The position numbers and the translations under genes are program-made. This document shows, in pieces, positions 1-64,000 of a DNA stretch of 64,000 bases. The notes under the pieces were generated by a model, which did not search any database, was not told the origin of the DNA, and saw only the letters and a program-made list of their open reading frames with translations. The stretch is from Desulfovibrio sp. (GTDB lineage Bacteria; Desulfobacterota; Desulfovibrionia; Desulfovibrionales; Desulfovibrionaceae): NCBI GenBank assembly GCA_024683955.1, contig JAIKXS010000034.1, positions 1 to 64,000 on the forward strand, read 5' to 3'. The stretch's first letter is position 1, and every line of letters starts with the position of its first letter.

Positions 1-161
1 GAGAAATCGAGGCGTCCCATCTCTTCTTCCTCCGCAACCTTATAATTTCACATAGCCGAGAAAATATCTAGATGAAATTTCAAAAAAATAAACCATTTTT
101 TACGAATCATCTCGCTCGCTGCAGGGCTACTGAATAGTTACAGATTAAGAATAGATAAAAT

Positions 162-210
162 AAAAAAAGACGCCCTCTTTCTCAGAATTTATCCGGAAGA
201 GGGCGTCTTT
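162..210 (-). terminator. Intrinsic terminator of the symporter gene
   Basis: A perfect 14-bp inverted repeat (166-179 pairs with 197-210, core AGACGCCCTCTT) encloses a 17-nt loop. On the minus strand it is followed by a run of Ts (the A-run at 162-168). It lies 21 nt beyond the stop codon of the minus-strand symporter, so it fits a Rho-independent terminator for that gene. The first 160 bases of the window show no gene. Confidence 0.85.
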
Positions 211-230
211 GCATGGTTATCTTTATAAAA

Positions 231-1601
231 TTAAAGTGTAAACCGCGAGTCTTTTTCAACTTCTTGCTGCACAATTTTAAAGAGCATTGGGCTTAGAAGA
301 AGGATTCCTATTATATTGGGAAAGGCCATCAGTGCGTTAGCGATGTCTGCAAAGAGCCAGACAACATCAAGGGCTAGTATGGCTCCCAGTCCGAATGCTA
401 TGACATATATGTAGCGGAAAATTTTTTGAGCCGAGTCGCCAAAGAGGTAGATAACGCAGCGTTCCCCGTAGACGCACCAGCCAAGACCGGTCGTAAAGGC
501 AAAGAGCGTCAGGCAGAAGGTTACCCCGTATTCCCCAAATGAGGAAAGATTAATTTTAAAGGCTTCAGCCGTGAGAAGGCCTCCACTAATCCCGCTGCTC
601 CAGAGAGGTCCTTCGGGCGTGACGCTGACTAGAATGGCAAAGCCTGTCATGGAGCATATGATGATTGTGTCAATAAAAACGTCAAGCATACCGATGGAGG
701 CCTGAACGAGCGGAGACTCGGCCGTTGAGGCAGCATGGGCCATGGGGGCGGAACCAAGTCCCGCTTCGTTGGAAAAAATACCGCGGGCCATACCCATGCG
801 GATGGCCAGCATGACGCTAGCGCCGGCAAAGCCACCTTCGGCAGCCGTCGGGGTGAAGGCGTCCGTGATAACCCACCAGAAGACCGCGGGAACGCTCGGA
901 AGGTTTATGAGAATGACGATGACGCACATGAGGACGTAGAGGGCTGCCATGTATGGGACAAGTTTTCCCGTCACGTTGGCCACCCGCTTGATTCCTCCTA
1001 TAAGGACTAGTCCGGCGAGAACGAGAAGGAGGAGTGCAGTAAGCCACTGTGGAACGGAAAGGGCTTTTTCAAGGTTCACGCTGATCGCGTTGGCTTGTAC
1101 CATGGCGCCGATGCCGAAACAGGCGATCATGCCAAAGAGTGCAAAAAGGGTGGCAAGCCATTTCCAGTTAGGCCCAAGGCCATTCTTTATAAAGTACATG
1201 GCCCCGCCAACCCAGTTTCCCGCGGGCGTTTTTTCACGGTAGTAGACGGAAAGAAGAACTTCAGAGAACTTGGTCATCATGCCGACCAGGGCCGTGACCC
1301 ACATCCAGAAGAGGGCTCCGGGTCCGCCTACTGCGATGGCCGTTGCAACACCTACAATGTTCCCCGTGCCGATATCCGCGGCGAGGGCTGTCATCAGGGC
1401 GTTCCAAGGAGAAATTTCTCCTTCTTTTGATTGATGCTTTCTTCCTTCCCACAGGCACTTATAGGCCGGGATCCAGTTTCTGAAGGAGAAAAAATGGAGA
1501 CCGAGGGTTAGGTAGAATCCTGTTCCGACAAGGAGAACCAGCATAATTGGTCCCCAAACAAAGCCACTGATTTCGTTAAGTACATCCTGAAGTTTGTCCA
1601 T
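231..1601 (-). CDS. Sodium:alanine/glycine symporter family protein (AGCS)
   Basis: This 456-residue polytopic membrane protein belongs to the AGCS family, which imports alanine or glycine with Na+ across the inner membrane. The family signature GTGNIVGVATAIAVGGPGA followed by FWMW is present around residues 77-101, and the length matches the usual 440-490 residues. Hydrophobic segments run through the whole protein, and the short N-terminus (MDKLQDVLNEISGFVWGP) is typical. It is apparently a single-gene unit with its own terminator at 162-210, and the upstream gene ends 56 nt away. A 12-bp palindrome (CTCAAATTTGAG, 1610-1621) lies just upstream of the start, but its meaning is unclear. The exact amino acid carried cannot be told from sequence. 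Confidence 0.93.
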   Translation of the reverse strand: MDKLQDVLNEISGFVWGPIMLVLLVGTGFYLTLGLHFFSFRNWIPAYKCLWEGRKHQSKEGEISPWNALMTALAADIGTGNIVGVATAIAVGGPGALFWMWVTALVGMMTKFSEVLLSVYYREKTPAGNWVGGAMYFIKNGLGPNWKWLATLFALFGMIACFGIGAMVQANAISVNLEKALSVPQWLTALLLLVLAGLVLIGGIKRVANVTGKLVPYMAALYVLMCVIVILINLPSVPAVFWWVITDAFTPTAAEGGFAGASVMLAIRMGMARGIFSNEAGLGSAPMAHAASTAESPLVQASIGMLDVFIDTIIICSMTGFAILVSVTPEGPLWSSGISGGLLTAEAFKINLSSFGEYGVTFCLTLFAFTTGLGWCVYGERCVIYLFGDSAQKIFRYIYVIAFGLGAILALDVVWLFADIANALMAFPNIIGILLLSPMLFKIVQQEVEKDSRFTL

Positions 1602-1657
1602 TTGTTTCTCTCAAATTTGAGGTGATTTTTGGAATCTCAAGAGGAGCATAAAGGGAA

Positions 1658-3832
1658 TCAATGAGTGGGGATGGGATTCCAGTCCTCCTGAAGAATCTGC
1701 CACCTGGTGCCGTTGAAGGACATAAAAAGGGTCTTTATACCCTGATCCGTTTTGCCTGTGGTGTCAGAAAATTTTTGGGTCATATCAACCTTGACGCCGT
1801 TCTTCTCAGGAATGATTCTGAGCCCGGTAAAAGAGATTGCCGTGGGCGTTATTCGCTGCCAGAGTTTTTCCTTACTGGCACGTATCGCCTTCGAGCCCCG
1901 GCGTCCCTGCTGGAGTGCATTGTCAGTGTAAAACTCCATATACCTGTTAATGTCTGCAGCTTCCCAGGCCTTATACCATGCCGTGACGTCCCTCGTAATT
2001 TCTGCGCTGGCCTTTTCAAGCCATGAGGCAGAGAGCCCAAGGGGGCCTTCCGTGAACCGGAGGCCGACGATCCTGAGTTCATTATTCAGATCGTTATGCC
2101 AGAATACGGTATATTCGCCCTCCTGCTGGATGTTCGGTCCCATGATGAACAGGGGAAGCCTTGCTATGTAAACAGTTCCTTTTCTTTCAACAGTTGGTTT
2201 GCTGAATGAGGATTGAAGCCAGGGCTCGTTTCTGAGCTTTTCAAATCGGCGGAGTTCGTTTTTTAGCGAACGGCCAGCTGGTACCCCGCTGACCTTATTG
2301 AAAGATTTTTGGGAAAAAAACGTTTCAATGGAGGAATTTCGGGTTGATAAGGCGGTGGCAAACTGCTGCGTCAGAGCGATCACCCGGTTTGTGTCATCAT
2401 TCGCCAGGACCAGATTTTCACCGCCAGCCCCTGTGTTCTCCCGATGGTTTGCGGAGTCGTTTGCGTCGGGATCCTTTATAGGAGTCCTGATACCGGTCGA
2501 GGATGCGGGCGATGATTTATCAAAGGCGCTGGTATTTTTTTCTTCCCGGGTCTCTTCTCCTGTCGTATTCTTGTGCTGTTTTTCCCCGACCTTGGCTGAA
2601 GTCGATTCATTTTCAGGTTGAGGCCTCTCAAGCGGAGATTCATGCAGACTCAGCTTTCCGGTTTGCGGGATGTGTCGTTCCGTCCCCATGCCGCTTTCCC
2701 AAGCGAATTCGGCAGGATGGCGTGAAGGCGGGGTCTGGAGGGGGGCAAGGGGGGTGGTAAGATCTGCGACTTCGAGAGGTTGGCGGGGTGTCCGGGGGAT
2801 GTCCTTCTGACCGTCAGGCAGGTGAACGGGAGGGAGTGCCAGACTTGCGTCGGTCCTAACCTGTTTATTATCACAAACAAGAGTCCCGTTCTTGAAGGCG
2901 TCGATCATGCCGAGATGCTGCGGATTCCACTCCATGCCGACAATACGGAAACGCTGGTCCTCGCCTCTCTGCCAGTACAGGCGGCGGATTCCTTCCGTTG
3001 AATGGTTGGTGGCAGCATAGCACTGTTCCGACCATGTTACCCAGTACCCTGGCCCTTCAAGGGCGTGAATATTCCGGTTATAGAGCTTGATGGAATCAAT
3101 AGTTTTAAAGATGTTTTCTTTATTCGCCCGAAAGACAGAGAAATTTTCCGTCGCTTTTGAATAGGCAGCCTGATCGTAGAAGTCGAACATTTTTGCAGAG
3201 CGTTGGGCCCAAGCGTTGCTCCACTCCTGCATCAGGGCGCAAAGCTCTTCTGCCTGATCACTGGGCGCGGGGACCTTGGGAATATGCATATCTTCGGCTA
3301 GAATAACAGCTGTCCCGGGCGTGAGTCGCGGCCCCACAGTATCAATGTCCTTGAGTCCTATGACAACACATCCCTTTGTCGGGACAATGCCGAATCCTTT
3401 GCTGTGGATCCAAATGCTGTGCCCTGTTTTTCCACGTAACCTGTCAACAGGATTTGGGTAGTTGAGAGGATAAGCTATCCCGCCGTATTCCTTAAAATCA
3501 AGACCGCCAGATATTTTGCTTTTGATAAAATAGATCCCCTCTGGTGTTTTGAGATCATTTATGATCTGTTTGTCACCGGGGATCTGTCCCGTCATACAGG
3601 GAAACTCGTATTTGAGCTGTACAGGGCTGTGTTTTTCAAAAAAATAAAATTTTCGTTTCTCTTTATCAACGGCAACAAAATGAGGCGGGAGATTCGTTTC
3701 TTTTAAATCCGCCTGCCAATTATCAGCAAGTACAGGGACTCGTAGAAAAGAAAAAAAGAAAACCCACAGGAAAAGAAGCAGACACCAACTGTGTCTTATT
3801 GTCGATGTATGCATTGGTGTTGCGTTGTTCAT
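1658..3832 (-). CDS. L,D-transpeptidase-fold peptidase, Csd6/Pgp2-like, with three NTF2-like domains
   Basis: A 724-residue exported protein. Residues 1-37 form a signal peptide or N-terminal anchor (hydrophobic stretch at about 17-35). Residues 50-185 are a YkuD-type catalytic domain with GHSIWIHSKG (His143) and PTKGCVV (Cys155), the His/Cys pair of L,D-transpeptidases and of the Csd6/Pgp2 LD-carboxypeptidases. Three NTF2/SnoaL-like regions follow, at about 190-305, 480-595 and 605-724. Each ends in a strand of the type 'RIVGMEWNP' or 'WQILQEDWNP'. A long low-complexity linker (about 330-475) separates the first from the others. Csd6 and Pgp2, known from Helicobacter and Campylobacter, trim tetrapeptides and set helical cell shape, and they pair one catalytic domain with one NTF2-like domain. 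Having three is unusual. A plain transpeptidase role remains possible. Confidence 0.8.
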   Translation of the reverse strand: MNNATPMHTSTIRHSWCLLLFLWVFFFSFLRVPVLADNWQADLKETNLPPHFVAVDKEKRKFYFFEKHSPVQLKYEFPCMTGQIPGDKQIINDLKTPEGIYFIKSKISGGLDFKEYGGIAYPLNYPNPVDRLRGKTGHSIWIHSKGFGIVPTKGCVVIGLKDIDTVGPRLTPGTAVILAEDMHIPKVPAPSDQAEELCALMQEWSNAWAQRSAKMFDFYDQAAYSKATENFSVFRANKENIFKTIDSIKLYNRNIHALEGPGYWVTWSEQCYAATNHSTEGIRRLYWQRGEDQRFRIVGMEWNPQHLGMIDAFKNGTLVCDNKQVRTDASLALPPVHLPDGQKDIPRTPRQPLEVADLTTPLAPLQTPPSRHPAEFAWESGMGTERHIPQTGKLSLHESPLERPQPENESTSAKVGEKQHKNTTGEETREEKNTSAFDKSSPASSTGIRTPIKDPDANDSANHRENTGAGGENLVLANDDTNRVIALTQQFATALSTRNSSIETFFSQKSFNKVSGVPAGRSLKNELRRFEKLRNEPWLQSSFSKPTVERKGTVYIARLPLFIMGPNIQQEGEYTVFWHNDLNNELRIVGLRFTEGPLGLSASWLEKASAEITRDVTAWYKAWEAADINRYMEFYTDNALQQGRRGSKAIRASKEKLWQRITPTAISFTGLRIIPEKNGVKVDMTQKFSDTTGKTDQGIKTLFMSFNGTRWQILQEDWNPIPTH

Positions 3833-3850
3833 CGGGGTGTTTTTACAGTG

Positions 3851-4429
3851 CTAGTTACGGTTCTGGCGGCCGTAGGACAGGAGTTCCTTGCGTGTGAAGA
3901 CGGATCTCAGTTCGTATCCTTTGGCGGAGAGCAGTTCTCGCCCTCCTTCTTCGCGATCAAGGATGGCACAGACGCAGGAGATTTCCAGCCCTGCACCGCG
4001 CAGTCGGTCACAGGCTTTGAGAACGGAGCCTCCAGTTGTCACTACGTCCTCAAGTACGGCAACCTTGTCGTTTGGTTGAAAATTCCCCAGCCCCTCGACA
4101 AATTGACCTGTTCCGTGATCCTTGGCTTCTTTACGGACGAGAAGGCCGTGAAGCGGTCGCTTTTGCTCAAAGGAGGCCATTGTTGTCGCTGTTACGAGAG
4201 GATCGGCCCCCATTGTCATCCCCCCGACACCCTGAATTGGCATATCCCGGAGAAGATGATTGAACATTTGTCCGATAAGCCAAGAACCTTCTGCATGAAG
4301 GGCTGTCACCCGACAATCGAAGTAGTAATCGCTTTTCTTGCCGGATGCGAGGACAAAATCTCCTTCACGGTATGAGAGTTTCAAGAGAAGCTGCGCCAGA
4401 CGCTGTTTGATAGAATCGATGTTTTCCAT
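3851..4429 (-). CDS. pyrE: Orotate phosphoribosyltransferase
   Basis: PyrE joins orotate to PRPP to make OMP in pyrimidine synthesis. The type I PRTase PRPP-binding loop VAVLEDVVTTGGSVLKA is clear, and an early ASGKKSDYYFDCR segment matches the orotate-binding N-terminus. The length of 192 residues is normal. I chose the ATG at 4429 because AGGA sits 5 nt before it; a GTG start 30 nt upstream (4459) has no ribosome-binding site. Its stop lies 18 nt from the start of the Csd6-like gene, so the two may be co-transcribed. An alternative in-frame N-terminal extension cannot be fully excluded. Confidence 0.95.
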   Translation of the reverse strand: MENIDSIKQRLAQLLLKLSYREGDFVLASGKKSDYYFDCRVTALHAEGSWLIGQMFNHLLRDMPIQGVGGMTMGADPLVTATTMASFEQKRPLHGLLVRKEAKDHGTGQFVEGLGNFQPNDKVAVLEDVVTTGGSVLKACDRLRGAGLEISCVCAILDREEGGRELLSAKGYELRSVFTRKELLSYGRQNRN

Positions 4430-4631
4430 GTCTGTCCTGCTTTTAACCGGTTTTTCCACGAGGAGAGAAGCTTGAAAGGCCGTAATATTTATACGCGTGA
4501 CAGTCTTTGTCGTCGTTTACCGCGGACTCGTGCGGAATCACAGTGATAGCGGCAATGTCAATGGATTTTCAGCCGTTGTGAATGACGCAATGTTACAAAA
4601 ACGCGTTGTTGCATTTCTGTCCTAACAGAAG

Positions 4632-5936
4632 CTAAATGTGGGTGGTTTGGAAGACCCGTTCGTAAATTTTATCCTCATTATGGAGATAGTAGGATGGTTC
4701 AAACAGTTCATCAAGCTGTGCTTTCCCAAGGTGCTTCCCGATTTCGGTGTCGGCCCTGACGAGTTCCGGAAATGATTTACGGGTGGACCAGCTTTCCATC
4801 GCTAGTTTTTGAACTGTTTCGTATGCTTTCTGACGTGGCATGCTTGTGTCTATTAGGGCCGTGAGGACCCGCTGTGAAAAGTAAAGTCCAAAGGAGCGGT
4901 CCATGTTTTCACGCATAATTTCAGGATGGACGATGAGGTTCCCGAGCAGGCCGTTGAGGCGGGTGAGAATGTAGTCGGCGAGGATGGTGCTGTCCGGCAT
5001 GATAACTCGTTCAACCGACGAATGACTGATGTCGCGCTCATGCCAGAGAGCTTGGTCCTCGAGGGATGCAAGGGCATTTGTACGCAGCAGTCTTGAAAGT
5101 CCGCACATATTTTCAGCCGAAATGGGATTCTTCTTATGGGGCATTGCTGATGATCCCTTTTGTCCCTGGCGGAAGCCTTCCTCCACTTCCCTCACTTCTG
5201 TCCGCTGCAGATGGCGTAATTCCGTGCAGAGCCGTTCAATGCCCCCCCCCATGATCGCAAGGGATGTGAAAAAATGTGCGTAGCGGTCACGTTGTACGAT
5301 CTGTGTGGAATGAGGATCGGGCTGAAGGCCGAGCTTCTTCATGGCCCGTTCCTCAAGTTCCGGAGAAAGAAAGGCAAAGGTTCCGACGGCTCCGGAAATT
5401 TTTCCCACACGCACGCTTTCAAGGGCTTCCTTGATGCGGGCTTTGTGGCGGACAAACTCGGCGTAAAATCCAGCCATTTTCAATCCGAAACTCGTCGGTT
5501 CAGCATGGATACCGTGGGTTCTCCCGATGCAGAGAACACCCTTATACGCAAAACTCTGATGTTTTAGTGTGTCGAGGAGGGCGTCAAGATCCTTAAGTAT
5601 CAGGGCACCAGCCTCCGTAAAGAGGACGGCATTTGCCGTGTCTACGATATCGGAGGATGTGCAGCCCAGATGGATAAATCGGGCAGCCGGACCAACTTTT
5701 TCTTCAAGGCTTGTCAGAAAGGCGATTACATCGTGTCGAGTTTTCTCTTCAATGGCCAGTATACGGTTGACATCTATGGAGGCTTTTTCTCGAATGGTGG
5801 CACATGCGTCTTTCGGGATCCGTCCCATCTCCGCCCAAGCTTCGCATACGGCGATCTCGACTTTAAGCCATGCCTTATAACGATTTTCCAGAGTCCAGAT
5901 GGCCCCCATTTCAGGTCTTGTATAGCGGTCTATCAT
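4632..5936 (-). CDS. purB: Adenylosuccinate lyase
   Basis: PurB acts twice in purine synthesis, releasing fumarate from SAICAR and from adenylosuccinate. The fumarase/aspartase-superfamily signature SSAMPHKKNP is present, as are the expected TSSDIVDTANA and RTHGIHAEPTSFG segments. The protein is 434 residues long, as usual. The reading frame stays open upstream, but the ATG at 5936 (MIDRYTRPEMGAIW...) is preceded by GGAGG at 7 nt spacing and matches the usual PurB N-terminus, so I placed the start there. A C9 homopolymer (5226-5234) lies inside the gene without breaking it. A 170-nt spacer separates it from pyrE. Confidence 0.96.
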   Translation of the reverse strand: MIDRYTRPEMGAIWTLENRYKAWLKVEIAVCEAWAEMGRIPKDACATIREKASIDVNRILAIEEKTRHDVIAFLTSLEEKVGPAARFIHLGCTSSDIVDTANAVLFTEAGALILKDLDALLDTLKHQSFAYKGVLCIGRTHGIHAEPTSFGLKMAGFYAEFVRHKARIKEALESVRVGKISGAVGTFAFLSPELEERAMKKLGLQPDPHSTQIVQRDRYAHFFTSLAIMGGGIERLCTELRHLQRTEVREVEEGFRQGQKGSSAMPHKKNPISAENMCGLSRLLRTNALASLEDQALWHERDISHSSVERVIMPDSTILADYILTRLNGLLGNLIVHPEIMRENMDRSFGLYFSQRVLTALIDTSMPRQKAYETVQKLAMESWSTRKSFPELVRADTEIGKHLGKAQLDELFEPSYYLHNEDKIYERVFQTTHI

Positions 5937-6504
5937 TAACGTGCCTCCATCGGCGGTCTTCTTTTGAACGCGCTTTCCCCGTGTGAGTGGTCTCACCGCG
6001 CAGGGCCTGTGCAGGCGGGGGGCTTGTTGTTGCGTCCCTAACTGCACGTTGATGACCGGGGGGATGTGTTTTTTGTAGACAGTCTGGCAAATATTTACGG
6101 AAGTCTCTTCCCTGCAGTGGCGTGCTCGCCTCACCTCCGGCAGGTGATTTGCAGAGGAATTCCCGGTTGTCAGAATGTTATGAGACGGTCAGGGCCCTGT
6201 CGAAAAAAGCTGCTTCGTTATGCAGGGTTTGCATTGCCAGACAAATGTTTTTTGCCTGTATAGGCAGATATCAGAACTTGTTTTCTTGGGACTCGAAAAG
6301 GCTGCCCCTGACGTAAACAATTATTACTGCATTCAGCCGGGCGTATTTGTCAGGTTGCGAGTCGGGATGACCTGGAAAGTTCCCGTTGCGGCCGAATGAG
6401 CGGAGGGGACTAGAAGTGATGCCGGCCGGAGATCAGGTGCAGGAAAAATCTTCTGACGAGTACGGAGTGTATTCTGCTCTTTTTTAGGAAGAGGGAAGAA
6501 TACT
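5937..6504. other. Intergenic region, no gene seen
   Basis: No frame here has both a ribosome-binding site and a recognisable protein. Just after the fmdB stop codon there is a compound inverted repeat (6469-6475 with 6497-6503, and 6477-6481 with 6489-6493). It could end fmdB transcription but has no clear T-run. Confidence 0.4.
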
Positions 6505-6897
6505 TCAGGCTGCGGAACTTTTCTTGGTGGATTGCTGCGCTACGGTCTTCGGCGCCGGGGATTGTTTGCCCTGTGATACTGAAGATCCGTTTGTTTTGCC
6601 TGCCCCGGACACATTACTGGCGTGCTGTGCGGAGTCTTTATTCGTTGCCGTTTTTTCGTTGTTTTTCGAGCCGGAATGTTCGGATCCCGCTGAAGTTCCG
6701 TCCTCATGATTTTTTTTAAAGCCATAGTCCGTCACATACCATCCTCCACCTTTAAGAACAAAGGATGTATGTGAAATAAGTCTTGGGGAACTTGTTCCAC
6801 AATCGGGACATGACTCCTCTGTATGAGCATCGGCAACTTTGACCCACTCCTCAAATATACGACCGCATTGAGGACACTGATATTCATAAATTGGCAT
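6505..6897 (-). CDS. FmdB-family zinc ribbon protein with low-complexity tail
   Basis: This 130-residue protein starts MPIYEYQCPQCGRIFEEW, the hallmark of the FmdB/CxxC_CXXC_SSSS zinc ribbon. Its zinc ligands are Cys8, Cys11, Cys30 and Cys33, and GGGWYVTDY is the usual end of the domain (about residue 55). Family members are small cytoplasmic proteins, some named as regulators of formamidase or amide genes, but their role is mostly unknown. The last 70 residues are rich in Ser, Lys, Asn, Thr and Ala and look disordered, a common feature in this family. It stands alone between two long gene-poor gaps. The domain call is firm; the function is not. Confidence 0.88.
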   Translation of the reverse strand: MPIYEYQCPQCGRIFEEWVKVADAHTEESCPDCGTSSPRLISHTSFVLKGGGWYVTDYGFKKNHEDGTSAGSEHSGSKNNEKTATNKDSAQHASNVSGAGKTNGSSVSQGKQSPAPKTVAQQSTKKSSAA

Positions 6898-7286
6898 AAC
6901 AATAGATACGGTTCGATATTCGGACCGCCCCTTACAATTCAGGTAGAATTACCTTTTTCGTAGTTTTTGAAGATGGTTCGCGGGCTGCGACTATATTCTT
7001 CCTGCCCTGAAGAAGCACGGGCAGAGCTGAATTATGACCCAAGCGCCCGAAGTCGGGAGATGCCTGGCCACCTTTGCGCGCCACACGGAACTGAAAGATT
7101 CTTTTAAAGCAATCGGGCCCGCGTTTAAGGCGGGCTGGCTTGCCTCCGGTACAGAAGGCGTATCCGGTCAATGTCCGTAAAAACGACGGTAGCATCCAGC
7201 TCGCTTTGCTTATTTTTGTTACCGCGAGGCCATTGGCCCGTGACGCCTTTACTGCTGCGGAACACGAACTTCCTGACAGGTGAAAA
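6898..7286. other. Gene-poor gap with possible decayed IS200/IS605 end
   Basis: No convincing gene is visible. A hairpin-like stretch at 7111-7143 (AATCGGGCCCGCGTTTAAGG followed by CGGGC) resembles in form the right-end hairpins of IS200/IS605 elements seen elsewhere in this window. Read on the plus strand, a frame through it ends in AIGPAFKAGWLA, reminiscent of TnpB tails. This is a weak resemblance only. Confidence 0.25.
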
Positions 7287-7397
7287 TTAGGCCTTTGCCT
7301 GTGCTTTCGCCTGTTTGATACGCTGTTTCAAGCGTTCCTGCCGACGTTGACGACGACGGTCCAGTTCTTTCTTGCGTTCTACTTTTTTGTGAGCCAT
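7287..7397 (-). CDS. 36-residue basic protein
   Basis: A short gene with a near-ideal AGGAGG, 7 nt before the ATG at 7397. The product MAHKKVERKKELDRRRQRRQ... ending KQAKAQAKA is 36 residues long. Lys, Arg and Gln make up most of it, with no hydrophobic core, and it probably forms a single long helix. This composition suggests RNA or ribosome binding, like other tiny basic ribosome-associated proteins, but I do not recognise a named family. The strong translation signal and lack of internal stops argue for a real gene in an otherwise degraded region. It is probably monocistronic. Confidence 0.75.
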   Translation of the reverse strand: MAHKKVERKKELDRRRQRRQERLKQRIKQAKAQAKA

Positions 7398-7516
7398 AGT
7401 GATACCTCCTAAAAGATTGTAAACAAAAAAAATACATGATGAAAAAAGCAATGTCTATAATTTTTTCCTGGGTTGCAGCCACAGCAAAATATCTTCCACA
7501 TTGCTTCCTTCATCGC

Positions 7517-8359
7517 TTACAGTTCCGGAAGCTCGTCAGATGAGGGAAGGGGATTGTCAAAAAAACCTGAGATTTTTTGCGTGATATGGAGCCGGCACCG
7601 GGGGTATCCTGCGTTTTCAAGGAGTTGTCGCAGGGGCTTTCTCATCTCTTCAGTGAAGGATGTGAGCTGCAGCACGGGATCCGGTGTGAGACGAAGACGC
7701 AGGGAAGGTACAGATTCATGTCTTTCTTTTGCCTCTGCTGTCAAAAAAATTATCAGCTGCTCCTCCGTGCGTGAAAGATGTGCAAGAAGCTTTTTGTCGG
7801 CTGTAAGCCCGTAGGCAAGTCGGGTAAGAAGGCAGGGCGAAGGTGCTTGATCTGGTCTCGAGAGTTTCAAATCCCTTGCCAGTTCACGTATCTCACTTTT
7901 TCCAATCCCTGTGAGTTCGAAGGGGGAAAGTATTTTTTCCTCCTTGGTTGCAAGACGTCCTGGCCTGTACTCCTTGGCATCGTCGGCATTGCTTCCGTCA
8001 CAGAGCGTGTACCCGGTATGCAAGGTGGCGAGGGTATTTCTGATGCTACGGAAAAGGTTCTTTTTGCAGATGTAGCAACGATTTTTTGAATTCTTCCGTA
8101 CTTCGTCAAGTAGCAGGACATCAAGATCCAGAGACAGAAGGGGAAGGTGTTCCTCCCTTGCCCAGGCAAGCGTCAACGAGGTGTCTCTTTCGGGAATATG
8201 AGGTCCCCTGATATGAATGGCGATGCATTTAAGGCCGGCAAGGAGCGCTACGTGACAAAGAAGACGACTGTCGAGCCCCCCTGAACAAGCGATAGCAAGC
8301 GGGGCCATGCGTTGAAGGTTCCGGACAAGGGATCTGTACAGCGTACTCTTCGCTACCAT
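7517..8359 (-). CDS. larE: LarE-like ATP-dependent sulfur transferase (PP-loop)
   Basis: A 280-residue PP-loop ATPase. The motif SGGLDS (residues 26-31) binds ATP. RCYICKK carries Cys95 and Cys98, and APSPCLLTR carries Cys176, the position of the sulfur-donating Cys in LarE. LarE makes the thio groups of the nickel-pincer cofactor of lactate racemase. Enzymes with three such Cys residues are thought to use a [4Fe-4S] cluster instead of sacrificing a Cys. The start is uncertain: the ATG at 8359 overlaps the hisF stop by 7 nt and gives a family-typical N-terminus, while an ATG at 8404 would extend it by 15 residues. Neither has a good ribosome-binding site. LarB and LarC are not in the window, so its target is open. 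Confidence 0.78.
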
Positions 8360-9132
8360 AACAGCCGTACAGGGGCCCCGTGTTCCGCCATATATGTCTT
8401 GCATTCACGAATTGTGTACTGTCCGTAATGGACGATCGAAGCTATGAGCGCCGCCGATGCGTGTCCCTCGGTGCAGACGTCGAGAAGATGTTTCGGTTTC
8501 CCGGCTCCTCCCGATGCAATGACGGGAATGTCCACCGCGTCTGCAATGGTCCTGGTAAGGTCCAGTGAGTAGCCATCCTTTGTACCATCGGCGTCAATGG
8601 AATTGATGCACAGTTCTCCGGCCCCGAGGTCCCTGCATTCTTTCGCCCAGGCGATGGCATCAAGGTCACAGCGAAGTCGTCCACCGTGGATAACGATTTC
8701 GTACCCGGAAGGTATTTTTTTGCTCGGGGGAACGTTAAGCACATCCATGCCGACAACAACGGCCTGAGAACCGAATTCCCTTGCCCCCTCACGGATGAGT
8801 TCGGGGGTTTTTACCGCAGCGGAATTGAGTGAGATTTTTTCAGCGCCGGCGGCCAGAACCTGATGCATGTCAGATACAGATGCTATGCCTCCCCCAACGC
8901 TGAAAGGAATGAATATTTCAGCCGCAACGCGTTCTACCACATCAAGAAATATTCCCCTGGCCTCAGCCGAAGCAGTGATATCGTAGAAGACTATTTCATC
9001 TGCACCCTCTTCATAATAGCGCCTTGCGCTTTCAACGGGGTCGCCTATGTCCTGATTCCCTCTAAACTTGATGCCCTTGGTCAGTATTCCGTTGCGGACA
9101 TCAAGGCAGACGATGATACGCTTATTCAGCAT
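8353..9132 (-). CDS. hisF: Imidazole glycerol phosphate synthase, cyclase subunit
   Basis: HisF is the (beta/alpha)8 cyclase half of IGP synthase. It uses ammonia from HisH to form imidazole glycerol phosphate and AICAR in histidine synthesis. The N-terminus [15 protein letters not shown] holds the first catalytic Asp, and VVVGMDVLN holds the second; the phosphate-binding loops FSVGGGI and VIASGGAG are present. The length of 259 residues is standard. The ATG at 9132 was preferred over the GTG three bases earlier, because GGA lies at good spacing. It overlaps hisH by 11 nt and larE by 7 nt, so translation is probably coupled. No other his genes are in the window. Confidence 0.95.
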
Positions 9133-9787
9133 CACTGATTCCTTTTCCCTGCCTGTCTTGGCAGAAGCGTGCGAAGTTTTTCAAAAGTTGCAGGCCCGGG
9201 CGACCGCTTTTTTCCGGGTGGAACTGAACCCCCCAAAGACCGTTTTTTCCGTAAACAGAACAAAATTCGTGGCCGTAGCGGGTTGTCGCTATAACAAATT
9301 CAGGAGCAGGTTCGACGTAGTAGCTATGGACAAAGTAAAAGGAGGCGTTACTTGGGATGTCCTGAAGCAGCGGACTAGGTGGAGCGGAGCTTTTTATAGA
9401 GATTGTATTCCATCCCATGTGCGGAACTGGCGCGGGGGATCCGTCCTCCTGATGCAGGGTATCCGCAAAGCGTTTGCAACTTCCCTTCATGATGCGTAAA
9501 AGGGGGGTGTCGTTCTCTTCACTGTACTCTAGAAGGATTTGGCACCCTAGACAGATTCCGAGTATTGGTATCTTTTGTTCGACACAGTTGTGCATTACCT
9601 GGTCAAGTCCTCTTGCATGTAAGATTTTCATGGCCTGACCCGCAGCGCCGACGCCAGGGAAGATAATACCCGAACAGCTTCTTAGGTCGTCCGCCTTGTA
9701 CGTAATTACGCAGGGAATTCCCAAATGGTCGAGGGCACGGCGTACGCTTGTCTGATTGCCGGCCTTGTAGTCTACAATGCCCAACAT
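9122..9787 (-). CDS. hisH: Imidazole glycerol phosphate synthase, glutaminase subunit
   Basis: HisH is the class I glutamine amidotransferase half of IGP synthase and feeds ammonia to HisF. The nucleophile elbow LGICLGCQ carries Cys79, and FHPEKSG carries His190 and Glu192, completing the catalytic triad. The 221-residue length is slightly above the usual 200-210. The gene is first in the hisH-hisF-larE unit, and its promoter must lie in the 9788-10398 gap. The isolated hisHF pair could in principle serve a sugar-amidination pathway, but its partner here is LarE-like and not a WbpG-type amidotransferase, so histidine synthesis is the simplest reading. Confidence 0.94.
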
Positions 9788-10398
9788 TTTTTCTCCCCTT
9801 CTTCATTTTGTGGTGAAAGCTTCTTTTCTATTTGCGTACGAGTTTTGTGTGATTTTTTGGCTTAGCAGGCAAAAACTGCAAAGGGCACTGTGTTCGGAAA
9901 CTGCCAAATACCTTTGTATCAGGTAAATACCGATATGGCACCTGCTGTACATCAGCCTGATTTTTATATATTTATTTGTATAATATAAAATTATATATTG
10001 TGCTATATCATTGATTGCGATGTTATTATTGTAGCAGTACATTGTGTTTTATTTAAAAATATTTATTCTGTCAAAATATTGCTTCTTGTACTTCGTTTTT
10101 CACTATTTAGCAAGATATTTTTTCATAGTTATGTTTTTGTACAGAGATGCTGATGCATCTTCTTAATATAAGAAATCTATATAATTTAAAAAATGCTAAA
10201 AATGAATATTTCAATATGTTTTGTGATAGTAACTTTTATGCATGTGATAAATATCTGCTAGTCTTGATTTGTTGTAATGTCAATTACTGTAGAAAAAAAA
10301 GGCAGATGCTGCGGAAGATGCAGCGTTACCGTGAATCACTCAAGATAAAAAGATATTGGTAATACCCACTAAAATCATGGAAATTTTAAGGAGAAGAT
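9788..10398. other. A+T-rich intergenic region between divergent hisH and murI
   Basis: The 611-base gap is strongly A+T-rich between about 9960 and 10340 and should hold the divergent promoters of hisH and murI. I could not pick out a confident -10/-35 pair. No frame shows a ribosome-binding site together with a credible protein. Confidence 0.5.
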
Positions 10399-11229
10399 AT
10401 GCAAGCCAGACCCTCTTTGCCTATTGGACTTTTTGATTCCGGCATGGGTGGTCTTACCGTCTTAAAGGCCCTTGCGACGACTCTTCCCTCAGAGCATCTC
10501 CTCTATCTCGGAGATACAGCCCGGCTGCCGTACGGAACAAAGGGGCGCGAAACCATCATCCGCTATACCCTTGCCGCGGCTGGAAAGCTCGTCGCGCGCG
10601 GTGTTAAGATGCTTGTGATTGCCTGTAACACGGCAACCGCCAATGCCCTTCCCGTCGTACAGGCAAAGTTTGCTCCTCTTCCAGTTCTGGGGGTGGTCGA
10701 ACCGGGGGCCCGTGCTGCCGTTCAGGCAAGTGTTTCAGGTAGGATAGTTGTCATCGGCACTGAGGCGACAATCAGGAGCGATGTTTACGCCAAGGCCATT
10801 CATGCACTGCGACCCGACGCCATAACGAGCGCCAAGGCCTGCACCCTTTTTGTTTCCATGGCCGAAGAGGGCATGATGCAGGGAAGGCTTGTTGAGGATA
10901 TTTGTCGCTATTATCTTGACGATATATTTGGCGCTGAGGCCAGAACCCCCAAGCCAGACACCATGATTCTTGGCTGTACCCATTTCCCTCTTTTGAAGAC
11001 TGCTCTTGAACGAGTTGTCGGCGGGGATGTGGTAGTCGTCGACCCTGCAGCTACTGTTGCCACGGGTGTTCGGGAGGAGCTTATTGCGCTGGATCTTATA
11101 AATACAGAAAAAGGTGAAGGAACTTCTCATTTTATGACAACTGATAATCAGGAGCGTTTTGCCAGAACCGGATCTTTATTCCTCGGTAGAACGTTAACTG
11201 TCGAGGAAATTGAACTTGTAGATCTTTGA
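10399..11229 (+). CDS. murI: Glutamate racemase
   Basis: MurI makes D-glutamate for peptidoglycan. The catalytic cysteines lie in VIACNTATANALP and LGCTHFPLL, and the N-terminus IGLFDSGMGGLTVLKAL and LGDTARLPYG are family hallmarks. The length of 276 residues is normal. The ATG at 10399 follows AAGGAGAAG at good spacing. It stands alone, with long gaps on both sides and no obvious terminator after it. Confidence 0.96.
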   Translation: MQARPSLPIGLFDSGMGGLTVLKALATTLPSEHLLYLGDTARLPYGTKGRETIIRYTLAAAGKLVARGVKMLVIACNTATANALPVVQAKFAPLPVLGVVEPGARAAVQASVSGRIVVIGTEATIRSDVYAKAIHALRPDAITSAKACTLFVSMAEEGMMQGRLVEDICRYYLDDIFGAEARTPKPDTMILGCTHFPLLKTALERVVGGDVVVVDPAATVATGVREELIALDLINTEKGEGTSHFMTTDNQERFARTGSLFLGRTLTVEEIELVDL

Positions 11230-12082
11230 TATCTTTATAAATTTCTATGTTTAAAATAGATTGAACGTATATGAAAAAATAAGGAATTATTAAATTATAA
11301 TTAAATAAGTGTATGATTCGCATACACTATACGCTTTATAAATAGGAGGAAATCATCATTTTTTACCGTATTACAGCTTGTTCTTCAGATTTCTGTAAGT
11401 TGTTTTTTACCCATTAGCCTTATTTTCTAAAATATTGTAAGGTCTCGTGATTTGTAGAGACTATTGGGAAATCAATCAGCTAGCTATTTTTTGACCTTTA
11501 CATCTTCTGGGAACGTTGTCACTAAATATTCTGACGAACGAAAGGAAAATGAGAACTGCTGGCGAATAAGTGCTGATGGATCTTGATGTTCAGAGATGAC
11601 GCTATGCTCTGTGGCAGACGTGCCTCCAGTTGCGACCGGTCGGTGCCGTCGTGCTGCCTGCTCTCCCTGCTGACTGCTTTTTTCACGTGGCCATGTTTTG
11701 TTTTCGCATGGCATGCTTTGCAGTTGCAGTTCCTAAGGATATACTGTAAAGATTTTCCTTATGGTGTTATGCCTTAAGTTTTGGGCCTTTTCCGAGGATT
11801 CTGCTTTCGCAGGAGGCTCTATGGGAAACAGCTTTGCAGTTCTGCAGGGCTATCCTGTTTTCTTTCGTTGCTTTGTTTGTCCCTCTCTGAAGTGCTCGAA
11901 AAAATTGGGAAGGGGATAGTGTGGATGGTTAGAGAGTATAACGGTGCCCAAATTCAGTTCGGTAGCCCACAGACTAGGGCGAGGTCGCGTGGCGTGCTGG
12001 TATACGCTCTTTCTTTTTTTGAAATGCTTGAAGCCATTTGTAGTTATGCCCAAGCGCGACCTTAACATTTGGGAGAAGAAAT
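11230..12082. other. Intergenic region with degraded sequence
   Basis: This 853-base gap holds no gene I can support. A strong AGGAGG at 11344-11349 is followed by ATCATCATT but no ATG, GTG or TTG start, and the frame closes after 19 codons. The part from 11480 to 12060 has more coding-like composition but only short frames without ribosome-binding sites, and may be a dead gene. The HU promoter must lie near its right end. Confidence 0.4.
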
Positions 12083-12361
12083 ATGACAAAAAACGAACTT
12101 GTTGAAAAAATCAGCTCTAAAGTCAATGGTCTGACCAAATCTAAGGCTGAAGATACCGTAAACGCTACTATTGAAATTCTTCGAGAGTCATTAGTGGCCG
12201 GAGATAGTGTGGTTTTGACGGGTTTCGGTAGCTTCAAGGTCGTTACACGCGCAGAGCGCAAAGGTCATAATCCACAATCGCATCAGACAATCACCATTCC
12301 AGCACGTAAGGTCGCCAAGTTTACTCCGGGAAAGGCTTTGCGAGAAGCCGTTAATAAATAA
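12083..12361 (+). CDS. HU family DNA-binding protein
   Basis: A 92-residue nucleoid protein of the HU/IHF superfamily, which bends and packages DNA as a dimer. It has the N-terminal MTKNELVEKIS helix, the turn LTGFGSFKV, and the DNA-binding arm with NPQSHQTITIPARKVAKFTPG. The arm differs from the usual NPxTGxxxxIP: it reads NPQSHQTITIP, with Ser-His where Thr-Gly is normal. The start is supported by GGGAGAAG 6 nt upstream. A strong hairpin terminator follows at 12384-12431. Whether it is HU or an IHF-like paralog cannot be settled by eye. Confidence 0.94.
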   Translation: MTKNELVEKISSKVNGLTKSKAEDTVNATIEILRESLVAGDSVVLTGFGSFKVVTRAERKGHNPQSHQTITIPARKVAKFTPGKALREAVNK

Positions 12362-12383
12362 TTGTTTGTATTATACTGTTTTT

Positions 12384-12431
12384 AACAAGAAGAGGCGAAT
12401 TCTCTATATAGAGAGTTCGCCTCTTCTTGTT
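12384..12431. terminator. Bidirectional terminator between HU and ABC ATPase genes
   Basis: A 21-bp inverted repeat with one wobble position (12384-12404 with 12411-12431) flanks a 6-nt loop TATATA. It sits between two convergent genes, 22 nt after the HU stop and 2 nt from the ABC ATPase stop. It therefore probably ends transcription from both sides. Confidence 0.85.
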
Positions 12432-12433
12432 AT

Positions 12434-13111
12434 CTAGGCAAAACGCATTTCAATTGGTTTACTGCAGATCTCTTCGTATTTTGCAATCGCATCATCAATA
12501 TTTTTATAAAAGATAAGATTCCCATTGTTCAGTACCCCTGCAGCATTACAATGCTTTTTTATTGTTCCAATATTATGAGAAACGACGATAAGTGTTGCCT
12601 TTTTTTTTCGTTGATCAAATACTTTATTACACTTTTCCCTGAATGCAGCATCTCCGACTGCTGATACCTCATCAATCAGGTAATAGTCAAAGCCTATGGC
12701 CATACTTAGGCCGAAGGCGAGTTTTGCTGCCATACCGGATGAATAGTTTTTGATGGGCATGTCCATGTATTTTCCAAGTTCAGAAAAATCCTCTACAAAC
12801 TCCGTCACTTCTCGTATATCGGCTCCATAAATTCGTGAAACAAAGCGAAGATTTGCTCTGCCAGAGAGTTTATTATTGAAACAGCCCGCAAATCCAATGG
12901 GCCAGGAAATACGACTTGTACGTTCTACATAACCGGAATCAGGATATGTTGAACCGCCGATGATGCGAACCAGAGTTGATTTCCCAGCCCCGTTTCTGCC
13001 CAGAATGCCGATGTTGACCCCTGGAACGAAATCAGCGTTGAGATGGTCAAGTATTATACGATATTGATTACCTATTCTATAACGTTTACATACATCTACA
13101 AGGCGGATCAT
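12434..13111 (-). CDS. Capsule/O-antigen-export type ABC transporter ATPase (KpsT/CtrD-like), orphan
   Basis: A 225-residue ABC ATPase of the polysaccharide-export class (KpsT, BexA, CtrD, TagH). Walker A is GILGRNGAGKST (about 35-46), the signature is NYSSGMAAKLAFGLS (122-136), Walker B is YYLIDEV (about 143-149), and VVSHN holds the switch His. The N-terminus MIRLVDVCKRYRIGNQYR and the short length match KpsT-like proteins. Such ATPases work with a KpsM-type permease and with KpsE/KpsD export proteins. None is present: upstream there is a gene-poor stretch and then an IS200/IS605 remnant, so the operon seems to have been cut. It may act with a permease coded elsewhere or may be losing its function. 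Confidence 0.88.
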   Translation of the reverse strand: MIRLVDVCKRYRIGNQYRIILDHLNADFVPGVNIGILGRNGAGKSTLVRIIGGSTYPDSGYVERTSRISWPIGFAGCFNNKLSGRANLRFVSRIYGADIREVTEFVEDFSELGKYMDMPIKNYSSGMAAKLAFGLSMAIGFDYYLIDEVSAVGDAAFREKCNKVFDQRKKKATLIVVSHNIGTIKKHCNAAGVLNNGNLIFYKNIDDAIAKYEEICSKPIEMRFA

Positions 13112-13381
13112 AGCGTTTCCAAATGGTGAAGGTGTATGGAAAAAGAGTTGTGTATCGAATTTGTATTGTTCTTGATTTTAGGAGGAGCCTGTTCATCTGA
13201 CGGGGGACGGCGTGAGGGAGGCGTCCTGTGCCTGCCTGGTCCGTGAATATACGGAAGCCGGGGGCCTTTGAAAGTCTTGGTAAATGGTATCCTGCCATCT
13301 TGGAAAAAGGAAGAGGACAGGTGTGGGGGGGCAGGCCTTTTGATGAGGAAGAGGCTCATTTTTCACTGTGACGTTTTTTTA

Positions 13382-13705
13382 TCAAACGCGTCGTAACTGG
13401 AATTTTGCTTTTTCAATTTGGAGTACGCGAATTTTCGATGTATTGACAAAGGGCTGCAATCGGAGCGTTTCCAGAACTGCCTGCAAAGCAGTGTGGTGAC
13501 CAGAGGGAGCTGCCCATAGTCTGTATTGCAAATCCGGATAGCCTCGCTTTCCAATCAGTCTGCCGGGCACACATTTCAGGCTGTTGACCAGCGAGGACAG
13601 AGGTTTGTACCTTTCTGCGTGAGAGGAAAAAGGAAGACTACGCTCGCCGTAATTCATCAGCCATGTGGCAACTGGGCCGCGTGGACAAAGACAATAGACC
13701 GTCAC
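13382..13705 (-). pseudogene. tnpA (IS200-type transposase) fragment
   Basis: In the minus-strand frame the segment LSSLVNSLKCVPGRLIGKR followed by YPDLQYRLW resembles the central part of IS200 TnpA (consensus SKLVNSLKGVSSRLLR...). The HUH motif and the catalytic Tyr region are not recognisable and the rest of the frame has diverged. Only the middle third is convincing. Confidence 0.65.
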
Positions 13706-13713
13706 ATGCTGTC

Positions 13714-13916
13714 TTCAACTGCACATCATTCGGTTTTAAGACGCACGTTGATTTCAGTGCGGCATTGAACCTTTTGGCGGTCGGGCAGGCCGGACTGCCT
13801 GTGGGGCGGGTAGGGGGGCAAGCGCCCGCAGTTGAAGCGGAAACCCGCTTATGGTACTGCCCAAATGAGCCGCAACCGATAGAAATCACCTGGCTTTAGG
13901 CGGGAGAGGATGTCAA
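13714..13916 (+). pseudogene. tnpB C-terminal fragment with right end
   Basis: The plus-strand frame reads FNCTSFGFKTHVDFSAALNL then LAVGQAG, which matches the C-terminal zinc ribbon and last RuvC motif of TnpB (F.C..CGf..HAD.NAA.NIL). The second zinc Cys is replaced by Phe (CTSF for CTSC), and a TAG interrupts the usual AGEDVN tail. The N-terminal nine-tenths of the protein are absent. Confidence 0.8.
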
Positions 13917-14007
13917 CTGAAGAATTGAAAAGCCTGCAAAAACACTCTACAGTATAAAAAAAGCGGATAAAAGCAGGCTTTTTTCAAGGAGGGCCTGAGG
14001 AGTTAGT

Positions 14008-14832
14008 GTGAAACAGCAGACGGATTCGGCCTGGTCTCTTTGGCAGAACCGCAGGAGACGACAGTCCCTGGTTGGTAAGATTTCGGCCTTCTTTTTTCTT
14101 TGTGCAGCCCTTGCCTTGTTGGATGGACTGCAGACGCTCGTGCGCACAGACGCATCGGAGATCTGGTTGATCGCGGGGAACTCGGAAGGGGTTTCAGGCG
14201 CGTGTCCGTTTCAAAATCCAGTGCAGAGTGACATCGAAGCCACTTTTATGCCTAAGGATGCTCCCGTTTCCTTTGAGCTGGAGGGCTTTTTTTCAGGCTA
14301 CCTTATTGGTAACGGTATGTGGCGAGGAACGGTGTCCGCCTCGTCAAATGCCACGACGCAGGACTGTTCTCTCACGGTCTCGTTTCGAGGTATGACGGAA
14401 GGCCAGCGTTTCCGACTGCGCCTTTTTGCCAGTCCTGAAGACAGGGAGCATGCGTCCCCTTCCTTTATCTTGCGTTTCTTTGGTCTTGAGCCATTCATTG
14501 CCGCGGCTTTTTTGGCAGGCACGGCCTTCCTGTTCGGCTTTGTTTCTTTTTTGCTGGGCCGGGCAAATCTCTCTCTTTTGCAGGATCTTGGACACGCAGA
14601 GGTTTTTCGGACGGCTTCGGTTGAACCCGAAGAAGTCCGGCTATGGTGCTCGGCTAACGGAAGAACCGATTTGAGACCTGGGCAGATCCTCTCTGTTTTG
14701 AACGGGAGTGGGGAGTCCCTTTGTGAGGGGGTTGTGAAACACGTTGAGAAGAACGTACTGTGTCTTTCCGTCCCGGTCGGAATTCCTGTCCATCCTGGAT
14801 GTCTTGTTGATCTTTCCGACAGGGGCAAGTAA
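14008..14832 (+). CDS. Membrane protein of unknown function
   Basis: I do not recognise this 274-residue protein. It has a basic N-terminus (QNRRRRQS), a first membrane segment at about residues 24-44, a likely periplasmic domain of about 120 residues, a second membrane segment at about 165-188 (FIAAAFLAGTAFLFGFVSFL), and a cytoplasmic C-terminal domain of about 85 residues. The start is a GTG at 14008 preceded by GAGGAG at 5 nt spacing. It lies 118 nt upstream of pgi in the same direction and may share a transcript with pgi and the sensor kinase gene. The topology would suit a small anchoring or sensing protein, but there is no motif to assign. Confidence 0.75.
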   Translation: MKQQTDSAWSLWQNRRRRQSLVGKISAFFFLCAALALLDGLQTLVRTDASEIWLIAGNSEGVSGACPFQNPVQSDIEATFMPKDAPVSFELEGFFSGYLIGNGMWRGTVSASSNATTQDCSLTVSFRGMTEGQRFRLRLFASPEDREHASPSFILRFFGLEPFIAAAFLAGTAFLFGFVSFLLGRANLSLLQDLGHAEVFRTASVEPEEVRLWCSANGRTDLRPGQILSVLNGSGESLCEGVVKHVEKNVLCLSVPVGIPVHPGCLVDLSDRGK

Positions 14833-14950
14833 TTCCAGAACTCGACTTATTCTCCTTATGGGAACGTTTTTTTGTCAGTGCATTTTCTTGCTTACTATAA
14901 CGCCTGTTTCTAACGGTAGCTGTAGTATTTGAAAGAGCGGAGGTTACGCA

Positions 14951-16288
14951 ATGGGACATCTTCTTGAATGGTCAAGGGCTTACACTGGACGTTTGCTGAA
15001 TACGGACGATACCGTTTCGTCGTCCGTGCTTTCAACCCTGCAGGAACGTTTGAAGAGAGAGCTTGGGGACGGAACCTTGCCTTTCTTGAGCATGACCTAT
15101 GTTGCCCAACTCGAGCGAGATATGGCCCTTGTTCTGCCCAAGGTTAAGCCGTTCCGCCATATGCTGCTTCTTGGCATCGGCGGCTCGGCCCTTGGATGCC
15201 GTGCCATCCAGAATGCCTTCGCTCCGGGACAGAATCTTCCGGATCACAACGGACCTTCCGTGTGGGTAGCCGACAATGTTTGCGCCGAGCAGTTTGAAGC
15301 CCTGCTTGCCCGTCTTGACCCGAAGGAGACAATCGTTGTTTGCATTAGTAAGTCGGGTGGCACCATTGAAACCATTGCGCAGTACTTTCTTGTCAAGGAT
15401 TGGCTTATGAATGCCCTTGGTGAGGGGTGGACAAAGCAGATGGTCGTCATTACCGATGTCAGGAAAGGGTATCTGAGGGAGGAGGCGGTACGGCACGGCC
15501 TGGCCAGCATGGAGGTCCCCGATCATCTCGGCGGACGCTATTCCGCTCTTTCTGCCGTTGGTCTTTTACCAGCGGCGTATTTGGGGGTCGACTGGAAAGG
15601 ACTTCTCGAGGGTGCCGCGTCTGTTGCAAGACCTCTTGCAAACGGCGAGCCCATGAAGGATCACCCTTCCTTTGCTCTTGCCACATGGGCCCACGCTCTT
15701 ATGAACAGGGGATACAGCCAGCTTCTTTTCTTCTGCTACATCCCTCAGTGGTCTGTCTACGGCCCCTGGTTTGCCCAGCTTTGGGCAGAAAGTCTCGGCA
15801 AAGAAGGAAAGGGAAGTCAGCCTGTCGCTGCCACGGGCGTGACAGACCAGCATTCGGTCAATCAGATGTTTCTTGACGGGCAACGGGACAAAGGCTGCCT
15901 TTTCCTCACCTCCCGTTCTCAGCCTGGGGGACGCTCCTTTGGAAGTAATTTGCCCGAAAAATGGGCATGGCTGCGAGGCAAACCCTTTGGCAATCTGTTG
16001 GAGGCAGAAGCACTCGGAACGCGCATGGCGCTTTGCAAGTCCGGGGTTCCTCTTGTCAATATCGATATGGAAAATACACATGAGCGTTCGGCCGGAGCCC
16101 TTATGATGCTGCTTGAGGCCACAACAGTCTTCACCGGATGGCTTATGGGTATCAATCCTCTTGATCAGCCAGCTGTTGAGCTTGGAAAACGTCTTGCCAA
16201 CACCAGACTCGGCGCACCCGGGTACAGTGAGGAGGAAGCAGATCTCAAGGCATTTTTTGATGTTCCGCGCAAAGAACAGGCCTTTTAG
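14951..16288 (+). CDS. pgi: Glucose-6-phosphate isomerase
   Basis: Pgi interconverts glucose-6-phosphate and fructose-6-phosphate. SIS-domain features are clear: LLGIGGSALGCRAIQ, SKSGGTIET, and DHLGGRYSALSAVGLLPAAY, which is the conserved phosphosugar-binding signature. At 445 residues it belongs to the shorter bacterial form and not the 550-residue E. coli type. The ATG at 14951 follows GGAGG at good spacing. The sensor kinase gene starts 3 nt after its stop, so the two are surely co-transcribed. Confidence 0.96.
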   Translation: MGHLLEWSRAYTGRLLNTDDTVSSSVLSTLQERLKRELGDGTLPFLSMTYVAQLERDMALVLPKVKPFRHMLLLGIGGSALGCRAIQNAFAPGQNLPDHNGPSVWVADNVCAEQFEALLARLDPKETIVVCISKSGGTIETIAQYFLVKDWLMNALGEGWTKQMVVITDVRKGYLREEAVRHGLASMEVPDHLGGRYSALSAVGLLPAAYLGVDWKGLLEGAASVARPLANGEPMKDHPSFALATWAHALMNRGYSQLLFFCYIPQWSVYGPWFAQLWAESLGKEGKGSQPVAATGVTDQHSVNQMFLDGQRDKGCLFLTSRSQPGGRSFGSNLPEKWAWLRGKPFGNLLEAEALGTRMALCKSGVPLVNIDMENTHERSAGALMMLLEATTVFTGWLMGINPLDQPAVELGKRLANTRLGAPGYSEEEADLKAFFDVPRKEQAF

Positions 16289-16291
16289 TTA

Positions 16292-17803
16292 ATGCCTGCG
16301 ATGAATAATGAGCTTGAACCCCAAGTTCCCCTTGAGGCGCCGGAACAAGAATTACCGCTGAGCTATGCCCGAACGCTTTCGTGGCTTTCGCTCCTTTTTA
16401 TTCTGCTGACGAACCTTGCACTCTCGTCATTTATCTCAAATTCGGCACGCGAAACGCTGCTTTTGAAGCAAAAGGAATTTGCACGCCTTCTTGTTGACAA
16501 TCTGAATAACCAGATCTTCAGGCGTTTTGCCCTGCCGACAATACTTGCGCGGGGCCGTATCGCCCTCCGCCAGCCTACGCAGTATGAGCATTTGAGCCGG
16601 GTCGTCACCTCGGTGATACAGGGATTGCCTGTAGCTCGGTTGCGCATTTATGATTTTTCTTATCTTGTGGCTTTTTCAACGGCCATCGAGGATGTGGGGC
16701 GTGCGGGGCTTGCCAATCCGCGTCTGGACGAGATACTGCACGGGGGAGAGCCTATTTCAGAAATTATCGCAAGCTTTCCCGCTTGGCAGGCGCCCTTTCG
16801 TCTGCCGTTAAAGCCGGGGACCTTTGTCTTGCGTGTGCTGGCTCCGTTGCGTGGGGAACCTCTTCCAGGGCACGATGACGTGCCAATCATGGGCGCGCTT
16901 GAGCTTACACAGGACATTACGGAAGATTATGAACGGGTTCTTGCCTTTCAGGGTATTATCGTTGTTTTGTGTCTGCTTTCGTCGATTATCCTGTTTGCCC
17001 TGCTGCTTGTTCTTATACATCGGTCGGAACGGGTTCTCGCCGAACGTCTGCATAAAAACCGCCTGCTTGAGAAGGAATTGCACAGCAATGAGCGTCTCGC
17101 CAGCATGGGGCGTGTCGTTGCAAGCATAGCCCATGAAATCAGAAATCCTCTGGGGATTATCCGTTCAAGTGCAGAACTTCTGCAACGCAGGGCAAGCGCC
17201 TCCGATACCGGAACTTCACGTCTTTTAGGGGCTATTTACGATGAGAGTGTGCGTCTTTCACAGACGGTAAATGATTTTCTTGACTACGCCCGTCCACGTA
17301 AACCCCGTCAGGACATGGTAGATTTGAACCACGTTCTTGATCAGGTTCTGGCATTCCTTGAACCGGAATTTTTACGTCTCTCCATTGAGATTGTACGTGA
17401 TACAGGTTCTTCCTCCTGTGTCAGCCGTGGAGACAAGGATCTTCTCTACCGTGCCTTTTACAATATCCTTGTAAACGGACAGCAGTCCATGAACGGGCCG
17501 GGGACGATCACCATTTCTGCCTCTCATGTGGAGCAGCAAGGTGATCAGGATCGGCTTCCGTTTGTGGAACTTCGTTTCACGGATTCGGGGCCCGGCTTTG
17601 ATTCATCCATTCTTGAGCACATTATGGATCCTTTCTTTACCACCAAGGATCAGGGAACAGGACTTGGGCTGCCTATTGTCCAGTCCATTATCTCGAGTCA
17701 CGGCGGATCCATCATTCTCGAGAACGCTCCCGAGGGCGGGGCGCTTGTTCGCGTCCTTTTACCGGAAATTGTGGAAGGCAATACGGGCAGGAATGATGGA
17801 TAG
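16292..17803 (+). CDS. Membrane sensor histidine kinase
   Basis: A 503-residue two-component sensor. Membrane segments at about 29-47 and 220-242 enclose a periplasmic domain of about 170 residues. A linker coiled coil (HRSERVLAERLHKN...) leads to the HisKA box ASIAHEIRNPLGII, with phospho-acceptor His281. The HATPase_c boxes follow: NILVNGQQSM (N), DSGPGF (G1), FFTTKDQGTGLGL (F/G2) and GGALVRVLLP. It starts 3 nt after pgi. The next gene downstream is an NtrC-type regulator, the usual partner for this kinase class, but it is 771 nt away. The signal sensed is unknown. Confidence 0.92.
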   Translation: MPAMNNELEPQVPLEAPEQELPLSYARTLSWLSLLFILLTNLALSSFISNSARETLLLKQKEFARLLVDNLNNQIFRRFALPTILARGRIALRQPTQYEHLSRVVTSVIQGLPVARLRIYDFSYLVAFSTAIEDVGRAGLANPRLDEILHGGEPISEIIASFPAWQAPFRLPLKPGTFVLRVLAPLRGEPLPGHDDVPIMGALELTQDITEDYERVLAFQGIIVVLCLLSSIILFALLLVLIHRSERVLAERLHKNRLLEKELHSNERLASMGRVVASIAHEIRNPLGIIRSSAELLQRRASASDTGTSRLLGAIYDESVRLSQTVNDFLDYARPRKPRQDMVDLNHVLDQVLAFLEPEFLRLSIEIVRDTGSSSCVSRGDKDLLYRAFYNILVNGQQSMNGPGTITISASHVEQQGDQDRLPFVELRFTDSGPGFDSSILEHIMDPFFTTKDQGTGLGLPIVQSIISSHGGSIILENAPEGGALVRVLLPEIVEGNTGRNDG

Positions 17804-18574
17804 GTCTATCCCCCATAGCAGGCTTTCCTCAGGAACGTGAATAATGGACAAGCATATTTCGTGGAGAAAAATCCTCCACGAACTCCGTGCAAAGGCCTTT
17901 TCCCCGTAAGCCGGAATCGATTCGTCAACCGTCGCAGTGAAAAGCCAGGATCCACCACCCCACGGTCGGCGGGCAGCTTCTACCTGTCAGAATGCTGCTT
18001 GGCGTGAATTCTGACGGGCAGGCCCGTAAGGGAAACGGTTACTGTCTAACCTGCCTTGATGAGGTTTGTCCCGTGGAGGATATGATATTCCCGGATTTTT
18101 CTGCTTTAGGGATCCGAGATGTGTGGAATCCGTGGATTGGCGACGAAAACGACGCGATCCGCCGTATTCACTGTTGCCATGGGCCGCTTGCTCATTTGAA
18201 AAACGTGTTTGCTGCCGTATCCCTGGTTTAAAGATGCTGCCATATTCATCAGGGCCGTTTTGCGGGATGTCCTTGAAGAATACGGCTTCAGCTTCATTCC
18301 TTTTCTTGTCGAATTCCCTGCAGATCCAAGAAGTTGCAAGGCTGCCGGGCGGGAACGTTTGCCGTCATTCAGGGAAGCCGATGGAATGTCCTCAGAAGTA
18401 CAGCCCTGTTTTCAGAGAATCGTATTTGTGTACCGTCTCTTCTCGTTGATTTCAGGGAAAACTGACAATAATGCCAAAGTACAGTAGCAGGTTTTTTAGT
18501 CTGAACATGTGGAACAATAAGGAGGGCGGCTTTTCTCCTTCGCCTAATGGCTGAGGTTTGCCGTCGCTAAAAAG
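17804..18574. other. Gap between kinase and regulator genes
   Basis: No gene is supported here. There is an 8-bp hairpin (17859-17866 with 17874-17881) without a T-run, and an 8-bp inverted repeat GTCAGAAT/ATTCTGAC (17986-17993 with 18008-18015). Several overlapping short frames at 18000-18480 suggest worn-down coding sequence of unknown origin. The gap separates two genes that would normally be adjacent. Confidence 0.45.
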
Positions 18575-19954
18575 ATGAAAGAGCATGCACATATTCTAAT
18601 CGTTGATGACGAAAAAAACTATCTTCTTGTCCTGCAAACGCTCCTGGAGGACGAGGGGTATCAAGTTACGGCTTTGAATGATCCTGAAACCGCCCTGACA
18701 TTTTTGCAGGAAAGTGAAGTTGATGTGGTGGTTACAGACATGAAAATGCCCAAAATTAGCGGACAAGAGGTCTTGCAGCGCATTAAAAAATCATGGCCCC
18801 ATATCCCTGTCCTCATCATGACAGCCTTTGGATCCATTGAAAGTGCCGTGGAAGTTATGAAATACGGGGCCTTTGATTATATCACCAAACCTTTTTCCAA
18901 CGACGAGTTGCTTCTTTCTATCAATAATGCCGTTGAACTTTCCTATGCCCATCAGCAGTACCATATTCTGCAGCAGGAAATGGAAGACCGCTATGGGGTG
19001 CACAGGCTTATTGGTAATAGCCGTGCCATTCGCAACGTGATGACTATGGTGGATCGCGTGGCCCCCATTCGTTCGTCCGTGTTGCTTTGCGGAGAAAACG
19101 GAACGGGAAAGGAGCTTGTGGCCCGTGCCATCCATTACGGCAGTCCCAGAAAGGATAAGCCCTTTGTCTCCGTGAACTGTATGGCACTCGATTCAACTTC
19201 CCTAGAAAGCGAACTTTTCGGCTACGAAGAGGGCTCTCTGGCCGGTGCGGTCGCTCTGCGGAGGGGGCGTATTGAACAGGCGGACGGGGGAACGCTCTTT
19301 TTGGATGAGGTAACAGAGCTTTCGCAGGATCTGCAGGTTAAACTGCTTCGTTTGCTTCAAGATCGGGTTTTTGAACGAATCGGCGGGAGTGAGGAGATAT
19401 CTGCAGACATCCGCCTCGTGGCTGCCACAAATAAAGATTTAAGTCGTCTCGTGGATGAAGGGAAGTTCAGGGATGATCTTTATTACCGCCTCAATGTGGT
19501 GCAGATTCTTCTTCCGCCACTCAGGGAGCGACGTGAGGATATTCCGCTTCTTGTTGCCCACTGCGTTGAGAAGGTCAGTCAGGATAACGGCCTGCCAAAA
19601 AAAAATTTCAGTACAAAAGCTTTGAATTATCTTTCCGCGTATGAGTGGCCAGGCAATATGCGTCAGCTTGAAAATGTTGTCGAAAGTTGTCTTGTCCTTG
19701 GTCCTGCCCAGACGATTGACGTGGAAGATTTGCCAGCGGAAATTCAGGATGAGGAAGCTCAGTTCAAGAGCGCTGTTGATCTTTTGCCCTTTCCTCTTGA
19801 TCTTGGCGATACGCTTGAAAAAATCGAAGCAGCCCTCATTCGTCGTGCCCTGGTTCGAGCTGAACTTATTCAGGTCAAGGCTGCGGAATATCTTGGTATT
19901 TCAAAGAGCCTTTTGCAGTATAAGTTGAAAAAATACGGCATCACGGGGCATTAG
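18575..19954 (+). CDS. NtrC-family sigma54-type response regulator with altered GAFTGA loop
   Basis: A 459-residue regulator: receiver domain (1-120, phospho-Asp55 in VVTDMKMPK), AAA+ sigma54-activator domain (about 145-375), and a C-terminal Fis-type helix-turn-helix (AAEYLGISKSLLQYKLKKYG). Walker A is GENGTGKE (173-180), Walker B is GGTLFLDEV, and the sensor region DIRLVAATNKDL is intact. The sigma54-contacting loop, normally GAFTGA, reads GSLAGA at 220-225. Loss of the Thr usually abolishes activation in NtrC-type proteins, so this factor may work without sigma54 or may be failing. The ATG at 18575 lacks a clear ribosome-binding site. The sensor kinase upstream is its likely partner. Confidence 0.9.
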   Translation: MKEHAHILIVDDEKNYLLVLQTLLEDEGYQVTALNDPETALTFLQESEVDVVVTDMKMPKISGQEVLQRIKKSWPHIPVLIMTAFGSIESAVEVMKYGAFDYITKPFSNDELLLSINNAVELSYAHQQYHILQQEMEDRYGVHRLIGNSRAIRNVMTMVDRVAPIRSSVLLCGENGTGKELVARAIHYGSPRKDKPFVSVNCMALDSTSLESELFGYEEGSLAGAVALRRGRIEQADGGTLFLDEVTELSQDLQVKLLRLLQDRVFERIGGSEEISADIRLVAATNKDLSRLVDEGKFRDDLYYRLNVVQILLPPLRERREDIPLLVAHCVEKVSQDNGLPKKNFSTKALNYLSAYEWPGNMRQLENVVESCLVLGPAQTIDVEDLPAEIQDEEAQFKSAVDLLPFPLDLGDTLEKIEAALIRRALVRAELIQVKAAEYLGISKSLLQYKLKKYGITGH

Positions 19955-20154
19955 CTCTTAGAAGGCTTGATAAGGTTTTTTCATGCACAGCCTCTCTCTT
20001 GAGAGCTGCTTCTTGAACGGCAGGAAAAAAGGATGGTCCCTAGGCCTCTCCTGTAAAGAGTCGGGAGCAAACGTGCGGACGGGAGCCTTATTCTGAAGTA
20101 TATCTGTGTCGTGAAAAAAAACATAATGCTTGCCCGGAGAAGACAGATCCTTAG

Positions 20155-20194
20155 AAAAAAAGCCGGATTCCAGCAAAACTGGTCCGGCTTTTTT
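20155..20194. terminator. Bidirectional terminator
   Basis: An A-run, a GC-rich stem (20161-20167 with 20183-20189, plus inner CCAG/CTGG) and a T-run form a terminator that works in both directions. It lies between the convergent regulator and rlpA genes. The remaining bases from 19955 to 20256 hold nothing recognisable. Confidence 0.9.
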
Positions 20195-20256
20195 ACGGGC
20201 AACTCGTATGTAATAGAACCTGGTCAACGCAATACCTGGGGAGAGCGTGGATCAGG

Positions 20257-21003
20257 TCAGTTTATCTGAGCAGACTCTGATTTTTTGTCTACAATAACTT
20301 TGGCTTCAGGGTGGGCTTTACTGAGAGCCTCCTGCATGGCACAAGCATCGGCAAATTGCGTAAAGGGACCGGTTTTTGCCAATTTATTGGCCGATCGATA
20401 CTGCACATAAAAGGCCTGACTCTTTTTTATCTGCTCACCGTTCGCGTTGCACACAACTTCAAGATTAACTTTTCCTACACCTTTTTTCCTAATCCCAAGC
20501 TGCGTTGCCGCAGCGTAGGAAAGGTCTATTACTCTTCCTTGCACAAAAGGCCCCCTGTCCGTCACGCAGACAACGACGCTTTTTCCGCTGTCCGGAGTTG
20601 TGACCTTGACAATGGTCCCCAGAGGGAGGGTCTTGTGGGCAGCGGTAAAGGTATACATGTCGTAGCGCATACCACTTGCGGTGGGACCACCGTGAAAATC
20701 CCTGCCGTACCAGGAAGCCTTGCCAGACAGCTGCGCCTGCTGAGCGTGCTCAACCCAGCTTGTGCGCGGACTGCTTTTGGTTTTCTTTGTGGGAGATTTC
20801 CGGGAAGCGTGTTTCCTGGAAAGGTGTTTTCTGGAGACGTGTTTTTTGGGGGTGGAGGGCGATGCCTTCCGGACGTGGGATCTGTGATGTTTTCTCTGGG
20901 CCTGCTCTATGTGGTTTTTTTGTTTTTTCGAGGCGGCCAAAGAATCCGTGGGTGTGCCGAAGAGAAGGGCAATGGCAGTAAATACTATACACAAGTAATG
21001 CAT
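20257..21003 (-). CDS. rlpA: RlpA-like septal ring lytic transglycosylase
   Basis: A 248-residue exported protein of the RlpA family, which in some bacteria cleaves naked glycan strands at the septum. The signal peptide covers about residues 1-24. A very basic linker follows, with repeats of SRKH (HVSRKHLSRKHASRKS, residues 55-70). The double-psi beta-barrel domain spans about 94-185, with GKASWYGRDFHGGPTASG and VTDRGPFVQGRVIDLS. The C-terminus (FYVQYRSANK...) may be a degenerate SPOR domain. I preferred the ATG at 21003, which gives a clean signal peptide and has GAGGA upstream, over the one at 21048. No lipobox Cys was seen after the signal peptide, unlike in many RlpA proteins. Confidence 0.9.
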   Translation of the reverse strand: MHYLCIVFTAIALLFGTPTDSLAASKKQKNHIEQAQRKHHRSHVRKASPSTPKKHVSRKHLSRKHASRKSPTKKTKSSPRTSWVEHAQQAQLSGKASWYGRDFHGGPTASGMRYDMYTFTAAHKTLPLGTIVKVTTPDSGKSVVVCVTDRGPFVQGRVIDLSYAAATQLGIRKKGVGKVNLEVVCNANGEQIKKSQAFYVQYRSANKLAKTGPFTQFADACAMQEALSKAHPEAKVIVDKKSESAQIN

Positions 21004-21577
21004 AATAATGATTTCCTCGCGTGTCCGTTGCCTCGGGGCAACAAACATTGCGTTTTTTTCTATACCTCTGGCGTTTTTATGGCATTCCCGTCAACGACAA
21101 GAATTTTGTTTGGAGTTTCTGATATGCACGTAATGTAACATCAGATCTGTCTTTTCACTGTACTTCTGCTTTCCCTCTAGATCGTTCGGGACCATACCTA
21201 GTTAATCCGTTTCAAGAAAATTGTATTTTTCATGAAAGGTGCAATTGTATGCGCCAGAATAGGTATATGATAACGAAATGAGCGATGAACGCTTTGTTGG
21301 TGCATTTCCTGCCGATGCGTAAGCATCGGGGAGGTTCCTTATGTAAAGGGATAGCGATCCGAGAAGTCAGGACAAGCTATAGTTCCAAATCTCTTTTAGA
21401 GAAATTTCGAACTATTTCGTACAGTATGGCATGGATGGCGTTAATTGGCAAGGCGGAGAAAAATGCCGCTGTACCTGCGCTCCAGTTGTTGAATGCGGTG
21501 GGCGCATAAAGAGCAGTCTGAGCGAGGAGGGAGCGGCAATGCCGCCCCCTCTCAGAGAAGAAGATGGATCCTGCGAT
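21004..21577. other. Gap between divergent-facing rlpA and purL ends
   Basis: No gene is visible. A hairpin at 21519-21555 (inner stem GCGGC/GCCGC, outer GAGGG/CCCTC) lies just beyond the purL stop and might end its transcript, though no T-run follows on the minus strand. Confidence 0.4.
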
Positions 21578-24577
21578 CTAAAGGCGGAGTGTGTCTTTGA
21601 ACGCATTCGCAAGCTCCAGAACATTTTCCGAAAGAATAGTACTTGCTCCGCTTTTGATTGTGACTTCTTCACCTTCTGTAACCATGCCAATACGACGGCA
21701 AGAGGATGTTCCCGCGATGGCTTCAAGATAGGGGGCAAAGTCTGGTTTGACAGTTACGATGAGTCGGCTTGCCGATTCACTGTAAAGAAGTTCTGAACTT
21801 GTCATTTCTTCCATGACGGGAAGCGCGTTCAGGTCGATCTCGCAGCCAACGCGTCCGCCAATGGCCATTTCTGCAACGGCAACGGCAAATCCTCCATCCG
21901 AGCAGTCGTGGGCCGCTGTGATGACACGTTTTCTCATAAGCCCGTGGAGAAACTGGTAGCGCTGCAGCGCTTCCGGCGCGTCTACACAGGGTACCCGACA
22001 ACAGTCAAGATGCAGTTCCTGTGCTGCTTCGCTGCCCGCCAGTTCTCTCCAAGTCCCGCCCAGCATGAAAATATGGTCCCCTGGTTTCTTGAAGTCTGAT
22101 GTTTGTGTGCAGATGACGTTGGGCAGGACACCAAGTACGGTAAAGAGGACCGTCGGAGGAATTGAGATGCGTTTATCACCGTTTGTGTAGTCGTTTTTCA
22201 TGGAGTCCTTGCCGGAAATACAGGGAACTCCAAAGGCCAATGAAAAATGCTGCAGCGCACGGCAGGCCCGTATAAGCTGAGCAAGTTTGTAGCGGCCGTC
22301 AGGATTGTTGTCAGCCTGAATGGGATCACACCAGCAGAAATTGTCGACACCGGCAAGAGCGTTGGGATTTGCGCCACAGGCAACCGCGTTGCGAATGGCT
22401 TCGTCCATGGCGTTGGCCATCATCCAGTACGTGTCATAATCGCTAAATTTGGGGCATATGCCATGGCTTACCACCAGACCGGCATCGCTTTCGACAAGAG
22501 GTCGGAAAATGCCTGCATCGGACGGGCCGTCCTGTTCTCGTCCGACAAGGGGTTTAATGACACTTCCTCCGCGAACTTCATGATCGTACTGGCGGATTAT
22601 TGCTTCTTTTGAGCAGATGTTCAGACGGCCAAGCATCTTTTTCAAAAAAGTACCCTGATCAACGCCGACCACTTCTATCCGTCCATCCGCATGGTCCGGA
22701 GTCTCCCACAAGGCTTCAAGGTGAAGCTGGGGAACACCGTTATGCATGAAATCCATGGGAAGTGAGGCAATAACTCGGTCGTTGTATGTCACGGTAAAAT
22801 AGCCGGAATCCGTATAGGTCCCGAGCTCTGTTGCCTCTACATCCATGTGTTTTGCAAGATCCATAAAAGCCGAAAGGCAGGCTGGGGGAACCGCCAGAGT
22901 CATCCGTTCCTGCGCTTCCGAGAGCAGAATCTCCCAAGGACGTAGACCGTCATATTTGAGCGGAGCCCTTGCGATATCCATGACGCAGCCTCCCGTGTCC
23001 TCGGCCATTTCGCCGACCGAGGAGGAAAGTCCTCCTGCTCCGTTGTCAGTAATAGCCGTATAGAGGCCCCGGTCGCGTGCCAGCATGATAAAGTCATACA
23101 TTTTGCGTTGCGTTATCGGGTCACCTATTTGTACGGCCGTTGCCGGAGATCCCTCATGGAGTTCTTCAGAGGAAAATGTTGCTCCGTGGATTCCGTCTTT
23201 CCCGATGCGGCCGCCTACCATGACAATTACGTCTCCGGTATTGGCCTTTTTTTGCCAGCCCGGCTTCCCATTGACCTCTGTCGGGAGAATCCCGACCGTC
23301 CCGCAGTAAACGAGAGGCTTTCCGAGATAGCGTTCATCGAAGACAAGCGATCCGTTGACGGTGGGAATGCCGCTTTTGTTTCCGCCGTGCTCAACCCCTT
23401 CCCTGACCCCCTCGAGAACGCGGCGGGGATGGAGGAGACGTGGGGGAAGTGGAGCCTGATGGAAGGGGGATGCAAAGCAGAAGACATCTGTATTGCAGAC
23501 AAGTTCCGCCCCCATGCCGGTCCCCATGGGGTCCCGGTTGACCCCGACGATACCTGTTAGTGCCCCACCGTAAGGATCAAGCGCCGATGGACTGTTATGG
23601 GTCTCGACTTTGATGCAGGCATCGTAGCCCTCTGTGAAGGCGATGACCCCTGCATTATCCTTGAAAACGGACTTGCAGTAGTCATTTTCCCCCTTCATCG
23701 CCCTGATAGTTTTTGTGGTGTCACGGATGCATGTCTTGTAGAGGTTGTCGACGTTTTCATGGCGGCCATTTTCAGCGTTGAAGTAGTCGATCGACGAAGC
23801 AAATATCTTGTGTTTGCAGTGCTCCGACCATGTCTGGGCAAGGATCTCCATTTCTACGTCGGTTGGGTCCATTGGAAGGTTCAGGGACTTCCTGCGTTTC
23901 TTTTCCCCTTCTTCACAAAAGGCCTTCCTGATTTTATGCAGTTCCTGGAGGTTGAGGGCCCATGTATTGCTACGGCTCGTCTTTTTGAGGGTGTCGTCAT
24001 CCATGGTTGAGAGGGGAATGGTGAGTACGGTGTCGCAGGCCTCGCCCGTAACGCTGGCTGCGAGCGGCGGAAAGCCGGGTTCATTGCGCCATTCTTCGGC
24101 ACTTTTAATGCGAAATCGTTGAATCAAGGTGTTGCAGAGCAGGTCCCTGGCAAGCCGTTCCACTGTTTCACGGCTGAGGGGAACCTCCTTTTTTTGCGTA
24201 ATACGGTACTGTAGCGCCGTGTAGGCTCTGATAGCCGTTCTGGGGACGGACAGAGCCATTGCGGCAGCCTCTCTTGCCGTACGGGCTTCGTTATCGGTGA
24301 CACCGGGTCTGAATCCGACTTCAATAATCCAGTCGGGGATCGGAAAAGACGTTGAAAGCTCCCCGCATTCCGCATCCTGAAGGATGGGGTCGTGCAGAAT
24401 TCCCTCGGAAACAAGCCTGGCACACTGTTCTTTATCGAGTCCGTCCATCGTAAAAACCTTGAAGACCCGTATTTCCCCAACATTTACGCCCAGCGCTTTT
24501 TCCATACGCCGTGCGGTTTTCGCTCCCTGCATATCCTGCATTGAGACATGAAGGCCCGTTACGATTCTTTCAAGCAT
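21578..24577 (-). CDS. purL: Phosphoribosylformylglycinamidine synthase, PurS-PurL fusion
   Basis: PurL converts FGAR to FGAM in purine synthesis, with ATP and with ammonia from the glutaminase PurQ. The 999-residue product begins with a PurS-like domain (about residues 1-90). It continues into the catalytic tandem AIRS domains, with the ATP-binding segment VETHNSPSALDPYGGALTG. It has no glutaminase domain, unlike the 1,295-residue E. coli enzyme, so a separate PurQ is needed; none is in the window. The ATG at 24577 (MLERIVTGLHVSM) has GAGGA 5 nt upstream and follows the polyprenyl synthase stop by 7 nt. It is the last gene of the unit with mqnB and the prenyl synthase. Confidence 0.95.
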   Translation of the reverse strand: MLERIVTGLHVSMQDMQGAKTARRMEKALGVNVGEIRVFKVFTMDGLDKEQCARLVSEGILHDPILQDAECGELSTSFPIPDWIIEVGFRPGVTDNEARTAREAAAMALSVPRTAIRAYTALQYRITQKKEVPLSRETVERLARDLLCNTLIQRFRIKSAEEWRNEPGFPPLAASVTGEACDTVLTIPLSTMDDDTLKKTSRSNTWALNLQELHKIRKAFCEEGEKKRRKSLNLPMDPTDVEMEILAQTWSEHCKHKIFASSIDYFNAENGRHENVDNLYKTCIRDTTKTIRAMKGENDYCKSVFKDNAGVIAFTEGYDACIKVETHNSPSALDPYGGALTGIVGVNRDPMGTGMGAELVCNTDVFCFASPFHQAPLPPRLLHPRRVLEGVREGVEHGGNKSGIPTVNGSLVFDERYLGKPLVYCGTVGILPTEVNGKPGWQKKANTGDVIVMVGGRIGKDGIHGATFSSEELHEGSPATAVQIGDPITQRKMYDFIMLARDRGLYTAITDNGAGGLSSSVGEMAEDTGGCVMDIARAPLKYDGLRPWEILLSEAQERMTLAVPPACLSAFMDLAKHMDVEATELGTYTDSGYFTVTYNDRVIASLPMDFMHNGVPQLHLEALWETPDHADGRIEVVGVDQGTFLKKMLGRLNICSKEAIIRQYDHEVRGGSVIKPLVGREQDGPSDAGIFRPLVESDAGLVVSHGICPKFSDYDTYWMMANAMDEAIRNAVACGANPNALAGVDNFCWCDPIQADNNPDGRYKLAQLIRACRALQHFSLAFGVPCISGKDSMKNDYTNGDKRISIPPTVLFTVLGVLPNVICTQTSDFKKPGDHIFMLGGTWRELAGSEAAQELHLDCCRVPCVDAPEALQRYQFLHGLMRKRVITAAHDCSDGGFAVAVAEMAIGGRVGCEIDLNALPVMEEMTSSELLYSESASRLIVTVKPDFAPYLEAIAGTSSCRRIGMVTEGEEVTIKSGASTILSENVLELANAFKDTLRL

Positions 24578-24584
24578 GGTATCC

Positions 24585-25556
24585 TCACTTTTTCCTGTCA
24601 CGCACAAATTCTGTCATTTCGTGAAGAAGTTCTTTTTCCTTGCCATGGGGCAAAACGTCAAGGGCCTTTAGGGCTTTTTCAAGAAAGCTGTTGGCATAGG
24701 TTCTCGTCTTGTTGTCAAAACCCTTGCGGCGGATTGTTTCTGCGATGACCCGACATTGGTCATCTGGTATGTTTCCACCTCGAAATGCCTCGTCAAAGTC
24801 CTCACGATCCTTTTCCGTGAGGCTTTCCCTGTAGTATCGGAGGGGAAGAGTCAGCTTCCCTTCCTTAAGGTCTCCGCCGCTGGGTTTCCCGGTCTCCTCC
24901 TCTCTGGCAAAGTCAATGGCATCATCAACCAATTGAAAGGCAATACCAATATTTTCCCCAAACTGTGCCGCGGCTTCGACTATGTTTTCAGGGGCCTTTG
25001 CGACAATCGCCCCCATTTTGCACGCTGAGCTTATAAGACAGGCTGTCTTGCCCGTGATGATTGAAAGATAGCGGTCAAGGGATACCAACGGGTCTCGCTG
25101 GCTCTCGATTTCAGCTATTTCTCCCGCGCAGGTTTCACTTATGGCTTTTGAAAAGCAGTGGGAAAGTGCAGCATTGTGAAAACGGGTGACAAGAACATTT
25201 CCTTCGGCGAGCAGGGCGTCACCGGCAAGAATAACGGCGGTCGGGGAAAACAAGGTGTGGGCGGCTGGTTTTCCGCGCCTGACCGGGGCGTTGTCTATGA
25301 CATCGTCATGAAGAAGGGTTGCTGCGTGCAGCATTTCGAGGGAGATGCCGAGATCAAAAATATCTTCGTTGTCATAGTTGAGGAGACGTGCTGTGAGAAT
25401 GGTAAGAAGCGGACGCAGGCGTTTCCCTCCCGCTTCGAAGATATGGCGAACAAGTGGCTGGACGGCGGAAGGGAGCGCCTCAGCGGCACGTCTGAGATGC
25501 TCATTGATACGGGGCAGTTCGAGCGAGAGTTTGGCTTTAAGAAGAATGTGTGGCAT
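24585..25556 (-). CDS. Long-chain polyprenyl diphosphate synthase
   Basis: A 323-residue trans-prenyltransferase that builds the isoprenoid tail of menaquinone from FPP and IPP. Both aspartate-rich motifs are intact: LLHDDVIDNAPVRRGKPA (first) and FQLVDDAIDFA (second), with the IPP-binding GGKRLRP. The small residues upstream of the first motif fit a long-chain product, but the chain length cannot be read by eye. The ATG at 25556 was chosen because the homologous part starts there; the frame is open for 37 more codons upstream, overlapping mqnB. It lies 8 nt after mqnB and 7 nt before purL, which suggests one transcript. Confidence 0.93.
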   Translation of the reverse strand: MPHILLKAKLSLELPRINEHLRRAAEALPSAVQPLVRHIFEAGGKRLRPLLTILTARLLNYDNEDIFDLGISLEMLHAATLLHDDVIDNAPVRRGKPAAHTLFSPTAVILAGDALLAEGNVLVTRFHNAALSHCFSKAISETCAGEIAEIESQRDPLVSLDRYLSIITGKTACLISSACKMGAIVAKAPENIVEAAAQFGENIGIAFQLVDDAIDFAREEETGKPSGGDLKEGKLTLPLRYYRESLTEKDREDFDEAFRGGNIPDDQCRVIAETIRRKGFDNKTRTYANSFLEKALKALDVLPHGKEKELLHEMTEFVRDRKK

Positions 25557-25564
25557 AGGGAATG

Positions 25565-26293
25565 CTATATAAGGGTAAGGGTTGAAAGCAGTGTCCCGAG
25601 TTTTTTGAGGGCTCCGGGAAAATCTTTTTGATCCGGCGTTCGTGGCCCTATTATGTTTGAGACGCAACGGACTTCCGTGCAGGGGATGCTATGGCGCAAA
25701 CATGCGTAGGCAACGGCAAACCCCTCCATGTTTTCAAGTTCCGCGTGGTAGCGATCCCAAAGTTCGTTAGCCCTGGCAAAACTTGCGCTGACGCCGGCCA
25801 CACTAAGAGACGTAACGGGGGTGAAATGTTGTTTCTGTTTTGATGAAGACAAAAAGGCCTCAAGACCCTGGAGAGATACGGAGTCATAAAGAGGACCTCC
25901 TGGTGCATTGTCCCAGATTGGCCATTTGAATGCTTGTGCAATCACGGAGTGTCCATCATGTAATCCGTATTCGGGCCAGATTTCCCGTTCAACAAGACAG
26001 AAGGATCGCAGAGGATTCTGTTCAAGACTATGTGCTCCGGCGAGTCCTGTCAAAAGGACGTGGTCAGGGGGGGTATTTTCGCGGGCAAGGGTAGTGAGAG
26101 CGATTCCCATTGAGAGAGATGCATTGATAGGGCCAACTCCGGTACAGCAGATGAACACCCGGTTGCTCCCAAAGAGACCCTTGGGGGGGGCAAGTGGCTT
26201 GGCGTCCGGAATGCTGTCAGGTGACGGTTTGTATTTGTCCGGAAAGAGTGCAAGCAGTTCATCACGGCTTGCACTAACGAGTAATATGTTCAT
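25565..26293 (-). CDS. mqnB: Futalosine hydrolase
   Basis: MqnB cleaves futalosine to dehypoxanthine futalosine in the futalosine route to menaquinone. The 242-residue protein has the nucleoside phosphorylase/MTAN fold: an N-terminal MNILLVSASRDELLA, GVGPINASLSMG, and ENMEGFAVAYAC, the region that binds the ribose. It is first in the mqnB-prenyl synthase-purL unit. The neighbouring prenyl synthase, and ubiE 1.4 kb away, support menaquinone. An MTA/SAH nucleosidase is the main alternative, but the sequence around LLTGLAGAHSLEQNPLRSF fits MqnB better. Confidence 0.9.
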   Translation of the reverse strand: MNILLVSASRDELLALFPDKYKPSPDSIPDAKPLAPPKGLFGSNRVFICCTGVGPINASLSMGIALTTLARENTPPDHVLLTGLAGAHSLEQNPLRSFCLVEREIWPEYGLHDGHSVIAQAFKWPIWDNAPGGPLYDSVSLQGLEAFLSSSKQKQHFTPVTSLSVAGVSASFARANELWDRYHAELENMEGFAVAYACLRHSIPCTEVRCVSNIIGPRTPDQKDFPGALKKLGTLLSTLTLI

Positions 26294-27103
26294 AAGATTC
26301 TATGCGAAAAACGCCGTATAGCTAGTGTGAAGGAATGTAAAAAACAGGCTATTTTTTCTGTTAATTGTATGATCCTTTGCTTTTTTATGCCAATCAGATT
26401 TATCAATATGCTATTTTTTTCAATAGTATGAGTCCTTAATAGTATGAAAAAAATCTATTATTAGAGAACTTTATAACATTTTATTCTATAAAATGGTACT
26501 TTTTTATAGATTATAAAAAATAGAATATCCAAGAAGAAAAACTAATTCATGGAATATTCGATAGACTACATATGTATATTTTGCAATATAGTTTGATTGA
26601 TAAAAATAATTTTCTATCAAACGGAATGCTTTTCTCTGAAGAGATCCACAGCAGATTAGCCATTTACTCATTTATGATAAAATAATCAAATATGGCAGGG
26701 TGTATATTTTCTCAAAAAAGTTATTTTTTTGTATGAAAATATTGTTTGAAAGACATTATATTATTTTTATGTTTATAAAGATAAGTTGAATAGTATCTAA
26801 TTCGATATTTTTTTGTATAATATGCTAATATATAATTTTAAAATATGATAAATAAAGCGTGGGGAAAGGATTTTTATAATACTTTTTTTGGTTACTTTGA
26901 TACTGTATAGAGTCGTGGCAGATACTGGTCATGTTGACTTAAGAAGAAATAAATGTCAGTTTTTATTTTTTTATGCTATTAATTAAAAACTCGGTAAGCT
27001 ATGCTTCATATAAAAGAAAAAGTAACCAGTAAAAATAAACAAGGAAAACTTACGGGGCGGCTTTCCTTATCTGCCTGCTGGCGGATTTTTTGCCGCAAAA
27101 AAA
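26294..27103. other. A+T-rich intergenic region
   Basis: This 810-base region is very A+T-rich with no credible gene. It must contain the mqnB promoter (minus strand) and the promoter of the small membrane protein at 27104 (plus strand). I could not define either. Confidence 0.5.
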
Positions 27104-27301
27104 ATGAACTTTGACTATGAACTTTTTTTTAAGGCCCTTGGTTTGGCCTTTGTTTTGGAAGGCTTTTTTTGGCTGCTTTTTCCTGGTGCCATGCGTCAGG
27201 TCATGTACCGCGCATTACAGATGGATAGTTCGGAACTTCAAAAGTCCGGTATCCTTGGTATTTGCCTGGGTCTTGTGGTTATTTGGCTTGCAACGCTCTG
27301 A
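27104..27301 (+). CDS. DUF2065 (YjeT-like) small inner membrane protein
   Basis: A 65-residue protein with two membrane segments (about 9-28 and 47-64) and the pattern ALGLAFVLEGFFWLLFPGAM, typical of DUF2065. The family is found in many proteobacteria, often near hflC or purA; its role is unknown. No clear ribosome-binding site precedes the ATG. An IS200/IS605 remnant begins within about 180 nt of its end, so any former downstream partner has been lost. Confidence 0.8.
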   Translation: MNFDYELFFKALGLAFVLEGFFWLLFPGAMRQVMYRALQMDSSELQKSGILGICLGLVVIWLATL

Positions 27302-27483
27302 TTGAGCTTCCCTCATTGAGACCGAGTACCTGCTCATGCAACACCGTTTCTTTCAATTCTTTCTTCGGGCCTTTTCTCGGGAACGGCGGTGAATGAGTAG
27401 AAAATACCGCTTTATCAAACGCAGCGTAAAATCTGGCTTTCCGGGGAGGATATAAGGCGCATCTTACCTGGAATTTCCTTGTC

Positions 27484-27723
27484 TTTTCTGTTTCAACATA
27501 CTCCTTGACGGCTGGGCAAGCAGTGGTCGCCTGTGGAGAGATAGTGAGAACGGGGGAAAGAATTGGTTCGCCGAGTAAAATCCCCCACTGTGGGAATGTG
27601 AAAGCTAAATGCAAGCTGATGTTCCTCTGGTCAGTCTCGTTGAAGCAGGAATCCGCCTGGGGATACAGGCGCAAGCCTGCTTCCGCTAGGAATCCCCCGA
27701 CTTCAGGTGGGGGATGTTGTCAA
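27484..27723 (+). pseudogene. IS200/IS605 remnant: tnpB 3' end and right end
   Basis: A plus-strand frame reads SLTAGQAVVACGEIVRTGER ... SLKQESAWG ... ARNPPTSGGGCCQ. This is the tail of a TnpB protein (compare AGQAVLACGE and KQEP in intact copies). The right-end hairpin AGGAATCCCCCGAC...GGTGGGGG occupies 27688-27712 and the element ends with GTCAA at 27719-27723. The first 14 bases of this end are identical to those of the remnant at 44564. No intact tnpA or tnpB is left. Confidence 0.75.
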
Positions 27724-28430
27724 ACTGGTTTTTCACCAAGATGGAGGCAGACAATGCCGGAGGTAAGTTTGCTGAAGCCCGTTCTGACAAATCCTGCCTC
27801 CTGCATTTCCTTTTCGAGGACAGGGGCTTCAGGAAAGGCACAGATCGTGCGGGAGAGATATTGATACGCCTCCTTATCCTTGGAAAAAAAAGCTCCTATG
27901 CCTGGGAGGACACGGTTGAGGTATAAATTGTAGAGGCCACCCCAAATACGCTCCCTGCCTGAACCAAATTCCAAAATGCATGCTCTCCCGCCTGGCCTCA
28001 GAACCCGAAGCATTTCACGAAAGGCTTGGTGACGCGGAAGAATGTTGCGGATACCAAATGCTATTGTAATGCAGTCAACGCTGCAATCGGCGAGGGGAAG
28101 GGAGAGCGCGTCGGCTGCTACGGGGAGTATCATTTTTTTGTTGTCCCCGCGAAGTTTGGGACGCCCGAGGCGAAGCATGGGAAGGCAAAAATCAAAGGCG
28201 AGAACGGTTGTTTGGGGAAATCGATGGCGGATGGCCAGAGATACGTCAAGTGTCCCGGCTGCAAGGTCAAGCACCAGCCCCTTTTCTCCCGGTAGAACGT
28301 TTCTTGCCAGTTCTTTGCGCCAGTATTGATCAAGACCTATACTGAGAATGCGATTCAGAAGATCGTAGAATCGGGCAATACCACCGAACATGTGGGCTAC
28401 GGCAGAACTATGTTCCCTAGGGTTTGTCAT
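27720..28430 (-). CDS. ubiE: Demethylmenaquinone methyltransferase
   Basis: UbiE/MenG adds the last methyl group in menaquinone synthesis, using SAM. The 236-residue protein has the class I methyltransferase motif LVLDLAAGTLDVSLA, then FDFCLPMLRLG, AADALSLPLAD and ITIAFGIRN, all family marks. The ATG at 28430 (MTNPREHSSAVAHMFGGIA) has GGAG upstream and gives the usual N-terminus; an earlier ATG at 28463 is possible. Its stop codon TGA falls within the right end of the adjacent IS200/IS605 remnant, so the last bases of the gene come from the element. The protein still reaches the normal family length. Confidence 0.92.
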   Translation of the reverse strand: MTNPREHSSAVAHMFGGIARFYDLLNRILSIGLDQYWRKELARNVLPGEKGLVLDLAAGTLDVSLAIRHRFPQTTVLAFDFCLPMLRLGRPKLRGDNKKMILPVAADALSLPLADCSVDCITIAFGIRNILPRHQAFREMLRVLRPGGRACILEFGSGRERIWGGLYNLYLNRVLPGIGAFFSKDKEAYQYLSRTICAFPEAPVLEKEMQEAGFVRTGFSKLTSGIVCLHLGEKPV

Positions 28431-28593
28431 TACGAAAATCTCCGGCACCTTGTCTACACGCATTTCCGTGGGCGCGAAACATCCGGTTTTTCTGGTGTAT
28501 GTTTTTTAGAGACGGCTAGCGTCTCCGACTAGTGCAGTTCCTATCTCCCGAAGAAGGGGGACTCGTCAATGCACATGTGATTAGTGGGCAAAG

Positions 28594-28776
28594 TCAGTTG
28601 TGCGTGGAGTCACTCTTTTGTTCGGTCTCCTCACATTCATGAATTGACTGGCATACAACACGAAAGACTGTGGGGAAGATTTCAGCAAAATTTCCTGGGG
28701 AGACCGTACGTGTTTCTATGAATTTCGCGGTCAGTTCCTTGGCAACCTGCAGGGCCTCTTTGTGATCTTTGTCCAT
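28594..28776 (-). CDS. Small protein of unknown function, 60 residues
   Basis: A short gene with GGAG 6 nt before its ATG. The product has a compact helical look: DHKEALQVAKELTAKFIETR, then TVSPGNFAEIFPTVFRVV, and an acidic tail. The pattern of a helix, 'tVSpgnF', and a second helix resembles the N-terminal part of MucR/Ros-like or other small regulatory proteins, but I cannot name a family with confidence. It is 163 nt upstream of ubiE in the same direction. The signal for translation is good, so I believe it is real. Confidence 0.6.
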   Translation of the reverse strand: MDKDHKEALQVAKELTAKFIETRTVSPGNFAEIFPTVFRVVCQSIHECEETEQKSDSTHN

Positions 28777-28837
28777 CGTGGCTCCAACGTCTAGGGTCTG
28801 TGAAAAAGTAGGTCGTTTTTCTGTTCTTTTAAGAGAG

Positions 28838-28893
28838 AAAAACCCGTCTACGGAGAATGGCGCTGACCCACCGTGGGTGTTGCCTAGACGGGT
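28838..28893 (-). terminator. Terminator with a branched loop
   Basis: On the minus strand, ACCCGTCTA (28885-28893) pairs with TAGACGGGT (28842-28850), and TTTTTC follows. The 34-nt loop holds a second hairpin (28866-28870 with 28874-28878, sequence ACCCACCGTGGGT). It starts 66 nt after the stop of the coiled-coil gene and is most likely its terminator. Confidence 0.7.
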
Positions 28894-28958
28894 AAAAGAA
28901 CGGAAGGGTACCCCCGCCCTTTTTTTTCATTACAAAAACAGGTTAACGGTTTTGTGTC

Positions 28959-31247
28959 CTACATCGTCTCGAGAATTTTTTTCAGCTCCTCGCGTAAGAT
29001 GCGCGCTGCTGCTCCCGCTGCAGCTTTATCAATGCGAGCATTGAATGTCGGTTCAAGAGAATCGATACGTTTCTCCAGCCCGTCGATTCTCGCTGTTAAA
29101 ATGTCGTTTTCACGCTGTGAAGCGGCAAGTCGTTCCTGCAATTCATCTCTTGAACCATTATCATGATCCAGTGCCCTTTGTATCCTCTCCTCGAATTTGT
29201 TTGATATTTCGTCAGAAAGCTCGTCGATTTTTTGATGAAGGATCCTGAATTCCCTGGATGTTTTTTCTGTTGCCAAGATGACGGAATTGAGCCGTTCTTC
29301 TAGCTCTTCCTTCATAATACCTTGTGAGAGCCCGGCTGTTTTTTCCTCGAGTAGTTTTTGGATGTGCTCAAATGACGGAATTTCAGCACGGGAAGTTCCA
29401 GCGAGAGTCTGATCCAGGGCGTCAATTCGTGCATTTAGATTCGTCTGGTTTTGTTGGGTTTTTTCCATGTCCTGAAGAAGTTTCTGCATGCCATTTTCGA
29501 GCGCTGTCGTTATTGTCTTTTCAATATGCTGAGAGAGCATTGAATCCTCGGCAAGCAGCTTTTTTTCCGCAAGGCCTGACTGCATATCTGACCGCAGGCT
29601 TTCAAGGGCAAGCTGCAGGTCAGAGAGTCCCGTTTCGCAGATTTCAAGCCGTTCATTGAGTGTAGTCTGGAGCTCTGCGAGTTTGACGTCAAATGTAGCA
29701 AGGCGGGTTTCCAGTTCTTCTGTTCTCTCGTCTTGATTCGGTCTTTGTTCTTCCGTGCTCCCTGCCGTTTCGGTACGTGCTTCCTGAACCATTTTTTGTG
29801 GAGATTCAGATCCTATAGCGGCTGCCGTTTCAAGAAGCGTTTCTGCCGTATCTGCCTTGTTCGCACCTATGCTGTCCGAACGGATTGAATCCGATTCTTC
29901 CTCTCCCATTCCCCCTTCAACTCCCACGATGGTTTCTGTTGCGTTTTGCGTTGTCATATCTCCAGCTGCTGAAGGTAGGAGATTCTCTTCTGGCAATGGG
30001 CTTTGATTTTCAGAAGGATCTTTTGCCGTCCCAGGGGTTTCTTTTTCTTTATTACTGAGCAGAGTCTCTAAATTCCCCGCGAGAAGAGTGTCATCAGACA
30101 TCGTGACCGTATCGGTTTTTTGGGTTTCATTTAGTAAAGCAGCCAGATTTTCAGAAAGGGCCGCGTCTTCGGTAGGTAGTTCGGAGACCGTTTCCTCAGT
30201 GTCGTTCTGGATGGCGCCGAGAAGAGCGTCGATATCGTCGGTCGAAGGGGTTTTGTCCGCGGGTGCCGGATCTGCATTCTTGGCATCTGTTTGTGCCGTT
30301 TCTCCGAGGAGTGCGTCAAGATCGTCTTGAGCGGGCGTTGCGGCGTCGGCCTTTGGTGTCGGAGCAGTGTCGTTCTGCATGGAGCCGAGAAGAGCGTCGA
30401 GGTCGTCAGTTGAGGACACTGCTTTTGCGTTCTGCGTTGATGTCTGTCCCAGGGCTTCGGCCTGCATTTCGCCAAGTATTGTGTCAAAATCATTGGCGGG
30501 AGCGGCCGCCTCGGCGTCCGGAGAGGCGTTCTGTTGTGATTGAGCAGCGTGTTCGTCGGATATTTCACCGAGAAGAGCATCCAAATCATCGGCGTTCTTG
30601 GATTGTGGAGTATTTTCTTGGTTCGTTTCCATCATGCCAAGAAGCGCGTTGATATCTTCGCTACTTGATTCTTTTGCCGTCGTCGGAGCGGTTTCGCCCG
30701 GTCCCTTTGCCGTTTCATTATCGAGCGATGAGAGCAGGTCATTTAAGTCGTTATTGACGGATTCCTGTATTTCTTTGTCCGGTGTAGCGGTTTGAGATTG
30801 CTCATTTTCATTACTGCTATTCAGGAGGTTGTCTATGGCATTTGGAGGATTTTCCGATGAATTGTCACGGTTTGAAAATTTGAGGCCGCTGAACAGATCA
30901 TCTGCTTCATCTAGGCTCGACATGTCAAGCTTTTCATGGGGATCGACCGAGCGGGGGGCGGCGGTATCGTCCTGAGTCTGGTCGGGAGCTTGGGCTATCT
31001 GGGCCAGCAGTACGTCAAGATCTGACTCTTCCCCGCTCGATGGAGGGTCATTGAGCGTTTTGGCGGAAGTTTGGTCTGGCCTCTGGATGGGAGATTTTTG
31101 TGCTGTCTGGGCTTGTTGTTCCGATGGCGTCACTGAAGGGCTGGCTGCAGCGTCTGGGGAAGAAGCCGTTTGCGCGGATGGGGCGGATCCTTTTTCGATC
31201 AGTTCAGTAAGGTCTATAATTTCTTCCTGTGCAGTCGTCTCAGCCAT
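28959..31247 (-). CDS. Acidic repeat and coiled-coil protein with DDLDALLG motifs, function unknown
   Basis: A 762-residue cytoplasmic-looking protein without membrane segments. Residues 1-430 are acidic and low in complexity. They carry about a dozen copies of a short motif, best in DDLDALLGEI, DDLDALLGSM, DDLDALLGET and DDIDALLGAI (at 196-347, spaced 23-32 residues) with looser copies on both sides (from residue 74 to 400). Residues 500-762 form long predicted coiled coils ending in AARILREELKKILETM. The repeated motif resembles the EIDALL segment at the N-terminus of FliM, which binds phospho-CheY. The ATG at 31247 has GGAGG upstream. No known family is recognised; a scaffold or polar-organiser role is a guess. 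Confidence 0.75.
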   Translation of the reverse strand: MAETTAQEEIIDLTELIEKGSAPSAQTASSPDAAASPSVTPSEQQAQTAQKSPIQRPDQTSAKTLNDPPSSGEESDLDVLLAQIAQAPDQTQDDTAAPRSVDPHEKLDMSSLDEADDLFSGLKFSNRDNSSENPPNAIDNLLNSSNENEQSQTATPDKEIQESVNNDLNDLLSSLDNETAKGPGETAPTTAKESSSEDINALLGMMETNQENTPQSKNADDLDALLGEISDEHAAQSQQNASPDAEAAAPANDFDTILGEMQAEALGQTSTQNAKAVSSTDDLDALLGSMQNDTAPTPKADAATPAQDDLDALLGETAQTDAKNADPAPADKTPSTDDIDALLGAIQNDTEETVSELPTEDAALSENLAALLNETQKTDTVTMSDDTLLAGNLETLLSNKEKETPGTAKDPSENQSPLPEENLLPSAAGDMTTQNATETIVGVEGGMGEEESDSIRSDSIGANKADTAETLLETAAAIGSESPQKMVQEARTETAGSTEEQRPNQDERTEELETRLATFDVKLAELQTTLNERLEICETGLSDLQLALESLRSDMQSGLAEKKLLAEDSMLSQHIEKTITTALENGMQKLLQDMEKTQQNQTNLNARIDALDQTLAGTSRAEIPSFEHIQKLLEEKTAGLSQGIMKEELEERLNSVILATEKTSREFRILHQKIDELSDEISNKFEERIQRALDHDNGSRDELQERLAASQRENDILTARIDGLEKRIDSLEPTFNARIDKAAAGAAARILREELKKILETM

Positions 31248-31626
31248 GGGACCTCCGCGGCAAATCTCTGTGGGTGGAAACGTGGCAATTTTTTCACCAT
31301 GCCATTTTGTGCAAGAACGGAGCAAAAAGAAAACAAAAAACGTCTAAAAAATAGCATCGTTGTTAAAAAGATGCAAACCGCAGCACAGTATGTTTCTTTT
31401 TTGAAAAAAATTTGGATTTGAAGACCTTTTGCCCCAGTATCCCTGTCGTCACTGTTATACTTTAAAATTTTATATTGCTGGCGCACATCCAGAGCATCAT
31501 GTTCATTTTTTTGAAATGAGTACAAGGATCAAATTTGCCAGTTGAGTACAGAGATTGGCGGAAGTTCTTTTCGTATCAGCATGATTTGTTTTTTTGTCGT
31601 GCTCGTCCTGCATAAAGTGCAGATTT
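31248..31626. other. Intergenic region
   Basis: A 379-base gap with A-rich and T-rich tracts around 31310-31460 and no supported gene. It lies between the cobJ stop and the upstream region of the coiled-coil gene, and should contain the promoter of the latter. Confidence 0.5.
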
Positions 31627-32406
31627 TTAGACTTCTCTAATGTGGTATCCACGAGGTGTAAGAAAAAAGGATCCTGCCATGCGGCTTTGCGTATTCCCGA
31701 TAATGACGAGAGACAGCATATCGACCTCGGATGTGTCGAAACGAGAAAGGGGAACACAGGAAACGAACTGGTTCTTGCGGTAGGCGTTGCGCACGAGACC
31801 TACTGGACAATTGTTAGCCCGAAAGATTTTTGCATACGAGATGGCTTTTTGGAGGTAATGGGGCCTTCCCTTAGAGCGTGGATTATAAAGGACAAGTACA
31901 AAATCACCGGCGAGGGCAGCCATGAGCCGTTTCTCAATGGTTTCCCATGGCGTCAGTAGATCGCTCAGACTGACGCAGGCAAAGTCGTGGGTGAGGGGTG
32001 CGCCAAGCAGGGAGGCACAGGCAGAGAAAGCGGGAATACCGGGGAGAATAGAAAGGTTGACCTGGGACAGTTTTTTTTCTGCTTCAAGCATTTCAAGGAC
32101 AAGGCCTGCAAGGGCGTAAATGCCGGGATCTCCCGAGCAGACGATTGCGGCTGACGATCCTGAGGACGCCTCGTCAATGGCGGCCTGGCAGCGCTCCTGT
32201 TCCCTGCGCATGCCAGATGCTATGATTTTTTTTCCCTTGAGCAGCTCCGGTGGTAGGAGATCAAGATAGAGGGGGTAGCCAGCGATGCAGGAGACCTGTT
32301 GAAGAGCTCTGAGGGCAAGAGGGGGGAGAAATCCTGTGTCGCCCGGCCCAAGACCGACAACGTAGAGTGAATGGGCAGCGGGGAGATCGGAAGAGGTTTT
32401 CTCCAT
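31627..32406 (-). CDS. cobJ: Precorrin-3B C17-methyltransferase
   Basis: CobJ/CbiH methylates C17 and drives ring contraction in cobalamin synthesis. The 259-residue protein has the uroporphyrin methylase fold with VGLGPGDTGFLPPLALRAL and CSGDPGIYALAG, and the C-terminal part LVRNAYRKNQ and VIIGNTQSR is typical of this branch. AAGGA precedes the ATG at 32406. It follows cbiG by 459 nt in the same direction. Cobalamin here is likely made by the anaerobic route, given cbiG. No cobalamin riboswitch was found upstream. Confidence 0.93.
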   Translation of the reverse strand: MEKTSSDLPAAHSLYVVGLGPGDTGFLPPLALRALQQVSCIAGYPLYLDLLPPELLKGKKIIASGMRREQERCQAAIDEASSGSSAAIVCSGDPGIYALAGLVLEMLEAEKKLSQVNLSILPGIPAFSACASLLGAPLTHDFACVSLSDLLTPWETIEKRLMAALAGDFVLVLYNPRSKGRPHYLQKAISYAKIFRANNCPVGLVRNAYRKNQFVSCVPLSRFDTSEVDMLSLVIIGNTQSRMAGSFFLTPRGYHIREV

Positions 32407-32865
32407 AAAGAGTCCTTTTGTTATTGAAGGATGGTGTTATCGGTTTCCTTCGATAGGTAAATTGTTCTTGATTTTTATTAAAAAGTAAAAAGTGGAATCA
32501 ATTTCGTTATAAAAAATTTACTTATAAAAACGAAAATTTTTGTAAGTTATAATAAACAGGTTATTATAAAAGATTTAATCCTTGCTCATTTAATGTAGAT
32601 TATAGCAAATGGTTGAAGATAAAATGATGTCATGCTGATATCATGCGACTAGCATTGCTGTTCAATATATGAAGAGAAAGTATAAATTGGCAATGAGATT
32701 GTGCCTGTCGTGATGAATCCATGTAGTTTTTCAAGTTTGTGCTAAGACTTTGGAGTGTACAGAAACACAGGAGATCTCAATCGGAATAAAAAGTGAGATT
32801 GAAGCAGGTAGGAAGAAAAGGCAAGAAATTTTTCCGCCATTCAAGTTCTTCTTAGGGAGAGGACG
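32407..32865. other. A+T-rich gap between cbiG and cobJ
   Basis: A 459-base gap, A+T-rich, especially at 32450-32700. No gene was found, and I saw no B12-box or other sign of a cobalamin riboswitch. Confidence 0.5.
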
Positions 32866-34011
32866 TCATGTAAAGGGATGAATCTCATTCGGTTCAGATT
32901 GCATGAAGGCGTTTGATCCGCCCACGGCGAGGGTCAATTTTTTGAAGTACGTGATTTTTGAAAGGATAAGAACGGGATCGTCGTGGAAAGAACCAGCGCC
33001 AAGCAGAGCCGCAGCCTCTGAAACACTGAACGGGGGAGTGCTGAAACGTTCTCCGGCTTTCTTTGATGGATGGGGTGTTGTTGTGAGCGCAAGATTTTGG
33101 CTTGAAAAGGTCAGTAGGGGAAGGTGAAGAATCTCGGCCAACCGGAGAATGCACGGTTCGTTTTTTTTCTCCTCAACGGTTGCCAGAGCACGAAAGGCGT
33201 CCCGTGCAATCATATACTCTTTGCAAAGTGAATCGAATGCCTTCCGGAGGAGATTGGGTTCGGTATCCTTACGGCAGCCAACGCCAAGAACGAGATGGGA
33301 AATGACAAGTCTTAGTCGTGAAGGTTGCTTTTCGATATGCCTCCAGTGCACTGTTATAACGGGAAGTTGGGAAGTTTTTTCGTCAGGGCAGGAATATCTG
33401 GGCAGAAGTCCTCGAGGTATTGGTTGTTGAAGACAGCGGCAGGGATCATAGAGTCCAAGATTTTTTCCTTCGAGTAGGCAGTTTTGAAAGAAGGGAAGGA
33501 GGTCCCAATCAAGCACGGTGAGCCCTGCGTTGCGGGCCAGGATATCAATGGACGGCACTGGGGGAGAAAGAAGGTCAGAGGCTGTCGTAATGACGGGCGT
33601 TGCGTTAAGGAGTGAGGCAAGATGGCGTGTGAGGGCGTTTGCACCGCCAAGATGACCCGACAGAAGGCTGATGACAAAGGCCCCCTGATTGTCAAGTACC
33701 ACAAAAGCCGGATCTACTTGCTTATGTATCAAGAGCGGGGCTAGGATCCGTACTGCTATGCCGCAGGCCCCGACGAATATATGCCCACAGTAGTCGGAAA
33801 AGGTAGCGGCAAGGCTCTCGGACAGACTGCCAAATGGCCTTGCCGTATTCTGACAAAGTCGTTCAGGTGCATATATGTCTATGGCATATCTAGGAAGGGT
33901 ATGCCGGGGAATCCATGGGTCAACAGAAAGAAGGTTCTTTATTCTCTGGCAAAGGGCAAGCCCTTTTCCGCTGACTGTCCAAAGGGCGAGGTACTGCTTT
34001 GTCAAAAGCAA
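32866..34011 (-). CDS. cbiG: Cobalt-precorrin-5A hydrolase
   Basis: CbiG opens the lactone ring of cobalt-precorrin-5A and releases acetaldehyde, a step of the anaerobic cobalamin pathway. The 381-residue protein shows the N-terminal and central domains with [12 protein letters not shown] and [15 protein letters not shown], and the C-terminal domain beginning [12 protein letters not shown]. The start appears to be a TTG at 34011 overlapping the hemL stop by 10 nt, which suggests translational coupling. The presence of cbiG is what points to the early-cobalt route. Confidence 0.93.
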
Positions 34012-35270
34012 ACCGTCCGTGCTGCGGCAAGGGTGCGCTCAAGATCAGCATCAGAGTGGGCGAACGAGAGCATGCCTGTTTCAAAACTTGAAGGGGCAAG
34101 ATAGATTCCCTGTGCGCGCATTTGTTTGTAAAAAAGAGTAAATCGGGCCTGATTTGCTTTTTGGGCACTTGCGAAATCTGTAACGGGATCTTCCGTAAAG
34201 AAAACTGAAAACATGGATGCAATAGTAGGAATTTGGACCGGCACCTTCTCGGCGAGAATGTCACGGAGTTTGAGGGCAAAATTCGCAGTTCGTTTTTCGA
34301 GAAGATCGTAGTCCATACCCCGAAGTTTTCTGACGGTGGCAAGACCTGCCGCCATGGCAAGCGGATTCCCCGAGAGAGTGCCCGCCTGGTAGACGTCCCC
34401 TTCGGGAGCCACACGTTTCATATACTGTGCCTTGCCACCAAACGCACCGACAGGCAGGCCTCCGCCGATAATTTTCCCAAAGGTTGTGAGGTCGGGATCA
34501 ATGCCAAACCGCCCTTGTGCGCCGGAGTAGGATGCGCGAAAGCCTGTTATCACCTCATCAAAGATCAGAAGACTTCCATGTGCGTGGGCAATGTCGTAAA
34601 GCCCTTTGAGAAAGCCTTCGCTGGGGAGTACGAGGCCCATATTACAGGCAATGGGTTCTACTATTATTGCCGCAATAGCGTCGCCCTCTTTTTGAAAAAG
34701 TTCCTCTACTGTTGCAAGGTCGTTGTAGGGGGCAAGCAACGTGTCTTCGACGACATGAGCGGGAACCCCGGGGGTACCGGGAATTGAGAGGGTGGCAAGG
34801 CCTGAGCCAGCCTGTGCAAGAAATGGGTCGGCATGTCCATGATAGCAGCCGATGAATTTAAGGACCTTGTCTCTCTTTGTACACGCCCTCGCAAGACGGA
34901 GAGCGCTCATCGTGGCTTCCGTTCCGGAATTTACCATGCGGACCATTTCAATGCTCGGGAATGCGTCGCGTACCTCCGTCGCAAGCTCAATTTCCAGAGG
35001 ACTTGGTGCACCGAAGCTTGTACCGAGGGCGGTTGTCCGCTGAATTGCTTCTGTCACCTCGGGGTCAGCGTGGCCGAGAATCATGGGGCCCCAGGAGAGA
35101 ACAAAGTCAATGTAGGCGCGATTATCCACATCGAAAAGATGACTGCCGTATCCCTTGGCAATAAAGGCTGGGGTACTTTGTACGTTACGGCATGCCCGTA
35201 CGGGGCTGTTGACACCGCCCGGGATGACAGACTGGGCCTGTTTGAAGAGTGTTTCTGAAGTGGTTTGCAT
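34002..35270 (-). CDS. hemL: Glutamate-1-semialdehyde 2,1-aminomutase
   Basis: HemL turns glutamate-1-semialdehyde into 5-aminolevulinate, the first dedicated tetrapyrrole precursor. It is a PLP enzyme with the active-site lysine in [18 protein letters not shown] and the cofactor-binding [12 protein letters not shown]. The N-terminal [12 protein letters not shown] is a family signature. I set the start at the ATG at 35270 (422 residues, normal length); a GTG at 35339 would add 23 residues of unlikely sequence. Neither has a clear ribosome-binding site. It lies in the order SLOG protein-ahbB-hemL-cbiG, so early and late tetrapyrrole genes share a transcript. Confidence 0.95.
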
Positions 35271-35373
35271 AGCAGTAATTAAAAATTGTGCTTTTGTTTT
35301 ATAGGGTGACTTTGAGTAAGGGATTGAGGCAATACGCACACATTAGCAAAAAATGGGAGCGCAGGAATATGAC

Positions 35374-35847
35374 TTAAAAATACGTCATAGAAACTTTTTT
35401 CAATTCCCGCACCGTTTCAAGAACGATGTGTTTACCAAGGGGCGCCATGCTTTTCAGCTTTTCAACAGTTTCCTGCCATTCATCAGGTGTCCTTCCATGG
35501 ATCATGGTATAGAAGGTGTAGGGCCACTCCGGATCGTTGGAGGGCCTATAATAGACATGTGATATATTTGGGATGGAGGCTGCAATGGCACCGCATTTGG
35601 CACGTACATTCTCGTCGACCATCCATGCCACCATGGCGTTATGTACCCAGTCCGTTTTTTGGTGCCTGATCATGGCGCCGAAGCGTCGAATTGCGCCGGC
35701 CTTTTTAAGACGGTTCAGAAACTCAATTACCTCCTCCTCACGCATGCCGCACTCCTTTGCTAGATCGGCGTAGGGCGTCAGAGTACGAGGAATGTTCTTC
35801 TGCAGACGTCGTAGAAGGGCACGCTCGTTTTGAGAGAGCGAAAGCAT
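35374..35847 (-). CDS. ahbB: Siroheme decarboxylase subunit AhbB
   Basis: A 157-residue protein of the Lrp/AsnC-like siroheme decarboxylase family. With AhbA it removes the C12 and C18 carboxyl groups of siroheme to give didecarboxysiroheme on the path to heme b. It has a winged-helix N-terminus (AKECGMREEEVIEFLNRLKK) and the C-terminal RAM-like half with IRRFGAMIRHQK, NAMVAWMV and WPYTFYTMIHG. The His in 'RHQK' and Tyr in 'HVYYRP' match residues linked to siroheme binding. It lies 103 nt upstream of hemL. Assignment as AhbB and not AhbA rests on the RRFGAxxRHQK segment; its partner is the gene at 61190. Confidence 0.87.
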   Translation of the reverse strand: MLSLSQNERALLRRLQKNIPRTLTPYADLAKECGMREEEVIEFLNRLKKAGAIRRFGAMIRHQKTDWVHNAMVAWMVDENVRAKCGAIAASIPNISHVYYRPSNDPEWPYTFYTMIHGRTPDEWQETVEKLKSMAPLGKHIVLETVRELKKVSMTYF

Positions 35848-35859
35848 GGGGCCTGTCCG

Positions 35860-36414
35860 TTAGCGCGTGAAGGAACGGGCAAAGATATCCTGAATGGCTA
35901 CCCGTCCATTATTTTCGAGAAAACGAGTTCCCGTGGCCGTGAAGTGACGCGCAGTGATGACCGGATCAAGTACTTTTTGCCAGTCGTCCTCCGTCCATGT
36001 GAACCATGTGTTGTTCGGCTGATCAAAGACAAGCAGGGGTTTGTTGCATATCTTGGCAAATTCTGCCCCCCAGCCTGTTCCGCCTTTCACTGTTTTATCG
36101 TCCTGAATGGCACCTACAACCACAACCTGATCCCCGCTCGTGACCTGCCAGCAAATAGACTGCAAGACTTTCCTGAAGAGGGGGGCCTTGGTGTACTCAC
36201 GGTTCAGAAGTTTTGACACATAACTGAGACTGACATCCTTGCCAGCAAGTTCTTCGCTTGTGAGGACCCGGACGCCGCGACTTCTTTCAATCTGATGGCC
36301 GTCAAAACTGTAGTTGACTTCTTCTATGCCCCAGCTTTCGGCAAGAGAACCAAAAAACTGTTCTGTTCCGGCCGCACCACCGCTGTAAAGAATGCATTGG
36401 TTTGAAATAAGCAT
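35860..36414 (-). CDS. SLOG-like Rossmannoid protein of unknown function
   Basis: A 184-residue protein starting MLISNQCILYSGGAAGTEQF, with a later GGTGWGAEFAKICNKPLLVF. The glycine-rich loop near the N-terminus and the second GGTGxxxE loop before a strand are the pattern of the SLOG/lysine-decarboxylase-like nucleotide-binding superfamily. It does not show the PGGxGTxxE motif of LOG cytokinin-type phosphoribohydrolases in full. AGGA precedes the ATG. It ends 12 nt before ahbB and is the first gene of the tetrapyrrole unit, so a role in nucleotide or cofactor handling there is possible. The fold call is moderate and the function is unknown. Confidence 0.6.
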   Translation of the reverse strand: MLISNQCILYSGGAAGTEQFFGSLAESWGIEEVNYSFDGHQIERSRGVRVLTSEELAGKDVSLSYVSKLLNREYTKAPLFRKVLQSICWQVTSGDQVVVVGAIQDDKTVKGGTGWGAEFAKICNKPLLVFDQPNNTWFTWTEDDWQKVLDPVITARHFTATGTRFLENNGRVAIQDIFARSFTR

Positions 36415-36671
36415 AGTTTGTCCTCTCGATATCTTTCACATGTCAAATAACATGGGTTTCCAGGCTATAGTACCAATTTTTTGTGTGGAGAACCTTTAGA
36501 TACATCACTGGTAGTTCATTGTTATATTGAAAAAAGTAGATTGCTCATTTTTAAATAACTTTTTTGTTAGAAAAAATATGCTATTGCATTTATGTAACAC
36601 AGAATTTTTAGAGGTGTTTTACTTAAAAAACGATGTTGCTTCGTGGAAACAGTTTTTTCATCGCGTGGAAG

Positions 36672-38096
36672 TTAGAAAAAGAGCCAGGTCAGAAGAGCAA
36701 AAATCGGAAGAAGGATGCAGACAGACCATAGCATATATCCGAAGAAGCTCGGCATAGGAACACCTTGTTCTTCTGCGATAGATCGGACCATGAAGTTCGG
36801 TGCGTTGCCAATATAGGTGTTCGCTCCCATGAACACCGCGCCGGCAGATATGGCAGCGAGGGTGTTCGCCCACTCGTTCATAAGATGTGAAGGGTCGCCA
36901 CCGGCTGTGTTGAAGAATACAAGATACGTAGGTGCATTGTCGAGAAAACTCGAAAGAGCGCCCGTAAGCCAAAAATACATGGCATTGACCGGCTGACCAT
37001 TCTCCGTCACAAGATTAATGACGGAGGCCAGCGCTCCTTCAGTTCCCGCACGGAGAATGGCGATTGCAGGGATCATGCTGAGGAAAATGCCAAAAAAGAG
37101 TTTGGCTACTTCGAGAATGGGCCCCCAGGAAAAATCGTTCAGGGCGCGGCTGTGTGGGTCCGTAAATTTCCATGAAAGACCCGCGATAGCGAGAAGAGCA
37201 AGGTCTCGGAAGATGTTTTGGCGCGCAAGTTCTATACCCTGTATGGAAATGGCGGTGCCGAGATCATACATGCCCGAAAGAAGAACCGCAGCGACGATGA
37301 GGGCGAGGAAAAAAAGGTTGATAGAACCGTCAAGACCAAGTTTTTCCTGATTTTCAACCTCTTCAGGAACTGGCCTCCCCTCTCGCGAGTAGAGAATGGA
37401 GTCGAGCAGGAAAAAGAGGAGGAGCAAAATAAGTGCAGTCACCAAGGTTTTTGTAAAGAGGTGCGTTGTGGTCCAAAAGAAGCTGACCCCCTTAAGAAAG
37501 CCGAGAAATAGCGGAGGATCCCCGAGTGGGGTCAGCGAACCCCCGATGTTGGCTACAAGAAAAATGAAAAAAACGACCGAATGGACGCGGTAGCGTCTGT
37601 GGGCGTTAGCGCGAAGAAGCGGGCGGATAAGGAGCATAGCTGCCCCAGTCGTTCCCATCCAGCTCGCGAGAACAGTACCGACAGCAAGAATTCCCGTATT
37701 GACCACCGGTGTTCCCACCATTGAGCCTTTTAGTCGGACCCCACCTGCAACGGTAAAGAGTGAGAAAAGAAGGATAATGAAGGGCATATAATCGGTGAGT
37801 ATGGCATGGAGAAATTCATGCAGGGCCACACTGAATCCGAAGTAAACGGCACAGGGAACAAGAAAGGCAAGGGCCCAGAAAACGGCAACTTTCCCAAAAT
37901 GGCGTTCCCAAAAGTGGGGAACGGCTAACGGGGCGATGGCGATGGACAAAAGCATGCAGACAAATGGAATGATCCAGAAGATGGAGATTGACTGGGGAAG
38001 AGTCGCATGCCCGTCCGACGCGAGGGAAAGAGCCGGAACGAGAAGAAGCGTCAAAAGCATGAGCGTGACGCGCAGTGCTGTTGATTTTTTCTTCAT
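36672..38096 (-). CDS. Sodium:proton antiporter or citrate-type transporter (NhaD/CitMHS_2-like)
   Basis: A 474-residue protein with an N-terminal hydrophobic segment and about a dozen further membrane segments, of the ion transporter superfamily. The segment NIGGSLTPLGDPPLFLGFLK is the conserved motif of this group, and a second one occurs as GANTYIGNAPNFMVRSIAEE. Members are annotated as Na+/H+ antiporters, but substrate may differ. The ATG at 38096 has GGGAG upstream; the frame extends 74 codons further but with sequence unlike the family. It appears monocistronic, with an A+T-rich region of 1.8 kb upstream. Confidence 0.85.
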   Translation of the reverse strand: MKKKSTALRVTLMLLTLLLVPALSLASDGHATLPQSISIFWIIPFVCMLLSIAIAPLAVPHFWERHFGKVAVFWALAFLVPCAVYFGFSVALHEFLHAILTDYMPFIILLFSLFTVAGGVRLKGSMVGTPVVNTGILAVGTVLASWMGTTGAAMLLIRPLLRANAHRRYRVHSVVFFIFLVANIGGSLTPLGDPPLFLGFLKGVSFFWTTTHLFTKTLVTALILLLLFFLLDSILYSREGRPVPEEVENQEKLGLDGSINLFFLALIVAAVLLSGMYDLGTAISIQGIELARQNIFRDLALLAIAGLSWKFTDPHSRALNDFSWGPILEVAKLFFGIFLSMIPAIAILRAGTEGALASVINLVTENGQPVNAMYFWLTGALSSFLDNAPTYLVFFNTAGGDPSHLMNEWANTLAAISAGAVFMGANTYIGNAPNFMVRSIAEEQGVPMPSFFGYMLWSVCILLPIFALLTWLFF

Positions 38097-39894
38097 AAAT
38101 GTCTCCCGTAACCTGTGGGGTATGTAGGATGTTTCAAAAAAGTTGTGTAACGCCAGATGAAGGTCTGGACCCGAAGGAATTATCCTTTCCGGCGAGAACT
38201 CAATGTCAATTATTATGGACTTTTTTGATTGAAGTTTTTTACTCGTGAAGAAATAAAAAAGTATGTAGAATATCGCAATATTACAGACGGCTCTTAAATA
38301 TAGCACAGACCTGTACATGAATAAATATGTTGAGTAGAGTCCATGGAAATATAAGTGACTTTTTCAATGAGTAAGATAGCGTATCTGATTTTTTTAATGA
38401 GAAGGTAATTTTTTTGTTTCAAAAGAGAGTCAGATTGTTTTATGAGATGCTGTAACATCACCTGGGGCCGACAGCCTTTTCTTTTTTCTTTTTTCTTAAC
38501 ATTGTTAAGGAACTGTTCGCTGAATATAACGTACGCTGGGGAAATGTTTTGCTTGTTCAGGAAATTCTGTCAGGCTGTTTTTTTGGCAATATAACGCTGG
38601 GGTAGAAAAATTATTTTGATGGCATTAAATGTTTCTGTTTTTGTGGTAATATATATTTAATATATGATCGTTCTTGTCTAAATTATAAAATGCGCAATAA
38701 CTGATAAAGTAGGTACAATTTATATGAAAATTGTATAAAAATTGATGCTGTCCTCTATTGTTTGTGATGTAAACAATATCTAATTATTGCACTACGGGAT
38801 ATGTAATTTTTTCATGCCCGCTGACAACGATCAGGATATTGCAAAAAAGGTGTACATCATTTCAGATAGGTTTAAGAAAGGTAAAATATCAGGTTGTAAT
38901 GATCAGAAAGGGGGTTAATAAAAATTTTTTTATCTGCTCAGAACTCTACATCCTATGGCGTAATGGAAGAGCATCCCCGTGCAGAAACGAGGATGGTAGC
39001 ATGATATATACATATTTTGTCGATTTTCTGATTGATGTAAAAGCTGATTTTATCATTGAACGGGATATAGTTTAAGGTATGGTGTCAGAGGTCTGGAGAT
39101 GTCTTCTTTGAAACAAAAAAATTTTGTCTTCACAAGTTTGTTCAGATGTCCTATCTCTAAGTAGTAAAGATTCATTCTTATTGGTTAATAAAGTATTTTG
39201 CTGCCCTATGAAAATTCGCCAGCTTGATAATGTTAAATTTGTAGACATTGCAGAAGATGTAATAAATAAATTTATCAACAAGATTTTGATGAGTGCTTAT
39301 GGATACGCTTGCTAAAGGGCGTGTATTATAAACTTACTATGTATAATAGTTGTATTGCTCTAGTAAGGCTGTTGCTTTTTTTAAATGAAGGTTTTTAGAT
39401 GCAATAAGTCAAAAAAATATTCTTTTGATTGCTTTTGAAGAGCAGCTTCGATATAGAAGGAATATCCGTTTTCGTTTATCGATTTTGCCGTTCCCAAAAG
39501 CTCTTTATAGCCTAGATTTGCCGAATATACAACGGGATATGGTCTATCCGTGCAAAAAGCCTGTTGGTCGCAAACTAGGGGCGAAGACACCCTGGGCTCG
39601 TCGCGAGGGGGGGATGATCCAGATCTAAAAAATGCTTCTTTGAGAGGGATGGAACGGATGTCCATAACCCTGCGAAGACGAAGCAGTTTTTATGGCCGAG
39701 GACAGGTTTTTGTTAAGATCTGGGGCTTCTTGCTAATAGCCTGCGAAAATGTAGTCTCTGCTGGCATGTATTGTAGGGGCTGGCTTCGAACTTGTTCCCT
39801 GTATATATTTTTTCAGAATGTTGTTAAAACGGAGCCTAAATGATAGCCTAGGTCCTTTGAGATCCGTAAGCAATATTGAGGAGGGGATACTGGC
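38097..39894. other. Large gene-poor region
   Basis: The longest gap in the window (1.8 kb). The part 38200-39300 is very A+T-rich. It includes three tandem runs of T6C (38480-38495) and a perfect inverted repeat CTTAACATTGTTAAG (38495-38509). The part 39400-39850 has a more balanced base composition but only frames without a ribosome-binding site or a known family, so it may be a decayed gene. A promoter for trmH is expected near the right end. Confidence 0.45.
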
Positions 39895-40509
39895 ATGACG
39901 CAGAAAGGCGTGGAAGATCATTCCGTCGGAAAGCAACGGACCGAAAGACGTCAGGATCGCATGAGATCGGTTCTCGTCAAACGTCAGCCCGATTTAACTC
40001 TTGTTCTTGCTAATATACATGATCCGCATAATGTGTCGGCAATCTATCGTTCAGCTGATGCCTTTGGTTTAGAGAAAGTGCACTTGTACTATACCGATAC
40101 ACCATTTCCCTCACTAAGCAAAAAGACTTCTGCTTCAGCCCGCAAATGGGTTGATAGTGAGCGTCATAATACGCCTCAGGATCTTTTTGCCTCTCTTGCC
40201 GGTTATCAGATCCTCGCAACGAGTTGTTCTCCTCTTTCCCAACCTCTCAGAAGCTGGGATATGTGTCGCCCGACGGCAATAATTATGGGGAACGAGCACA
40301 GCGGTGTTCCCGCCGAGCTCTTGGCCCGGGTTCAGGGGGAACTCTATATCCCCATGTACGGTATGATTCAGAGCTTTAACGTCTCAGTCGCCGCTGCGCT
40401 CATTCTGTCAGAAGCTGCGCGTCAGCGTGAGGATGCCGGTCTTTTTGCCCGGCCGCGCTACTCTGAGGAGGAGCTTGCCCGGAGGCTCGGTGAATGGCTT
40501 GAAAAATAG
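39895..40509 (+). CDS. trmH: tRNA (guanosine-2'-O-)-methyltransferase, TrmH/SpoU family
   Basis: A 204-residue SPOUT methyltransferase. It has DLTLVLANIHDPHNVSAIYR (motif 1), IIMGNEHSGVP (motif 2) and IPMYGMIQSFNVSVAAALIL (motif 3), which binds SAM in the trefoil knot. The sequence around RRQDRMRSVLVKRQPDLT and the length fit TrmH, which methylates G18 of tRNA. The ATG at 39895 follows GAGGAGGGG. It stands alone. Other SpoU-family targets are possible but less likely. Confidence 0.92.
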   Translation: MTQKGVEDHSVGKQRTERRQDRMRSVLVKRQPDLTLVLANIHDPHNVSAIYRSADAFGLEKVHLYYTDTPFPSLSKKTSASARKWVDSERHNTPQDLFASLAGYQILATSCSPLSQPLRSWDMCRPTAIIMGNEHSGVPAELLARVQGELYIPMYGMIQSFNVSVAAALILSEAARQREDAGLFARPRYSEEELARRLGEWLEK

Positions 40510-41261
40510 CAATCAGCCATTACTGCTTTTCGCTGTTTTTTTGCCTGCAGACGCACCATGCTGTGTCAAACGCATGGCATTCCTTTTTTGCCCATCGTCG
40601 CAAGAGAGTCGTTATAGCCGCGGACATCTGTGTGACGCGTATGGAGCCTTCCGGGTCTTCGCGTATTGAAGCCGTCGGGCTGCTCTTTTTTCTTGTTCTT
40701 TCGTCGGGTGAGAGCACATCGCATTTGTCGGAGATCCTTAATCAAGCCCTGATCGTTCTGCTCGGCCTTTGCGTGCCGTACCAGCGCAGGCGTGTATGTT
40801 GAATCATGTCTGACAATCGCGTGACGGCCATCGAAAGTGCCGAAGAATACTGATTCACCTCTTCTAAGCAAAAGATTTGCTGCTTACGCAATCTTCTTGC
40901 CCTGATCCCGACTGTCTGAATATCTTTTGCAGATGCGATGATCCCTGCAGGGCACACATTCGAAGGGAGCACACCCTGCTGACCCTTTGACCCGTGCGTC
41001 AAAAATTCATTCCTGCAAAGAATCCTTTTGCGTGTTTTTCCACTTTTTCACGGGTTTGCTTTGGGATAACCTATAGCCCGAAAGTCTAAAATTGAAATTG
41101 ACATTTAAATTGTTTTTTAGTAAAGCTATCGAAATACGCATCTGGCATGTCGGTTTTTTTCTCCTGTTTCGACGCGCAGAGAAACCTCTGTCACATCTCC
41201 TTTTTCCGGCAAGAAGATGCGTTTTTTTGTTTGAACAAGTACAAACAAGGCATCCCCTTTT
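40510..41261. other. Gap between trmH and the MoxR gene
   Basis: No gene is supported in 752 bases. Overlapping minus-strand frames at 40520-41000 lack ribosome-binding sites and known motifs. The stretch 40553-40580 resembles in a short part (TCAAACGC) sequences beside two of the IS200/IS605 remnants, but no element end was found. Confidence 0.4.
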
Positions 41262-42254
41262 ATGATTCCCTCTCAAATCTGTTCCGCTCTGAAAACCCTC
41301 ATTGCCATACATCAACCAGTTTTTCTCTGGGGCCCCCCGGGGGTCGGTAAAAGCCAGCTTGTTAGTCAAACTGCCGATGCTCTCTCCCTCGAACTTGTCG
41401 ATATCAGAGCCATTTTACTAGATCCCGTCGATTTGCGCGGCCTCCCCCGGATTTCAGAGGATGGTCGTGCCCTCTGGTGCCCGCCGGCATTTCTTCCCCG
41501 GTCTGACTCTGCCCGATCTGGATTGCTTTTTCTCGATGAATTGAATGCTGCGCCTCCCCTTGTACAGGCGGCCTGTTATCAGCTTATTCTTGACAGGAGA
41601 ATCGGCGAATATCGTCTTCCCGACGGGTGGACCGTCATTGCTGCCGGTAACCGCGAACGTGACAGAGCTGTCACCCACCATATGCCCACAGCCCTTGCCA
41701 ACCGTCTTGTGCACATAGACTGCGAGGCGGACCTTACTGACTGGATTGACTGGGCACACCGTGCTTCTGTCAGAAAGGAACTCATCGCTTTTTTGCGATA
41801 CCGCCCGAAACTTCTTCACGATTTTGATCCCGCTTCCAAGGCAAAAGCCTTTGCATCTCCCCGCTCGTGGGAATTTGTATCCCGTATTCTTGATGCCTGT
41901 CCGGAGGAGGACGTCCTTGACGAGCTCCTTCAGGGGGCTGTAGGCCCCGGGGCTGCTGCAGAATTCCTGGGTTTTCTTGCGATTTGGAAGGATCTACCGG
42001 CTATTGAGGATATCGTTGCAAGGCCTGAGGAAAGTCCCGTTCCCGTGGATCCGGCGACCCTCCATGCCCTTTGTGAAGCTCTGGCTTTTGCCGTGACAAA
42101 GGAGAATTTTCCCGAGATAGCCCGTTATGCCCTGCGACTGCCGGCTGAATTTGCGGTGCTTTTGATGCGCGACGCCGCCGTGCGGGATGCATCTATAGTC
42201 GAACATCCTGCGTTCGTCAGATGGGCCGAGGAAAATGCTCATGTCCTCATGTAG
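41262..42254 (+). CDS. MoxR-type AAA+ ATPase
   Basis: A 330-residue AAA+ ATPase. Walker A is FLWGPPGVGKS, Walker B is SGLLFLDELN and sensor 1 is VIAAGNRERD. The region between (LRGLPRI..LWCPPAFLP) is typical of MoxR-like chaperone ATPases. These usually work with a protein containing a VWA domain, which is exactly what the next gene encodes. The two genes overlap by 14 nt, so they are probably co-translated. A ribosome-binding site is not clear for the ATG at 41262. The pair could mature a metal enzyme or protein complex; the client is unknown. Confidence 0.9.
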   Translation: MIPSQICSALKTLIAIHQPVFLWGPPGVGKSQLVSQTADALSLELVDIRAILLDPVDLRGLPRISEDGRALWCPPAFLPRSDSARSGLLFLDELNAAPPLVQAACYQLILDRRIGEYRLPDGWTVIAAGNRERDRAVTHHMPTALANRLVHIDCEADLTDWIDWAHRASVRKELIAFLRYRPKLLHDFDPASKAKAFASPRSWEFVSRILDACPEEDVLDELLQGAVGPGAAAEFLGFLAIWKDLPAIEDIVARPEESPVPVDPATLHALCEALAFAVTKENFPEIARYALRLPAEFAVLLMRDAAVRDASIVEHPAFVRWAEENAHVLM

Positions 42255-43602
42255 GACAGAACAAAAAGGGGGGGGAGAAGGTCTTAGGGATGCTTCTTTT
42301 GCTATGTCCAGAGCCCGTACAGATCTTGTTTGTGAACACCCATTCTTTGGGACAATGGTTCTGCGCCTCAGCTTTGTCGAAGATCCTGACTGCCGCGATC
42401 TTTGGTGCGACGGAAAGAATCTTGCCTACAATCCTCACTGGGTCCTTGCACAAAACCGTGAAACCCTCAAAGCGGCACAGGCTCATGAAATGCTCCACCT
42501 TGCTCTTGGGCATCATGTGCGACGGCATGGGCGTGACGCCAGACTATGGAACAGGGCCTGCGATTTTGCCGTGAATCTTCTTTTGCGAGAAGCGGGTTTT
42601 TCAATACCCGGGAGTTTTGAATTCGATGACCGCTACAAGGATATGGATGCTGACGCCATCTTTCTACTCCTTTCCTCCCTCCTGGATGAGGTTCCAAATG
42701 GTGGTGCCAAGAACGCGTCGAAGGAAGAGAGAACGAAAAATGTCTCCGGCGGAGGTGCAGATCTCGGAGGTGGTCAGGGCGGCCGTTCAAAGGAGGACGG
42801 GCCACTCCGTGCCGCGGAGGGAAAAAGCGGTGGCATTGGAAGGCAGGCGCGGGGTCATTCCGGACAGGAAGGAGAAGAGCAGGCAGAGTCTCTCGGGGAT
42901 GCATTTATCGGGGAAGTCCGGGATCATCCGTCCCTTTCTGAAAACATTGATGAACGGCAGGGGCGCCGTTTTGCGGAGCGAGAGGCCAAAGTATCCCTTA
43001 TGATGGCCATGCAGCGTGCCCTGCATCAGGGGGATATGCCGGGCTGCTTCACAAGACTCCTCAAGAAGACCGTGCATCCGGGTCTTGACTGGAAGGCCCG
43101 CTTGCAGCGTTTTCTTGAAATGTGCGTCGATAATGACAGTACATGGACTCATCCAAACCGGCGTTATTTATATCAGAATATTTATCTGCCGTCCCGCAGT
43201 GAACCCAACATTCCCCCCTTCTGTGTTGCAATAGATTGTTCAGGCTCTGTTGACGAAGAAAAACTTGCGCTGTTCTGCGCTGAACTGTCATCAGTGTTAG
43301 AAACCTATGATTCAAAGGTTACCGTCATTTTTCACGATTCCGAGGTTCAGGATCACCGAACTTTTGTGCGTTCGGATCTCCCCCTCTGTCTGTCGCCTAA
43401 AGGCGGTGGGGGTACTGATTACAGGCCCGTTTGTGAGTGGATTGAACATGAGGCGCTCAGACCCGTGTGTCTTCTGTGGTTTACTGACCTCGAATGCTCT
43501 TCTTTTCCCGGCGAGCCTGAGTATCCTGTCCTTTGGATTTCCTCCGGCAGAAACGAGCAGGCTCCGCCCTTTGGAGAGTGGGTCGTCATGAACACAGCCT
43601 AG
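42241..43602 (+). CDS. Putative metallopeptidase/VWA-like protein (DUF2201), MoxR partner
   Basis: A 453-residue protein with an N-terminal zinc-peptidase-like domain: HEMLHLALGHH (82-92) is the HExxH motif and WNRACDFAVN carries a probable further ligand. A flexible, Gly/Glu/Lys-rich linker (about 150-235) leads to a C-terminal VWA-like domain with VAIDCSGSVDEEK as the MIDAS start and GGGGTDYRPV as a second metal-site region. This matches DUF2201 proteins, which pair with MoxR ATPases. I placed the start at the ATG at 42241, 9 nt after GAGG; an ATG at 42235 is also possible. Whether the peptidase site is active is unknown. Confidence 0.88.
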   Translation: MSSCRTEQKGGGEGLRDASFAMSRARTDLVCEHPFFGTMVLRLSFVEDPDCRDLWCDGKNLAYNPHWVLAQNRETLKAAQAHEMLHLALGHHVRRHGRDARLWNRACDFAVNLLLREAGFSIPGSFEFDDRYKDMDADAIFLLLSSLLDEVPNGGAKNASKEERTKNVSGGGADLGGGQGGRSKEDGPLRAAEGKSGGIGRQARGHSGQEGEEQAESLGDAFIGEVRDHPSLSENIDERQGRRFAEREAKVSLMMAMQRALHQGDMPGCFTRLLKKTVHPGLDWKARLQRFLEMCVDNDSTWTHPNRRYLYQNIYLPSRSEPNIPPFCVAIDCSGSVDEEKLALFCAELSSVLETYDSKVTVIFHDSEVQDHRTFVRSDLPLCLSPKGGGGTDYRPVCEWIEHEALRPVCLLWFTDLECSSFPGEPEYPVLWISSGRNEQAPPFGEWVVMNTA

Positions 43603-43955
43603 ATGGTCTTCCGGAGTATTGTTGAAACATTTTTATAGAAGTTTTTGGAATGTTTTTTGTGCCTCTTTTACAATACGGTATTCTTTTATGAAAATTTTTG
43701 TTTATAGCACACTGTATTGTAAATGATCAAATAGTATTTTGGTTCACGATATTATATTATAGCTATTTTTTATATGTATCTTGTATAAAATAAAAAATAT
43801 GTAATAAATTTTTATCTTAAATTGTGCTATTGTGTATCTATATTAATTTTTATTATTTAAAAAATAGTATTGTTAAATAAATTGTTTTAATAGATCTATT
43901 TTAATTGTTAAGAAGAGTATTGATATAACTTTTTTCGTATAAATAGAGGTTATAT
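43603..43955. other. A+T-rich spacer
   Basis: A 353-base, very A+T-rich stretch without genes. It likely holds the promoter for the protein at 43956; no consensus element could be picked with confidence. Confidence 0.5.
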
Positions 43956-44435
43956 ATGCAGATTCAATGGAAAATTACAAAAAAACGTGGCTATGCACGC
44001 CCCCTGCTATCGTTTACAATACGCCTTGAAGACCATGAAAAAGCCCTTTGTCTTCCGACACTGCGTATCCCCTCAACTATTTGTGAGCCGCTTGATTCTT
44101 GGCAGGAACATTGCTGGCCCGGACAGTTTGAGCGGGCCAATCCCCCTCAGATAGGTTCTCCGTATGATATCGATATTCCCTCCCATCAAGGACGTTACGG
44201 TGAACAGAGTTTTCGTTTGCCATGGAGGGAGGATAATCAGTATCCGGAAATAGAGGAAAGCTTTGCCCTTGTGCGGGAAGCTTTTGAAGCTGAAGTGTCA
44301 AGGGCCTATGCTAGCCAGCCCATGAATGAAGAAGGTGAGCTTTCCTCCTCCCAGGCGATTCAAAAGCACATTGCCCCTGCAGTTGTTGGCGAGCGTCTCC
44401 TTCGGTGTGCCAGGAAGATGTCTCAGGCGTCGTGA
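43956..44435 (+). CDS. Protein of unknown function, 159 residues
   Basis: I do not recognise this soluble protein. It has a mixed alpha/beta look, beginning MQIQWKITKKRGYARPLLSF with a probable N-terminal beta sheet. A proline-rich middle (ANPPQIGSPYDIDIPSHQG) and a helical C-terminal part (ESFALVREAFEAEVSRAYA) follow. It has no membrane segment or signal peptide. AGAGG lies 6 nt before the ATG. It ends about 200 nt before an intrinsic terminator at 44634, with an IS200/IS605 end between. Its upstream neighbour is the MoxR/VWA pair, but an A+T-rich spacer of 353 nt argues against one operon. Confidence 0.75.
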   Translation: MQIQWKITKKRGYARPLLSFTIRLEDHEKALCLPTLRIPSTICEPLDSWQEHCWPGQFERANPPQIGSPYDIDIPSHQGRYGEQSFRLPWREDNQYPEIEESFALVREAFEAEVSRAYASQPMNEEGELSSSQAIQKHIAPAVVGERLLRCARKMSQAS

Positions 44436-44563
44436 GCGCTTCCTTTCGACGTCCCCTTTCATGAAGATCAGCAGGTCTGATAAAAGTTATCTGGAATTTC
44501 CCTGACTTTTTGCCTTTTCTGTTCCAAAAAAATTTTTTTCGATTGGGCGCCTGTTTCACTGCC

Positions 44564-44599
44564 AGGAATCCCCCGACGTTAGGCGGGGAAGGATGTCAC
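44564..44599 (+). mobile_element. IS200/IS605 right-end scar
   Basis: AGGAATCCCCCGAC at 44564-44577 is identical to the remnant at 27688. It forms a hairpin with GGCGGGG and runs into GGATGTCAC. The final TCAC differs from the expected TCAA by one base. The frame through it (ARNPPTLGGEGCH) matches the TnpB tail at 27.6 kb (ARNPPTSGGGCC). No coding part of the element remains. Confidence 0.65.
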
Positions 44600-44633
44600 G
44601 TTTCAGACGGTGTGGAATGCCTGTTGCTATGCT

Positions 44634-44662
44634 TGTCCCCCCCCATCAGGGGGGGCTTTTTT
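44634..44662 (+). terminator. Intrinsic terminator
   Basis: A C-run and G-run stem (about 44637-44643 with 44649-44655) around the loop ATCA, followed by CTTTTTT, forms a strong plus-strand terminator. It serves the gene at 43956 or a lost gene of the IS element. Confidence 0.8.
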
Positions 44663-44825
44663 ATGGGGGCCACAGCCATGCTCTCCTCATCTCGCTCGGA
44701 AGAACGAAGAGCGGGGCAGGTGCGTTCGATATAAGCCGTATTGAAGGGCGTGGTATTTTTCTATACTGTCTCGTATTCATGACGATTACACAGCGAGTTT
44801 AATCAAGATGGTACGAGGAAATACT

Positions 44826-47774
44826 ATGGATTCTTCAATTCATATTGAGCACGCGAGACACCATAATCTGCGGGATCTGTCGCTTGATATTCCGCGAGAT
44901 GAACTTGTCGTTGTATGCGGTCCCTCCGGCTCGGGAAAATCCACACTGGCCTTTGATATTGTGTATGCTGAAGGTCAGAGACGGTATATGGAATCTCTTT
45001 CCGCTTACGCACGTCAGTTTCTTCCAAAGATGAATAAGCCCGATGTGGAAAAGATCGAGGGCCTTTCCCCGGCCATTTCTCTTGAACAGCAGGGCGGAGC
45101 TCATAATCCCCGTTCAACGGTCGGAACGGTAACAGAGATCTATGATTTTTTACGGGTTTTTTTTGCTCGGCTCGGCCAGTATTACTGCCCTGAATGTGGT
45201 AGGCCTATAGCGAGCATGTCCGTAGATGAAATAATCGTGCATATCCTGGAAAAACCCTTTGGCACCAAGTTCATGATTATTGCCCCCATTGTCGAGATGC
45301 AGAAGGGGACACAGCAGGACCGGCTGAAAAAGCTCAGGGCCGAAGGCTTTGTTAGGGTCCGTGTGGACGGAAGTGTTTTGCCGATAGAGGAAGTGCCTCC
45401 TCTGGATAAGAATAAAAAACACTCTCTCGATCTTGTTGTTGACAGACTGGTTGTCAAGGAAGGGATGCGGACGCGCCTTGCCGACGCTCTCGAACTGGCA
45501 CTGCGGTACGGAGAGGGCCGGGTTATTTTTCACGATGTCGCAGAAGGGAAGGACACCTTCTTCTCCACGGCCCAGGCCTGCCCCTTTTGTCATATCTCTA
45601 TGCCCAATGCATCCCCCCAGCTCTTTTCGTTTAATGGCCCCCAGGGTGCCTGTCCCCGATGTGTCGGCCTAGGGACGGTCGATTATTTTGAACCTCTCCT
45701 CATAGCTCCAAATCGAGGCCTTTCCCTGATCCAGGGCGCACTTTTGCCGTGGACGGCAAAAAAACTGATTGAACGCTACGGCAAGCCTCTAGCGGCCCTT
45801 GGAACACGTTTTGGCTTTACCCTTGAAACTCCCCTTGATACCTATTCCGATGAGGCTCTTTCCGCCCTGTTTTTCGGAGAGGACGAGTCAGGCGGCATTA
45901 AGGAGCGCTCCCTGGGGCTCAGGCGTAATTGGATGGGGGGCAATATCGCCCTCGGTGCACAAGGGGATTATCAGAGTCATCATTTCACCGATGCACAAAA
46001 GGCCCAGGAAGCCATTCAGGTGAGTTCCGAACGTTGGCCAGGCGTGGTGCCCCTTCTTGAAAAGGGCATGCAGTACGGCGACGCATGGAGGGAGGAACTC
46101 GGTCGTTTCCGGAATGCCATGCAGTGTCCTGACTGTCATGGGCAGCGTCTCAGGAAGGAAGCTCTTTCGCTCAAAATCGACGGATGCACCATCGCTGAGT
46201 TTTGTGATCTCTCTATTTCAAAGGAGCTTGAATGGCTTGACGAACGTCGATTCACAGGCCGCAGAGAGACTATTTTTGCGCCGCTCAAAAAAGAACTTTC
46301 CGCAAGACTGCGATTTTTGCAGGAGGTGGGACTTCATTATCTGACTCTTTCCCGTTCTATGATGACCCTGTCAGGGGGAGAGGCCCAGCGTATTCGTCTG
46401 GCTTCCCAGCTTGGCTCGGGACTAGTCGGTGTGACCTACGTGCTTGATGAACCTTCCGTCGGTCTCCATCCGAGTGATAACGCCCGCCTTCTTGCCACGC
46501 TTCGGTCCTTAAAGGATCGGGGTAACACCGTTCTTGTTGTGGAACATGATGCCTCAACCATTTGTGCCGCGGATACGGTGATTGAGATGGGGCCCGGGTC
46601 CGGTGAGCATGGGGGGGAGGTTCTTTATACGGGCAGTGTTGACAGGCTTCTTTCGGAAGAACAGACCCTCACTGCAAGGCATCTGCGCGGGGAGGAGGCC
46701 GTTCCTTTGCCTGATGTTCGCAGGTCACCCCAGGGATTTCTGCTCCTCAAGCACGTCACCACGAACAATCTCAAGGGGATTGACTGCCGTATTCCCGTCC
46801 AGGTGCTGACGTGTGTGACGGGTGTTTCCGGATCGGGAAAGAGTTCCCTCGTTGTTGAAACCCTGTATAAACATGTGGCACTTGCGCTTGGTCAACGTGT
46901 CGAGCAGCCTGGCTCGATAGACGGGCTTGTTTATGAGGGCTGCACTCCTTTCGAGAGGATCATTGCCATCGACCAGAGTCCCATTGGTCGTACGCCGAGA
47001 TCGAATCCCGCCACCTACACGAAAATTTTCGACGAGATCCGTACTATTTTTGCCGCAACCGTTGATGCGAAGAAGCGCGGCTACACGGCGGGTCGTTTCA
47101 GCTTTAACGTGCCAGGAGGACGCTGTGAAACCTGCCGCGGAGAGGGACAGGTGCGGGTTGAAATGCATTTTTTGCCGGATATCTTTGTTAACTGCGACGT
47201 GTGCGGGGGCGTGCGTTACAACCATGAAACGCTAGAAGTGCGGTATAAGGGCCTAAATATAGCCGAAGTCCTTAATTTAACCGTTGAACAGGCACGCGTC
47301 TTTTTCTCCAATTACCCTTCACTTGAGCGCCGTCTGGCTGTTCTTGAGGATGTGGGACTTGGGTATGTGCGTCTTGGGCAACCCGCAACCACACTCTCGG
47401 GAGGAGAGGCCCAGCGGATTAAGATTTCCAAGGAACTCGGAAAGCACACCCTTCCGAATACTCTCTATATACTTGATGAACCAACGACAGGCCTGCATAT
47501 GCATGAGGTCGGAAAATTGATTCGCGTGCTTCACGCCTTGGTGGAGAAAGGGGCAAGCGTTGTCGTCATTGAGCACAATACCGACATGATTCTGGCGGCA
47601 GATTATGTCCTTGACCTGGGACCGGAGGGTGGGGAACACGGAGGATTCATCGTGTCTGAGGGCACGCCCGAATTTCTTGTGGCCGATCCTCATTCGGTGA
47701 CCGGTTCGTATTTGATGGCTGAACGTGTTGAACGCAAGAAACGTGCTAAAAAACGTTCTCCGGGCACGCCGTAG
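44826..47774 (+). CDS. uvrA: Excinuclease ABC subunit A
   Basis: UvrA scans DNA for bulky lesions as a dimer and loads UvrB in nucleotide excision repair. The 982-residue protein has two ABC ATPase halves: [14 protein letters not shown] (N) and [18 protein letters not shown] (C), signatures [12 protein letters not shown] and [12 protein letters not shown], and zinc fingers with [16 protein letters not shown] and CETCRGEGQ. The N-terminal [19 protein letters not shown] is standard. The ATG at 44826 has GAGG at 7 nt spacing and matches homologs better than an ATG 18 nt upstream. It is longer than the partial UvrA-like gene at 61768, which belongs to another branch. Confidence 0.96.
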
Positions 47775-48007
47775 CCGTTTTGCACGACGGATGGGTTATT
47801 TTCGGCCTGCCTCTTTTGTGGTAGGCTTTGGATACCCTTTATGCCTTTGCGCCTTCAACGGATGTTTTTTTGCAGAACACGCGTAAGATGTGAGGACTGC
47901 TTCTCCTGCTTACGTTTTTCTGCGTGAACATCCCAAAATACGTATTTTTGGCAATGTGCCTGCAGTGTCTTTGTCTACCGTTACTCTTTACCGAAGAGGG
48001 AGTCTAC

Positions 48008-49990
48008 ATGCCTCAACTTATTTATGGCGTATGGGATGGTGTCCCCTACGACAATCGAGCTGGTTCCACGCCGTCAACGCCTCCTGGAGTGGATATAGAA
48101 GCCTTGGCGAATTTTGACGAAGGAAATCCTATTTCCGTGCTTATGAGCGAACGTGGATTCCTTGTCTTTGATGCGTCCGTTCCGCTTCTTTGGGCCATGC
48201 ACAAACACTTTATGAAGGTTGCCTCTGAATCATGCGGAAAATGTTCCCCATGCAGAACAGGGGCCGCGCTGCTTTGCAATGCCTTGAATAAAGCTATGAA
48301 CAAGGCGGATTTTTCTGACTGGGATACGCTTTCCGAGGTGGCTACGCAGATGAGAGAGACATCTCTCTGTGGCGTGGGAAAAACCGGACCGATTCCCCTT
48401 CTCGGCGCCCTTTCTTATTTCCGGGATCAACTGCAGGCAACGCCGTCCGACTTGAAACACGGATTCTACAGTGCCATGACAAGCCCGTGTATTGAAGCCT
48501 GCCCGGGGCTTGTCAATATTCCTCGTTATATAGACTACATCAAAGACGGGCACGTTGATCTTTCGGCCAACGTGGTCTTACAGCACTATCCGCTTGTGGG
48601 GAGTTGCGGGCGTGTTTGCGTCAGAAGCTGCGAAAAGGCCTGTAAGCGGGGGCATGTTGATGCTCCTGTCTCCATTCGAAATCTCAAGCGTTTTGCTGCG
48701 GACAAGGCCCTGGCGAGCGGTATGCTCACTCCCATTAACGCGACGACAGTTCACGAGGAACGAGTGGCAGTGGTCGGGGCAGGCCCAGTTGGTATTGCCT
48801 GCGCGTATCACCTCCTTCGCCGCGGCTATCCGGTGGATATCTTTGAGGCGAAATCGGACGCCGGCGGGATGATCCGCTACGGAATACCTATCTATCGGCT
48901 GCCGAAGGAAACCTTAAACGATGAGATCTCCATTGTGACTGCCATGGGGGCCAAGATCGCCTACGGGCAGAAGCTTGGCAAAGATTTCCACGTCGATGAT
49001 CTCTTCAAAAATGGCTACCAGGCCGTGTTCATTGCCTGCGGTTGTCCCGAAGGCACGTATCTCGGTATGCCGGGTGAAGATACTTCTCTGGCCGGTTACG
49101 AGAACGGGATTGAATTCCTTGAGCGCGTTTATGAAGGCGTTCAGCACGGGACTCCGCCGAAGCTTGAGGGTGACGTAGTGGTCGTCGGAGGCGGCAACGT
49201 TGCCATGGACTGCTGTCGTGCCGCGAAGCGCGTTGCGACGGGAGCCGTGCACATAATCTACCGGCGTACAGAAGCCGATGCACCGGCTGATCCCGAGGAG
49301 ATCGAAGCGGCTCGCGCTGAAGGGGTACAGTTCCATTTTCTATGTGGACAAAAATCCCTTGAGGTCTCAAATGGCTCTATTACGGGACTGAGGGTGCAGG
49401 ATATGGAGAGGACAGAGCCGGACGCGAGCGGAAGACGCGGTGTCAAACCAAAGGAAGGGTCGGATTACGTCCTCCCCTGTTCCCATGTGATAGCCGCCAT
49501 TGGGCAGAAAACAAGTGCCTCCATGCTCACGGAGGAAGACGGTATTGCCCGAGACAGGAAAAATTGCATTATGGTCAACTCGGCGCAGGAAACGAACCGT
49601 CCGGGGGTCTTTGCGGCCGGCGACTGTACAGTTGGTCCCAGGGCTTCCGGGCCGACAACCATGATCATGGGGATGGGACAGGCATATTTTGCAGCGCGGT
49701 CTATAGACCGGTACCTGCGAAAGGGCCGTGTCTCCTTTGACTCCCGTTGGAGGATGTCAGAATTAATCACCAACGCCCATCTTATGCGTGATGATGAGGA
49801 TGTGCCGTCGAAGATCCCTGCAGAACGCTGTCAGGTTCGTGAATTGCCGGCGGAGGAGCGTGCCGGAACTTTTGAGGAAGTGGAGCAGACGATGACGCAA
49901 GAGGAGGCGTGGCTCGAGGCCGCCCGTTGTATGCGCTGCTACAGAATTTATTCCGTGGTCACGGCACAGCATGTCCCTGGCGGGGAATAG
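48008..49990 (+). CDS. NuoF-type Fe-S module fused to NfnB/GltD-like NAD(P)H oxidoreductase, hydrogenase partner
   Basis: A 660-residue fusion. Residues 1-135 match the end of NuoF/HndC, with the 4Fe-4S ligands Cys76, Cys79, Cys82 (SCGKCSPC) and Cys121 (SLCGVG), but without the NADH/FMN domain. Residues 155-230 are a GltD-type 4Fe-4S region (CIEACPG, CGRVCVRSCEKAC). Then come an FAD-binding VAVVGAGPVGIACAYHL, an NAD(P)H-binding VVVVGGGNVAMDCCRAA, and FAAGDCTVGP. It would pass electrons between NAD(P)(H) and the hydrogenase encoded 12 nt downstream. I used the ATG at 48008 (GAGGGAG upstream); the frame is open for 28 more codons. The direction of electron flow and NAD or NADP preference cannot be seen. 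Confidence 0.9.
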   Translation: MPQLIYGVWDGVPYDNRAGSTPSTPPGVDIEALANFDEGNPISVLMSERGFLVFDASVPLLWAMHKHFMKVASESCGKCSPCRTGAALLCNALNKAMNKADFSDWDTLSEVATQMRETSLCGVGKTGPIPLLGALSYFRDQLQATPSDLKHGFYSAMTSPCIEACPGLVNIPRYIDYIKDGHVDLSANVVLQHYPLVGSCGRVCVRSCEKACKRGHVDAPVSIRNLKRFAADKALASGMLTPINATTVHEERVAVVGAGPVGIACAYHLLRRGYPVDIFEAKSDAGGMIRYGIPIYRLPKETLNDEISIVTAMGAKIAYGQKLGKDFHVDDLFKNGYQAVFIACGCPEGTYLGMPGEDTSLAGYENGIEFLERVYEGVQHGTPPKLEGDVVVVGGGNVAMDCCRAAKRVATGAVHIIYRRTEADAPADPEEIEAARAEGVQFHFLCGQKSLEVSNGSITGLRVQDMERTEPDASGRRGVKPKEGSDYVLPCSHVIAAIGQKTSASMLTEEDGIARDRKNCIMVNSAQETNRPGVFAAGDCTVGPRASGPTTMIMGMGQAYFAARSIDRYLRKGRVSFDSRWRMSELITNAHLMRDDEDVPSKIPAERCQVRELPAEERAGTFEEVEQTMTQEEAWLEAARCMRCYRIYSVVTAQHVPGGE

Positions 49991-50002
49991 GTGGAAATCA
50001 TC

Positions 50003-51802
50003 ATGAAAGCATATATCAATAATCGTGAATACGAATTTGAGGCTAACGAAAGCATCCTCGACGTGGCGAGACGCAACGGCATTTTTATTCCTTCCCTGTG
50101 CCGTTTTGAGCCCCTGCACCACAAGCCGGCCACCTGCAGGGTCTGTCTTGTACAGGTAACAGATGAGCACGGCACACGCATGGTGACATCCTGTGATACG
50201 CCCATGAAAGAGGGTATGCGTGTTGATACCTTTTCTAAAAAGGTCCGTGACATGCAGCGTACACAGGTCGAGATGATCCTGGCCGATCACAATCAGGACT
50301 GTGCCTCCTGCGCCCGGCACGGCGACTGTGAGTTGCAGGACCTGAGCGAGGCCGTTGGGCTTCGCCGCAACCGTTTTGCCAGCATTCTCCAAAAGCCGGC
50401 GGCGGGCAGACTCTATGACGACTCTGCTCATGCCATGGTCCGGGATATGACAAAGTGCATACGGTGCCTGCGTTGCGTTGAGGTTTGTCGTACAGTCCAG
50501 GGCGTGTCTGCGTTGACGGTTGATGGAAAAGGGCTGGGGTCTTTCATCGGCGTTGGCATGGCTCCGGATCATTGCTCCTCTGCCTGTATTCAATGTGGAC
50601 AGTGTACCCTTGTCTGTCCCACGGGAGCTCTGGCCGAACGGGACCAGAATGATGTTGTTCTCGATTACCTGGCTTCTCCGGATGTAACGACTGTCTTCAG
50701 CTTTGCTCCTTCGGTGCGAGTCCTTATGGGGGATGAGTTCGGCATGGCGCCTGGCAGCAATGTAGAAGGTAAAATCGTTGCGGCAATGCGCGCTATAGGA
50801 GCCGATATTGTTATTGATACGGATTTCGGTGCGGACGTGACGATTATGGAGGAGGGGACCGAGCTGCTTGGACGGGTGACCAATGGGGGCGTGCTGCCCA
50901 TGTTTACCTCGTGCTGCCCTGGCTGGATCAATTATGCTGAAAAGCACATTCCCGAAATTTTGCCGCACCTGTCCACTACCCGTTCCCCTCAGGGAATCCA
51001 GGGAGCTCTTTCTAAAAGTTATCTGCCGAAAAAGATGGGGATAGATCCGAAACGGCTTAAGACCATTTCCGTCATGCCGTGTATCGCGAAAAAGGATGAG
51101 GCTGCCCGGCCGCAACTGGCCCGTGACGGTGTCCCCGATACGGATGTGGTCCTCTCCGTACGCGAGTTTTCACGTCTTTTGCGTCGTATGGGCGTTGATT
51201 TTTCCTCAATTGCTCCAGAACCGTTTGACAATCCCTTTATGAGTGCCTCCACGGGTGCGGCCGTCATTTTCGGGACCACGGGCGGCGTCATGGAGGCGGC
51301 CGTTCGTACTGTCTACGCCATTTTAAATGGAGAGGAGCTTTCCGGTATTGAGGCAACTCCTTTGCGTGGTCTTGAAGGCGTGCGCGAGGCGGAACTGGAT
51401 CTGGGGCCGAAGGTGGGCAAGGTCAAGGTTGCCATCTGTCATGGTCTGCGTAACGCCAGAATTCTGGCCGAACAGGCGTTGCGCGGTGAAAGCCCCTATA
51501 CCTTTATTGAGGTGATGGCCTGTCCCGGCGGCTGTATAGACGGGGGCGGAACAACCCGCGTGAAGCAGAAGTATCATTTTGGGAAGGAGCGCCGTAATCA
51601 GTCTCTCTATGCCATTGATCGTTCAATGCCACTCAGACAGTCGCACAACAATCCTCAGGTGAAGCTGTTGTACAGCGATTACCTCGAGGCACCCAATTCG
51701 GAAAAGGCACATCATCTGCTGCATACGGCCTACAAGAACAGAAAGGATGTTCCAAGCCAGAGCATCGATGAAAATAGACGAAAGCTGACCCTGACAGAGT
51801 AG
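50003..51802 (+). CDS. [FeFe]-hydrogenase catalytic subunit
   Basis: A 599-residue hydrogenase of the M3 type. N-terminal [2Fe-2S] ferredoxin ligands are Cys33, Cys45, Cys48 and Cys64. The His-ligated cluster has His96, Cys100, Cys103 and Cys109. Two 4Fe-4S clusters use Cys152/155/158/162 and Cys195/198/201/205. The H-cluster motifs are TSCCPGW (302-308), MPCIAKKDE (358-366) and EVMACPGGCIDGGGTT (503-518). A small-subunit-like tail (LYAIDRSMPLRQSHNNP) follows. L3 ends in GGGTT where GGGQP is usual. The ATG at 50003 was chosen over 49991 for its AGGTGGA site. With the GltD-like partner it resembles glutamate-synthase-linked group A hydrogenases. Confidence 0.96.
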   Translation: MKAYINNREYEFEANESILDVARRNGIFIPSLCRFEPLHHKPATCRVCLVQVTDEHGTRMVTSCDTPMKEGMRVDTFSKKVRDMQRTQVEMILADHNQDCASCARHGDCELQDLSEAVGLRRNRFASILQKPAAGRLYDDSAHAMVRDMTKCIRCLRCVEVCRTVQGVSALTVDGKGLGSFIGVGMAPDHCSSACIQCGQCTLVCPTGALAERDQNDVVLDYLASPDVTTVFSFAPSVRVLMGDEFGMAPGSNVEGKIVAAMRAIGADIVIDTDFGADVTIMEEGTELLGRVTNGGVLPMFTSCCPGWINYAEKHIPEILPHLSTTRSPQGIQGALSKSYLPKKMGIDPKRLKTISVMPCIAKKDEAARPQLARDGVPDTDVVLSVREFSRLLRRMGVDFSSIAPEPFDNPFMSASTGAAVIFGTTGGVMEAAVRTVYAILNGEELSGIEATPLRGLEGVREAELDLGPKVGKVKVAICHGLRNARILAEQALRGESPYTFIEVMACPGGCIDGGGTTRVKQKYHFGKERRNQSLYAIDRSMPLRQSHNNPQVKLLYSDYLEAPNSEKAHHLLHTAYKNRKDVPSQSIDENRRKLTLTE

Positions 51803-51909
51803 GGAATGGACACGGCAGATCCTGCACGGCGGGATCCCTATGGGCAATATAGACTGTCTCTCCGGGGTATCACGTTTCAGCTGCCGTACCGTTCCGTGTC
51901 ATGATGAAC

Positions 51910-51940
51910 AAGAAAACCTCCCTGACGGGAGGTTTTCTTT
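51910..51940 (+). terminator. Terminator of the hydrogenase operon
   Basis: A perfect 13-bp stem (51910-51922 with 51927-51939), loop TGAC, ending in a T-rich arm. It starts about 108 nt after the hydrogenase stop codon. Confidence 0.9.
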
Positions 51941-51975
51941 GATTTCTGAGGGAGTGCTTCCCGTTTTAGCAGAGC

Positions 51976-52134
51976 TCAACGGCAGCCGTTTTCCTTTGAA
52001 GGGCTTTTCTTTCCGCAACTGCAGCCGCAACCGCAGCTACAACCCCCTCCCTTAAGATTGTTGTAGATGCGATACCCAAAAAAAGCAAATGCAGCAGCCA
52101 CAATACAAATAACGAGAATAGTATCGAAGTTCAT
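51976..52134 (-). CDS. FeoB-associated Cys-rich membrane protein
   Basis: A 52-residue protein: one membrane helix (LVICIVAAAFAFFGYRIY, about 7-24) and then GGGCSCGCGCSCGKK with five cysteines in alternation, plus one more near the end. This is the FeoB-associated Cys-rich membrane protein family, normally coded next to the iron transporter FeoB, where it may help handle Fe2+. GGAG precedes the ATG at 52134. FeoB itself is not in the window. The neighbouring Fur-family gene and the iron-rich hydrogenase operon are a suggestive setting, but the peptide is an orphan here. Confidence 0.85.
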   Translation of the reverse strand: MNFDTILVICIVAAAFAFFGYRIYNNLKGGGCSCGCGCSCGKKSPSKENGCR

Positions 52135-52610
52135 CAGTTCTCCAGTATTGTATCCTGGTCTGTACTCCCAGGAAAATACTGCCTCCGTTATTGGTTATGT
52201 TATAGTTGTCCTCCAAATTTTATATTCGTAAAAAATATCTATGCTATAAAATTGGGAGATAAGAGAAAAATGTCGCCTCAAAGTGTATCAATGTTAGTCG
52301 GAGTGTCCATTTTTGCCTGGAAGAGAGGATGTTGTTCGTATGGCCCCGCCTTTTAGAAGAATGGGGATATGAGGAATTAGAAATAGATTACGCCTTTCAA
52401 TTTCTTTTTGCAAACAGAAATACCCTTTCTAGCTAAAACGCAGAGATTCCGTGTCGGCAGTTCGCTGTTAGAAAATGCTGCACAGAAGAGAACTCAGTGC
52501 AGGTCGCCGTCATTACGGCAATGAGCCCGGAGACGACTCAAGATAAAAACGTGACCTGTCCTCTTGCTGAGGCAGTGGGAGAATATGAAGATTGATAAGT
52601 TTTGGTGGCT
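52135..52610. other. Intergenic region
   Basis: A 476-base gap between fur and the Cys-rich protein gene, both on the minus strand. No gene was found. It should contain the promoter of the Cys-rich gene; I did not recognise a clear Fur box. Confidence 0.4.
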
Positions 52611-53066
52611 TTAGCGACGTGAAGCGTTTTTACGACACTCTTCACAGATACCGTAAAGGTTATGCACATGTCCGGTTAATGTGAATCCACGTTCCTTAGC
52701 GATTTCTTTTTGCCATTTCTCAATTTTTTGATCGTAGATTTCTTCTATTTTGCCACATTGCAAACAAATAAGATGGTCATGGTGACTCGTAGGATTGGCT
52801 ATTTCGTAGCGGGTGATGTCATCGCTAAAGTGAATTTCCGTCGCAAAACCAGCTTCACAGAGAAGTTTTAGTGTGCGGTAAACCGTCGTCTGCCCGATGC
52901 TTGCATCTTCTTTTGAAACAATCTGATAAAATTCCTCAAGTGAATGATGCCCGGAGAGATTGAAAAAGGTTTCTGCAATGATTTTGCGTTGCTGTGTTGT
53001 ATTCATTCCTTTCTGTTTCATGAAGGAAAGAAAATTTTCGACAGAGGCCATTTTATCCTCATTCAT
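52611..53066 (-). CDS. Fur/PerR-family metalloregulator
   Basis: A 151-residue regulator with the winged-helix DNA-binding domain (SLEEFYQIVSKEDASIGQTT then VYRTLKLLCEAG) and the dimerisation and metal-binding half with HHDHLICLQCGKI and YGICEECRK; the two CxxC pairs hold structural zinc. Fur (iron) and PerR (peroxide) have very similar sequences and I cannot separate them; the key PerR Asp/Asn position is not decisive by eye. I chose the ATG at 53066, 6 nt after GGAG. Only 18 bases separate it from the right end of an IS200/IS605 remnant on the same strand. Its promoter therefore lies in or beyond that remnant. Confidence 0.92.
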   Translation of the reverse strand: MNEDKMASVENFLSFMKQKGMNTTQQRKIIAETFFNLSGHHSLEEFYQIVSKEDASIGQTTVYRTLKLLCEAGFATEIHFSDDITRYEIANPTSHHDHLICLQCGKIEEIYDQKIEKWQKEIAKERGFTLTGHVHNLYGICEECRKNASRR

Positions 53067-53083
53067 GGTGATCTCCATGCATA

Positions 53084-53166
53084 TTGACATCCTTCCCTGT
53101 TTGACAGCGGGAGGGGCAAGGGTGTTTTGCCTCCAAACCGCGTTGCACGCGGAATCCGGCTCGAAA
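53084..53166 (-). mobile_element. IS200/IS605 right-end remnant upstream of fur
   Basis: On the minus strand the sequence ends with GGGAAGGATGTCAA at 53084-53097, where TCAA fits the right cleavage site of this family. A frame through it reads CQTGKDVN, like the (A)GEDVN tail of TnpB in the copy at 13.9 kb. Upstream similarity fades within about 80 bases, and no tnpA or tnpB gene remains. Confidence 0.55.
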
Positions 53167-53561
53167 ATGTTACGAATAAAAACGAAGCAAAAAGGGCACG
53201 TGAAAGCAAGGATAGTATGGACTGGAGATATAAATAGCGGGGGTAAAAGAATTGTTCCTTCCCCTGCCTTTCCTTAGGCACGATGCCCCTGTAACATGAG
53301 GAGTGTCACTGAGATTGTTTCTTGGTAATATGATGTGACACGCTGTTAAGAAACGAGCATATCCTTTTTTTTACCTCAGAACAACACCAAGAGCCAACTC
53401 AGTAGGGGATAATTGAAAACTTACAGATTTTTTTTCGTCATTTGTTATCAAAATAATTCAGGGCCCTTCATTTTGGGGGAGGTTTCCCGTGCAGCTGTAA
53501 TTTGCCTTGTTTAAGAACATCGGTTATTTTCGCATGGCAAAAATTAGCATCGGAGTTTGAT
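53167..53561. other. Intergenic region upstream of recA
   Basis: About 395 bases without a supported gene. It must contain the recA promoter and probably the fur promoter. I did not find a convincing SOS/LexA box. Confidence 0.4.
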
Positions 53562-54644
53562 ATGGCCAAAAAATCACCATCCTTGCCTGAAGACGCGCGT
53601 CTTGCCGCCTTAAATACAGCCCTTGCGACCATAGAGAGAAAATATGGCAAAGGCGCGGTTATGAAACTCTCCGACGGCGCGAGAGAAGATATCGAAGTCA
53701 TTCCCACAGGGTCCATCGGACTAGATCTCGCTCTTGGTGTCGGCGGTATCCCACGTGGTCGTGTTACGGAAATTTTTGGCCCTGAATCTTCCGGCAAAAC
53801 GACACTGACCCTGCACATTATTGCTGAATGCCAGAAGATGGGGGGCACCTGTGCCTTCATCGACGCCGAACACGCCCTGGATGTCTCCTATGCGGAAAAG
53901 CTCGGTGTCAAAACCGCGGATCTTCTTATTTCACAACCTGATTATGGCGAGCAGGCTCTGGAAATAGCCGACATGCTGGTGCGTTCGGGCGCCGTTGATC
54001 TGGTCGTGGTTGACTCGGTGGCCGCCCTTATTCCTCAGGCAGAGCTTGAGGGGGACATGGGTGAGACACAGGTGGGAGGCCACGCCCGCCTTATGTCACA
54101 TGCGTTGCGTAAGCTTACGGGCACGATTCATCGTTCCAAAACATCTCTTATCTTCATTAACCAGATTCGCATGAAGATCGGGATGCAGGGGTATGGCAGC
54201 CCCGAGACCACAACGGGCGGTAACGCATTGAAATTTTATTCCTCCGTACGCATGGATATCCGTCGTATCCAGACCCTTAAGGATAAAGAAGAATATTTTG
54301 GTTCCCGTACCAAAGTGAAGGTTGTGAAAAACAAGGTTTCCCCACCCTTCCGGAGTGCCACCTTTGATATTCTTTATGGAAAGGGAATTTCACGGGTTGG
54401 AGAGCTTATTGACTATGGTGTTGAGGGGAAAATCATCGAGCAGAGTGGCGCCTGGTTTGCCTTCGGAGCGGAAAAACTCGGTCAGGGCCGGGAAAAAGTA
54501 CGTGCTTTGCTTGAGGAAAACGAAGAGCTTCGTTCTGCTGTTGAGACAAAGGTCAGGGAATTTCTCGGTATGCATCCCCATGATTTCGTCCCCACAGACG
54601 ATGAGCGAGATGAGGGGCTCGACCCTGACTCCTTTGACGAATAG
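53562..54644 (+). CDS. recA: Recombinase A
   Basis: RecA drives strand exchange and SOS induction. The 360-residue protein has Walker [29 protein letters not shown] (Walker B), the L2-region [20 protein letters not shown], and the C-terminal acidic tail [16 protein letters not shown]. The ATG at 53562 has GGAG at good spacing; the frame is open upstream but with unrelated sequence. alaS starts 50 nt after it on the same strand. Confidence 0.98.
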
Positions 54645-54694
54645 CAGTGTGTCGTCAGGCGTTTACAGAACTTTCACTGCTGCAAGGAAAAAGA

Positions 54695-57379
54695 ATGCTT
54701 ACCGCTCAAGAAATTCGTCAGCGTTACTTGGATTTTTTTCACCGTCATGCCCATGAGATTGTCCGTTCGGGGCCTCTGATCCCTCCCGACGACAAAACCC
54801 TGCTTTTTACCAATGCGGGCATGGTTCAGTTTAAAAAGCTCTTTCTCGGTGCCGAGAAGCGTTCCTATTCACGTGCGACCACCTGCCAGAAGTGCCTGCG
54901 CGTTTCGGGAAAGCACAATGACCTCGAGAATGTGGGGCGTACAGCACGCCATCACACGTTTTTTGAAATGCTTGGAAACTTTTCCTTCGGAGACTACTTT
55001 AAGAAGGAAGCCATCACTTGGGCATGGCAGTTTGTTACGGAAGAACTGGAACTGCCTTCCGAAAAACTCTGGGTGACCATCTACCGCGACGATGATGAGG
55101 CCTTTCAGCTCTGGAAGGAAATCAGCGGCCTCGCTGATGAGCGCATTGTGCGCATGGATGAAAAAGACAATTTCTGGACCATGGGCGACACCGGACCCTG
55201 CGGTCCCTGTTCAGAAATATATATTGATCAGGGCAGTGACATGGCCTGCGGCCCGAATTGCGGAATCGGCTCCTGCGACTGTGACCGCTTTCTTGAAATC
55301 TGGAATTTGGTCTTCACGCAGTTTGATCAGGCACAGGACGGAAGCCGTTCGCTTTTAAAAGCGCCGAATATAGATACCGGTATGGGCCTTGAGCGCATTG
55401 CTGCCGTCTGCCAGGGGAAACGGTCTAATTTTGACTGCGATCTCTTTCAGACCCTGATTCAGTACGCAGCGGAACTCGCCCACGTGAGATATTCGTTCAG
55501 TCAGCCGGACACTAATGATGTGGACACGGCCCTGAGGGTCATTGCGGACCACAGCCGAGCAGCGGCCTTTCTTATTTGCGAAGGAGTCTTGCCCTCCAAT
55601 GAAAGTCGTGGGTACGTCTTGCGCCGTCTGATTCGAAGGGCTCTTCGTTTTGCTTCCCTCCTTGGGGTTCGCGAACCATTTATGCACAAGGTGGTGGGCA
55701 AGGTCGTCGAGGTGATGGGGGACGCGTATCCCGAGTTGCGCGAACAGGCTGATTTCATTGCCCGTGTGGTCTACGAGGAGGAGGAGCGCTTCTCCCTGAC
55801 CCTGGAGAATGGTCTGCGCCTTCTTGAGGCCAGACTTTCCGAGCTTGAGGCGAGCGGCAGCCGTGTCGTGCCGGGAGATTTCTGTTTCTTGCTCCATGAC
55901 ACCCATGGCTTTCCTCTTGACATCATCACTGATGTGGCCGGAAAACGCGGTTTTTCCGCCGACGAGAAAGGTTTTGCCGAACATATGGCGAAACAGCGTG
56001 AGCGTGCTAGGGCAAGCCAGAAGAAAGGCGGTCTTTTCGGCGGGAGTGACGGGCAGGGAGTTGCTCTTGAAGAGCGGTTCAAGCGTCTTTGCGCGGACGG
56101 AGAGCACTCTGAGTTTACGGGCTACGACAGTCTGACGGAAGAGACCACGGTCGGACTTCTTCTGAATGGGGTCGGTGAGAAGGTTCAGGCGCTCGGAGAA
56201 GGGGAAGAGGGCTACGTGATTGTGCCGAAGACTCCTTTTTACGGAGAAAGCGGCGGACAGGTTGGCGACCGAGGAACCCTCTCGTCCCTTGTATGCAAGG
56301 CCGTTGTTCAGGGGACAATGAAGCCCGCGCCGACCCTGATTGTGCACGCTTTGCGCATTGAGCGTGGCGAGCTGCACGCGGGAGAGCATTGCACGTTGTC
56401 TGTTGATGAATCCCATCGTCTTGCCTGTGCGAGGAATCATTCCGTAACTCACTTGCTGCACGCTGCGCTTCGTACTGTCCTGGGTACACATGTCCATCAG
56501 ATGGGCTCTCTCGTCAATGGAGAGCGTCTGCGTTTTGATTTCTCCCACATAAGCGCCCTGACAAATGATGAGTTGCGTAAGGTTGAAGAATGGGTAAACA
56601 ATGCTATTATGGCGGATGTACCGGTCAGAACTACGATCATGGATCGTGAGCAGGCTAAGCAATCCGGTGCCATGGCCCTTTTTGACGAAAAATACGGAGA
56701 TACGGTTCGGGTTGTCAGCATGGGAGACGGAGATGCTGTTCTTTCCTGCGAACTCTGCGGTGGCACACACCTGACGCGTACAGGTCAGGCCGGAAGTTTT
56801 ATTATAGAGGCTGAAAGCGGCGTAGCCTCGGGAACGAGGCGTATAGAGGCGTTGACCGGAACCTCTGCCTACGAAATGGTTCGCAGGCAGAGGGATCGCA
56901 TGGGACAGGTTGAACGACTGCTGAAAACGTCTGGCGAATCCTTGGTCGAGCGTGTCGAGGCCCTGCAGAGCGAAGTCAAGAAACTGCGTAAGCAGGAGAG
57001 CTCTGCAAAGGTCAGTGCGGTTGACGCCAGGGCCCTTCTTGAACATACGGAAGAGATCGCAGGTATCCGTCTTCTCTGTGTGAAACTTGATGCCATGCCC
57101 CTGAAAGCCATGCGTACGCTTATGGACGATGTCCGGTCTCACCTGACGGAGTCCTCCGTGGTCTGTCTCTGCGGCGTCGAAGGGGAACGTCTTTCTCTTC
57201 TCCTGTATGTCTCGAAAGATCTGCATTCCCGTTTGAAGGCGCCGGATTTGATCCGTCCTGTAGCAGAACTGCTTGGAGGTTCGGGCGGCGGGCGGCCAGA
57301 TCTTGCACAGGCGGGTGGAAACAACCCCGGTAATATTCCACTGGCATTTGCTGAATTGAAAAAGCTTTTGGCGGCGTAA
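54695..57379 (+). CDS. alaS: Alanyl-tRNA synthetase
   Basis: AlaS charges tRNA-Ala and edits mischarged Ser and Gly. The 894-residue protein has the class II catalytic core (FFEMLGNFSFGDYFKKEAI and MGDTGPCGPCSEI), the tRNA-binding middle, the editing domain with HSVTHLLHAALR and CGGTHLTRTG, and the C-Ala domain ending in GGSGGGRPDLAQAGG. The ATG at 54695 follows AAGGA; an ATG at 54647 would extend it by 16 residues. It lies just after recA, a common order in related genomes. A very long antisense frame on the minus strand is a shadow of this gene. Confidence 0.97.
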   Translation: MLTAQEIRQRYLDFFHRHAHEIVRSGPLIPPDDKTLLFTNAGMVQFKKLFLGAEKRSYSRATTCQKCLRVSGKHNDLENVGRTARHHTFFEMLGNFSFGDYFKKEAITWAWQFVTEELELPSEKLWVTIYRDDDEAFQLWKEISGLADERIVRMDEKDNFWTMGDTGPCGPCSEIYIDQGSDMACGPNCGIGSCDCDRFLEIWNLVFTQFDQAQDGSRSLLKAPNIDTGMGLERIAAVCQGKRSNFDCDLFQTLIQYAAELAHVRYSFSQPDTNDVDTALRVIADHSRAAAFLICEGVLPSNESRGYVLRRLIRRALRFASLLGVREPFMHKVVGKVVEVMGDAYPELREQADFIARVVYEEEERFSLTLENGLRLLEARLSELEASGSRVVPGDFCFLLHDTHGFPLDIITDVAGKRGFSADEKGFAEHMAKQRERARASQKKGGLFGGSDGQGVALEERFKRLCADGEHSEFTGYDSLTEETTVGLLLNGVGEKVQALGEGEEGYVIVPKTPFYGESGGQVGDRGTLSSLVCKAVVQGTMKPAPTLIVHALRIERGELHAGEHCTLSVDESHRLACARNHSVTHLLHAALRTVLGTHVHQMGSLVNGERLRFDFSHISALTNDELRKVEEWVNNAIMADVPVRTTIMDREQAKQSGAMALFDEKYGDTVRVVSMGDGDAVLSCELCGGTHLTRTGQAGSFIIEAESGVASGTRRIEALTGTSAYEMVRRQRDRMGQVERLLKTSGESLVERVEALQSEVKKLRKQESSAKVSAVDARALLEHTEEIAGIRLLCVKLDAMPLKAMRTLMDDVRSHLTESSVVCLCGVEGERLSLLLYVSKDLHSRLKAPDLIRPVAELLGGSGGGRPDLAQAGGNNPGNIPLAFAELKKLLAA

Positions 57380-57549
57380 CGGCTAACGTAAGATTACGAC
57401 TTGCAAGGCAGACCTGGTTCTTCGGAAATCTCTTTCGTTACATGTAATATCCAAGCCCATGTAGGTGTTTTGCCCTGTTCGGGAAATGCCGCAATACGCG
57501 AAAAAAAGGAGGCGGCGTTGTGTCTCTGCTGAGACCGCGCTGAAACATA

Positions 57550-58734
57550 ATGATAGGTATTTCTAAATTGTATTGTGGTCAGGTGGAAAAATCCGACTTT
57601 TTACGCTATGGGCGTCATTCAGGCTCTCTGCCTTCCCATTTGCTTCAATTTTCCGCTGACAAAAAGCCCGTCGTCGTCTGGAATATGACAAAACGGTGCA
57701 ATCTCAAATGCGTACACTGCTATGCCCATGCAGAAAAAGTGGAGGGGACGGATCCGATTGATACCCGGACCGCCAAGCTCATGATCGATGATCTTGCGGC
57801 ATTCGGTTGCCCTGTCATGCTGTTTTCCGGCGGAGAGCCTCTCGTGCGTCATGACCTCGTGGAACTTGCGAGTCATGCCACGGAGAAGGGTATGCGTGCG
57901 GTTATTTCCACAAACGGTACTCTCATAACGAAGGATAAGGCCAGGGAGCTGAAAAAGGTCGGCCTTTCTTATGTCGGTATTTCCCTGGACGGGCTGAAGA
58001 ATATCCATGACCTCTTTCGTGGTGTAGCCGGTGCTTTTGACAAGGCCCTGCAGGGTATAGCAAACTGCCAGGAGGAGGGGCTCAAGGTAGGTTTGCGGTT
58101 TACCATGAATAAGCGCAATGCTGCCGAAATTCCCGGTATTTTTGCTCTTCTCAGGGAGAGGGAAATTCCCAGGGCCTGTTTTTATCATCTTGTTTATTCA
58201 GGAAGGGGGTCTTCGCTGCGCAATGAGGATTTGTCCCATTCGGAAACCAGAGCCGTGCTTGATCTTATCATGGATGAGACTCGTGCGCTTTTTGACAGCG
58301 GGATAGAAAAAGAGATCCTTACGGTGGATAACCACGCCGACGGCCCCTATGTCTGGATGCGGCTTCTGCGGGAGGACAAGAAGAGGGCGGACGAAGTGTT
58401 TGAGCTTCTGCAATACAATGAAGGCAATAATTCCGGACGCGGATTCGGCTGTATTTCCTGGGACGGCCTAGTGCACGCCGATCAGTTCTGGCGCGAACAT
58501 ATTTTTGGCAATGTCCTTGAACGACCTTTCTCCGAGATCTGGGACGATCCGTCCATCACCCTCCTGCACCAACTGAAAGATAAGAAGTCCCACGTGGGCG
58601 GTCGATGTGCCAAGTGCCGCTTTTTGTCCATCTGTGGCGGCAATTTCAGGGCTCGGGCGGAAGCCGTGTACGGCGATGTGTGGGCCGAGGACCCCGCCTG
58701 CTATCTGACCGATGAGGAAATCGGCCTTAAATAG
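57550..58734 (+). CDS. ahbC: Didecarboxysiroheme deacetylase AhbC (radical SAM)
   Basis: AhbC removes the two acetate side chains of 12,18-didecarboxysiroheme to give iron-coproporphyrin III. The 394-residue radical SAM protein has the cluster motif RCNLKCVHCYA (Cys50, Cys54, Cys57), the SAM-binding LFSGGEPLVRHDL, and a C-terminal SPASM-like cluster region GGRCAKCRFLSICGGNFRAR. It is first in the ahbC-hemB-ahbD-ahbA group, and hemB follows after 118 nt. No clear ribosome-binding site precedes the ATG at 57550. The family and context match well; NirJ/AhbD-type paralogs are the main alternative. Confidence 0.9.
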   Translation: MIGISKLYCGQVEKSDFLRYGRHSGSLPSHLLQFSADKKPVVVWNMTKRCNLKCVHCYAHAEKVEGTDPIDTRTAKLMIDDLAAFGCPVMLFSGGEPLVRHDLVELASHATEKGMRAVISTNGTLITKDKARELKKVGLSYVGISLDGLKNIHDLFRGVAGAFDKALQGIANCQEEGLKVGLRFTMNKRNAAEIPGIFALLREREIPRACFYHLVYSGRGSSLRNEDLSHSETRAVLDLIMDETRALFDSGIEKEILTVDNHADGPYVWMRLLREDKKRADEVFELLQYNEGNNSGRGFGCISWDGLVHADQFWREHIFGNVLERPFSEIWDDPSITLLHQLKDKKSHVGGRCAKCRFLSICGGNFRARAEAVYGDVWAEDPACYLTDEEIGLK

Positions 58735-58852
58735 CGCTTACAGGACAGGGGCCAGGCCAGCGTAATACGTTTTTGGACGGACTGTGCTTCCATTCCACGA
58801 ATGCGGGAACAACGGAGGCAGTCTCGAGCTATCAGGGGCGAGGGAAAAATAT

Positions 58853-59842
58853 ATGACGACTTCTTTTCATCGTGGCAGGCGCCTGCGCTCGCAGGTCGCA
58901 CTGAGAAATCTTGTTCGGGAGACCCCCCCTCTTACGAGGGAAGATCTGATTATGCCGTATTTTGTTGTAGAGACTGATGATACGCATTTTCAGAAGGAAA
59001 TTCCGTCAATGCCTGGTCAGTACCAGCTCTCCCTTGCCTCTCTCGAGGAAAAGGTTTCCAGAGCCGTTGATACCGGACTTACAAGTGTTCTTCTTTTCGG
59101 CATCCCCGGCCAGAAGGATGAAAAGGCCAGTGGTGCCTACGGGCGCGACGGCATCGTGCAGCAGGCCGTACGCAGGCTCAAAAAACGTTGTCCGACGCTT
59201 CTCGTCATTACGGATGTTTGTCTGTGTGAGTATATGAGCCACGGACATTGCGGTATTGTCGATCAAAAGGGTGCCGTCCTTAATGACCCGACCCTTCCAC
59301 TTCTCGCCAAGACTGCAGTCTCTCACGCCGAGGCGGGCGCGGATATGGTGGCTCCGTCCGATATGATGGATGGACGCGTTGCCTGCATCCGTGAAGCCCT
59401 CGACGCGTCCGGCATGACAGATCTCCCAATACTCTCCTACGCCGTGAAATACGCGTCGGCCTTTTACGGTCCGTTCAGAGATGCCGCCGAGTCTGCTCCT
59501 GCTCACGGGGACAGAAAAACGTATCAGATGGATCCCGGCAATGCACGTGAAGCCATGATTGAAGCCATGAGTGACATTGAGGAGGGGTGTGACGCGCTTA
59601 TCGTAAAGCCCGCAGGACCTTACGGCGACATCCTGTCAATGGTGTCGGCAGCCGTAGATGTCCCTGTTATGGCATATCAGGTGAGCGGTGAATATTCCAT
59701 GATCCGGGCTGCTGCCCTCAATGGCTGGATCAATGAGGATGCGGTCATTCTTGAGAGCCTTACAGGCCTCAAGCGTGCCGGAGCCCGTGCCATCATTAGT
59801 TACTTTACGGAATCCCTGCTTGAAAAAGATGTGCTTCGCTAG
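58853..59842 (+). CDS. hemB: Delta-aminolevulinic acid dehydratase (porphobilinogen synthase)
   Basis: HemB condenses two 5-aminolevulinates into porphobilinogen. The 329-residue protein has the zinc site DVCLCEYMSHGHCG with three Cys, the first active-site Lys in SYAVKYASAFYGPFRDA, and the Schiff-base Lys in ALIVKPAGPYGD. The ATG at 58853 has GAGGG upstream and gives the normal length; the ATG at 58784 would add 23 residues. It sits between ahbC and ahbD, so an early step is grouped with the late heme steps. Confidence 0.96.
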   Translation: MTTSFHRGRRLRSQVALRNLVRETPPLTREDLIMPYFVVETDDTHFQKEIPSMPGQYQLSLASLEEKVSRAVDTGLTSVLLFGIPGQKDEKASGAYGRDGIVQQAVRRLKKRCPTLLVITDVCLCEYMSHGHCGIVDQKGAVLNDPTLPLLAKTAVSHAEAGADMVAPSDMMDGRVACIREALDASGMTDLPILSYAVKYASAFYGPFRDAAESAPAHGDRKTYQMDPGNAREAMIEAMSDIEEGCDALIVKPAGPYGDILSMVSAAVDVPVMAYQVSGEYSMIRAAALNGWINEDAVILESLTGLKRAGARAIISYFTESLLEKDVLR

Positions 59843-59938
59843 GGAGAGATCTTTCTTCGAATGCTGGGCGACAGCCAGAACAACAATACGGAGGTGGTGT
59901 GAGCGTTTCCCTGTGGAACGCAACGCCAAGTATGCTGC

Positions 59939-61099
59939 ATGAATGGTCATCCTTCATTTCATGGAAACCATCCTCACGGGGCGGGGAAACGGCCGAAAAC
60001 TCTTCCCGACGGAAGTCCGTTTTGCCGCTTGATTGCCTGGGAAGTGACCCGGTCCTGTAATCTCGCCTGCAAGCACTGCCGTGCTGAAGCGCATCCCGAA
60101 CCCTACCCGGGAGAGCTTTCGACGGACGAAGCCCTCGCGCTGATCAAAACGTTTCCTGAAGTCGGCCGTCCCATTATTATTTTTACGGGCGGAGAACCGA
60201 CCCTGCGCTCTGATCTCTTCGTTCTCATAAAAGCCTGTCATGACTTGGGACTTTCCTGTGCCTGTGCGCCGAACGGCACCCTGCTCACTGCGGAAATAGT
60301 CAGCAAGCTGAAGGAAAGCGGCGTTTCTCGTTGCTCCATATCTATTGATGGTGCCGATGCAGCCTCACACGATGCCTTCAGAGGCGTCCCCGGGGCCTTT
60401 GATGGCGCCATGCGGGGAATCAGATATTTAAACGAGGCCGGCCTTCCCTTTCAGGTCAATACAACCGTCACCAAGGCTAATCTCGGCCATTTCCGCGATA
60501 TTTTTACCCTGGCCAGCTCCCTGGGCGCCGTCGCCTGGCATATATTTCTGCTTGTTCCCATGGGAAGAGCCGCAGGCCTTCGCGATCAGGTGATCACGGC
60601 CGAGGAGTACGAAGACGTTTTGCACTGGCTCTACGACTTCAGAAAGACAACCTCCATGCATCTCAAGGCCACATGTGCCCCCCATTATTACCGCATAATG
60701 AGGCAAATGGCCCATAAGGAGGGCCTTCATGTCTCTCCGGAGACCTTTGGCATGGACGCGATGACCCGCGGCTGCCTTGGGGGAACGGGTTTTTGTTTTA
60801 TCAGTCACACGGGACAGGTGCAGCCCTGCGGGTACCTCGAGCTTGACTGTGGACAGGTTCGTGAAACCCCATTTCCGCGTATCTGGCGCGAAAGTCCGTA
60901 TTTTCTTCAGTTCCGTGATCAGAGTGCCTACGAAGGCAAGTGCGGACGTTGTGAGTACCATCGTTTTTGCGGCGGGTGCAGGGCAAGGGCATACAGCATG
61001 ACCGGCAACCACATGGGACCTGAGCCGCTCTGTACCTATGAACCAAAGAAGGCCCCCAAGGGCGGGGACAGTTTTTGTCCCTCTTCGGTTCACTGTTGA
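59939..61099 (+). CDS. ahbD: Heme synthase AhbD (radical SAM)
   Basis: AhbD decarboxylates the two propionates of iron-coproporphyrin III to vinyl groups, giving heme b. The 386-residue protein has the radical SAM motif RSCNLACKHCRAEAHP (Cys40, Cys44, Cys47), IIFTGGEPTLRSDL, and a C-terminal second-cluster region with CGRCEYHRFCGGCRARAYSM and PLCTYEP. It is shorter than AhbC and has the HPEPYPGELST segment typical of AhbD. The ATG at 59939 lacks a visible ribosome-binding site, and a stop in frame 39 nt upstream rules out a longer form. Its neighbours are hemB and ahbA. Confidence 0.9.
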   Translation: MNGHPSFHGNHPHGAGKRPKTLPDGSPFCRLIAWEVTRSCNLACKHCRAEAHPEPYPGELSTDEALALIKTFPEVGRPIIIFTGGEPTLRSDLFVLIKACHDLGLSCACAPNGTLLTAEIVSKLKESGVSRCSISIDGADAASHDAFRGVPGAFDGAMRGIRYLNEAGLPFQVNTTVTKANLGHFRDIFTLASSLGAVAWHIFLLVPMGRAAGLRDQVITAEEYEDVLHWLYDFRKTTSMHLKATCAPHYYRIMRQMAHKEGLHVSPETFGMDAMTRGCLGGTGFCFISHTGQVQPCGYLELDCGQVRETPFPRIWRESPYFLQFRDQSAYEGKCGRCEYHRFCGGCRARAYSMTGNHMGPEPLCTYEPKKAPKGGDSFCPSSVHC

Positions 61100-61189
61100 T
61101 GTTGGGCCTCTCTTCCGTAATATGGCATAGCAGTTGTCCCGGTATGCTTTTTTTGACTCTTCCGGCTACGTGTTAGCGAGTGGGTGCAT

Positions 61190-61648
61190 ATGGATGATCT
61201 AGATCGTCGACTTCTTGACATCATACAGACGGACTTTCCCCTTGTGCCTCGGCCATATGCCGAGCTCGGCAAACGCCTTGATGTCAGCGAGGAGTGTGCC
61301 TTTGAGCGCGTTTGTGCCTTGCGGGATCAGGGTGTTATACGTCAGCTCAGCGCCAATTTCAGAGCCGATAAGCTTGGATATGTGTCTACGCTTTGCGGGG
61401 CAAAGGTGCCGGAGGAAAAGCTTGATGAGTTTATCGAAAGGGTCAATGCCCTTCCGGGCGTGACACATAATTACCTGCGTAAGAACGTCTTTAATGTATG
61501 GTTCACCCTTATTTGCCCATCGCGAGAGGAGGCGGCACGTGTCCTGGAGGAGCTTGGTCAGACTACCGGCGTTCACATTTTGAATTTGCCGGCAACGGAG
61601 CTCTATAAGGTCGCCGTCAATTTTAAAATGCAGCGTGGTGCTTCGTAA
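61190..61648 (+). CDS. ahbA: Siroheme decarboxylase subunit AhbA
   Basis: A 152-residue Lrp/AsnC-like siroheme decarboxylase subunit, partner of AhbB (35374). The winged-helix part (LGKRLDVSEECAFERVCALR) is followed by QGVIRQLSANFRADKLGYVS, HNYLRKNVFNVWFTLICPS and LNLPATELYKVAVNF. The segment HNYLR..NVWFTL is typical for AhbA, and the sequence lacks the RRFGAxxRHQK of AhbB. I placed the start at the ATG at 61190 and not at the GTG at 61184. It follows ahbD by 90 nt. The AhbA-versus-AhbB assignment is from motif recall and may be reversed. Confidence 0.83.
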   Translation: MDDLDRRLLDIIQTDFPLVPRPYAELGKRLDVSEECAFERVCALRDQGVIRQLSANFRADKLGYVSTLCGAKVPEEKLDEFIERVNALPGVTHNYLRKNVFNVWFTLICPSREEAARVLEELGQTTGVHILNLPATELYKVAVNFKMQRGAS

Positions 61649-61767
61649 GGCTCAGCCTGCCGCGTTGTGTATTCGTTCCACTTCCTTTCCGGTGTGCGCC
61701 TGCTGTGCAGGGCATCTGGATTCTTCTCTTTTTCCCTTGTTCCTCTATTTTCTTTCTCTTTTTCCCC

Positions 61768-64000
61768 CTAGAGAAATTTCCCGGTCACGCTTTCCGCGCT
61801 TCTGCGGATAGCCTCGGGTGTTCCTGTCGCGACAATTCTCCCACCGTCTCTGCCCCCTCCCGGGCCCATATCAATGACGTAGTCCGCATTTGTTATGACG
61901 TCCCTGTCATGCTCTATTACAATGACCGTTGCCCCGTTATCGACGAGTGCGGAGAAAATTCCGATGAGATCCCTGACATCGAGCGGATGAAGTCCAATGG
62001 TAGGCTCATCAAAAACGAAAACGCTCCCTGCCTGAGCCCTTCCCATTTCGCTGGCAAGTTTCAGCCGTTGTGCCTCTCCGCCCGAGAGCGTGGGGGTATC
62101 TTCTCCGAGTCTGAGGTAGCCGAGCCCCAGGTCCTTGAGTGTTTTGAGCTTTGGATAAACATTTTTTATGGAGTGACAGAACGCAAGGGCCGTATTGACT
62201 TCCATTGCCATCAGCTCGGGAAGGGATCTTTCTTCACCTTTGGTGTTTTTGTAGCGGAAGAAGGATGCTTTTTTTGCGTAGCGTGAGCCATGGCATTCCG
62301 GACAGGTGATTGTGACGTCCGGCAGGAATTGGACATCAAGGCTTATACTGCCCGTGCCGTCACAGACAGGACAACGCAGATCCCCCGTATTATAGGAAAA
62401 GGCGCCTGCCTTGATTTTCGCCTGCCGGGCCTCCGGCGTTGTGGCGTAAATCTTTCGGAGATCGTCGTGCACCCCGGCGTAGGTCGCAAGGGTAGAGCGG
62501 ACTGAGAGACCAATGGGTGACGCGTCAATGAGTTTTACCTGATCAATTCTGTCAGCGCTGAGAGCTTTTACGTGAGACGGGAATGGGTGGGCGTTGATGA
62601 GCGCCAGGAGGCCCGGAACAAGGCTTTCCAAAATCATGGTTGTTTTTCCCGATCCGGAAACACCTGTCACAAGCGTGAGTCTTCCTTTCGGGATACGTAT
62701 GGAAAGAGGCTGAACGGTATGGATCGGTCCTGTTTCAAGAGTAATGGATCCAATGGAAAAGAGATCCTTTTCATTGATTCTTTTACGGATACGCTTGGAG
62801 CGTGCCGAGTTGAGAAAGGGTGCAATGCGCGAAGTATGTGCATCTTTGATATCATCAATGGTCCCGCTTGCGATAACCTCCCCCCCCTCCTTTCCCGCCA
62901 ACGGCCCCATTTCTATCAGCCAGTCTGCCTCAGAGAGAATATCAGTATCATGGTCAACGAGTACAACGGAATTACCGTCTGCCACAAGGTCATGCATAAC
63001 ATCTTTGAGCCCAACAAGATTTGCGGGATGAAGGCCTATGGATGGCTCATCAAGAACATAGAGTACCCCCGTCGTTCTGCTGCGTACAGCACGCGCAAGC
63101 TGCATCCGCTGGCGTTCTCCGGTTGAAAGGGTTGCTGTGGCACGGTCAAGAGAGAGGTAGGAAAGGCCAAGGTCCATGAGCCGGTGCGCCACGTTTTTGA
63201 ATGAGGCGCAGATGCTTTCCGCCATGGGCCGCATGGCGCCGGGAAGAGTAGACGGGACATGGTCAACCCACCCGAGCAGTTCCGAGAGAGGAAGGGTGCA
63301 GACTTCATCAAGCGACGTCCCGTCTATTCTGGGTGCACGTGCTGCTTCCGAAAGGCGTGTCCCCATGCAGTGCGGGCACGCTTCCTCCTTGAGGAATTTT
63401 TCAATGCGCTTCATGCCCTTTTCGTCTTTGACCTTTTTTAGGGCATTCAGAACCGTTGCCGTTGCGCTGTAGTAGGTGAAATCGAGTTCCGTTGCCGTCA
63501 CATTTTCGGCCTGCTTCGGGTGATAGAAAATATGTTTTTTCACCATGGGCCCGTCGTAAACAATATTTTTTTCTTCCTCGGTGAGGTCTTTGAAGGGAAT
63601 ATCCGTACGGACTCCCATCGCACGGCAGACATCTGTCATAAGAGACCACATAAGGGACTTCCAGGGTGCAACGGCTCCGTCGTCAATGCTGAGTCTTTCG
63701 TCAGGAATAAGCGCTGCGCGGTCAACGGTTCGGATCATCCCCGTCCCTCCGCATTGCTGACAGGCTCCCTGGCTGTTGAAGGCCAGCTCTTCTGCCGATG
63801 GACCGTAGAAGTGTTCTCCGCATACCGGACAGAGAAGTTCCTGCTCGGCTGCCACACGTATGGTAGGCCTTTGATAGTGCCCGTTGGGGCAACGGTGAGA
63901 GGCAAGACGAGAGAACATAAGGCGTATGCCGTTGAGCAGTTCCGTGCCGGTGCCGAAGGTGGATCGTATCCCCCCGGTTCCGGGGCGCTGATGGAGAGCC
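61768..64000 (-). CDS. UvrA-like ABC protein (UvrA2 branch), 5' end cut by window edge
   Basis: The reading frame continues past the right edge (residues ...GTGGIRSTFGTGTELLNGIR run out of the window), so this is a partial gene with 743 codons visible. It is a UvrA paralog with CPVCGEHF and CPHCMGTR zinc segments and two ABC cassettes. The first signature is LSTGERQRMQLARAV, which departs from the canonical LSGGEAQRI, and the second is [15 protein letters not shown]. The C-terminal Walker A is GVSGSGKTTMILESL. The shorter spacing and altered first signature fit the UvrA2/drug-resistance-type group, which lacks part of the UvrB-binding domain. It ends convergently with ahbA, 119 nt apart. Confidence 0.88.
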   Translation of the reverse strand, partial: ALHQRPGTGGIRSTFGTGTELLNGIRLMFSRLASHRCPNGHYQRPTIRVAAEQELLCPVCGEHFYGPSAEELAFNSQGACQQCGGTGMIRTVDRAALIPDERLSIDDGAVAPWKSLMWSLMTDVCRAMGVRTDIPFKDLTEEEKNIVYDGPMVKKHIFYHPKQAENVTATELDFTYYSATATVLNALKKVKDEKGMKRIEKFLKEEACPHCMGTRLSEAARAPRIDGTSLDEVCTLPLSELLGWVDHVPSTLPGAMRPMAESICASFKNVAHRLMDLGLSYLSLDRATATLSTGERQRMQLARAVRSRTTGVLYVLDEPSIGLHPANLVGLKDVMHDLVADGNSVVLVDHDTDILSEADWLIEMGPLAGKEGGEVIASGTIDDIKDAHTSRIAPFLNSARSKRIRKRINEKDLFSIGSITLETGPIHTVQPLSIRIPKGRLTLVTGVSGSGKTTMILESLVPGLLALINAHPFPSHVKALSADRIDQVKLIDASPIGLSVRSTLATYAGVHDDLRKIYATTPEARQAKIKAGAFSYNTGDLRCPVCDGTGSISLDVQFLPDVTITCPECHGSRYAKKASFFRYKNTKGEERSLPELMAMEVNTALAFCHSIKNVYPKLKTLKDLGLGYLRLGEDTPTLSGGEAQRLKLASEMGRAQAGSVFVFDEPTIGLHPLDVRDLIGIFSALVDNGATVIVIEHDRDVITNADYVIDMGPGGGRDGGRIVATGTPEAIRRSAESVTGKFL

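Follow-up and report, generated by a model that had tools for sequence, protein, structure and literature searches.

The window, a 64,000-nucleotide stretch of Desulfovibrio DNA, encodes a 762-residue protein with an array of short DLDALL-type peptides, and across orthologs the presence of these peptides follows that of CheW. The repeats very probably belong to motility or chemotaxis. As read from the sequence, there is about an even chance that the protein acts as a multivalent scaffold, disordered over much of its length, on which CheY docks. A literature search of titles and the starts of abstracts, with most subscription journals outside its coverage, returned no description of the protein.

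A repeated motif in an acidic half

The frame starts at an ATG with GGAGG just 5′ of it. We defined a strict copy by the pattern [DE][LIVF][DEN][ASDNETVQR][LIMF][LF], which matched eight times: at residue 76 and at the seven sites marked as strict in Table 1. In 300 residue shuffles of the protein, strict copies averaged 0.10 with a maximum of two, and the 35 other ORFs of the window gave three matches in 14,616 residues. The repeated motif described in the earlier note is therefore real, with looser copies in addition, near the conserved block at residues 101-124 and at three further sites. Its six strong copies spaced 23-32 residues also held up: the last six strict copies, at residues 198-338, follow one another at 23, 32, 29, 27, and 29 residues.

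Residues 1-510 contain 33 prolines and 106 aspartates and glutamates against 26 lysines and arginines, while residues 511-762 contain two prolines and have a hydrophobic period of 3.4-3.75 residues. In four segments of the latter half, 26, 2, 30, and 6 of 500 shuffles gave an equally high period; the same measure is not specific, as 21 of 500 shuffles were as high for the repeat region (residues 200-350). By composition and hydrophobic period, an acidic disordered half joined to a coiled-coil half is plausible.

The window protein had no match over the cut-off in Pfam or NCBIfam, and a profile of its C terminus compared with the PDB gave a best E value of 0.23, with none over the cut-off. Membership of the FliM or CheZ families was rejected, as the FliM domain (PF02154) and the CheZ domain (PF04344) were both absent from the Pfam matches of the window protein and three orthologs at E values up to 1. 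A viral or plasmid origin was also rejected, since no relative was found in viral contigs or in a plasmid collection.

Table 1. Positions of the gene, the motif copies, and the conserved segments in the window
Feature	Coordinates	Strand	Remarks
Whole gene, 762 residues	28959..31247	-	frame and relatives
N-terminal peptide EEIIDLTELIEKG, residues 8-20	31188..31226	-	in most orthologs, also in those from CheW-negative genomes
First copy DLDVLLAQI, residues 76-84	30996..31022	-	in relatives often [DE]ID[AD]LLAQM, resembling the CheZ tail
Conserved block VDPHEKLDMSSLDEADDLFSGLKF, residues 101-124	30876..30947	-	in relatives the block ends in a copy, e.g. MGDVDNLLNSLDI
Looser copy AIDNLLNSS, residues 137-145	30813..30839	-	
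Copy DLNDLLSSL, residues 167-175	30723..30749	-	strict pattern
Copy DINALLGMM, residues 198-206	30630..30656	-	strict pattern
Copy DLDALLGEI, residues 221-229	30561..30587	-	strict pattern
Copy DFDTILGEM, residues 253-261	30465..30491	-	strict pattern
Copy DLDALLGSM, residues 282-290	30378..30404	-	strict pattern
Copy DLDALLGET, residues 309-317	30297..30323	-	strict pattern
Copy DIDALLGAI, residues 338-346	30210..30236	-	strict pattern
Looser copy NLAALLNET, residues 367-375	30123..30149	-	
Looser copy NLETLLSNK, residues 392-400	30048..30074	-	
Proline-poor half, probably coiled coil, residues 515-762	28962..29705	-	judged from composition and hydrophobic period alone
C-terminal helix block ending AAGAAARILREELKKILETM, residues 719-762	28962..29093	-	most widely conserved part

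Copies and CheW across orthologs

We looked for FliM, CheZ, and CheW within the genus (79 genomes) and, in other genera, for CheW in a further 39. Within the genus, 60 genomes had two to nine CheW matches and 19 had none. CheZ was missing in all 19 and in five of the 60 CheW-positive genomes, each of these five less than 80% complete. Among the other genera, 30 of the 39 genomes contained CheW. We read 113 ortholog entries, including that of the window and those from 40 of the 107 matched genomes outside the genus. Leaving out 19 entries cut at the 5′ end gave 94 with a readable 5′ end. At least one copy was found in 70 of 71 CheW-positive but only 1 of 23 CheW-negative orthologs, and at least two copies in 64 of 71 and none of 23, respectively. 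The one CheW-positive ortholog without a copy, from G252, is a frame of 125 residues that also lacks the N-terminal peptide; the CheW-negative exception, G003, has a single copy. Fisher's test gave p = 3e-19 for the association, a value that ignores the kinship of these related species.

The association also held along an rpoB tree of 70 genomes built with FastTree, on which the CheW label requires nine changes, at least seven of them on starred branches. In seven independent pairs from this tree, the copies followed CheW in six to seven and went the opposite way in none (median p = 0.016). Scoring the same pairs for two copies gave the CheW direction in four to seven, again never the opposite (median p = 0.031). 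In two genomes the normal rpoB is accompanied by another frame, RpoB-like but divergent and about 1490-1500 residues long (G016:C9:33752-36550 and G125:C103:3718-5802), which may derive from a phage or another mobile element.

Length by itself cannot account for the difference, since among orthologs of at least 400 residues a copy was present in 65 of 65 from CheW-positive genomes and in none of six from CheW-negative genomes, two of the six (G112 and G197) being frames untrimmed to a start. With a score matrix built from the CheW-positive copies, the lowest best score of a CheW-positive ortholog was 12.3 (G252 left out) and the highest of a CheW-negative ortholog 11.0; a looser pattern matched 3 of the 23 CheW-negative orthologs. 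The entries cut at the 5′ end comprised three CheW-negative rows, all lacking copies, and 16 labelled CheW-positive, of which ten had copies. The remaining part of the other six (G113, G115, G127, G132, G129, and G079, whose CheW label was given without a test) contained none, which counts against a scaffold for CheY. One genome, G015, contributed two of the cut rows, from two contigs. Homologs that keep the rest of the protein and have lost the motif, which the earlier note had named as the case that would refute a docking role, do exist. Among the orthologs read they belong to CheW-negative genomes, so that the loss speaks for a link to chemotaxis.

Copy number ranged from 0 to 13 across orthologs and spacing varied, so the constancy of number and spacing looked for in relatives was not found; the accompanying expectation, that the linkers drift faster, was borne out. 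Over 20 ortholog pairs, copies were 85% identical and linkers 63%, with pN/pS of 0.23 and 0.42, respectively, a comparison that is biased toward the copies, as they were picked by pattern in one member of each pair, and in which the more divergent pairs approach saturation. In two of the 20 pairs (G036-G034 and G034-G117), copies were little or no more conserved than linkers. Of 324 distinct copies, 51% have one of the residues L, I, M, V, and F at the third position after LL, whereas the two intervening positions have one in only 1% and 2%, giving the fuller motif [DE][LIV]D[ADS]LLxx[LM].

Near-identical 59-residue tandem units lie in the repeat regions of G024 (L031) and G025 (L035), indicating recent growth of the array. 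Such duplication, like the varying number and spacing, is what would be seen if acidic LDxLL peptides simply arose and multiplied by slippage, without function. The earlier note had left room for a low-complexity coincidence of this kind, and we now consider it very improbable: copies far exceed those in shuffled sequence and in the other ORFs of the window, change more slowly than the linkers, and were lost with CheW in independent lines, long orthologs included. On these controls, we rejected pure low complexity.

Candidate partners of the copies

In the genus, the FliM N terminus reads QDEVDALL[RK]GL in all eight genomes read (for example, QDEVDALLRGL), and the CheZ tail reads xID[DN]ML[AS]QL in all seven (for example, AIDDMLAQLGM; the CheZ loci L059 and L060, from other families, were left out). 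When six FliM and CheZ peptides were scored on the copy matrix, they were equalled or beaten by 0-4 of 12,375 background windows. By eye, the first copy in relatives is nearest to the CheZ tail and the later copies are nearest to FliM. On CheY, the FliM peptide and the CheZ tail share a single binding face. Like the copies, both docking peptides are short, amphipathic, and acidic, with LL and a third hydrophobic residue. In FliM and CheZ, each chain has a single such peptide, attached to a domain of the C-ring or of the phosphatase, whereas members of the family described here carry up to 13 on a putatively disordered chain that lacks such a domain. Two reports describe the binding of the FliM EIDAL(L) peptide to CheY (PMC9126983, PMC6946799). 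Multivalent binding of phosphorylated CheY (CheY-P) has been considered earlier, as an E. coli study models a network of CheZ dimers and CheY-P joined by flexible tethers (PMC1447658).

That the copies form a dock, as the earlier note proposed, gains from their being more conserved than the linkers, tracking CheW, and resembling the FliM N terminus and the CheZ C terminus; a constant number and spacing found no support. We give about even odds to CheY as the partner of the copies.

When the copy profile was compared with the PDB, the LD1 peptides of paxillin and leupaxin came first (E values 0.04-0.11) and no FliM or CheZ chain was among the matches, which counts against CheY docking. The copies fit the LDXLLXXL consensus, which is read by several unrelated domains and folds (PMC7703752). 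This likeness means that sequence alone does not prove CheY to be the partner. The copies may instead be LD-type amphipathic peptides for another motility or chemotaxis protein, such as a part of the receptor array or C-ring. The chemotaxis profile would suit any partner from that gene set, but this explanation does not account for the same type of peptide in two known CheY ligands of the genus, and we regard it as fairly unlikely.

Paxillin itself also displays several LDXLLXXL-type peptides on a disordered adaptor. Members of the paxillin family carry LIM domains, and none was found in the Pfam scan of the window protein and three orthologs at E values up to 1. Paxillin is eukaryotic, and we take the likeness as convergence. 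A secreted mimic of host paxillin would fit the match to LD1, and one report describes an LD motif in a bacterial effector (PMC4215226). A family that extends over the order and copies that track CheW make such mimicry extremely improbable.

A different explanation concerns flagella. In the genus, 18 of the 19 CheW-negative genomes also lacked a strong FliM match. Since FliM and CheW thus nearly coincide, chemotaxis and flagella are separated by a single genome, G035, in which FliM was present, CheW and CheZ were not found, and the ortholog is a 103-residue protein without copies. Its tree neighbor, G010, contains FliM, CheZ, CheW, and four copies. The separation is blurred by the FliM of G035, which still has QDEVDALLKGL. 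Perhaps this 1.6 Mb genome (loci L054 and L194) encodes a flagellum without chemotaxis, or a flagellum in decay. In four CheW-less genomes (G006, G104, G125, and G126), frames of 368-385 residues matched the FliM family weakly (E values of 1e-7 to 1e-9); these may be the SctQ-like component of a type III secretion system.

An N-terminal piece of FlhF was detected in six of six CheW-positive and none of 21 CheW-negative genomes searched, every match being below the family cut-off, and was not found in G035, a second fact that blurs the separation. As the FlhF signal disappears together with CheW, the same profile also fits FlhG as the partner. The copies would then imitate the FliM N terminus for FlhG or another flagellar assembly factor, and the protein would hold or titrate FlhG, setting the place or number of flagella. 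In monotrichous bacteria, FlhG interacts with FliM through the FliM N terminus (PMC12826062). Against FlhG as the partner, no genome reached the FlhF family cut-off and the CheZ tail of the genus resembles the copies as well. We know of no report of CheZ binding FlhG, and we consider this explanation unlikely.

We also compared two polar organizers. PopZ has a short N-terminal segment, an acidic disordered middle, and a C-terminal helical part, a layout like that of the window protein. Homology to PopZ was rejected, as hhalign gave a probability of 0.16 against profile A2 (described below) for one PopZ sequence, checked against PDB 6xry over residues 1-134. The polar landmarks HubP and FimV carry LysM and FimV C-terminal domains; neither a LysM nor a FimV domain appeared in the Pfam scan of the window protein and three orthologs at E values up to 1. 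HubP/FimV act as a hub for flagellar and chemotaxis factors (compare PMC8789113), a role like the one proposed here.

A proposed role and the conserved ends

Returning to CheY docking, we propose that the conserved ends, the N-terminal peptide and the C-terminal helix beside the probable coiled coil, form a core that is independent of chemotaxis and probably oligomerizes or places the protein. Where a species is chemotactic, the acidic middle of the protein would present 1-13 short amphipathic FliM/CheZ-type peptides. These most likely dock CheY, perhaps as CheY-P, and would thereby bring many copies of it together at one place. CheY as partner, the role of phosphorylation, oligomerization, and the place in the cell are all our inferences. 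In the usual picture, CheY diffuses from the receptor array to the motor and docks on FliM and CheZ. If the proposal is right, a separate scaffold with a conserved peptide array would add another kind of CheY site. More doubtful is an extension of this idea, in which an oligomeric scaffold buffers or gathers CheY-P away from the motor as a sponge. On this view, a single bacterial family added the sponge to an older core shared across the order, and lineages that lost chemotaxis repeatedly lost it too. To our knowledge, such a buffering layer of chemotaxis signaling is known in no other bacteria.

A query with the whole protein matched 28 of 61 related genomes, all of the same genus. Profile A1, made from the C-terminal 49 residues, gave matches at E values up to 0.01 in 33 of the 44 genera of the taxonomic family (179 of 288 genomes), many of those outside the genus being weak. 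Among named records, A1 matches fell in Desulfovibrio, other Desulfovibrionaceae assemblies, and one entry titled Deltaproteobacteria. Within the genus, A1 matched 72 of 79 genomes. Those without a match were the CheW-negative G031 and G009 and the CheW-positive G111, G007, G032, G135, and G004; that five CheW-positive genomes gave no ortholog counts against a role in docking CheY. A broader profile, A2, matched 23 of 24 genomes from other families of the order at E values of 1e-4 or better. The protein thus belongs to an order-wide family that has no family model.

Orthologs share the two ends, a EEIIDLTELIEKG-like N-terminal peptide (not recognized in G197, G252, G261, and G277) and a C-terminal AAARILREEI helix, around a fast-changing middle. 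Full lengths range from 103 to 1309 residues, and one open frame has 1842. Since genomes retain both ends after losing CheW, the protein must, on this conservation, have a role besides chemotaxis. One ortholog of G025 (L097:3982-6144) has a doubled N-terminal peptide (EEIIDLTEIDEEVIDLTELI).

Outside the taxonomic family, we took 29 loci, of which 27 were readable, many of them cut by the end of the locus. In these other families the ends are kept and strict copies are fewer, often ending in LF (LDFDDLFEE, IDSIFEK). The long array is therefore best seen as an elaboration of the Desulfovibrionaceae. G042, from one of the other families, contains FliM and CheZ and has no strict copy, which counts against a scaffold that serves CheY.

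In the window, the gene is flanked by cobJ, cbiG, and hemL on one side and by ubiE, mqnB, a polyprenyl synthase gene, and purL on the other. A search for conserved neighbors, suggested in the earlier note, gave a mixed picture over 28 loci: neighbors were kept on both sides in nine, on one side in 15 (several at a contig end), and on neither in four. Also in the window, at 35860-36414 on the minus strand, is a gene for a 184-residue protein that had no Pfam match, is 77-89% identical in relatives, and is more conserved than the enzyme neighbors in most loci compared.
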